A DNA stretch of 36,875 bases from Ardenticatenia bacterium (GCA_003130875.1 QEXY01000143.1:82338-119212), one strand, 5' to 3'; numbered from the stretch's first letter, positions 1 to 36,875 are shown. A program made the numbers and translations. The notes: a model not told the origin generated them from the sequence alone.

Positions 1-1
1 G

Positions 2-784
2 AAGGATTTGGCCGCGCGTGCCGCCACCGCACCTGCCGACGCGATTGCCGCATCGATGGCCGAAGATCGTGCTCGCTTCCACTTTGCATCCGAGATCACC
101 GATGCCGAGCATGCCGCCAGTGCGCGCCTGGAGTGGGCATTGCGCGAGACGTTGCGCGAGCGCGGCATGCACGGCTTTGCCTCCCATTTTCTGGCCATCA
201 GTGAGGAAGGTCAGTTGGAGACACTGCCCTTCCTGGCTGCGTCCAAGCTATTGGCCGAGGGTTATGGCTTTGGCGGTGAGGGCGATGTCACCAGCGCAGC
301 AGCAGTGTGTATGCTGCAGACGCTCGCCGGGCAGGCGAGTTTCACCGAGATGTTCACGATGGATTTCGCCCATAATGCTATCCTGATGATGCACATGGGC
401 GAGAGCAACTGGCGCATGGCGCGTCCAGACGCTCCGATCTATGCGCTGCGCAGCACATTGGGCGATATTATGCACGTGCCGATCGCACCCGTGTTGCTGG
501 CCTTCACCCTGGCGCCCGGCGATGCCACTTTGGTCAGCCTCACCACCACCTCCAGCGGCAGGTTGAAGCTCATCGTGACGGAAGGCCAGGTGCTCGACTT
601 CCCCTATGTTCCCGACCTAGCGCGACCTCACTTCAAGTTCGCGCCGAATGGCGATCTGTGCGCGTTTCTCACCCGTTTCAGCCAGGAGGGCGGCTCGCAT
701 CATCAAGCTTTGGCGTATGGCCATTGGGCCGATACGGTGGAGAAGATCGCCACGCTTCTGGGTATCCCGTGCGCACGCGTGTGA
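2..784 (+). CDS. L-arabinose/L-fucose isomerase-like protein, C-terminal part (5' truncated by window edge)
   Basis: The reading frame is open to the left edge, so the first in-frame TTG (position 8) is probably not the true start. About 260 residues are present, roughly the C-terminal half of a sugar ketol-isomerase of the AraA/FucI fold, which is usually 450-500 aa. The C-terminal domain shows the family pattern: an MDFAHN and HMGESN segment, a TTTSSGRLKL strand, and a late EGGSHHQALAYG motif matching the paired His of AraA-type enzymes. Such enzymes interconvert aldoses and ketoses in the cytoplasm using a divalent metal. The actual sugar cannot be read from this half. A URO-D-family gene follows after 14 nt, so the two are probably co-transcribed. 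Family is fairly sure; substrate is unknown. Confidence 0.7.
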   Translation, partial: KDLAARAATAPADAIAASMAEDRARFHFASEITDAEHAASARLEWALRETLRERGMHGFASHFLAISEEGQLETLPFLAASKLLAEGYGFGGEGDVTSAAAVCMLQTLAGQASFTEMFTMDFAHNAILMMHMGESNWRMARPDAPIYALRSTLGDIMHVPIAPVLLAFTLAPGDATLVSLTTTSSGRLKLIVTEGQVLDFPYVPDLARPHFKFAPNGDLCAFLTRFSQEGGSHHQALAYGHWADTVEKIATLLGIPCARV

Positions 785-798
785 GGTGAAAAACGAGT

Positions 799-1926
799 AT
801 GGGTGAGCTGACTGGTCGTCAACGTTTGCTGCGCGTCTTCAGCCAGCAGCCCGTTGACCGCATCCCGGTTGCGCCTTTCATTCATATCAACTTTGTGAAG
901 GAATTTTATAACAGCCACGAGGTGGATTGGGTAACGCGCACTCCGGAGGTCTATCGCCACTTCGGTTTCGACATCATCCACCGCAACTGCACGCCGACAC
1001 CGGACATCTATGGCCCGACAGGGGCAAACTGGCAGCTGGAGGTGACACGTCAACAGGACGGACGCGACGAAACCGTCACCACGACGATCCACACCCCTGC
1101 CGGCACGCTGCGCTGCGTCGAAGCATTGCGCTGGGTGTATGAATACGATGCTGAGTATTCTCCCATCGAATATCTCATCAAGAGCGAAGCGGATCTGGAG
1201 CTGATGATGCGTTTTCAGCCGCCTCCTATTCCGCCGAACACGGAGGACATCCAGCGTGCCAGGGCAGCGGTGGGAGAGGAAGGTATCATCGCGCCGTGGA
1301 TTCAGGGTGCCTTCAACCTGGTCGCTTTCTACTATAGGCGGGTGGACGAGCTGCTGCTGGATGCGCTATCCAACCCAACGTTCTACGACCGCCTGATGTC
1401 ATATGCTCTGGAACGCTACAAGATCCATGTCCATGCAATGATTGAAGCGGGAGCGGATGTGTTGAGCTATGGCGGCAACATCGCCAATGCGCGCTTGGTA
1501 GGCCCTGAATTCTTCGAGCGTTTTGTCCTGCCCTACGAGCGCCAGCTCATCGCGTTCATCCAGAGCCACGGAGCAGCCGTGCTCTATCACAATTGCGGGC
1601 GGGCGCGCAAGTTGTTGCCACTCTACCCCGCATTGGGTATGCGCGCATATGAATCGCTCACACCGCCTCCATACGGGGACACCATCCTAGAGGAAGCGGT
1701 GAAGATCTTCGGCCAGAGTGTCACCTTATCCGGCAATATAGACCAGATCGACCTGTTACGCCGCGGCAGCGTCGAAGAAATCCGAGCACAGGTGCGTCAG
1801 GTGTTGGACACAGTGCGTGGTCGTGTCCACTTCATCCTGGCGACCACGGACTATTTCAACGAGAACACCCCCCACGAGAACATCCACGCACTGGCCGATG
1901 CCGGACGGGAGTACGGCAGCTGCTGA
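799..1926 (+). CDS. Uroporphyrinogen decarboxylase (URO-D) superfamily protein
   Basis: A 375-residue protein of the URO-D/methyltransferase TIM-barrel superfamily. It opens with the typical TGRQRLLRVFSQQPVDRIPV segment. Near residue 265 it has a YHNCG motif, the His-x-Cys type of zinc site seen in MtaA/CmuA/MtbA-like corrinoid methyltransferases, and near residue 310 an LSGNID motif. True HemE proteins lack the zinc site, so I favour a methyltransferase-like or uncharacterised URO-D paralogue over a haem-pathway enzyme. The ATG lies 14 nt after the isomerase stop with a weak GAGGTGAAA upstream. The pairing with a sugar isomerase suggests a catabolic cluster, but this is inference. No corrinoid protein gene is seen nearby. 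Confidence 0.8.
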   Translation: MGELTGRQRLLRVFSQQPVDRIPVAPFIHINFVKEFYNSHEVDWVTRTPEVYRHFGFDIIHRNCTPTPDIYGPTGANWQLEVTRQQDGRDETVTTTIHTPAGTLRCVEALRWVYEYDAEYSPIEYLIKSEADLELMMRFQPPPIPPNTEDIQRARAAVGEEGIIAPWIQGAFNLVAFYYRRVDELLLDALSNPTFYDRLMSYALERYKIHVHAMIEAGADVLSYGGNIANARLVGPEFFERFVLPYERQLIAFIQSHGAAVLYHNCGRARKLLPLYPALGMRAYESLTPPPYGDTILEEAVKIFGQSVTLSGNIDQIDLLRRGSVEEIRAQVRQVLDTVRGRVHFILATTDYFNENTPHENIHALADAGREYGSC

Positions 1927-1957
1927 TGTCATCTAAATGAGCCGCCCTACCCGCAAA

Positions 1958-1986
1958 CTGGCGTAGCAGCCTCAATGTGCTATAAT
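1958..1986 (+). promoter_or_regulatory. Probable sigma70-type promoter for phosphoglycerate mutase gene
   Basis: A perfect TATAAT lies at 1981-1986. The -35 at 17 bp spacing (CTGGCG, 1958-1963) is poor. The site sits in the 143-bp gap after the URO-D gene and points at the apgM start at 2070. Confidence 0.45.
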
Positions 1987-2069
1987 CCGCACGGAATGCC
2001 ACGAGACAATATCTGGATTGCTTCATACCCATCAAACTGAGCTCTCTGGAAAAGGAGTATCCTCGCCAT

Positions 2070-3278
2070 ATGAACCAGCTGGAATTGATCCAACAACTGG
2101 CCGTCAAGAATAACACCAAGATCGTTTTGCTCATTCTCGATGGCGTGGGAGGGCTGGCAATGCAGCCGGGCGGGCCTACCGAGCTGGAGGCAGCGCGCAC
2201 GCCCAACCTGGATGCATTGGCGGCACGTTCCGCCTGCGGACTGAGCGAAGCGATCGCGCCTGGCATCACCCCCGGCAGCGGTCCCGGTCATCTGGCGCTA
2301 TTTGGGTATGACCCGCTGCAGTATGAGATCGGGCGTGGCGTGCTCGAAGCACTGGGCATTGGTTTTGAGCTCCAGCCCAACGATGTTGCCGCACGCGGCA
2401 ACTTCTGCACTGTGGACGCTCAAGGTCTCATCACCGACCGACGTGCTGGACGCATCTCAACTGAAGAATGCACGCGACGTGTCCAACTGCTGCGCAGCAT
2501 CACTTTGCCAGGAGTGCAGGTCTTCGTGGAACCGGTCAAAGAGCATCGCTTTGCGCTGATTTTGCGCGGTGACGGGCTGGGCGCCGATGTGGAGGATACC
2601 GACCCACAGCGTGTCGGCGCGGCGCCGTTGCCGGCCGTGGCACGCAATCCCCAGTCGCAGCGTACTGCTGAATTGCTGAATGAGTGGATCGCCCAGGCAC
2701 GCCGCATCCTGGCCGATCATCCTCCCGCGAATATGTTGACGCTGCGTGGTGTAGCCAAGGATCCCGGACTGCCCAAGTTCCCTGAGGTGTACCAATTGCG
2801 CGCCGCGGCTGTGGCCGTATATCCCATGTACAAAGGCGTGGCGCGACTGGTGGGCATGGAAGTGATCGAGAGCATTGGCGACTCTCCTGCCGACCAGTTC
2901 GAGACGGTGCGTCGCCACTGGGATCGTTATGATTTCTTTTTCATTCACATCAAGAAGACGGACAGCTATGGCGAAGACGGCAACTTCGACGCCAAGGTGC
3001 ACCTCATCGAGCAGGTCGATGAAGCGCTGCCCACTTTGCTCGCGCTTGAACCGGACGTGCTCGTTGTGACCGGCGATCATTCCACCCCGTGCTTGCTCAA
3101 AGGACACAGCTGGCATCCGCTGCCCATCATGTTGGTGGCACGCACGGCGCGCGGTGATCAGGTGACGCAGTTCAACGAGGCCGCCTGCATCCATGGCAGC
3201 CTGGGTCGCATACGCCACACCGACATCATGCCGCTCGCAATGGCCCATGCATTGCGCCTGACCAAATACGGCGCATAA
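2070..3278 (+). CDS. apgM: 2,3-bisphosphoglycerate-independent phosphoglycerate mutase, archaeal type
   Basis: This 402-aa cytoplasmic enzyme interconverts 3- and 2-phosphoglycerate in glycolysis and gluconeogenesis without the 2,3-bisphosphoglycerate cofactor. It belongs to the alkaline phosphatase superfamily. Visible motifs are the metal-binding LILDG (Asp24), the PGSGPGH loop with the likely nucleophile Ser70, FGYDP just after it, the [12 protein letters not shown] segment near 290-300, and the late VVTGDHSTP and KGHSWHPLP metal-site motifs near 330-350. The length fits the ApgM family (about 400 aa); the bacterial GpmI is about 510 aa. The ATG is preceded by AAAAGGAG at a longish distance. 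It has its own probable promoter and is followed 26 nt later by an aldo/keto reductase. Confidence 0.9.
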
Positions 3279-3304
3279 CACCGGACATTCTCGGAGGGAT
3301 GCTC

Positions 3305-4303
3305 ATGGAATACCGTCGCCTTGGCAGATCCGGCCTGGAGCTCTCCGCACTTTCTTTCGGTTCATGGGTGACGTTTGGACAACAGATTGATGAGGACGTC
3401 GCCTATGCCTGTATGGAAGCTGCGTATCAAGCCGGGGTCAATTTCTTTGATAACGCCGAAGCCTATGCTGGTGGCCAAGCAGAGATCATCATGGGCAACG
3501 TGATCAAACGCGCCGGTTGGAAGCGCTCTGACCTGGTGATCTCCACTAAAATCTTCTGGGGAGGCAAGGCACCTAACCGCAGCGGCCTCTCGCGCAAGCA
3601 TCTGCTGGAAGGCATCCGTGCCTCTCTTGCCCGCCTGCAGCTGGACTACGTGGATCTGATCTTCTGTCATCGCCCGGATCTCTATACTCCCATTGAAGAG
3701 ACCGTTTGGGCGATGCATTACATCGTCAGCAACGGGCTGGCGCTCTACTGGGGCACCAGCGAGTGGAGCGCCGAACAGATCCGCACCGCCTATGACATCG
3801 CGCGCCGCGAGCACCTGATCCCACCCACGATGGAACAGCCCGAGTATAACATGTTCCACCGCGAACGGGTGGAGAAGGAATATCACCGTCTCTACCACGA
3901 AATCGGACTGGGAACAACCGTCTGGAGTCCGCTTGCGGGCGGTCTTCTCACTGGCAAGTACAACGAAGGAATTCCGGAGGGCTCGCGTGCGACTCTGAAG
4001 GGCTATGAGTGGGTGCGCCAACGCATCGAAAGCGAAGAGGGACGACGCAACATTGAAAAAGTCAAACAACTGGCTCCGATCGCACAGGAGCTGGGATGCA
4101 CCCTCGCGCAGCTGGCGTTGGCATGGTGTCTCAAGAATCCCTATGTGAGCACTGTCATCACCGGCGCCAGCCGACCGGAGCAGGTGATGGAAAACATGAA
4201 AGCGCTCGATGTCGTACCCAAGCTCACTCCGGCGGTGATGGAGCGCATCGAGGCGATATTGGCCAACAAACCGGAACCGGAGTTCGACTGGCGCCAGATC
4301 TGA
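3305..4303 (+). CDS. Aldo/keto reductase (Kv-beta-like group)
   Basis: A 332-aa NAD(P)H-dependent oxidoreductase with an (alpha/beta)8 barrel. The start [14 protein letters not shown] is typical. All four catalytic residues are visible: Asp49 and Tyr54 in FFDNAEAY, Lys82 in STKIFWG and His122 in FCHRPD. The C-terminal TGASRPEQV segment is a cofactor-phosphate motif. Overall it resembles the voltage-gated potassium-channel beta-subunit/YghZ-like subgroup. I chose ATG 3305 because GGAGGG at 3293-3298 then sits 6 nt upstream; an in-frame ATG at 3299 would abut the ribosome site. It lies 26 nt after apgM. The natural substrate is unknown. Confidence 0.9.
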
Positions 4304-4372
4304 TTGCGGAGTCACGACAAGGATCATAAGGGGTGACCATAGGGACCTGCACGGTTGAGGTTGTAGGTACCG

Positions 4373-5002
4373 ATGGATAATGTCTTTTGCTCCAGCCATC
4401 CGTTGGTCTGTCATAAGCTGACCAAGTTGCGCGATGTTGCGACTGAACCCAAGCGTTTCCGGGAGCTGATCCGCGAGATCGCCATGCTGCTGGCGTATGA
4501 AGCTACTGCTGACCTGGCACTCGAGCCCACCGAGGTCCAGACACCGCTGGGGCGTGCGCAAGGGGCGCTGCTTCGCGAGAAGATCGGCTTGGTGCCCATC
4601 CTGCGCGCCGGCCTGGGCATGGTGGATGGAATCTGGGAGATGATGCCGGGTGCGGAGGTGTGGCATATCGGTCTCTACCGCGATGAACAAACCCTAAGGC
4701 CGGTGCAATATTACAACAAGCTTCCCGTCGACCCCACCGTGCAGGTCTGTCTGGTTCTCGATCCGATGCTGGCGACGGGCGGCTCGGCCGTTGCTGCGGT
4801 GGACATCCTCAAGCGCTGGGGCGCCCAACGTATCAAATTTGTGGGCATCATCGCTGCGCCTGAAGGTTTGCGCGCGATGCAACGTGCGCATCCCGACGTC
4901 CCGATCCATATTGCCGCCATCGACAGCCACTTGAGTGAGCACGGCTATATTGTGCCGGGCCTGGGCGATGCCGGCGACCGCCAGTTTGGCACCGGTTGGT
5001 AG
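4373..5002 (+). CDS. upp: Uracil phosphoribosyltransferase
   Basis: A 209-aa cytoplasmic pyrimidine-salvage enzyme that makes UMP from uracil and PRPP. The length matches the family. It begins with the usual [14 protein letters not shown], has [13 protein letters not shown] near 71-83, the PRPP-binding loop [12 protein letters not shown] around 128-139, and the uracil-site [13 protein letters not shown] near the C-terminus. The gap to the preceding aldo/keto reductase is 69 nt. The ATG has only a modest AGGT nearby. No PyrR-type attenuator or PurR-like site is apparent upstream. Confidence 0.96.
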
Positions 5003-5093
5003 GACAACGTGATACGCCAGCCGTTCAAGCTTGCTAGATGCCACACAATGTCCGTATCTGGACGCTGTTGTCACGACTGGGAGAACACCGCGG

Positions 5094-5354
5094 ATGACTG
5101 GCTATAGTTTGGTATTGTGGATCATCGTCGGCGGTCTTGCTGGCTGGCTGACCGGGATGCTGCTCCGCGGACGTGGTTACGGCTGCATCGGCAATGTCGT
5201 GATAGGGATCATTGGCGCTGTGATTGGCGGCTGGCTGTTTCGTATCGCCAACATCGAGGCATTGCCGGGGCTTATCGGCAGCGTGTTCACCGCCATCATC
5301 GGCGCCGTGGTGCTCATCACTGTGCTCGGTTTGCTGACCGAGCGACATCGCTAG
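5094..5354 (+). CDS. GlsB/YeaQ/YmgE-family small membrane protein
   Basis: An 86-residue protein of the transglycosylase-associated (GlsB/YeaQ/YmgE) family. Three hydrophobic segments fill it, at about 4-24, 32-48 and 58-80. They are Gly-rich and include the family pattern GGLAGWLTG...GRGYGCIGNVVIGIIGA. Members sit in the cytoplasmic membrane and are often stress-linked; the molecular function is unknown. I chose ATG 5094 with GGGAG upstream; a longer in-frame start at 5031 adds an unlike hydrophilic leader. The gene converges with the DUF3048 gene, leaving only 14 nt between the two stops. Confidence 0.85.
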   Translation: MTGYSLVLWIIVGGLAGWLTGMLLRGRGYGCIGNVVIGIIGAVIGGWLFRIANIEALPGLIGSVFTAIIGAVVLITVLGLLTERHR

Positions 5355-5368
5355 GGGCGGCGTAAGCC

Positions 5369-6667
5369 CTATTGGTTGGCAGCTGGCGTCGGGGTCGCGT
5401 TTACCAAGATCTGATACTCCGGCGGCACGACCTCGATCCACGAGTTGCCTCGTTTGAGCGGGATCGGCTCTCCGTTGGGAAAGATGAACTCGGGCGTTTG
5501 TGTGCCATCCGTGCGCCACAGCCCTTCCATGACCACCCCGTCGCGAAAGACCTGCACGCGTCCCTCTCCGTTGACAATGATACGGATCGAAGTGGCACCT
5601 TTACTATCTTCCACGATGTCGGTGGGCTCGTGGGACGCATAGTACACAATCACGTTAGCGGCCGAGACCTGTTTCTGCGTCGTCGAATCAAATAAGGGCT
5701 CACCCGCTACCCAACGTAGATACCGTTCACTGGCCGCGTCATAGCGCCATAACGTCTGACTGGTGCGCCGTGGATAAGGGATGAAAACCGTCTCCGCTTT
5801 TTGACCACCAATCGGTGCATCGGAGAAGATGAAACCACGCAACACCACAGGTGCTTCCATGTTCTTCTTGGCCAGCAGCTCACGCGCTGCACTCACGTCG
5901 AGCGCCAACCGTGTTTGCCAACCCTCGTTCTTGCGGTAGAAATAGGGTTGTGGGTAAAAATACTCGTCCAAATTGACGATGGGCAGCTGCGAAAGCTCCC
6001 AACGCACCCCATCTGAGCCGCCTGAGCTGGCTAGAGCAGCCTGGTATTGCATCGTTAATTGCGTGTTGATCAATCGCGCACTGCGGATGGGGGCAACCAC
6101 CTGCGGATCCTCGCTCAGATAGATAGCAGTAAAACGCGTCACCCACCATTCGACGATCTCTTCATACACCACGTCTGCGCTCATCAGGCCGGCCTGCGGC
6201 CGTGTAATGGGATCGTTGCCCACCCGCACGGCGATCGGTCGCCGCTTCAACTTACTGGGATCACTTACGATCAGGCCAGTTAACGGATTCTCCCCCTCAG
6301 GCCGCTCCGGAATGACCACCGTGGCAGTGGGAGTTGGTCCGGCAACGGTGGGTGTGCGTGTCGGGGTACGTGTCGGCTCCGGCGTACGATACGTGACCAC
6401 TACTGGTGTTCCCATGCCGGCAGGGGCATTCATAGATTTTGGCGTTTCGGCTAGAGGCGATATCATCACCTCGTCGGACGCAGTTGCCTCTGATGCCGCA
6501 ACAACCAGGGTTGGGGATGATTTCCAAGCAGGTGTGGGTGTGAAGGTGGCCACCTTTGCACTCATTTCCTGCCACGAGGAAGGGGAACACGCCGTCACCA
6601 TCATAATGCTAATCCATACGATGAGCAACGCAACCCCCCACCCAATCCATCGTTGCCTCAGCACCAT
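5369..6667 (-). CDS. DUF3048-domain lipoprotein (YerB-like)
   Basis: A 432-aa secreted lipoprotein. The N-terminus has a basic start, a hydrophobic stretch and a lipobox VTAC, predicting lipidation at Cys27. A low-complexity Thr/Pro linker (TRTPTRTPT and similar, about 95-120) follows. The folded part starts at ENPLTGLIV and continues with RRPIAVRVGND, the pattern of DUF3048. Later, IRSARLINTQL and an RWELSQLPIV segment also match the family. Function is unknown; members are found in Gram-positive bacteria and Chloroflexota at the cell surface. It lies 70 nt downstream of the second dehydrogenase on the same strand and could be read from that transcript. Confidence 0.85.
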   Translation of the reverse strand: MVLRQRWIGWGVALLIVWISIMMVTACSPSSWQEMSAKVATFTPTPAWKSSPTLVVAASEATASDEVMISPLAETPKSMNAPAGMGTPVVVTYRTPEPTRTPTRTPTVAGPTPTATVVIPERPEGENPLTGLIVSDPSKLKRRPIAVRVGNDPITRPQAGLMSADVVYEEIVEWWVTRFTAIYLSEDPQVVAPIRSARLINTQLTMQYQAALASSGGSDGVRWELSQLPIVNLDEYFYPQPYFYRKNEGWQTRLALDVSAARELLAKKNMEAPVVLRGFIFSDAPIGGQKAETVFIPYPRRTSQTLWRYDAASERYLRWVAGEPLFDSTTQKQVSAANVIVYYASHEPTDIVEDSKGATSIRIIVNGEGRVQVFRDGVVMEGLWRTDGTQTPEFIFPNGEPIPLKRGNSWIEVVPPEYQILVNATPTPAANQ

Positions 6668-6737
6668 AACCCTCTCTCCGCAAATAACAACCCGATCCGC
6701 GCTGAACTGTGTATGGCTCAGGATGACTGGCTAGCAA

Positions 6738-8030
6738 TTATGGGAAAATGCCTCGCGTTTGGATCGCCTCTGCCACGCGTCGCACCGCCAGCATATGGGC
6801 GCCAATGCGCAAGGGCACCTGATGCGCCTGGCTGAAATCCCACACCTCACGCAAGCTGCGCTGCATAATTGCTTCCAAGCGGGTGTTGACCTCCTCTTCT
6901 TCCCAGAAGAAGCGTTGTAAGTCCTGCACCCACTCGAGATAGCTGACCACCACGCCGCCCGCATTTGCCAGAATGTCCGGCACGACGATTATGCCACGTT
7001 CATTGAGGATGTCGTCCGCGCGTCGCGTCGTGGGGCCGTTAGCACCCTCGACGATCAAGCGCGCTTGAATGGCTGCGGCGTTATCGGTGCGAATCTGATG
7101 TTCCAACGCCGCCGGCACCAGCACATCCACATCGCTGGTCAGCAACTCCTCGTTGCTAATACGCGCCCCACCGTGTGTCGGATAGTCGGCCAACAAGCTG
7201 CGTGGATGTGTCTCCAGATAATGGGCAATAGCTGCGACATCCAGTCCTTGCTCGCGATACAATCCGCCGCTCACGTCACTGATCGCCACAACGCGGCAGC
7301 CCATCTCCTGCAACAACCGCGCGGCCACCGAGCCGACATTGCCGAAACCTTGCACTGCCACACGTGTGCCCTCTATGCGACGACCCAAGCGTTGCAATGT
7401 TTCGCGCACCACGATGGCCACACCCCGACCTGTGGCCTCCTTGCGCCCCAAGGAACCACCCAAAACCACCGGTTTGCCCGTGACCACCTCGATAACCGAG
7501 CTTCCCTCTAACATACTGACGGTGTCGGCCATCCAGGCCATCACCTGAGGGTTCGTGTTCACATCGGGTGCCGGGATATCACGGCGCGGCCCCAGAATCG
7601 GCATAATCATAGCGGTATAACGGCGCGTCAGGCGACAAATCTCTGCCTCGGACATTTGGCGCGGGTTACAGGTCACCCCTCCTTTGGCACCGCCAAACGG
7701 GACATTGACCACAGCACATTTCCAGGTCATCAACGCCGCCAAGGCGCGTGCCTCGTTCAGGTTGACCTCAGGATGGTAGCGGATACCCCCCTTACAAGGT
7801 CCTCGTGCACTGGAGTGCTGCACCCGGTAACCCGTGAACACCTCGATGTGCCCGTCGTCCATCATCACGGGCACCGCGACGGTCAGCTCGCGTTCTGGTT
7901 GACGCAACATCGCATGGATGCCCGGGTCGAGCTGCAATCGCTCTGCCACCTCGTCCAGCTGAGCCAACACGGTACTCCACAGATCACCTGTTATCTCAGT
8001 CTTTGTCGCAATCTGGGCAGTTTGCTCCAC
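6738..8030 (-). CDS. Glu/Leu/Phe/Val dehydrogenase, second copy
   Basis: A 430-aa NAD(P)-dependent amino-acid dehydrogenase, most likely a glutamate dehydrogenase (oxidative deamination of glutamate to 2-oxoglutarate). Substrate-site Lys80 lies in GPCKGGIRYHP, Lys104 in MTWKC and catalytic Lys116 in VPFGGAKGG. The Rossmann GFGNVG is at 228-233. I chose a GTG start at 8030 because GAGG sits 6 nt upstream and the product then matches the family length; a longer in-frame ATG at 8108 would run into the upstream paralogue. The gap to the upstream paralogue is 53 nt. The cofactor (NAD or NADP) cannot be assigned safely. Confidence 0.9.
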   Translation of the reverse strand: MEQTAQIATKTEITGDLWSTVLAQLDEVAERLQLDPGIHAMLRQPERELTVAVPVMMDDGHIEVFTGYRVQHSSARGPCKGGIRYHPEVNLNEARALAALMTWKCAVVNVPFGGAKGGVTCNPRQMSEAEICRLTRRYTAMIMPILGPRRDIPAPDVNTNPQVMAWMADTVSMLEGSSVIEVVTGKPVVLGGSLGRKEATGRGVAIVVRETLQRLGRRIEGTRVAVQGFGNVGSVAARLLQEMGCRVVAISDVSGGLYREQGLDVAAIAHYLETHPRSLLADYPTHGGARISNEELLTSDVDVLVPAALEHQIRTDNAAAIQARLIVEGANGPTTRRADDILNERGIIVVPDILANAGGVVVSYLEWVQDLQRFFWEEEEVNTRLEAIMQRSLREVWDFSQAHQVPLRIGAHMLAVRRVAEAIQTRGIFP

Positions 8031-8083
8031 AACACACCTCACATTTGCATCGCCATTTCCAAATCGGTTTTCATCCTTGAGGG

Positions 8084-9334
8084 TCACACCCAACCGCGCA
8101 GCTTGCATGCCTCGGCCACACGCTGCACAGCCACCAGATAGGCCGCCAAGCGGTTATGGAGGTTGCGCTTCCTCGCCACCTGGTGCACCATCTGGAAGGC
8201 CACACTCATCCGCGTATCCAGGCGCTGATAGACTTCTTCGGGCTCCCAGTAAAAGTTGTAAGCATTTTGCACCTGTTCGAAATAGCTCACTGTGACCCCG
8301 CCCGCATTGCATAGGATATCCGGGATCACGTAAACGCCATTCTGGTGCAAGATGATGTCCGCTTCTGGTGTGGTCGGCCCGTTGGCCAGCTCCGCGACAA
8401 TGCGCGCTCGCACGTTGCCAGCATTGGAACCAGTGATGACGTTCTCCAGTGCAGCCGGGAAAAGCACCGTCACGTCCAGCTCCAGCAGCTGGGCATTACT
8501 GATCGGCTGGGTGAAGGGCATCTCGACCACGCTGCCGGTCTTGCGTTTCCAGGCACTTCCCTCGCTATAGGGAATGCCCTCAGCCCGATACACCCCACCC
8601 TTAGAATCGGAGAGTGCCACCACCTTGAGCCCCAGCAATTCCTCAGCCAGCTGATGAAGTGAACGCCCTACATGGCCATACCCCTGGATCGCAGCCGTAG
8701 CCCCTTTGAGATCCATTTCGAGTGCACGACCTGCCTCACGCACGACATATATACCTCCACGCGCAGCCGCATCAGCACGTCCCGCCGAGCCTCCCAACGC
8801 CGTCGGCTTGCCAGTGATGATGCCTGGCGTGTTATGACCGCGCAAAATGCTGTATTCGTCCATCATCCAGGCCATCACCTGGGCATCGGTATACACATCG
8901 GGCGCCATGACATCCGTATCTTCGTCGATCAAGCGGGACAAGGCACGCACGTAGCCACGCGCCAAGCGCTCGCGCTCAGCGGTCGAGAGCTCCTTGGGAT
9001 TGCACGTGACTCCTCCTTTACCACCGCCCAATGGCAGGTCCATCACCGCCGTTTTCCACGTCATCCATGCTGCCAGCGCGCGCACCGTGTCCAGCGTTTC
9101 GTCCGGATGCCAGCGCAGCCCCCCTTTTGTCGGTCCACGGGCATCATTGTACTGAACGCGATAGCCCCGCAAGATGCGCACATCGCCATCATCCATCCGC
9201 ACCGGGATAGTGATTGTCACTTCGCGACGTGGCCAGCGCAACAGCTGGTGGGTTGCTTCATCCAGACCCAACAGCTCAGCCGCCTCGTCAAGTTGACGCT
9301 GGGCGATCTCAAACGGATTCAGTGTCTCCGGCAT
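8084..9334 (-). CDS. Glu/Leu/Phe/Val dehydrogenase, first copy
   Basis: A 416-aa paralogue of the downstream dehydrogenase. It carries the same active-site set: Lys70 in [11 protein letters not shown], Lys94 in MTWKT, Lys106 in LPLGGGKGG, and the dinucleotide loop GYGHVG at 218-223. The ATG at 9334 follows a near-perfect AAAGGAGGTGA; earlier in-frame starts lack such a site. The two copies differ throughout (LPLGGGKGG against VPFGGAKGG, and an extra segment around 258-270), so this is an old duplication. They may form a mixed hexamer or differ in cofactor, as seen for paired GDHs in some archaea; that is inference. A promoter candidate lies about 140 bp upstream. Confidence 0.9.
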
Positions 9335-9471
9335 TACGATGTTCACCTCCTTTGCTGTGATCAACACGGTGACGGACAACCCAAGGCGAATCTCAACTCC
9401 CTGTGATAGCCTATCGTCGAGCACAGTACACCGCATCGACCAGAGATGCGTCACTCTGACCTTGTAACGGC

Positions 9472-9501
9472 ATTATAATGTGATCCGCGCGATATAGCCA
9501 A
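9472..9501 (-). promoter_or_regulatory. Candidate promoter for the dehydrogenase pair
   Basis: Read on the minus strand, TTGGCT (9496-9501), 18 bp, then a perfect TATAAT (9472-9477). The -10 sits inside the palindrome CATTATAATG, so a plus-strand -10 is equally present but lacks a fitting -35. The leader to the ATG at 9334 would be about 130 nt. Confidence 0.4.
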
Positions 9502-9896
9502 ACCCAGTTCCACCATAATACCATAACGATACCCTTTGACGCCGATTCTCCCGCTGAAAAACTTTGTGCATTTGTGCGGGTCGACAAATGAGCTATTTTG
9601 ATTCTTGGCCGGCTGGGCATCTAGCACCTGGAGCCAATAGGGTCGGAAGAATCTCTCGTCACCAGTGCGGTGGCTGTGTTCCACCTGATCGCCATAATGC
9701 TTGTGCCCTGACGGATAACGTCACAAAACCCTGCTGAAGGATGTCCGGAAGCGGGTGTGGTTCATCCCTGTCCGCCCTCTCCTACTCAGCCGGAAGGTCA
9801 CCGTTGTCTCGCCAGGTTGCGCATCCGGAAAACGCTGCCTCTGGCCGGGCTTCCTTCCGCCGGTTAACGATCTTACAGCGTGCGCACTCGCAACGC
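9502..9896. other. Intergenic region without recognised gene
   Basis: Part of a roughly 665-bp gap between divergent genes. Short open frames on both strands (for example minus 9451-9684 and plus 9755-10006) show no family motif, no good ribosome site and no transmembrane pattern. I saw no tRNA-like T-arm. It may be decayed DNA or untranslated leader. Confidence 0.4.
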
Positions 9897-9925
9897 TTGA
9901 CGGTCTTATGATGCCACGTTATCAT
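9897..9925 (+). promoter_or_regulatory. Candidate promoter for mnmG
   Basis: TTGACG (9897-9902), exactly 17 bp, then TATCAT (9920-9925). Each box matches the sigma70 consensus at five of six positions. The leader to the mnmG start is about 70 nt. Confidence 0.55.
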
Positions 9926-10002
9926 CAGCATGTCGTGTCCAGAGCTGCTTGGACAAATTTGAGGATGAACGTAGAGAGGGGCTGGATCGAGCGGGGTGAT
10001 TG

Positions 10003-11967
10003 GTGAACGCCTTTATGCAGAGGATGAATCCGTTGTCCGGTGGGATATCCAAGCATTATGACGTGATTGTGATCGGCGGGGGCCATGCCGGCATCGAGGC
10101 GGCATTGGCAGCGGCTCGCATAGGCGCGCAGACCCTCTTGCTCACCACCCACCTGGATGCCATCGGCCGCATGAGCTGCAATCCCAGCATCGGCGGGCCG
10201 GCGAAAGGACACCTGGTGCGCGAGATCGACGCCCTCGGCGGGGAGATGGCGCGAGCCACGGATCGCACGTTCATCCAGATCCGCCTGCTGAACAGCAGCA
10301 AAGGGCCAGCCGTGCGCGCGCTGCGCGCTCAGGCGGACAAGCGGCAATATGCCTGGACTATGCGGCAGACGCTGGAGAATACCCCAGGGTTGGACATCAA
10401 ACAGGCGACTGTCGAGGAAATCCTGGTGCAAGGGGAACGCGTGGTCGGCGTGCGCACCTTGTACGGCCAGACCATCTTGGGTCGCGCGGTGGTGCTCACC
10501 ACCGGCACCTTTCTGAGCGGGCGCCTCATCACCGGCGACTGGGTGCGCGAGGGCGGGCGCGACGGGGAGCCACCTGCCGTGGGGCTGTCGGCATGTCTGA
10601 AGCAGCTGGGCTTCCGGCTGGGCCGCCTCAAGACGGGCACGCCGCCCCGGCTGGACGCCCGTACCATCGATTTCAGCCAGACCGAGCCGCAATACGGCAG
10701 CGATGAGCCAGCCTTCTTCAGCTTTGAGAGCGATGCGAGCCAGCTGCCCGAATTCCTGCGCGTGCCACCCCATCCGGTGTACCCCTATGTGCGCCCGACC
10801 CCCTGGCGGCCGCAGCTGCCGTGTTACCTGGTGCACACCAACCAACACACGCATGAGATCATCCGCGCCAACCTGGATCGCGCGCCCCTCTTCACCGGCG
10901 TGATCCAGGGGGTGGGGCCGCGCTATTGTCCTTCCATCGAGGATAAGATTGTGCGTTTTGCTCATAAGGAAAGCCATCAGCTCTTCCTGGAGCCGGAAGG
11001 CTGGAACACCACCGAAGTCTACCTGCAAGGCGCCAATACTTCCCTGCCGCTGGATGTCCAGGTCGCTATGGTGCGCAGCATCCCCGCATTGCGCTATGTC
11101 GAGTTGATGCGCATCGGTTATGCGGTCGAGTATGACTATGTGCCCCCCGACCAGATTCAGCGCTCCCTGGAGACCAAGCAGATTGAAGGGCTTTTCCACG
11201 CTGGTCAGATCAACGGCACGACTGGCTATGAGGAAGCGGCCGCGCAGGGGCTGATCGCCGGCATCAACGCCGCGCTCAAGGTGCAGAACCGCCCGCCGGT
11301 GGTTTTGGGTCGTGATCAGGCATACATCGGGGTGATGATCGACGACCTGGTGACGCAGGAGCACCACGAGCCCTACCGCCATATGACCTCGCGGGCGGAG
11401 TACCGATTGCTCTTGCGCCAGGACAATGCCGAGTTGCGCCTCACCCCCATCGGTTACCAGGTGGGATTGGTGGCTTATGAGCGTTACCGACGTGTCGAGG
11501 CACAACGCCAGGCGATTCAAGAGGAGCTGGAACGTCTGCGGGAACTCGTCATCGCGCCCAATCACGGCAACGCGGAGCTATTGCGGGCGTATGGCCTCCA
11601 GCCTCTCCAGGAGGGGGTCAATGCTCTGCAGTTCCTGTGCCGTCCTGAGGTTACTTACCAAGTGATCAGCGCGCTTGTGCCGGCATCGCAGCCATTGGCG
11701 CCAGAGGTGGTCGAGCAGGTGGAGATCGAGGCAAAGTACGCCGGCTACATCGCCAAGCAGCAGCGCCTGGTGGAGCGCATGCGGCGCCTGGAAGAGCGGC
11801 CGATCCCGCCTGACTTCGACTATCGCGCCGTGGTTGGCCTGCGCGCTGAGGCACTTCAGAAGCTGTTGCATTTTCGTCCGGCGACGATCGGTCAGGCGAC
11901 ACGCATTCAGGGAGTCAATCCCGCTGACATTGCCCTGCTGCTGATCCACCTCGAGCGCCGATCTTAA
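10003..11967 (+). CDS. mnmG: tRNA uridine-5-carboxymethylaminomethyl modification enzyme MnmG (GidA)
   Basis: A roughly 654-aa FAD protein that works with MnmE to install the (carboxymethyl)aminomethyl group on wobble U34 of certain tRNAs. The N-terminal FAD loop VIVIGGGHAGIEAA is followed by the family signature MSCNPSIGGPAKGHLVRE, SSKGPAVRALRAQ and later LKTGTPPRLD. In the C-terminal half, GQINGTTGYEEAAAQG and MTSRAEYRLLLRQDNA are diagnostic, and the last 80 residues form the helical MnmE-binding and tRNA-binding end. The start is GTG 10003 or TTG 10000 after GGGGTG; ATGs at 10015 and 10024 are also in frame. Its partner mnmE lies far away at 29856-31247. No rsmG (gidB) follows, unlike in many genomes. 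Confidence 0.96.
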   Translation: MNAFMQRMNPLSGGISKHYDVIVIGGGHAGIEAALAAARIGAQTLLLTTHLDAIGRMSCNPSIGGPAKGHLVREIDALGGEMARATDRTFIQIRLLNSSKGPAVRALRAQADKRQYAWTMRQTLENTPGLDIKQATVEEILVQGERVVGVRTLYGQTILGRAVVLTTGTFLSGRLITGDWVREGGRDGEPPAVGLSACLKQLGFRLGRLKTGTPPRLDARTIDFSQTEPQYGSDEPAFFSFESDASQLPEFLRVPPHPVYPYVRPTPWRPQLPCYLVHTNQHTHEIIRANLDRAPLFTGVIQGVGPRYCPSIEDKIVRFAHKESHQLFLEPEGWNTTEVYLQGANTSLPLDVQVAMVRSIPALRYVELMRIGYAVEYDYVPPDQIQRSLETKQIEGLFHAGQINGTTGYEEAAAQGLIAGINAALKVQNRPPVVLGRDQAYIGVMIDDLVTQEHHEPYRHMTSRAEYRLLLRQDNAELRLTPIGYQVGLVAYERYRRVEAQRQAIQEELERLRELVIAPNHGNAELLRAYGLQPLQEGVNALQFLCRPEVTYQVISALVPASQPLAPEVVEQVEIEAKYAGYIAKQQRLVERMRRLEERPIPPDFDYRAVVGLRAEALQKLLHFRPATIGQATRIQGVNPADIALLLIHLERRS

Positions 11968-12063
11968 CCGACGTTGCGGCGAGCTTATGTGGCAAGTGCT
12001 GAGTTCACCAGTCTGGATAAACTCCGCTTCCGCTCAGCCGGCTCATATAGCCTTCATGTCCTA

Positions 12064-12092
12064 TTGATATCGCACTTTTACCATTCTATACT
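12064..12092 (+). promoter_or_regulatory. Probable promoter for the response-regulator gene
   Basis: TTGATA (12064-12069), 17 bp, TATACT (12087-12092), both five of six to consensus. It lies in the 278-bp gap after mnmG and implies a leader of about 145 nt before the next start. Confidence 0.55.
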
Positions 12093-12245
12093 GATAATGC
12101 ACTGGCAAAACGTTGCCAATCAGACGGGGTAGGTGCAGTGTATTTCAAACTTTGGAGGCGATTCCAGACGGTAGCGCAGAGTGACGCGCATGGCTCGGTT
12201 TGAATCCCCACATCTCCCAGATGAAATGCACTCGGGCAGGTGAGG

Positions 12246-13064
12246 ATGCTGCATCAAAGACCTTCCGACCGATGGCTGATAGATGCTTGGGATTTGCGCT
12301 ATGGCTTTCCGTCTTCGCAGCGCATCCTGGTGGTTGAGCATGATGGGTATTTGGCACGTGCGATCGCCTATCAGCTTGAGCACGTCGGCTATGAGGTGCT
12401 TGTCTGTGGCTATGCATGCGAGGCCCAAGAGATGATCGAGCAGGTCGGCCTGCCGCACGGCGCCGTCGTTGATCTCTCCTCGTCCGACCAGGCCGGCGAT
12501 GGGCTATGCCAGTGGGTGAATGCGTTCAGCGACATCCCGACCATCGCGCTGATGCCGTCAGACGTATCCGAAGCTCGCTTGCAATCCATCCGCGCCTACA
12601 CCGACGCGTGGCTGTGCAAACCGTTTGAACCCTGCCACCTAACACGCCGCGTGCAGTGGCTGATGCATGAACTGGGGGATTCCAAACTCCCGTCCGCCCC
12701 GTTGGTCCAGGTGGACGAGGCGTTCGCGGTGGACTTTGTGCACCAATGGATCCTCCTGTGTGGTCGCAAGATCCCCCTCAGCCCACCTGAGACGAAGCTC
12801 ATGCATATCCTGATGCGCCGTTCCGGTTGCGTTGTCTCTACCGCCTTCCTTGCGGGTCGACTGGACCGGAGCAGAAACTGCAACGGAGCAGCAGAAGAAG
12901 CGGTGCACGCTGTTCTCCAGTCCTTGCAACAGAAGCTCGAGGCTGTCCAGCCCGGAATGTGCTACATCCACGCTGTGCCGCCCTCAGGCTATAGGTTCAG
13001 CCAGTCGGAAAGTGGGGGTTCGCGGCGGAACATGCAAGGCGTCCGACGAGGAGGAACCAACTGA
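12246..13064 (+). CDS. Degenerate OmpR/PhoB-type response regulator
   Basis: About 272 aa with a receiver domain (about 26-140) and a C-terminal winged helix (about 160-255). In the receiver, RILVVEHDG supplies the acidic pocket, AVVDLSS holds the likely phospho-accepting Asp76, and WLCKPFEP holds the conserved Lys125. The usual Thr/Ser at the end of beta-4 looks replaced by Met103 (IALMPSD), and one pocket acid is His32. The DNA-binding half has LSPPETKLMHILMRRSG and YIHAVPPSGYRF, but the recognition-helix region (EEAVHAVLQSLQQKLE) departs from the common VxVHIxRLRxKLE form. There is no kinase gene beside it. The start is uncertain: ATG 12246 has AGG five nt upstream; GTG 12240 is in frame. 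The last 30 residues are Gly/Arg/Ser-rich and may be disordered. Confidence 0.75.
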   Translation: MLHQRPSDRWLIDAWDLRYGFPSSQRILVVEHDGYLARAIAYQLEHVGYEVLVCGYACEAQEMIEQVGLPHGAVVDLSSSDQAGDGLCQWVNAFSDIPTIALMPSDVSEARLQSIRAYTDAWLCKPFEPCHLTRRVQWLMHELGDSKLPSAPLVQVDEAFAVDFVHQWILLCGRKIPLSPPETKLMHILMRRSGCVVSTAFLAGRLDRSRNCNGAAEEAVHAVLQSLQQKLEAVQPGMCYIHAVPPSGYRFSQSESGGSRRNMQGVRRGGTN

Positions 13065-13349
13065 TACGGGCTTGGTGGCCTCTATAAAGGCAGCTGCCCG
13101 CAGGGCTAGAGCCCGGGGCCGACACACAAGCTCAGACAGGCTATTGGGTTGTCGCCTCTAAAACCGCCCGTGGCGCCGCGTGGCCGATGTGCGTCGCTCA
13201 GAGACGTGAAAAAACCACTGTGAACGCTGGAGAGGGAATGTAAGCGGACACGGTGCGCATCCTCTCCTTGGGATGAATCCCCCATCGGCTGATGCAGGTT
13301 GGCGCAAAGGTGACCGGGTTCTCCGGCATCCGCCGGGCGGTCCGGAGCG

Positions 13350-15536
13350 CTAGCCCTCGACAGTGGGCTTTGAGGTGCGCATTGCCGCTGGCATGTACAT
13401 CTTATCGATGTACTCCTTCAGCATTCGCGCAGTGCTGAAGGTGGGGGCAACGCTGCGGATCGACTCGCGCATCATTTTCAACCAGCCGCGCGGAAGGCCT
13501 TGATCGTCGCGTTCGTAAAACATGGGGATCACCTGTTCCTCGAGGATGCTGTACAGCGCGCGGCTGTCCTCTGCATCCTGTGCCGCTGGATCGAGCTGGT
13601 CATTGGGTTGTCCGATCGTCCAGCCGTTTCGCCCGTTGTATCCTTCCGCCCACCATCCGTCGCTAATGCTCACGTTCAAGACGCCGTTGAGCGCTGCTTT
13701 CTGACCGCTGGTGCCGCTGGCCTCATTGGGCCGTCGCGGCGTGTTCAGCCAGACATCCGCTCCCTGGATCAGGTAGCGTGCCATGTTGATGTCGTAATCT
13801 TCCAGAAAGACGATGTGCCCAGCCAATCCAGGCTCCTTGGCGTGGCGGTACACCTGGCGGATGATCTCCTTGCCTGGCTCATCGGCCGGGTGTGCTTTGC
13901 CGGCGAAGATGATCTGAACCGGCCGTCCGGGCTGATTGAGGATGCGTTTCAGCCGCTCGATGTCCTGGAAGAGGAGATAGGCGCGTTTGTAAGTGGCGAA
14001 GCGTCTGGCAAAACCGATAGTCAGGGCATCACGATCGCATAAGGAAGCCACGCTTTCCAGTTGCCACGCTTCCGCACCCAGGCGGCGCAAATGTGTGCGC
14101 ATGCGCTGGCGCACGAACTCGATCAGGGCGCGCCGCAGCTGCTGTCGCACCGCCCACAACGCGGTATCGGGGATGGAATCCACCGCCTCCCACACCGCCG
14201 GGTCGTCCACGCGCTCCAGCCAATCGGCGGGCAAATACTCATCGTACAACGCCTTCATCTCCGGCGCCAGCCAGCTAGCGGTGTGGACGCCGTTGGTGAT
14301 CGCTTGGATGGGCACCTGCTCGATCGGCTGGTCGGGCCACAGAAAATGCCACATGCGGCGCGTCACCTCGCCGTGGAGACGGCTGACAGCGTTGTAACGG
14401 CCAGCCATACGCAGCCCCAGCACCGTCATGCTGAAAATAGGCCCCCACGGTTGGTCCTGACGCCCCAGATTCAGGAACGCATCCCGACTCAACCCCAGCT
14501 CTTTCCAGTAACCGTTGAAGAAGTGCTCGATCATCTCAAACGGGAAGACATCATGGCCGGCCGGCACTGGAGTGTGGGTGGTGAACACCGAGGTGGCACG
14601 CACCTCCTCAAGCGCCTCCTCAAACCGCCTGCCGGCCTGCACCAGGCTGCGCGCGTACTCCAACAGGGCAAAGGCCGGATGCCCTTCGTTCACGTGCCAT
14701 ACTGCCGGCCGTATGCCCAAGGTCTGAAGCACTCGAGCGCCGCCAATGCCCAACATCATCTCCTGTGACAGGCGCATTTCGCGATCGCCGCCGTACAGCC
14801 GCGCCGAAAGATGCCGGTCCGGCGGGGCGTTGGGATGGATGTCGGTGTCCATCAGATAGAGCGCCACCCGGCCGACTTGAATGTGCCACACCTTGGCGTA
14901 GATGGTGCGGTCTGCCAGCTGCACCTCGACCACGACCTCACAGCCGTTGCGGTCGAAGGCAGGCAGGGCGGGCACTTCGGCAAAGTTCAGCTTCTCGTAG
15001 ATCGCCTGCTGCGTGCCGTCGGCGTCGATCTGCTGGCGAAAATAACCCTGCGGATACAGGAACCCGACCCCCACAAAGGGCAACCCCAGGTCGCTGGCTT
15101 GCTTGCAATGATCGCCAGACAGGATGCCCAACCCGCCGGAGTAGATTGGCAGCGCCTCGTGCAATCCAAATTCGGCCGAGAAGTAGGCCACTGGTCCGCC
15201 GCCGAAGGTGGGATAATGGCGGCTGAACCAGGTGTCCTGAGCGGTCATATACGCGTCAAAGTCGGCCAACACGCCGTGATAACGACGCAGGAATTCAGGC
15301 TGCCGGGCGACCCGCTCCAGCGTCACCTGGCGGATCTCGCGCAACAGCCGCACCGGATTGTGATAGACCTCTTCCCACAACGGCTCGTCCATAGCGCGGA
15401 ACAGCTCCTGCGCAGTCGGATGCCACGACCACCACAGGTTATACGCCAGCTCAGCCAGACGGGCCAGCCGCGACGGGATAGGGGTAAAACCGGAAGCGAT
15501 CTGCAAGATATCCAATCCGTACACTCCTTGATCCAA
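13350..15536 (-). CDS. glgP: Alpha-glucan (glycogen/maltodextrin) phosphorylase, GT35
   Basis: A 728-aa cytoplasmic, pyridoxal-phosphate-dependent enzyme that releases glucose-1-phosphate from alpha-1,4-glucans. The N-terminal LAELAYNLWWSWHP segment is the DUF3417-type cap of the shorter alpha-glucan phosphorylase subgroup (about 700-850 aa). Other landmarks are PVAYFSAEFGLHEALPIYSGG, HVNEGHPAF, TTHTPVPAGHD, ITNGVHTASW, ATYKRAYLL and the PLP-lysine motif EASGTSGQKAALNG, with the lysine at about residue 613. The start is TTG 15536 with GAAGGG five nt upstream; a GTG twelve nt later has no room for a ribosome site. It is the last gene of the minus-strand run and lies 77 nt after the isopentenyl phosphate kinase. 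Confidence 0.94.
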   Translation of the reverse strand: MDQGVYGLDILQIASGFTPIPSRLARLAELAYNLWWSWHPTAQELFRAMDEPLWEEVYHNPVRLLREIRQVTLERVARQPEFLRRYHGVLADFDAYMTAQDTWFSRHYPTFGGGPVAYFSAEFGLHEALPIYSGGLGILSGDHCKQASDLGLPFVGVGFLYPQGYFRQQIDADGTQQAIYEKLNFAEVPALPAFDRNGCEVVVEVQLADRTIYAKVWHIQVGRVALYLMDTDIHPNAPPDRHLSARLYGGDREMRLSQEMMLGIGGARVLQTLGIRPAVWHVNEGHPAFALLEYARSLVQAGRRFEEALEEVRATSVFTTHTPVPAGHDVFPFEMIEHFFNGYWKELGLSRDAFLNLGRQDQPWGPIFSMTVLGLRMAGRYNAVSRLHGEVTRRMWHFLWPDQPIEQVPIQAITNGVHTASWLAPEMKALYDEYLPADWLERVDDPAVWEAVDSIPDTALWAVRQQLRRALIEFVRQRMRTHLRRLGAEAWQLESVASLCDRDALTIGFARRFATYKRAYLLFQDIERLKRILNQPGRPVQIIFAGKAHPADEPGKEIIRQVYRHAKEPGLAGHIVFLEDYDINMARYLIQGADVWLNTPRRPNEASGTSGQKAALNGVLNVSISDGWWAEGYNGRNGWTIGQPNDQLDPAAQDAEDSRALYSILEEQVIPMFYERDDQGLPRGWLKMMRESIRSVAPTFSTARMLKEYIDKMYMPAAMRTSKPTVEG

Positions 15537-15613
15537 TGCTACCCTTCTCCGAATGTAGCAAGTGTTTCAGCCCACAACCGCCGTTGCATTGTAAGGGGTG
15601 AACCCATGGCACG

Positions 15614-16438
15614 TCAAACCGCAGGCGCACACGCGTCGATCCGCGTGCCCTCGGTGAGTGTGCCCAGCAAGGCATTGTGCACCCGGCCGGCGATAGCACC
15701 CGAGACAATGCGCACCTGCAACTCCGGATGTGCCTGCACCAGCTCGACCATGATCTGCACTTTGCTCACCATACCACCGGTCACATCCACGGCGTGCGAT
15801 GCCCCCAGTGCCGTGCGTACCGTTTCCCATTGCGCTGGCGTGATCCAGGCGATGCGGCGCGCCGAGGGATCGCGCATCGGATCGCGCTCATACACACCGT
15901 CTACCATGCCCGCCAGCACAATGCGCACCGGATGCAAAAGCCCTGCCAGGTAGGCAAAGATGTGCTCGGTGGAGATGATGGTGAAACCCCGTTGCGCATC
16001 CAGCGCCACATCGCCGTAGATCACCGGGGTCAGGCCGGCGTCCAGGGCGCGTTCGATCGGTTGCACAGCCATCATACATAGCTTCCCTTCCTGACACAAG
16101 GCGGAAGCAGAGGGTTGAAAGCTCACTGCAGCCACCCCTTCGTCAAGCAGCCAGCCGACGACCAGGCGGTTGAGCTGCGCCGCGGCGTGAGCGGTCTCAG
16201 CAAAGCCACGCCAGCTTTTCGCATCTCGCCAGCCCTCGTGCGTACGGTAGCGGTGAGCTACCACATGCCCAAACGAGCCCGACCCATGTCCAATCACCAG
16301 GCGCATTGTGGGACAGGCTTGCATGGCCTGGACGACCTCGCGGGCGATGCGGCGCACCACGTCCTCCCGTGCGGTGAAAGGGGTCTCTTTGTCGGTGATC
16401 ACCGAACCACCCAGCTTGAGAAACACCAGCTCTGTCAT
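15614..16438 (-). CDS. Isopentenyl phosphate kinase
   Basis: A 274-aa member of the amino-acid-kinase fold. It phosphorylates isopentenyl phosphate to isopentenyl diphosphate, the last step of the alternative mevalonate pathway known in archaea and some Chloroflexota. The N-terminal FLKLGGSVITDK holds Lys8, and IGHGSGSFGH holds the His (about 58) that separates this family from glutamate 5-kinase and UMP kinase. YGDVALD near 190, AGMVDGVYERDP near 200 and DVTGGMVSKV near 235 also fit. I chose ATG 16438, with GAGAGGA upstream, over a leader extension to 16471. It lies 4 nt after the methyltransferase stop, so the two are translationally coupled. Mevalonate-pathway partners are not in the window. 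Confidence 0.9.
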   Translation of the reverse strand: MTELVFLKLGGSVITDKETPFTAREDVVRRIAREVVQAMQACPTMRLVIGHGSGSFGHVVAHRYRTHEGWRDAKSWRGFAETAHAAAQLNRLVVGWLLDEGVAAVSFQPSASALCQEGKLCMMAVQPIERALDAGLTPVIYGDVALDAQRGFTIISTEHIFAYLAGLLHPVRIVLAGMVDGVYERDPMRDPSARRIAWITPAQWETVRTALGASHAVDVTGGMVSKVQIMVELVQAHPELQVRIVSGAIAGRVHNALLGTLTEGTRIDACAPAV

Positions 16439-16442
16439 AGTG

Positions 16443-17297
16443 CTATGTCCTCTCAACCGCCCCCAGCACATAGCGGTGATGCGCCCATCCCAATTTCATC
16501 TGCCACGGAAGGGGCAGGTCTTCGAGCCAGACGTAGCGCATCACCCGCGCGTGCAGGTCGGGCTGTTGACCCAAGTAGTAAGCCATCGTGCTCCAGTTCC
16601 AGCGTTCGCCGGTGAAGCGCGCGTGCAAGCGCGGGCTGGTGATACCGAGGCGACGGAGCACCTCCGCGGCTGGCATCACCGTGTCGGGCCACGGAGGGAT
16701 GTCCATCACCCCTTCTTCGATCAGGCGCAGGCCAGCGTCGCGCAAGACGCGCTTGATGCGTCCGATGTCCGTCCACTCTTCCGCCACAGTGTGGAAGAAC
16801 GCGCGTTCCAGCAGATACTTGCGCAGCAAGTAGCCGGGCTGGAGCGGGTTGGGCATGGCGACGAACACCAGCCGCCGGCTGACGCGCACCAGCTCACGCA
16901 GCAATCCGGCCGGGTCGGGCAAGTACCACAGCCCGGCCCACTGCCACGCCAGATCAAACGTGGCATTGGCGAACGGCAGGCAGGTGAAATCCCGATGCAG
17001 CACCAGGTGCACCGGCAGGTCCAGCTGCTGCCAGATGCGCCGGACGCCTTGCAACCGCTCGGCTACCTCGTCCACCAATGTGACCGCGCATCCGCAGCGC
17101 GCCAGCTGCACACTGTTAATGCCGCTGACGCCGGCCATGCCATAGAGGGGCGCCTCCAGCACGGTGTGGATGCCGAAGCGCTCCCTCAGCCGTTCCAGGT
17201 AACGGTTTAACACCAGGCGCTCATAGACCAGGCCAAGGCCCTCGTTGTAATCGGTGAGGTAGCGTCTCCAGACGGGTTCTGTGCTGGTGGCTTTCAT
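16443..17297 (-). CDS. Class I SAM-dependent methyltransferase-like protein
   Basis: A 284-aa protein with a Methyltransf_11-like core. Motif I is unusual: TVLEAPLYGMAGVSGINS replaces the common DxGxGxG, although the following VTLVDEVAERLQ strand with its acidic residue (ribose binding) is kept. Next come LPFANATFDLAWQWAGLWYLPDP and LLRELVRVSRRLVFVAMPN, standard for motifs IV and post-IV. ATG 17297 has CGGAG 7 nt upstream. It sits 13 nt after the GT39 gene and 4 nt before the isopentenyl phosphate kinase, so it is in that operon. The substrate is unknown; a lipid or a polyprenyl-linked sugar is possible by context only. Confidence 0.75.
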   Translation of the reverse strand: MKATSTEPVWRRYLTDYNEGLGLVYERLVLNRYLERLRERFGIHTVLEAPLYGMAGVSGINSVQLARCGCAVTLVDEVAERLQGVRRIWQQLDLPVHLVLHRDFTCLPFANATFDLAWQWAGLWYLPDPAGLLRELVRVSRRLVFVAMPNPLQPGYLLRKYLLERAFFHTVAEEWTDIGRIKRVLRDAGLRLIEEGVMDIPPWPDTVMPAAEVLRRLGITSPRLHARFTGERWNWSTMAYYLGQQPDLHARVMRYVWLEDLPLPWQMKLGWAHHRYVLGAVERT

Positions 17298-17310
17298 CGG
17301 GCAACTCCGT

Positions 17311-19053
17311 TCAGCGTGGTCCCAGAGGTTTGGGGGGATTCTGTGCCGTTCCCTGTGGCACCAGGCGCGTGGCGCCCAACACCGGACGCCCGCTGCGCTC
17401 GTAGAAGGCAGCGACGATATCCTCTTCCAGCGCCAGAGGCTGGTATAGCGCCTTGAACTCACGGCTGCGGTCGAAGATGACCTCGTCCGGTGCGCGCCAC
17501 AGATAGAGCGCCTCCGGCTGACGCACAAAACGCTCCAGCCGGGCGGTGAGCGCGGCGTCCGGCTGCCATTGGTAGCCAAACGCTTCCACCGGCCGCACCA
17601 CGCCGAGGGTCAGGAAGTTCACGGGCGCGGCAATGCCCCAATCCATCGCTACAACCGGCAATGTTCCCCGCCCCGTGGCTGCATATTCCCGCTGAGCTGC
17701 TACCAGCCAATCCGCCATGTCGTAGATGGCATCCGAATGGGCGCTGAGTCCGCCACTGCGCATCAATGCCTGGTGATAGCGCAGGTCATTGGCCGCGTGC
17801 ATCGCCCACGCCGCGGCGAGAAGGATCAACATGCCGATCACTCCAACGGGCAGGCAGCGCCGGCCCGGAATGGGCCTCTCGGATGGTGCGCTCGCATGTT
17901 GCCCGCATCCTCGCGCTACCCGGAGCATGGACGCGACGCTTCCGCCCACCGCCAGGGCTGGCCATGGCATCAGGACGGCAAAATGGGTCACCCACAGCGC
18001 CGAGACGGTAGCACAGCTCGACAACAGAACTCCCAGGATCACGAAAAAGGGCACCAATGCGCCATATCCTGACCGGGGGTCGCGCCGCAAGGCCCAGATG
18101 AGACAGGCCAATCCTGCCGTCAGGGTGAGCGGCGCAAGCCAATTGGCGTACTGATCCCCAAGATACCATAGATGGCTGCCCGTCAGCATCACCAACAATT
18201 GCCCGCTGCGTGCCATCAGGTTGGCCAGATATGCCAGGTTGTTAGTGCCGTAGTAGGAGACGGTCAGGTTCTCCGCGATGCTTTTGATCGTACCGCCCGT
18301 CTGCCCATTGTAGGCGATCAAGGGAGCACAACCAGCCAAGAGACCAAACGCCGCCCACACCCAGGCGGAGCGCTGACGCAGCTTCTGGGCACCACAACAC
18401 GCGACCTCGGGCAAACGCCCGCGCTGCTGGACCAGCATCAAGCCCAATGCCGCGATCCCCAACCCCACTATTATCCAGAGGAAAAGCAGCTTGGCGTAGA
18501 GGCCCAGGCCGAAGAGGAACCCTCCGGTAAAAGCGCAGACCCGCGACCCGCTGCGCCACCAGCGTAGCCAGGCCCACGCCGCGGCTAGCCCCAAAGCAGC
18601 GGTCACCGAAGTGACGAAGACGCCCTGGCGGCTCCAGAAGACAAAGGTAGGGTCGAGCGCCAGCAGCCACGCTGCGATGCTGCCTGCCAGTGGCATAACC
18701 AGCGCCCCTGCCAGGCGATAGGCCAGACAAAGTGTGAGGACGCCCAGGGCGATGGTTGTCAGCCGCACGCTGACCACGCTGGGTCCGCAGAGCACAAAAA
18801 GGGGCAAGGCCAGATAGGTGTGCAGGGCGCCGATGTAGTCCTGAGTCATCAGCGGCAGCTGCCATTCGCCCAGCTGGATGCCATTATCCCGAAAGGTGGT
18901 CACCGGTTGGCCCAACACCAGCTGCATCGCCGGCAGCACGTCGAATGCCTCATCGTAGTGCAGGCCGGGCAGCGCGAGCTGCCAGACGGCTGCGCTCAGG
19001 TAGAACAGCACAGCGAGGACAAATATGGCACGTTCCAGCAAATGATGAGGCAT
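17311..19053 (-). CDS. Integral-membrane glycosyltransferase (GT39/ArnT-like)
   Basis: A 580-aa polytopic membrane protein with roughly ten to twelve hydrophobic segments through about residue 430, then a soluble C-terminal part. Just after the first membrane helix it carries LPGLHYDEAFD, the Asp34-Glu35 pair typical of the first external loop of PMT/ArnT-type GT-C enzymes. These transfer sugars from polyprenyl phosphate to an outer acceptor. I see LDPTFVFWSRQGVF near 140-155, also usual in the family. The ATG at 19053 is 2 nt after the FecR-like gene's stop. The link to an isopentenyl phosphate kinase two genes on is suggestive, since the sugar donor is isoprenoid-based, but unproven. Confidence 0.75.
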   Translation of the reverse strand: MPHHLLERAIFVLAVLFYLSAAVWQLALPGLHYDEAFDVLPAMQLVLGQPVTTFRDNGIQLGEWQLPLMTQDYIGALHTYLALPLFVLCGPSVVSVRLTTIALGVLTLCLAYRLAGALVMPLAGSIAAWLLALDPTFVFWSRQGVFVTSVTAALGLAAAWAWLRWWRSGSRVCAFTGGFLFGLGLYAKLLFLWIIVGLGIAALGLMLVQQRGRLPEVACCGAQKLRQRSAWVWAAFGLLAGCAPLIAYNGQTGGTIKSIAENLTVSYYGTNNLAYLANLMARSGQLLVMLTGSHLWYLGDQYANWLAPLTLTAGLACLIWALRRDPRSGYGALVPFFVILGVLLSSCATVSALWVTHFAVLMPWPALAVGGSVASMLRVARGCGQHASAPSERPIPGRRCLPVGVIGMLILLAAAWAMHAANDLRYHQALMRSGGLSAHSDAIYDMADWLVAAQREYAATGRGTLPVVAMDWGIAAPVNFLTLGVVRPVEAFGYQWQPDAALTARLERFVRQPEALYLWRAPDEVIFDRSREFKALYQPLALEEDIVAAFYERSGRPVLGATRLVPQGTAQNPPKPLGPR

Positions 19054-19055
19054 CC

Positions 19056-20285
19056 CTATTCTTGGGCCAGCAACGTGACGTTGGTCACATAGGCATCGTA
19101 CAGCCAACCTGAACCATACAGACGGATGAACTTGAGGTAGACCGGCTTCGCCGTGCTCAAGCTGTCCAACAGGTTGGGCGACTCGAAGGGATACCACACA
19201 TAACGCACGACCCGCCGGCTGGAGTTGAACGGCGTGTCATGGAGGATCCAGTCCGCGGGTGCGGACGCATAGTAGAATCCGCAGTACCAATCCCGATCTG
19301 TGCCGTCCATCTCATCATAGGCCAGGTGCACCATCAGAGGGAACTCGGAGCCAAGCGTGCCGCCGCCGGGCAAGCTCTGCAGGTTAACGCGCACGTCGAG
19401 CAGGATGCGCAGGGATTCGAAGTCCTGGATGTTCTTGTTGATCTGCTGAATGACGCCGATCTCGCTATGGAGGTTGTCCTGCCCGCTGCTTTGGAGGTGC
19501 AGGACCTTCTGGACACCGGTGGAGATGATTTGCGCGGTGGTGGTGATCACCCCCGAAGGGGGCTCGATGCGATACACCTGCCAGCTTCCCTCCAGGGGCT
19601 GCGAGAAGTCCCCGTTCACCAATAGGTTTCTTTCAGCCGGGACGGGGCCCAGAGGGGGTTGGTTGCGCGGCAGGATGGCGCGCTCACCAGCGGCGAGCAC
19701 CAGCTGCTCCTCTCCGCTGGTGATGCGGGCCACACCGACGCGTGTCGTGATCTGCACTTCATCGTCGCTCGCCTCCAGCGCATAGCTGCCTTCGCTGAGT
19801 ACCGCGTGTGCGTCCCGACAGCGCACCTCGAAGTGCAACGCCCGCGGATGGTCGTTCATCGTCTTGCTCATCGGCACCACCCGTACCCGACCATAATGCA
19901 GCTCCACGAGGATGGTGTCCGGCTGTTGCCCGCTCGTGAAACGCGGCGAGCGAGCCTGATGGATGGTCACGCTGGTGTTGTTATACAGGGTCAAGAGGCT
20001 ATCGTTGAAGAAGGTCACAGTCGCCTGCGCAGTGCCATCCGTGCGGATATTCGTGTTTTCTTCGACCTGGATGGTGGTACCATCCGAAACGGGGAGTGGG
20101 ATGCTGGCATCCAGCCGCTGGACCAGCACAGTGCCCTGCACCGAGGTGACGGAAGATGGTTCCGGTTGAGTCGCGTTGAGGATATAGGCACGGATACCCA
20201 AAGGAATGCCGGTCACCAGGACACAAAAGGTGACAAACGCCAGTATCATGATGGTCCAGGCAAGGCGCTCGGGATTATCTCGCAT
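19056..20285 (-). CDS. Membrane-anchored FecR-domain protein
   Basis: A 409-aa protein with a single N-terminal membrane helix (about 10-34) and no lipobox, so most of it should lie outside the membrane. Residues about 44-205 look like a FecR domain: VTSVQGTVLVQR, DGTTIQVEENTNIRTD, ATVTFFNDSLLTLYNNT, then LHYGRVRVV and LEASDDEVQITTRVGVARI and GERAILP. The remaining 200 residues begin NLLVNGDFSQPLEGSWQVY, the opening of a carbohydrate-binding-like beta-sandwich. There is no partner sigma factor or TonB receptor, so an iron-signalling role is unlikely. It is tightly coupled (2 nt) to the GT39 gene downstream and lies 36 nt after the radical SAM gene. Confidence 0.75.
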   Translation of the reverse strand: MRDNPERLAWTIMILAFVTFCVLVTGIPLGIRAYILNATQPEPSSVTSVQGTVLVQRLDASIPLPVSDGTTIQVEENTNIRTDGTAQATVTFFNDSLLTLYNNTSVTIHQARSPRFTSGQQPDTILVELHYGRVRVVPMSKTMNDHPRALHFEVRCRDAHAVLSEGSYALEASDDEVQITTRVGVARITSGEEQLVLAAGERAILPRNQPPLGPVPAERNLLVNGDFSQPLEGSWQVYRIEPPSGVITTTAQIISTGVQKVLHLQSSGQDNLHSEIGVIQQINKNIQDFESLRILLDVRVNLQSLPGGGTLGSEFPLMVHLAYDEMDGTDRDWYCGFYYASAPADWILHDTPFNSSRRVVRYVWYPFESPNLLDSLSTAKPVYLKFIRLYGSGWLYDAYVTNVTLLAQE

Positions 20286-20321
20286 CCGGGTCAGATCCTT
20301 TTCAGGTCAGTGGCGATGGAA

Positions 20322-21236
20322 TCACAGGCCATCCAGGCGGTAGAGACCGGCCTTGCGTGCCCACGCGACGGCCTGTTCCCATTCCGCGCGCGTGATGCGG
20401 CGGCTCAGCTCGGGGTATTCACACGCCTTATAGGCGGGCCGGTATTGGTCCATCAGGTTCAGGTAAGTGTGAGGAGATATCTCGCGCGCCAGGAACTCGA
20501 TGATGCGCTCGGTACCAGCCAGGTTTTCCGGCAGGATCAGATGGCGCACCAGCAGACCACGCCGCGCCAGTCCGTTCTCATCCACTACCAGGTCGCCCAC
20601 CTGCCGATGCATCTCGCGCACCGCTGCCTGGTTGACCTGGGGATAATTGGCAACCCCTGAATAACGGCGCGCGATCTGGGCATCGGCGTATTTCATATCG
20701 GGCATGTAGATGTCGATGACTCCATCCAGGATGCGCAGCATGGTAAGGGAATCGTAGCCGCCGCTGTTGTACACCAGGGGCAAACGCAAGCCAGCCTGCG
20801 CAGCGATGAGCACGGCCATCAGGATTTGGGGGACGACATGGCTGGGTGAGACGAAGTTGATGTTGTGGCAGCCCATCTCCTGAAGCTCCAGCATAATCGC
20901 TGCCAATCGCTTGGGCTCGACCGGGTCACCCTCATCCAGCTGACTGATCTCATAGTTCTGGCAGAATTTGCACTTCAGATTGCAGCCGGTGAAAAAGATG
21001 GTGCCCGACCCACGCCAGCCACGCAGCACGCTTTCCTCGCCCAAGTGAGGGCCATAGCTGGCGACGCCGGCCAGCTCGCCGACACGACAAAAACCGCGCT
21101 CACCGGCGCGCCGGTTCACCTTGCACACCCATGGGCACACGTCACATTCACTTAGATGCGCATAGGCTTCCGCAGCGCGCCGGGCCAGTTCACCGCTGTG
21201 TAACAGTTTTACATAGGAAGGCTCCCAGATGTCCAT
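20322..21236 (-). CDS. PflX-like radical SAM protein (COG1313 type)
   Basis: A 304-aa radical SAM enzyme related to pyruvate-formate-lyase-activating proteins. The 4Fe-4S motif C-x3-C-x2-C is at Cys85, Cys89 and Cys92 within FFTGCNLKCKFCQNYEIS. Four more cysteines lie upstream (31, 34, 38, 50: ECDVCPWVC and GFC), the pattern of the PflX group, perhaps for another cluster or zinc. VYNSGGYDS near 180 and DIYMPDMKYAD near 200 are also typical. No glycyl-radical enzyme gene is nearby, so its target is unknown. I chose ATG 21236 (AAAGGA just upstream) over the longer start at 21278. It lies 48 nt after osmC. Confidence 0.85.
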   Translation of the reverse strand: MDIWEPSYVKLLHSGELARRAAEAYAHLSECDVCPWVCKVNRRAGERGFCRVGELAGVASYGPHLGEESVLRGWRGSGTIFFTGCNLKCKFCQNYEISQLDEGDPVEPKRLAAIMLELQEMGCHNINFVSPSHVVPQILMAVLIAAQAGLRLPLVYNSGGYDSLTMLRILDGVIDIYMPDMKYADAQIARRYSGVANYPQVNQAAVREMHRQVGDLVVDENGLARRGLLVRHLILPENLAGTERIIEFLAREISPHTYLNLMDQYRPAYKACEYPELSRRITRAEWEQAVAWARKAGLYRLDGL

Positions 21237-21284
21237 CCGGTCCTTTGATTGCACGCTTCGCGCCCACCCGCGACTCAAATACGT

Positions 21285-21710
21285 CTACACCTCCTGAATA
21301 ATCTGGTAATCGGTGCTGAACTCCACCGCCTTGGCCAGAGTGGTGCTCACCGAACAATACTTCTCCTCCGACAAGCGAATGGCATCCGCAACCGCTTTTT
21401 CGGACAGGTCGCGCCCGCGGACGATGTAGTGCACATGAATCTTTCGGAACGTCCATGGCGGGTCGGCGTCCTGTTCCCCATGCACCTGCACCTCCAGCCC
21501 GGTCAGCTGTTGGCGCTTCTTCTGCAGGATGTTCACAATATCTACCGCGCTGCAGCCTCCCACGGCTGCCAGGAGCAGCTCGCTGGGTTTCATCCCGATG
21601 CCGTTCTCCTCATCCTGGGTGGAAAGCACCACGGAATGCTTGCTGCTGTCCACGGCAAGAAATTGCCCCTTGGTGATCCAACGTACGGTTGCATTGGCCA
21701 TCGCACTCAT
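21285..21710 (-). CDS. OsmC/Ohr-family protein
   Basis: A 141-aa OsmC-family protein, a family that includes thiol-dependent peroxidases acting on organic hydroperoxides. It shows the family layout: an N-terminal beta-sheet (TVRWITKGQF), GMKPSELLLAAVGGCSAVDI with the first Cys, and a later EEKYCSVSTTLAKAV with the second Cys. The two-cysteine pair is complete. The start is ATG 21710 or 21701, both in frame behind GAGGAGGA; the second gives the better spacing. A perfect TTGACA-based promoter lies 25-55 bp upstream. It is the first gene of the minus-strand run that ends with glgP. Confidence 0.9.
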   Translation of the reverse strand: MSAMANATVRWITKGQFLAVDSSKHSVVLSTQDEENGIGMKPSELLLAAVGGCSAVDIVNILQKKRQQLTGLEVQVHGEQDADPPWTFRKIHVHYIVRGRDLSEKAVADAIRLSEEKYCSVSTTLAKAVEFSTDYQIIQEV

Positions 21711-21735
21711 TCCTCCTCTGATAATTCGCGCGTTT

Positions 21736-21763
21736 ATCTTACCCCGTAACTTGGCGCTGTCAA
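21736..21763 (-). promoter_or_regulatory. Promoter for osmC and probably the minus-strand run
   Basis: On the minus strand, a perfect TTGACA (21758-21763), 16 bp, then TAAGAT (21736-21741). It ends about 25 bp before the osmC start. Confidence 0.55.
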
Positions 21764-21955
21764 ACAGAGTGGATCTCCTTTTTGGAGAAGAGGCGGGATA
21801 CAAACCGCGCTGCGCGCGTCAGCAGTGTGAGCAACCAGCTGGACGTCCCTACCGTTGCTCCCTGGTGGTCGCAGCTCGGATAACCCGCGTCCCTCTGGAT
21901 TTCCGCGCCAAACCGCTCCCGAATTTGAAATGCATCCTCTGAAATGCACCAATTT

Positions 21956-22044
21956 GAGGGTGTTGAAAAAGTCCCTTGACCGCTCAGATTTTCATAGAAA
22001 ATGGGTCAATAAAGCGGGTAACTAAAGAGTTTTTCAACACCCTC
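21956..22044. mobile_element. MITE-like element, copy 1 (89 bp)
   Basis: A non-coding 89-bp element with terminal inverted repeats: GAGGGTGTTGAAAAA at the left end and its exact reverse complement at the right end. It is flanked by a perfect 7-bp direct repeat CCAATTT (21949-21955 and 22045-22051), as expected for target-site duplication. A second copy at 35523-35612 differs by four substitutions and one inserted base. The interior can also pair: TTGACC with GGTCAA, and ATTTTC with GAAAAT around an ATA loop. It would thus fold into one long hairpin. No transposase is inside. The family of the mobilising transposase is not known to me. Confidence 0.85.
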
Positions 22045-22049
22045 CCAAT

Positions 22050-22078
22050 TTGACAGATGACAAACTGTCGATTATCAT
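22050..22078 (+). promoter_or_regulatory. Promoter of the fluoride-riboswitch operon
   Basis: A perfect TTGACA (22050-22055), 17 bp, TATCAT (22073-22078). Transcription would begin a few bases before the aptamer. The right-hand copy of the MITE target duplication overlaps the first two bases of the -35, so the element sits directly against this promoter. Confidence 0.7.
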
Positions 22079-22089
22079 GGAGCGTATAC

Positions 22090-22149
22090 AAGCGATGAGG
22101 CTCGCTTGGGTGTAAGCAAAACCGCCGGATGTCCGGCTGATAGCCTCTG
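22090..22149 (+). promoter_or_regulatory. Fluoride (crcB-type) riboswitch aptamer
   Basis: The sequence fits the fluoride aptamer in order. Stem one is AAGCG/CGCTT enclosing ATGAGGCT. A joining region ending AAAACC follows. The second stem is GCCGG/CCGGC with a four-base loop. The conserved CTGATAGCCTCT comes last, in which AGCCTC pairs with GAGGCT of the first loop as the pseudoknot. The joiner after stem one is longer than in well-studied examples. Fluoride binding normally turns expression on. The downstream antiporter gene matches known fluoride-switch cargo. Confidence 0.9.
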
Positions 22150-22185
22150 TCTGTGACGAAATCGCGGGCAGAGGCTTCTTTGTTT
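22142..22185 (+). terminator. Intrinsic terminator of the fluoride riboswitch (expression platform)
   Basis: A 15-bp hairpin (with a few G-U pairs) runs from AGCCTCTG at 22142 to CAGAGGCT ending 22176, with a CGAAA loop, followed by TTCTTTGTTT. Its 5' arm reuses the AGCCTC pseudoknot strand of the aptamer, so ligand-bound aptamer and terminator exclude one another. Fluoride should therefore allow read-through. Confidence 0.88.
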
Positions 22186-22222
22186 GGGCAGGCGAAAGGA
22201 CATATCAAAAAGCTATAACCAG

Positions 22223-22651
22223 ATGATCACCTATTACTGCCCGTCATGCTGGAGCACCGTCGTCGCGAATGCGGAGACATGCCCCACGTGCGGAGCGCGC
22301 ATCCAGGATGGCCCGGCGGACATCGTTGAGAAATATATTGCGGCATTGCGCCACCCTGAACCGATGACCCGCCTGCGCGCTGCCTGGATGTTAGGGCGCA
22401 TGCGTGCGGAACGCGCGGTGCCAGCGCTGGTACAGCTGGTGACAACGCGCCATGCGAATGACCCGTATGTGATCTCTGCAGCCGCAAAGAGCTTGGGATT
22501 GATCGGCAGCCGGGACGCAGTGCCGTGCCTGATCGAGCTGCTGCGGGATCCAAGCGCCTCGTTTATGGCTCGCGCAGAAGCTGCTGAGGCGCTGAAACGC
22601 ATCGGGGGTGATGAAGCGCTAGCCGCGCTGACCGACATCCATCATCGCTGA
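22223..22651 (+). CDS. Zinc-ribbon plus HEAT-repeat protein
   Basis: A 142-aa protein, first gene after the fluoride riboswitch. Residues 6-23 form a zinc ribbon, with CPSC (Cys6, Cys9) and CPTC (Cys20, Cys23). From about residue 35 there are three or so HEAT/PBS-lyase-type helical repeats, visible as repeated LRAAWMLGRM, AVPALVQL, VISAAAKSLGLIG, AVPCLIELLRD and ARAEAAEALKRIG. Such repeats act as protein-binding scaffolds; no enzyme activity is suggested. ATG 22223 is chosen, though the clear GAAAGGA is about 22 nt upstream; an in-frame TTG at 22184 lies inside the terminator U-tract and is unlikely. The antiporter gene follows after 82 nt. Its role in fluoride response is unknown. Confidence 0.8.
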   Translation: MITYYCPSCWSTVVANAETCPTCGARIQDGPADIVEKYIAALRHPEPMTRLRAAWMLGRMRAERAVPALVQLVTTRHANDPYVISAAAKSLGLIGSRDAVPCLIELLRDPSASFMARAEAAEALKRIGGDEALAALTDIHHR

Positions 22652-22733
22652 GGTGCAGCACAACACAGCACAGGATGGAGCTTCTACATATACAATGCGT
22701 GCTATAGCGGGATAGAAGGGGAACCAGAGAGAT

Positions 22734-23867
22734 ATGGAGAATCTCACCATCGCAGCCATCGCTGGGGCACTGATCCTTTTTGCCAGTATCCTATCCGCCG
22801 AGCTGGGGTTATCGGTCGCCATCGTCGAGATCCTTGCGGGCGTGATCGCCGGCAATTTCTTGGGCTTGCACACAACCCCTTGGATCGACTTCCTGGCGGG
22901 GTTCGCCGGCATCGTGCTGACGTTTCTCGCCGGAACGGAGGTGGATTCCGACCTGTTGCGCGAAAAGTGGAAGGAGAGCCTGTTGATTGGGGGATTTTCC
23001 TTCCTGGCGCCGTTTCTGGTCTGCATGGCTTTCGCCGCATGGGTGCTGCGCTGGAGTTCCCCTGCCGCTTCGATCGCCGGCGTGGCACTTTCCACCACCT
23101 CGCTGGCGGTGGTCTACGCCGTGCTGGTGGAAACCGGCCTGACGGAAACGCGCATCGGCAAGCTCATTATGGCTTCAACGTTTGTGACAGACTTTGGCAC
23201 GGCGATGGCTCTCACCCTCTTGTTCATCCATCCGGGGCCTCTGTTGGCCGTGTTTGTGGTGGTCTCGGCAGCGGTGATCATCTTGGTATATCGCGTGTCA
23301 CCACAGTTCTTCCGGCGCTACGGCGACCGGGTCACCGAGCCCGAGATCAAGCTTATCTTCCTCGCCCTGTTTGTGATGATGCTGGTGGCCGAACTGGGAC
23401 AAAGCCACGCAGTGCTGCCGGCGTTTATCTTCGGCCTGGTGATGGCGCAATTCCTGGCCACACATCGCAATCAGCTGCGCCGGCTGCGCGTGGTCGCCTT
23501 TGCCCTCCTGACCCCGTTCTTCTTCCTCAAGTCGGGCATGAACGTTTCCCTTCCGGCAGTGGTGGCTAACCTGGGCTGGCTGGCGATCTTCCTCAGCTTA
23601 AAGTTGTTAGCGAAGTTTATCGGGGTATATCCTCTGGCGCGCCGTTATGTCCAACGCCACGCCTGGTACACCACCTTGCTGATGAGCACAGGGCTGACCT
23701 TCGGCACGATATCGTCGCTCTACGGCCTGAATACAGGTATTTTGGACCAGGCGCAGTTTTCGGTGTTGGTGACAACGGTCATCGCGACCGCAGTGGTCCC
23801 CACCTTCTTTGCACAACGTTTCTTCTCCCCCAGTGTGGAGCTGGAAAAGGAGGTCGAGAGTGTATAA
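22734..23867 (+). CDS. Cation:proton antiporter (CPA2/Kef-NapA-like)
   Basis: A 377-aa polytopic membrane protein with about 12 hydrophobic segments filling the chain, the usual size of the membrane domain of the monovalent cation:proton antiporter family. It opens with AELGLSVAIVEILAGVIAGN, then GIVLTFLAGTEVD near 60-70, both Kef/NapA-like. The ion-binding pair at the half-helix is Thr152-Asp153 (FVTDFGTAMAL), unlike the Asp-Asp of NapA or Gln-Asp of Kef. It has no C-terminal RCK/TrkA-N domain. AGAGAG lies just before the ATG. Its stop overlaps the next gene by 8 nt. Sodium/proton antiporters are among known fluoride-riboswitch targets, so a role in ion or pH balance during fluoride stress is plausible. 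Confidence 0.88.
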   Translation: MENLTIAAIAGALILFASILSAELGLSVAIVEILAGVIAGNFLGLHTTPWIDFLAGFAGIVLTFLAGTEVDSDLLREKWKESLLIGGFSFLAPFLVCMAFAAWVLRWSSPAASIAGVALSTTSLAVVYAVLVETGLTETRIGKLIMASTFVTDFGTAMALTLLFIHPGPLLAVFVVVSAAVIILVYRVSPQFFRRYGDRVTEPEIKLIFLALFVMMLVAELGQSHAVLPAFIFGLVMAQFLATHRNQLRRLRVVAFALLTPFFFLKSGMNVSLPAVVANLGWLAIFLSLKLLAKFIGVYPLARRYVQRHAWYTTLLMSTGLTFGTISSLYGLNTGILDQAQFSVLVTTVIATAVVPTFFAQRFFSPSVELEKEVESV

Positions 23868-25194
23868 ACATATCATGGTCGCTATGGACGGCGGAGCTGG
23901 CTCGGAACAGGCGCTCAAACAGGCCATTGCGCTGGCACGTGCATTGGGCGCATCGCTCACAGTGATCTCGGTGATCGAAAAGCTGCCCGCCTATGCCGCT
24001 TCAATGGGCGAGGTGGAGGAGACGCGAGGCGAGATCGAGAAGTTCTTTGTTAATCTCCATGCCAATGCGGCGAAGATCGCTCAGGCAGCTGGAGTGAACA
24101 TGAAGTCAGTCATCCGCGTGGGCAATGTAGCTCAAGCGATCATCCGCCACGCCGAGGAGACCGGCGCACATTTGATCGTAGTGGGAGCCGGTGCAGGGCA
24201 AGGACTGGGAGGTACGGCGGATAAGATCACAGAGAACGCTCCATGTTCGGTGCTCGTCGCCCGTGTCAACCTGTCGGCGGTCAAGGTGAAGGATGCGATG
24301 ACGCGGGCGGTGACTTCGATTGCACCAGACATGCCTCTCAATGCGCTGCTGCAGCTGCTGGTCGAGAAGCAACTCAAGGCGGTGCCCGTCGTAGACGGCG
24401 GTCACATCGTCGGGATTATCACCGGAGGAGACCTGCTGGCACGTGCAGGGATGGAGCTGCGCTTGAGCTTACAACGGACACTGCCACCGCATATCCTCTC
24501 GCGCCAGATTCAGAAGCTGGCCGAAGAGGGCAAGACCGCCCGCGATATCATGACCTCACCAGTGATCACCATCGGCGAGGACGAACCCGTCCTACAAGCC
24601 GCTGCGTTGATGTCACAAAAGAATATCAAACGTCTGCCGGTGGTGAACCAGCAGGGCGAGCTGGTAGGGATCATCAGCCGGCTGGACATCATGGCCATGG
24701 TCGCAGCGAGTGGCGTCACGACGGAGATGTTGCCCACCATAACCGGCGGCGCGGCGCGCGTCGCGGGAGACATTATGTTCCGCGATGTCCCGACCGTCAT
24801 GCCTGACACGAACCTGAACGAGGTGGTCAACAAGATTCTCTCGACGCCGCTGCGACGGGTGGTGGTGACCGATGAGCGGAGACACGTCATGGGAATCATC
24901 GTGGACACGCAGCTGGTCAAAGCTGGCTTGCACGACAGGCGACCAGGGCTACAGAACATCCTCGCCCGTCTGGTGCATGCCCCAATTGACCCGCTGAGCT
25001 TGGAGGGAACCGCCCGCGATGTGATGAACAAAGAGGTGTTCTCCGTGCGACCGGATACGCCACTCGCTGAGGTGATCCAGATCATGGTCGAAAAACGCAT
25101 CAAGCGCCTGGTGGTGACTGATGAGGAAAGGCGGCTGCTTGGGATGGTCAGCCGCGAGAGCATCCTGAATGTGCTGGCTGAGAGCAAGCCATAA
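23860..25194 (+). CDS. Universal-stress-protein plus multi-CBS-domain protein
   Basis: A 444-aa soluble protein. Residues 1-140 are a USP domain (YKHIMVAMDGG start; VVGAGAGQGLGGTADKITENAPCSVLVAR end), with a shortened form of the nucleotide-binding G-x2-G-x9-G loop. Then come two CBS pairs: VKDAMTRAVTSIAPDMPL, ARDIMTSPVITIGEDEP, AGDIMFRDVPTVMPDTN and ARDVMNKEVFSVRPDTP begin the four repeats. CBS pairs usually bind adenine nucleotides. The GTG start overlaps the antiporter stop by 8 nt and has AGGAGG 7 nt upstream, so the two are translationally coupled. It is probably a cytoplasmic nucleotide-sensing regulator of the antiporter; that is inference from coupling. Confidence 0.88.
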   Translation: MYKHIMVAMDGGAGSEQALKQAIALARALGASLTVISVIEKLPAYAASMGEVEETRGEIEKFFVNLHANAAKIAQAAGVNMKSVIRVGNVAQAIIRHAEETGAHLIVVGAGAGQGLGGTADKITENAPCSVLVARVNLSAVKVKDAMTRAVTSIAPDMPLNALLQLLVEKQLKAVPVVDGGHIVGIITGGDLLARAGMELRLSLQRTLPPHILSRQIQKLAEEGKTARDIMTSPVITIGEDEPVLQAAALMSQKNIKRLPVVNQQGELVGIISRLDIMAMVAASGVTTEMLPTITGGAARVAGDIMFRDVPTVMPDTNLNEVVNKILSTPLRRVVVTDERRHVMGIIVDTQLVKAGLHDRRPGLQNILARLVHAPIDPLSLEGTARDVMNKEVFSVRPDTPLAEVIQIMVEKRIKRLVVTDEERRLLGMVSRESILNVLAESKP

Positions 25195-25270
25195 GCGCGC
25201 TGTACCGCGGTGGGATGTGCATACCGAGACGTGAGAAGATTTTCTGTGACGCTAATGAGGAGTGAGGTGT

Positions 25271-26005
25271 ATGGGTCGCACCATGAGCTTCTATGATCTG
25301 CGCGATGCGATGGCATTGCCGGGCTGCCCGGTGTGCCGTCTGAAGGCGAACGCCGTGCGCCGGCATCTGGACAACCTGCTGTGGGAAAGCGTCAACGACG
25401 CCGGCGTGCGCCGGGAGATCCGCAACGCACGCGGCTTCTGCCAGCAACATGCCTGGCAGTTGATAGAAGGTGGCAGTTCCCTCGGCGTGGTGATCATCAT
25501 GCACGACGTGATGCAGCATGTATTGCAGCTGCTGGAAACCGCCGAGTTTCAGCCGCCTGCCCCCACCCTGCGCCAGCGTGCCCGCAGTGCACTTGATCCT
25601 TCCCGCGCGGCGCCAGCCAATGCCGGATTGCTCGCCAAGCTGCGCCCCCAGGCGCCGTGTCCGGTTTGCGTCCACGCCGAGACAACCGAACGGGTGCTGA
25701 TCAGCACACTGGTGCAGGAGCTGCTCGGCGAGGACGGCCTGTTGCCCGCCCTGCGCGCTTCGGAAGGGTTGTGTTTGCTCCACCTGCGGCAGGCATTGGC
25801 ACAGACCCCCAACGCCGAGGTCTTCGACGCATTGGTCGGTGTCCAACGGGAGATTTGGCGCCGCCTGACCGACCAGCTCGCCGAGCTCATCCGCAAAGAG
25901 GACTATCGCTTCCGCCACGAGGCACGTGGCGAGGAGAAGGGCGCTTCCCTGCGCGCCCTGGCAGTCCTCTCCGGGCCACGCATCATCACCTCGGACGCGG
26001 GATAG
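25271..26005 (+). CDS. DUF6062-family protein, first copy
   Basis: A 244-aa soluble protein of a family I recognise only as DUF6062. It is built from two halves with the same metal-site pattern: Cys19, Cys22, Cys57, His60 (GCPVC and GFCQQHAW), then Cys130, Cys133, Cys168, His171 (CPVC and GLCLLHLRQA). In both, the gap from the second to third Cys is 34 residues. The C-terminus has IRKEDYRF, shared with the next gene. Zinc or iron binding is likely; function is unknown. ATG 25271 has GAGGAG 8 nt upstream and aligns with the paralogue's start. It lies 76 nt after the USP-CBS gene. Confidence 0.8.
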   Translation: MGRTMSFYDLRDAMALPGCPVCRLKANAVRRHLDNLLWESVNDAGVRREIRNARGFCQQHAWQLIEGGSSLGVVIIMHDVMQHVLQLLETAEFQPPAPTLRQRARSALDPSRAAPANAGLLAKLRPQAPCPVCVHAETTERVLISTLVQELLGEDGLLPALRASEGLCLLHLRQALAQTPNAEVFDALVGVQREIWRRLTDQLAELIRKEDYRFRHEARGEEKGASLRALAVLSGPRIITSDAG

Positions 26006-26046
26006 TGCCACGGCGCATGGAGCAGAGACACAATAGGAGGCATGCG

Positions 26047-26832
26047 ATGAGTCGCCATATCGCCTTCTATGAGCTGCGCGATGCGCTAGCTCAGCCGGGC
26101 TGTTCGCTGTGCCGTCTGGAAGCACGCGTGGCCGAGCGTTATCTGGATTTTCTCTTGTGGGAGCGAGTCAATGACCCCGACCTGCGGCAGAATCTGCGCC
26201 GGGCAAGAGGCTTCTGCCGCGAGCATGCCTGGATGCTGGTGCGACCGGGAGCTTCTTTGAGCATCGCGGTCATGCTGCACGATGTGCTACAAGATGTGCT
26301 CCAATCGCTCAACGGTGCGGTGATACAGCCGACACAGGAGACGCGCCGCCCATTGGAACGGCTGCGCACCACAATCGCACCAGCACCCCCACCCGCCGTG
26401 GCCGATATCGTCGCCGCGCTCGAACCTCAGGGTGAACAAATTTGCCCGGCGTGTGCGCAGTGTCGTGTGATGGAAGAAGTGTACCTGGATGTGTTGTTGG
26501 ATAGCCTGCCGGAGGCGGGAGGCTTGCTGGAAGCTTACCAATCCTCCGACGGCCTGTGTCTGCCCCATTTTCGCCGGGCGGTGCAACGTGTGCGCACCCA
26601 GCGTGTGTTGGATGTGCTGCTACACGCTCAGCGCACCGTGTGGGAACGACTCAGCCATCAGCTGGGAGAAGTGATCCGCAAGAATGATTATCGTTTTCAC
26701 GACGAACCATGGGGCGAGGAAGCGGATGCGTGGTTGCGCGTCATCGAAGCACTGGTCGGTGCAGCGCCCACTCAACTGGAAGTACCTGGACGTGCGCGAG
26801 GAGAGGATGGATATGAACGTACCGGAAGATGA
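26047..26832 (+). CDS. DUF6062-family protein, second copy
   Basis: A 261-aa paralogue of the preceding gene: MSRHIAFYELRDAL against MGRTMSFYDLRDAM, and the same first four ligands (Cys19, Cys22, Cys57, His60). The second set is Cys133, Cys136, Cys171, His174, again 34 residues between the inner Cys pair, with an extra Cys139. Near the end IRKNDYRFHDEPWGEE matches the sister protein. The open frame extends far upstream inside the first copy, but AGGAGG 7 nt before ATG 26047 and the alignment fix the start. The tail overlaps the next gene by 20 nt. A recent-looking tandem duplication; its job is unknown. Confidence 0.82.
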   Translation: MSRHIAFYELRDALAQPGCSLCRLEARVAERYLDFLLWERVNDPDLRQNLRRARGFCREHAWMLVRPGASLSIAVMLHDVLQDVLQSLNGAVIQPTQETRRPLERLRTTIAPAPPPAVADIVAALEPQGEQICPACAQCRVMEEVYLDVLLDSLPEAGGLLEAYQSSDGLCLPHFRRAVQRVRTQRVLDVLLHAQRTVWERLSHQLGEVIRKNDYRFHDEPWGEEADAWLRVIEALVGAAPTQLEVPGRARGEDGYERTGR

Positions 26833-27439
26833 GCCGGCAACGCCGAGCAGTGCCGACTTTGAACAGCGCTTCTTTGCTGGAGCTGAGATCGTTACCTTGC
26901 AGATTGAGGTTCTCAAGGAAACCTATGATGAAATGCTGAAAGTCATCCAGCGCAACGGATGGGAGCTTGAAGAAGGCCTGCGCATCCTCCTCACCTTGGG
27001 ATCAGGATATGCACAAGGGCGCTATCTCTTGCAGGCGGACACGGAGCAACAACATCGCCTGGCAGAGCGTCTGGCCGATCTCGAGTCGGTGGCTGCTGTC
27101 ATGAAGTTCCGCACCTACACGTTCATGCGCGATAATCAAGTGCTGGAAATGCGTTCCGCCGCGCTCCAGAACGCCGTGGTCGGACTGGAGGCGGTGGTGC
27201 AGCGTCTCCGCAGCGAGCGCGACGCATTATGTGCCGAGCTGGAAAAGTTGCGCGCGGAGGTGACACGATTGCAGCACAGTGCTGGCAACAGCGCAACACT
27301 TATGACCTCCGCATCCCCGCCGGAAGTGCCGGCTCCCCCCGGAAATAAGCTCCTTTATGTCCTTCACTTGCTCACCTGTGGGCTTCAGAGAGGAAACTCA
27401 GGATGCAGGAGGTCTGGATGGTGGAGAGCTAGGAGTTAG
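26813..27439 (+). CDS. Coiled-coil protein with anomalous C-terminal tail
   Basis: About 208 aa. No known family is recognised. A short acidic start is followed by a helical region (ETYDEMLKVIQRNGWELEEGLRILLTLG) and a long heptad-like coiled coil at about 75-160 rich in Glu, Leu and Arg. After about residue 180 the tail turns into a Cys/Gly/Arg/Trp-rich stretch that overlaps, in another frame, a dead transposase. The native C-terminus has therefore probably been lost or replaced. ATG 26813 gives a 6-nt spacing from GAGGAGAGG; ATG 26807 would abut it. The start overlaps the DUF6062 stop, so the three genes are co-translated. Confidence 0.6.
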   Translation: MNVPEDEPATPSSADFEQRFFAGAEIVTLQIEVLKETYDEMLKVIQRNGWELEEGLRILLTLGSGYAQGRYLLQADTEQQHRLAERLADLESVAAVMKFRTYTFMRDNQVLEMRSAALQNAVVGLEAVVQRLRSERDALCAELEKLRAEVTRLQHSAGNSATLMTSASPPEVPAPPGNKLLYVLHLLTCGLQRGNSGCRRSGWWRARS

Positions 27440-27772
27440 TCGCCTCTCTGGCGCAAGAATACGGCTGGCCGGCGGTGGGGTGGAGGGCGCGGCGACGCTG
27501 GCGGCGACGGATTGAGCATCCGGAATAGGCGCAGGTAGAAGAGACCTTCTGAATGGCAGGTGGTCATCTCCCGACCTTCGATGTGCAGAAGGCGCTGACA
27601 GTGGTGGCGTGATCGCTGGGAGATCGAAAATCGCGTCTTTTAGGTACAAGATATCCCATATGGCGAGCGTCGCGATTCTGCGCAGGCTATCGGTGTGGTA
27701 TCGAGCAGTTTGCGCACGATTGCGCTGAACCTAATACGTTATCTGAGGTTTCGGTTCATGCCCGACGGCTGA
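27415..27772 (+). pseudogene. ISAs1-like transposase remnant
   Basis: Broken coding traces match the C-terminal end of an ISAs1-type (H-repeat-like) DDE transposase. One frame reads VWMVES, stop, ELVASLAQEYGWPAVGWRARRR, the counterpart of the usual GRxExR and WPG segment. Another frame, from 27602, reads WWRDRWEIENRVF, stop (27641-27643), VQDIPYGERRDSAQ and SLRTIALNLIRYLRFR, ending at 27772. This is the family's HWxIEN and ALNLLR region, with the catalytic Glu in EIEN. There are at least two stops and one frameshift, and the N-terminal two-thirds is gone. Confidence 0.7.
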
Positions 27773-27853
27773 CAAGCGCTGGTGGCCCGATCGGATCAAG
27801 CTCTGAGCCTCGCTTTGTATCCGAGTGGAGGGAGCTTCCCCTGAGAACTGAAA

Positions 27854-27874
27854 AGCCCCAGCTTTTCTGGGGCT
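27854..27874. other. Strong GC hairpin upstream of yebC
   Basis: A perfect 8-bp inverted repeat AGCCCCAG/CTGGGGCT with a CTTTT loop. On the plus strand no T-run follows. On the minus strand a short TTTT follows, but no minus-strand gene points into it. It could be an old IS terminator or a leader structure of yebC. Confidence 0.4.
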
Positions 27875-27971
27875 GGGGTGGCAAAGAGGTGAGATTTGTG
27901 CTATCATAAAAACTGTGAGCGACTTTATATCTAAGGCGATACAGGTGATCCTATAGAGAGGAGAAGGTTTC

Positions 27972-28712
27972 ATGAGTGGGCACTCAAAGTGGAGCACGAT
28001 TAAGCGCAAGAAGAGCGCCGAGGATGCAAAGCGGGGCAAATTGTTTACACGCCTGGCACGTGATATTACCTTAGCAGCACGAAATGGTGGTGATCCGAAC
28101 GCCAATCCGGCGCTGCGCTTGGCCATTGAAAAGGCAAAAGCGGCCAATATGCCGAAGGAAAACATCGAACGCGCCATCAAACGCGGCACTGGTGAGCTGG
28201 AGGGCGGTGCACCCGAAGAAGTGATGTATGAAGGATATGCACCTCACGGGGTTGCACTGTTGATCAAGTGCCTCACAGACAATCGCAATCGCACCCTTGC
28301 AGAGATCCGTCGTGTGCTCAACCGAGGCGGTGGCAACCTAGCAGAGGCCGGAGCAGTTACCTGGATGTTTGAGAGCAAGGGGCTTATCACTATCGAGCGT
28401 GGAGGGCGCGATCCCGATGACCTCTTTATGATGGCCGTTGATGCGGGGGCAGAAGATGTAGATGTCAGCAGCGAGATTGTCGAAATCTATACGGAACCCG
28501 CTGATCTCCGCGTCGTGGCAGACGCTTTACAAAAACGAGGGATCAAGGTCGAAGAGGCTGAGCTTTCTATGGTGCCCAAAACGTTGGTCTCCCTCGATGA
28601 GAAGGAAACCTTGCAAGTTTTGCACTTGATCGAGCAGCTGGAAGAGCTGGAGGACGTGCAACAGATCTATTCCAATCTGGACGTGCCCGAGGAGATCCTT
28701 GCTACGGCGTGA
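27972..28712 (+). CDS. yebC: YebC/PmpR-family protein
   Basis: A 246-aa protein of the YebC/TACO1 family, which in different members acts as a transcriptional regulator or helps ribosomes through proline stretches. The start MSGHSKWSTIKRKKSAEDAKRG is diagnostic. ARNGGDPNANPALRLAIEKA, NMPKENIERAIKRGTG, YEGYAPHGVALL and NRTLAEIRRVLNRGGGNL follow in the family order. GAGGAG sits 10 nt before the ATG. It heads the classic yebC-ruvC-ruvA run, with 38 nt to ruvC. Confidence 0.96.
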   Translation: MSGHSKWSTIKRKKSAEDAKRGKLFTRLARDITLAARNGGDPNANPALRLAIEKAKAANMPKENIERAIKRGTGELEGGAPEEVMYEGYAPHGVALLIKCLTDNRNRTLAEIRRVLNRGGGNLAEAGAVTWMFESKGLITIERGGRDPDDLFMMAVDAGAEDVDVSSEIVEIYTEPADLRVVADALQKRGIKVEEAELSMVPKTLVSLDEKETLQVLHLIEQLEELEDVQQIYSNLDVPEEILATA

Positions 28713-28750
28713 TGATGCAGATTACCGTTTTATCTGTAGGACGCTAGTCA

Positions 28751-29257
28751 GTGCGTGTCCTCGGCATAGATCCAGGTACCGCGACGACCGGCTACGGTCT
28801 CGTGGAAGAACACGGGGATCGGATCGTCGCGCTGCGCTACGGAGTCATCACGACACCTGCCCGCTGGGAGCTGGTCCATCGTCTACAGGAGATCTATCGT
28901 CAATTGCGAGCGTTGTTAAGCGAGTGGCGGCCGGAAAGTGCGGCGGTGGAGGAGATTTTCTTCAGCAAAAATGCCCGTACCGCCCTGGCGGTGGGACAGG
29001 CCCGTGGCGTGGTGCTTTTGGCGCTGGCAGATGCGAACATCCCTGTCCATGAGTATAAGCCCTCCGAGGTGAAAGAGGCTGTCACCGGTTATGGGGCTGC
29101 TTCCAAAGGACAAATGCAACGGATGGTGCAACATTTGCTCGGCCTGGAACGAGTTCCCGGACCAGATGACGCGGCAGATGCTCTGGCTTTGGCGATCTGC
29201 GATCTCCATTTTTCTCGCTGGCGCGTTTTATCGGCGTATGGCAAGGACGATCTCTAG
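28751..29257 (+). CDS. ruvC: Crossover junction endodeoxyribonuclease RuvC
   Basis: A 168-aa Holliday-junction resolvase with an RNase H fold. The four catalytic acids are visible: Asp7 in GIDPGT, Glu67 in AAVEEIF, and Asp140 and Asp143 in PDDAADALALAI. FFSKNARTALAVGQARG and YKPSEVKEAVTGYG also match. It cuts symmetric strands of four-way junctions made by recombination, working with RuvA and RuvB. The start is GTG 28751, with TAGGA upstream. Its stop is 16 nt before ruvA; ruvB is not in this window. Confidence 0.96.
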   Translation: MRVLGIDPGTATTGYGLVEEHGDRIVALRYGVITTPARWELVHRLQEIYRQLRALLSEWRPESAAVEEIFFSKNARTALAVGQARGVVLLALADANIPVHEYKPSEVKEAVTGYGAASKGQMQRMVQHLLGLERVPGPDDAADALALAICDLHFSRWRVLSAYGKDDL

Positions 29258-29273
29258 CGTTTAGAGTGTTCGA

Positions 29274-29855
29274 ATGATCGGGCGCATTCGGGGAGAGGTT
29301 TTAGAGAAGCGGGAAGATGCTCTATTGTTAGATGTGAATGGCATCGGCTTCATTGTGCACGTGCCGGTCGATCTGCTGGACACAATTGACAATGGCTTTG
29401 TAACACTTTATACGTATCTTCAAGTGCGACAGGATGACCTCACCCTATATGGTTTTGCCGACCGAGAGTCATTGCAGCTGTTTCGCACATTGCTGAGCGT
29501 TCCGGGCATTGGACCTCGGGTAGCACTCTCGATCTTATCCCATGTGCCAGTCGAAATGTTGCGTCGAGCAGTGACGCGTGAGGAAATCGCGCTATTAGCG
29601 CGTGTGCCTGGAATCGGTCCTAAGAAAGCACGTCAGATCGTCTTTGCGCTTCGGGATAAGATTGGAGTAGAAGAGGGAGAAATTGTCGGCACACCCATCA
29701 CCGACGCGGATAGTGAAGTGATCGCAGCGCTCACTGCATTGGGATATTCCGCTGCGGAGGCCCATGCTGCGCTACGCGCACTGCCGCCAGAGGCGCGCGA
29801 TCAACCCGTGGAAGAACGGGTGCGCTTAGCGCTCAGCAGCTTAGCACGATTGTAG
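29274..29855 (+). CDS. ruvA: Holliday junction branch migration protein RuvA
   Basis: A 193-aa junction-binding subunit that loads the RuvB motor. The start MIGRIRGEVLEKREDALLLD and GIGFIVHVP are typical of domain I. The two helix-hairpin-helix motifs are LLSVPGIGPRVALSIL near 77-91 and LARVPGIGPKKARQIV near 112-127. The C-terminal RuvB-binding domain (EVIAALTALGYSAAEA) is present and the length is normal. Its last base directly abuts the last base of the convergent mnmE gene, so no intergenic terminator is possible between them. Confidence 0.96.
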   Translation: MIGRIRGEVLEKREDALLLDVNGIGFIVHVPVDLLDTIDNGFVTLYTYLQVRQDDLTLYGFADRESLQLFRTLLSVPGIGPRVALSILSHVPVEMLRRAVTREEIALLARVPGIGPKKARQIVFALRDKIGVEEGEIVGTPITDADSEVIAALTALGYSAAEAHAALRALPPEARDQPVEERVRLALSSLARL

Positions 29856-31247
29856 CTACTTTCCAATGCAGAACTGGCTGAAGATCGTCTCCAGCAAGTC
29901 TGCGGTGGCAGTCTCACCTGTTATCTCCCCCAGGGCATCTACCGCCTCGCGCACATCGATGGCCACCAAATCCGCGCTCAATCCTTTGCGATGTCCTTCG
30001 ATGGCTGCCAGTACATGCTCACGTGCCTGTGACAGTGCAGCTTTATGGCGCGCATTGCTGACCAGGGGCATGTCAGAAGTGAACACATGACCCCCCAAAA
30101 CTTTTTCGAGGATTGCAGCCTCCAGCTCCGCTATTCCATCTCCGGTTAGCGCCGAAATGCGTATATGGGGCGCCGATGGCAAAATGGATAGCACCGCATT
30201 TGTCTCGGCCTGGGCAGGCAGGTCACTCTTGTTGATCACTACCAGGGCAGGTCGCTCGCCGATGAGCGCGGCGATTTCGAAATCGGCCGCTTCCAGGGGG
30301 CAACTCCCATCCAGGACCAGCAGTGCCAAGTCGGCTTGACGCAGTGCGGCGCGGCTGCGCTCCACTCCGATACGTTCTACTTCGTCCTGAGGATGGGCAC
30401 GGATGCCGGCGGTGTCCACCAAAACCAGGGGTACGCCTTGGAGATTGATGGTTTCCTCCAGCGTGTCGCGCGTGGTGCCTGGAATGGGGGTCACGATCGC
30501 GCGGTCGCCGCGTAGCAACGCGTTGAGCAGCGAACTCTTGCCCACATTAGGACGGCCGACAATGGCTGTGCGCACTCCGTGCCGATAAATCATACCGTAG
30601 TCCGCGGCAGCTAGCAGCTCGGCCAGCGCATCCGCCACCGCGCCCAAGGGGGTGATCACATCTTGAGGTGGGATCTCATCTTCGACAAAGTCGATGCTGG
30701 CCTCCAGATAAGCCAGGACATTCAGCAATTGGGCTCGCGTCAGCCGCACACGTGCCGATAGCTGCCCCCCTAGCTGGGCGACTGCCATGCGCAATGCTGC
30801 CTCGGTGCGTGCCTGGACAATATCACGCACGGCCTCGGCTTGGGCAAGGTCAATGCGGCCGTTTAGAAATGCGCGCAAGGTCATTTCGCCAGGTTCGGCC
30901 AGACGTGCTCCATAGGTCAAGGCTAGCTCCAGAATGCGACGCACCGGCAGGATGCCACCATGAGATTGGATTTCGACGACGTCTTGTCGGGTGTAGCTGT
31001 GTGGAGCGGGCATCACCACCACTAACACTTCGTCCACGATGTTGCCGTCGCGCGGATCACGAATATATCCCCAATGCAGCTGACGTGGCCGAAAACTGAA
31101 TGGAGCGGTGGATCGGGTGGGGGGTGAGAAAAGGGTGTGGAGGATCTCCACAGCGGCTGGGCCGCTTATCTTCACAATGCCAATGCCACCTTCACCGAGA
31201 GGGGTAGCGATGGCTGCAATCGTGTCGTCGAGGTTGAGGACACCCAT
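29856..31247 (-). CDS. mnmE: tRNA uridine-5-carboxymethylaminomethyl modification GTPase MnmE (TrmE)
   Basis: A 463-aa GTPase that partners MnmG in modifying wobble U34 of tRNAs. The N-terminal folate-binding domain starts LDDTIAAIATPLGEGGIGIV and holds VVVMPAPHSYTRQDVVEIQSHGG. The G domain sits inside the helical domain, with G1 GRPNVGKS at 231-238, the TTRD segment near 258-261, G3 DTAG at 278-281 and NKSD near 340. The C-terminus ends FCIGK, the invariant Cys motif. It starts 2 nt after the LysM-protein stop, so it is probably read from the kinase-LysM transcript. Its stop directly abuts that of ruvA. Confidence 0.96.
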   Translation of the reverse strand: MGVLNLDDTIAAIATPLGEGGIGIVKISGPAAVEILHTLFSPPTRSTAPFSFRPRQLHWGYIRDPRDGNIVDEVLVVVMPAPHSYTRQDVVEIQSHGGILPVRRILELALTYGARLAEPGEMTLRAFLNGRIDLAQAEAVRDIVQARTEAALRMAVAQLGGQLSARVRLTRAQLLNVLAYLEASIDFVEDEIPPQDVITPLGAVADALAELLAAADYGMIYRHGVRTAIVGRPNVGKSSLLNALLRGDRAIVTPIPGTTRDTLEETINLQGVPLVLVDTAGIRAHPQDEVERIGVERSRAALRQADLALLVLDGSCPLEAADFEIAALIGERPALVVINKSDLPAQAETNAVLSILPSAPHIRISALTGDGIAELEAAILEKVLGGHVFTSDMPLVSNARHKAALSQAREHVLAAIEGHRKGLSADLVAIDVREAVDALGEITGETATADLLETIFSQFCIGK

Positions 31248-31249
31248 CG

Positions 31250-32401
31250 CTACTTGACAAAGACAGGTCCAATCGGCTCGCCCGGCGGCGGTGTGTTAGG
31301 CACTGGTACAGGATCGGGTGGCGGAGGCACCGGCTGAGGGACGCTGGGTGGCGCTGGTGGTACGTAGGGGACGGGGGGGTGCGGCGGTGCATGGTTATCC
31401 GGAGGAGGTGCCGGAACGAAAATGACAGGCGGTGCCGATGTGATACGTGGCGCGGGCACGGGTGGCATCGGTATTGGTCCGACTGTGATCGCCGGCGCCG
31501 GGGTCGGATAAGTTGTGACCACCGGCGCAGGTGTGGGGGGTGGCAACATCGATGTTGGATAGACTGGAGGCAGGGGTGTTGGCCACGGTGCCCATGTAGG
31601 GGGCGGCGCAGGGAACACAGGTGTCGCCCTGGGCGCTGGTGGGTGAATCGGCGGTAACCATGGGGTTGCTGGGGCCGGGACTCCGATCAAAGGTGGTGAC
31701 GAGAATGGTGTCGCCGTCATGGTCGGGGTTGCGGTTCTGGTAGGGAGTGCACGGGGCAAAAGCAAGGTTACGCCTGGCTTGATCGAATCGGGGTCGAGCA
31801 GACAATTCGCCTGTAACAACGTGGCAACGGTGGTGCCCGCTTCCTGTGCCAACGAAAAGAGGTCATCACCCTCCTGGACCACGTAAGCCACCCAAGTTGA
31901 ACGGTCTCCCCAGCTGGGCGGCGCTGTGCCACACGGTATCGAGGTCAGAGATGGTGTGGGCGTGGAACTGGCCGTGCTTGTTGCAGTGGGTGTCAGCGAA
32001 GGAGTCATTGTGGCCGTCGGTGTCGGTGAAGGGGTGTTTGTAGGGCTCGGCGTAGGCGAGTAGGTTGGCATGGCGGTCGCTGTGGGCGAGAATGTCGGTG
32101 TTGCTGTCCATGTAGGGATAGGCGTAGGACTTCGCAGCACTGTGGTGGCTGTCACCGCGCTTGTTGGGTGGGGAGTGGCTGTGGGAACAACGGATGGCGC
32201 AATTGCCTCGGGGGATGATATGCGCATCGCTCGCTGTCCGACTTCAATGTCCTGCACGCTTAGTGATGTCGCCCCGACATATACCATGATGAGGATTGCC
32301 ACAGCGGCCAGACCAATGGCGACGTAGCGCCAATCAATTTCCCGAAAATCGGAATTTAGTGACAGATCAGGTCGTTGGATGATGGGTGGTTCTTCGTACA
32401 C
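31250..32401 (-). CDS. Membrane-anchored LysM protein with Pro/Thr-rich regions
   Basis: A 383-aa protein with a short cytoplasmic N-terminus, one membrane helix (about 26-44), then an extracellular part of very low complexity. A Thr/Pro/Ser linker runs from about 73 to 152. One LysM domain lies at about 173-216 ([20 protein letters not shown] and [11 protein letters not shown]), predicting binding to peptidoglycan or similar glycans. A Pro-rich tail of about 165 residues ends the chain. The start is GTG 32401 with GGGGAAG some 11 nt upstream. It lies 65 nt after the sensor-kinase gene and 2 nt before mnmE. Function is unknown, perhaps a wall-anchored spacer. Confidence 0.8.
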
Positions 32402-32466
32402 AGGTTGTTTCTTCCCCTGTTCCCGTCATGGTGTTTGTGCTGTTGTCTTGGTACCCCAAAGTCCAG

Positions 32467-35226
32467 CTATTCCTGGCACTCTGTGCCGAAATCAAGTGGC
32501 GGCACGTCCATTTCCATCCAAGGGTCGTCGTATGTTTCGGTGATGGGTAACAAGAAGCTAAAGGTGGAGCCAGCACCCATTTCGCTTTCCACCCAGATGC
32601 GTCCTCCGTGGGCTTCCACAAGTGCCTTTGCAACGGCCAATCCAACACCTGTTTCACCCAAGCCGTTGATCAACGCTTTATCGGCATGATAAAAACGCTC
32701 AAACACATGCCCCCGATCACGTGGTGCGATGCCTCCCCCCGAGTCGCGCACGGAAACCTTCACATAGCGAATTGGAGATGTCTTCTCAGATTCACTCTCT
32801 TGATATAGAGAAGTGGAAATCTGAATCGTGGATCCTGCAGGGGAGCATTTGATCGCGTTTCCGAGCAAATTGGCAACAATCTGTCGTACTCGATCGGGGT
32901 CTGCTTCGATCGAGGGGGGGTGTTCCATCAGGTCGAGTGCGAGGGTGATCTCTTTATCTTCTAGCTGGGCACGCGAGGTGATCACCGTGTCCTCGACAAT
33001 CTTATTGATGTCCACCACGGTGCGATGGAGCTCCAACTGGCCGGCGTCGATCACTGTGACGCTGATCAGGTCGTTTAATAAACCGTTAAGACGTTCCACA
33101 TTCGCTTTGATGCGCTGCAGAAACTTGCGCTGCATTTCGCCCAAAGCCCCTACCGACTCGCTCAGAAGCAGATCGGTATATCCAATGATAGAGGTCATGG
33201 GAGTGCGCAGCTCTTGGGAGAGCGAGGCGACGAGTTGATCGCGTGCTTGCTGACTTTCTGTCTCAACCGTGACGTCATACAGGATCACGGCACAGCCTTT
33301 TTCACGCCTGCCAATCGCGTCTCCTGCCACATCCGTCATCGTGCTGAATGTGGCGCGCAGTACACGGTTACCTGTTTCTAGAATGGTTGCGACGGTTGAA
33401 TAGGGATTCCGTTCCAATTCCTTGAGAGCCTTATGCCATCGCTCATCCTTAACAACCGCAGTGATAGGGCGATTTAACATCTCTCTGGACGGCAAATTAA
33501 GCATCTGGGCCGCTATACGGTTGACCCGACTGACATTTCCTGTGCCATCGGTGATGATGACACCACAGTTCAGGTCTTCAAGGATGTTCTCAAATCTGCG
33601 GTCAGAGGTGCTCAGTTCATGCTGAAGTTCGCGCAGCTGCTCTTGAAGCGCATCGCGTTCTGCAAGACTCCTTTTGACCTCTTCTTGCAAGCTTAATACC
33701 CGACTGTGGGCTGCCTCTTCTATTTTTTGACGGGCACGTCTGGCAACCTGCTCTTGCTCGTAAAGCTTTTGGGCGAGCGCTGCCACTTCTTCTTGGCTCT
33801 TTTTCAGGGCCACTTCCAATTCGGCCCGTTTTTGACTTGCCTGTGTTTCCTGATCGCGCAGTGTCCTGGTTAGCTGTTGCAATTTGGCCTGAAGTGCCTG
33901 ATGGATGCGCGCGTTCTGGATTGCGATGGAGAGATGATGACCTAGTAAGGCAACAGTTTGCCTATCGGCAGCATCAAAGGGCAGATGGCTGATCCCATTT
34001 GCCAGGATCAACACACCTAGCGCCACTTTGTGCTGCCCCAGTGGTTGGATCAGGATTGGGGCGCGATCTTGGTCGCCCAAAAGGGGCATAAGAGTGGCGG
34101 AGGCATCATCGGTCTCGTCCAGCACTACCTGACACATAGTGTGCAGAGCACTCTCGATTGCCGGATACACCGAAGCGATAAAGCTGATGGGCTCGTGCTG
34201 ATTGGTGGGTCGCAAAGCACGATGCAAAGCCACTATGCGCAGCTGACCGGGATGCTGCTCATCCGCAAGTGCGATGGCACACAGGTCGGAATTCATCACC
34301 TCAGCGATGCTCTTACTGGCTTGCTGGACAACTGCTTGGACGTCGAGCGGACCGTTGAGGCGGAGCGTGACACTCAATAGGTTGAGCAGCTCGGCCACTT
34401 GGGTGGGTGCAGTACGTTTCAATTCAGACAGCCTGGCGCCAGGGGGCATGACAGAGGGGAGAGCGGTCATACGTGCCATAATGCCGCTGTACAGAGCGGC
34501 GACAAGCAGCGGATAACTGATGAGCTGGCTCAAGCGCACCCAAAGCGGTAAATTGTTAGGTGGGGCATAAGGGGGTACCAAACCACCCAATGTCACCCAA
34601 TGCAGCAAATAACCGGCCAGGAGAACAAGAAAAGCCACCCAGGCTAAGCTGCGCGTTTCGGTCTGACCTTGTTTCTCGAGCGGTCTTGCAACACGTCGCC
34701 CTTGAGGGAGCAAGAGCCCGATCAGTGCTATCATACTTATGAGTATCTGCCACAGAGACCATCCGCTTGCCACGTTGATCGTGTTGTAATCCGAGGCAGG
34801 CAGAGGAAAGTAGGGCATGGAGAATGCGCTCATACCTGCGTAGAGAAGACAACCGAGGCCGTTGATTCCCAGCCAAATCGCGCTCGAGAGTCTACTCTGA
34901 CGTAGGAGAGGCACAAAAGCCCATGCGAGCAGTGCTAGGCTGCCTAGATCAGCGATTCGTTCCGCCGGTAGCGACCAGGGCACAGGATCTGCTGGGGAGA
35001 TGCGGGAAAGTGTTCCGGGTAGTAAGGCTTGGGCGATGCGCAAGGCGATGACGCTGGCCCAAGCGATAGTATAAGCGCGCATAGCACCGGCCCAAGTGGA
35101 GGGCTTATCGCGTATGCGCTGATAATGGCTGAGCGCTACGAGAAAGCCAGCAACGCCGATCAGCAATACAATGCTGTGATAGGCATAGGATTGTGTGCTC
35201 AGAAGACTTGCGATATCAGCGGGCAT
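32467..35226 (-). CDS. Multidomain sensor histidine-kinase-like protein lacking the phospho-accepting His
   Basis: A 919-aa membrane protein. The N-terminal 255 residues hold about seven hydrophobic helices. A GAF-like domain (about 280-440) follows, then a coiled coil with many Glu, Gln and Lys (about 440-545), a PAS domain (about 550-655), a HisKA-like dimerisation region (about 660-730) and an HATPase_c domain (about 780-900). The ATPase boxes look intact: N-box [12 protein letters not shown]1 [11 protein letters not shown]-box VFERFYHAD and G2 [11 protein letters not shown]. The H-box reads [10 protein letters not shown]: Gln671 (codon CAA at 33214-33216) stands where His is expected. It may be a pseudokinase or act through another route. 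No cognate response regulator is adjacent. Confidence 0.9.
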
Positions 35227-35290
35227 ATCGACTCACTGTGGAATGAGAACTCATTTGAGCACAGGAAACGGAAATCCATGCACTATTGAG

Positions 35291-35319
35291 ATTATAGCAC
35301 AAGGTAGGAAGCGCGGCAA
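35291..35319 (-). promoter_or_regulatory. Promoter for the sensor-kinase gene
   Basis: On the minus strand, TTGCCG (35314-35319), 17 bp, then a perfect TATAAT (35291-35296). It lies about 65 bp before the ATG at 35226 and diverges from the rRNA promoters. Confidence 0.6.
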
Positions 35320-35450
35320 TCGGGGATACCTTGTAAACATAAATCCCGATTTGTCCATTGTGGCTGACTCTTCGTCTGGTGGGATGTAGGTACGGCAGGG
35401 TTGCTATTGTTTACATAAGTAATTCGTCGCAAAATTGGTCGCAAAAGGTC

Positions 35451-35479
35451 TTGACAAACGAAAAAAAATGTGGTAGATT
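35451..35479 (+). promoter_or_regulatory. Upstream rRNA promoter candidate (P1)
   Basis: A perfect TTGACA (35451-35456), 17 bp including a run of eight or more A, then TAGATT (35474-35479). It points toward the 16S gene but lies upstream of the inserted MITE, so its transcript would cross the element. Confidence 0.5.
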
Positions 35480-35522
35480 AGCATACGCTGTCATGCGCTG
35501 CAGGTATTTGACAAATGAGAAA

Positions 35523-35612
35523 GAGGGTGTTGAAAAAGTCCCTTGACCGCCCAGATTTTCATAGGAAAATGGGCCAATAAAGCAGGTAACTAAAGAGTTT
35601 TTCAACACTCTC
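35523..35612. mobile_element. MITE-like element, copy 2 (90 bp)
   Basis: About 95% identical to the copy at 21956-22044, with one added base in the central loop. The left inverted repeat is GAGGGTGTTGAAAAA. The right end has one change (CAACACTCTC), so the repeats are no longer perfect. No target duplication is visible here: the left flank ends TGAGAAA and the right flank begins CGGGTCC. Either this is an older insertion or a recombined one. It lies between two rRNA promoter candidates, 18 bp upstream of the strong one. Confidence 0.82.
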
Positions 35613-35630
35613 CGGGTCCGAAAGAGAGAT

Positions 35631-35659
35631 TTGACAAGCGTCACGGTATATGTTATAAT
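35631..35659 (+). promoter_or_regulatory. Main rRNA promoter
   Basis: Perfect TTGACA (35631-35636), exactly 17 bp, perfect TATAAT (35654-35659): a full sigma70 consensus, as expected for a ribosomal RNA operon. The transcript would carry a leader of about 260 nt before 16S. Confidence 0.85.
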
Positions 35660-35927
35660 AAGCGGTGACAGTGATTGGTACTGTGTCATTTAGATCTCGC
35701 TCCGAATTGGGAGAAGATCGGATACAAGTGGAAAGGAGAAGAGACGCCCTGATCTAAGCATTGAGACGTTGCTGAGTTGAAAAGGGGTTGTCTCTCTCCA
35801 CCGGCGGCTGAAAGTTAGTCGTCGGTTTTGTGTCTGCACCTTAACAACTGAAGAGTGGCAGGAAAGTCCGACGAGTTCGGGTCGTAGTCCGTGTGATGAC
35901 GAAAGCAGCCGATGAGGCTGTGGAGTT
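35660..35927 (+). other. rRNA operon leader with boxA-like antitermination site
   Basis: Untranslated leader between the main promoter and 16S rRNA. It holds TGCACCTTAACAA at 35835-35847, which resembles the rRNA boxA (TGCTCTTTAACA) bound by NusB/NusE, about 80 nt before the 16S 5' end. The rest shows short stems but no gene. The 3' part probably pairs with sequence after 16S to form the processing stalk, which is outside this window. Confidence 0.55.

Positions 35928-36875
<948 letters not shown>

Follow-up and report, generated by a model that had tools for sequence, protein, structure and literature searches.

Fluoride tolerance is commonly attributed to two families of exporters. Na+/H+ antiporters have been described as the next-commonest class of genes regulated by fluoride riboswitches after the exporters (Baker 2012, via PMC11139923), and K+ transport had already been tied to the motif (PMC2864571). 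In Enterobacter cloacae FRM, all six genes of a fluoride-riboswitch operon have been reported as contributors to resistance (PMC5533749). Here, we analyzed a 36,875-nucleotide stretch of DNA from an Ardenticatenia bacterium (GCA_003130875.1, QEXY01000143.1:82338-119212; hereafter the window). We assign a probability of roughly 85% to the reading that it contains a fluoride-response operon under a transcriptional riboswitch activated by fluoride, the core of which is a CPA2 antiporter most likely relieving fluoride stress at the membrane. This reading draws on the aptamer, its overlap with a terminator, the gene order, the linkage of the antiporter subfamily to the riboswitch and the absence of Fluc and CLC, each of which was observed computationally. 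Beside the two exporter families stands a third group, membrane proteins that carry the annotation of Na+/H+ antiporters; their genes lie nearly always under a fluoride switch and often where neither exporter is found.

The unit opens with a sigma-70-like promoter (TTGACA-N17-TATCAT; 22050-22078, + strand) that agrees with the consensus at 11 of 12 positions, one such promoter being found where 0.3 are expected in shuffles. It is followed on the same strand by a fluoride riboswitch aptamer (RF01734; 22082-22156), matched over its full length (1-64 of 64) at the Rfam E-value threshold, and by a predicted intrinsic terminator (22142-22186) consisting of a 15-bp stem (22142-22176) and a U-rich tail. 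The leader folds much more stably than its shuffles do (z -5.2). The aptamer has the two hairpins and the pseudoknot of the RF01734 core, namely P1 (22091-22094 with 22103-22106), P3 (22124-22127 with 22134-22137) and the pairing of 22097-22101 (GAGGC) with 22143-22147, and the GAUG and ACCGCC/CUGAU stretches are conserved. The 5′ arm of the terminator, AGCCUC, includes the 3′ strand of the pseudoknot, and since this strand is common to both, the aptamer and the expression platform are mutually exclusive, as is characteristic of RF01734. The same overlap, built from different but matching sequence, occurs in the sister species (L182) and at six distant loci (L186, L188, L190, L194, L197 and L199). 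Judged by its sequence, the leader is a transcriptional ON switch of the usual design, and its response to fluoride is a prediction made on the same basis. Without fluoride, the nascent RNA would fold the 15-bp terminator and transcription would end ahead of the first gene; with fluoride, the pseudoknot would capture the 5′ arm of the terminator, and this capture would permit read-through into the HEAT, antiporter, USP-CBS and two DUF6062 genes, the antiporter then acting to relieve fluoride stress at the membrane.

The first gene behind the switch (22223-22651, + strand) encodes a 142-aa protein that joins a Zn-ribbon (CPSC...CPTC; DZR, 3.7e-4, below the cut-off) to HEAT repeats (HEAT_2, 2.6e-22). 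The second (22734-23867, +) encodes the antiporter (377 aa; PF00999, 6e-39), the only transporter in the operon, in which T152-D153, K290 and K294 stand out. It overlaps by 8 bases a third gene with a GTG start (23860-25194, +), whose 444-aa product carries a USP domain (2.4e-26) and four CBS domains (9.4e-57 over four stretches). Two genes for DUF6062 proteins follow on the same strand, one of 244 aa with two CxxC..CxxH motifs (25271-26005; PF19538, 4e-22, 79.3 bits) and one of 261 aa (26047-26832; 3.5e-29, 102.4 bits), both above the profile cut-off of 27 bits. A possible sixth gene of ~208 aa (26813-27439, +), the start of which overlaps the second DUF6062 gene, may also belong to the operon, and a related reading frame is found at the equivalent position in the sister species. 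No convincing terminator was found between the operon genes through the DUF6062 pair. In the sister species (G015, locus L182) the order is aptamer, HEAT, two DUF6062, antiporter, USP-CBS and two DUF6062, the HEAT protein being fused in one reading frame with an MFS transporter. Because the DUF6062 pair lies on the same strand, no convincing terminator intervenes and the sister species shows a matching order, we take the unit to comprise at least five genes. The first-pass annotation of this DNA had proposed a promoter, aptamer and terminator platform followed by three same-strand genes, two of them overlapping. The platform is borne out by the consensus promoter, the matches to two aptamer models and the 15-bp terminator, and the coordinates and domains of the three genes agree; the extent of the unit was underestimated, since the two downstream DUF6062 genes had been overlooked. 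The accompanying interpretation is upheld in part. That a fluoride riboswitch drives the antiporter unit is borne out by the aptamer and its terminator overlap, and the gene order recurs, with additions, in the sister species; the arrangement is not peculiar to this lineage.

The linkage between this antiporter and the fluoride riboswitch reaches far beyond the host. Within its class (249 genomes) orthologs were found in only seven, at 47-93% identity with the next match below 32%. Each of these is preceded on its own strand by a fluoride aptamer, that of G031 being visible only to R1, an aptamer model built from 26 other aptamers of the class (alignment A3). No aptamer driving this antiporter was included in the training set of R1. 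A scan with the antiporter alignment across 84,980 species, with one genome per species, yielded 577 relatives; we retained the best 80, a choice made by protein only and blind to riboswitches. Represented among these best 80 of 577 are Chloroflexota, Rokubacteria, Actinobacteria, Acidobacteria, Bacillota, Deltaproteobacteria, Planctomycetes, Melainabacteria and archaea; R1 detected a same-strand upstream aptamer at 76 of the 80 loci, lying within 300 bp at 70 of them. By comparison, R1 found no aptamer at E <0.05 around any of 47 control loci from the class (23 CPA2 paralogs, 12 CLC and 12 CrcB). Given linkage at 76 of 80 loci and at none of the controls, this branch of antiporters looks dedicated to fluoride. 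The view that the unit represents the tolerance scheme of one lineage, as first suggested, does not hold for a branch that is linked to the riboswitch across phyla.

Neither CrcB/Fluc (PF02537) nor CLC (PF00654) was matched in the operon or in the host genome, which is 95.9% complete; the absence of CrcB and CLC-F that had been noted for the unit thus extends to the whole genome at this completeness. As positive controls, the same searches gave matches in 10 (PF02537) and 12 (PF00654) of 14 genomes. Across the 249 genomes of the class, RF01734 was found in 51, CrcB in 90 and CLC in 115, and 92 (37%) had neither exporter. Among the genomes carrying the antiporter (n = 50), seven had a CrcB match, ten had any CLC and 34 had neither. 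One carrier, the cultured Thermosyntropha lipolytica DSM 11003 (L194), possesses CrcB in addition to the antiporter. This lack of both known exporters in 34 of 50 carriers appears to be a new observation, and it compares with 92/249 in the class at p 7e-5, a difference confounded by lineage and by draft assemblies. Within the class itself, neither exporter was present in 5/7 antiporter carriers vs 87/242 of the rest (p 0.10), and in the Rokubacteria class CrcB occurs in 29 of 95 genomes and in 0 of 5 carriers, a difference that is not significant at its low base rate. The pattern is as expected of a replacement exporter and is suggestive, though short of proof with lineage and draft assemblies as confounders, that the antiporter may replace Fluc and CLC in carriers. 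In addition, 14 genomes with the riboswitch have no Fluc, no CLC and none of these antiporters; together with the 37% of the class that is without either exporter, they indicate that fluoride may also be handled otherwise.

Sequence and predicted structure assign the antiporter to CPA2, close to NapA. It has the Na_H_Exchanger domain and, in the predicted structure, the NapA fold (TM 0.79 to the inward-facing form), and the essential aspartate of the crossover helix, D153, is present in 41 of 42 members of the subfamily and replaced by E in one. Across these 42 members, Thr152-Asp153 occupies the Asp-Asp site of NapA, and K290 and K294 are invariant; among 23 paralogs, none has a lysine at position 290, and positions 152-153 are mostly Ala-Asp or Asp-Asp. 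This signature (T-D with K290 and K294) appears to be new. Direct export of fluoride by the subfamily is plausible. In a genome with neither known type of exporter, the antiporter is a good candidate for an unrecognized one, and we consider the odds that it exports fluoride in exchange for protons to be nearly even. The broader proposal, that CPA2 antiporters with T-D, K290 and K294 and the MSTGLTFGT motif form a third family of exporters for fluoride in prokaryotes, present in bacteria and archaea and replacing Fluc and CLC-F in most carriers, the host included, is advanced tentatively, with the odds somewhat against it. If the antiporter does move fluoride, many prokaryotes are mis-annotated.

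It is also possible, at odds somewhat short of even, that cation/proton exchange by the antiporter compensates for the acid that HF brings into the cell. Put as a rival, this would mean that the protein moves no fluoride and serves in an accessory capacity, as a Na+(K+)/H+ exchanger restoring cytoplasmic pH and ion balance after HF dissociates there, an explanation that we take seriously while thinking it a little less than an even prospect. It agrees with the published reading of riboswitch-linked Na+/H+ antiporters as serving pH homeostasis (PMC11139923), with the occurrence of an NhaP-type antiporter and a CLC under one fluoride riboswitch in C. difficile (PMC11477304), and with an ordinary CPA2 fold that retains the equivalents of NapA D157 and K305. 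An accessory role fits less well, however, with a nearly exclusive linkage in which the gene mostly lies directly behind the aptamer (76 of the best 80 of 577 relatives) and in which none of the 23 other CPA2 antiporters has an aptamer. In 34 of the 50 carrier genomes, moreover, there is no Fluc or CLC to assist, and T152 and K290, which are specific to the family, make its transport core different from that of the paralogs.

Directly 3′ of the antiporter, a USP/CBS gene is present at 17 of 80 loci (best 80 of 577), from Chloroflexota to Nitrospirae and Firmicutes, and in the window, with translational overlap, the USP-CBS protein is likely a regulatory partner of the antiporter. Relatives of the Zn-ribbon/HEAT protein have an aptamer within 1.5 kb at 13 of 20 loci compared with 0 of 47 control loci, and at L164, L165, L166 and L168 further relatives adjoin DUF6062 genes, the aptamer lying at a greater distance. 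Genes matching DUF6062 adjoin aptamers or sit a few kb downstream at many loci. That Zn-ribbon/HEAT and DUF6062 genes are repeatedly linked to the aptamer appears to be new, and it points to two uncharacterized soluble proteins as candidates for a part in fluoride stress. In DUF6062, the residues C19 C22 C57 H60 and C130 C133 C168 H171 are invariant and the structure is predicted with a pLDDT of 92; comparison with the PDB gave no significant match by sequence or by fold, and none of the papers listed by a literature search names the family. Any role of the HEAT, USP-CBS or DUF6062 proteins in the fluoride response, be it in shielding sensitive targets or in regulation, would be putative, as would the nucleotide tuning by USP-CBS and the HEAT scaffold proposed in the first-pass annotation.

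The Zn-ribbon/HEAT gene, with DUF6062, could instead constitute the protective function, with the antiporter and USP-CBS as a variable add-on. Both adjoin aptamers in antiporter-less genomes (G010, G013, G023, G043, G078 and G141), and some antiporter-less genomes with these genes are also without Fluc and CLC. We regard this as improbable: no membrane part is predicted for either protein, DUF6062 is also common where no aptamer was detected (105 genomes with DUF6062 vs 51 with an aptamer), and across phyla the antiporter occurs mostly without them (HEAT near 4 and DUF6062 near 8 of the best 80 of 577 loci). The antiporter as the core of the operon remains the preferred reading.

The aptamer itself carries an insert and is passed over at the default threshold. 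At 22082-22156, RF01734 scored 32.6 bits (E 2.1e-7), which is 1.4 below the gathering cut-off of 34, which is a detection threshold and no structural feature; at gathering thresholds, Rfam matched a 16S rRNA gene alone in the whole window, and no fluoride aptamer. A match to the Rfam crcB model, which the first-pass annotation had looked to, is therefore lacking at the gathering cut-off and present by E-value, and it is the only RF01734 match in the host genome. The condition set there for refutation, a missing covariance-model match, would accordingly have been triggered at that cut-off despite a real aptamer. The low score is attributable to an insert of ~10 nt after P1 and before the AACCGCC stretch, the rest of the core matching. 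R1 recognized the element at 22089-22151 with 47 bits (E 1.2e-13), and across the 26 aptamers of that model double changes number 54 vs 16 in shuffles, with support for all three helices. We consider the element confirmed as a real fluoride aptamer. That it matches by chance, or is what remains of a riboswitch that no longer responds to fluoride, as the sub-gathering score and the empty default scan might suggest, is very improbable in view of the E-values from both models, its retention with substitutions in the sister species (G015, L182), the correct geometry of promoter and terminator, and the other insert-bearing aptamers of the class that likewise score near or under the cut-off. Of 53 class sites, 25 exceed 70 nt, and in many (e.g., G134, G194, G078, G115 and G047) the insert folds as a hairpin of differing sequence; the short insert of the window folds no better than shuffles. 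Since several aptamers with an extra stem score near or under the cut-off, Rfam undercounts them. This extra-stem variant appears to be new. R1 also recovers aptamers at L162, L164, L165, L166 and L168 that the default scan missed. As the default scan also missed the aptamer of the window, absence at the gathering threshold is no evidence of absence here. Several weak RF01734 matches (G079, G123, G191, G192 and G022), either missing the core or doubtful, were excluded from the site counts.

Set against described systems, the unit shares with RF01734 (crcB motif) regulons the aptamer core, the pseudoknot, the overlapping terminator and fluoride-stress genes downstream. It differs in the insert, in having no CrcB, CLC, enolase or pyrophosphatase, and in its HEAT and DUF6062 genes, which are not mentioned for known regulons in the accessible portions of PMC2864571 and PMC11139923. 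Like the operon of Enterobacter cloacae FRM, it places several genes under a fluoride riboswitch, one of them for a universal stress protein, whereas that operon has crcB, ppaC, eno and gpmA without a CPA2 antiporter, and no CBS fusion is described for its uspA (PMC5533749). CLC-F and Fluc/CrcB are also membrane proteins linked to the riboswitch, with a task possibly in common, but these families are unrelated to the antiporter and neither was matched in the host genome. With NapA (PDB 4bwz, 5bz2), the antiporter has a common fold (TM 0.79), D153 corresponding to D157 and K294 aligning to K305; it differs in its ~20% identity, in the replacement of NapA D156 by T152, and in the extra invariant K290, the MSTGLTFGT motif and the linkage to a fluoride riboswitch. 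In the window, a switch of known type governs a combination of genes that is new, and its riboswitch-antiporter linkage is a confirmation of the published association with a sharper boundary.

The fourth and fifth genes of the window's fluoride-riboswitch operon (25271-26005 and 26047-26832, forward strand) encode DUF6062 (PF19538) proteins, a family that carries two CxxC..CxxH sets and recurs at fluoride aptamers, in the window and at seven other loci (L116, L120, L125, L139, L164, L166 and L168). When a confident DUF6062 model was compared with the folds in the PDB, no match was obtained. The window ends within a 16S rRNA gene, the 5′ part of which occupies 35928-36875 on the forward strand.

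A variant of the fluoride aptamer, with an extra stem between the first hairpin (P1) and the ACCGCC stretch, was seen at L021, L023, L027, L029, L035 and L045; such extra-stem aptamers score close to or under the Rfam cut-off for RF01734. In the window, the insert region of the variant is at 22107-22119. Aptamers can also be multiple: one genome (G060) holds five matches (L049, L034, L053), three of them on a single contig, and divergent pairs on opposite strands, spaced by less than 200 bp, were observed at L169 (2484-2535 and 2580-2632), L164 (9374-9458 and 9537-9602) and L242 (9678-9727 and 9849-9906).

Several other protein families accompany these aptamers. In the sister species G015 (L032), a reverse-strand ORF of 593 aa immediately 3′ of the aptamer fuses the Zn-ribbon/HEAT protein in frame to an MFS transporter, and G184 (L050) and G207 (L052) likewise carry MFS genes in their fluoride units. 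Within the window's class, dynamin-like GTPases (L003, L049, L023) and MoxR-type AAA ATPases (L035, L028) lie 3′ of fluoride aptamers. MutS domain V-like ATPases, frequently as tandem pairs, directly follow the aptamers at L039, L042, L046, L048, L050 and L052. Their pairing may merit attention; a link between mutS and fluoride riboswitches is already in print (PMC2864571).
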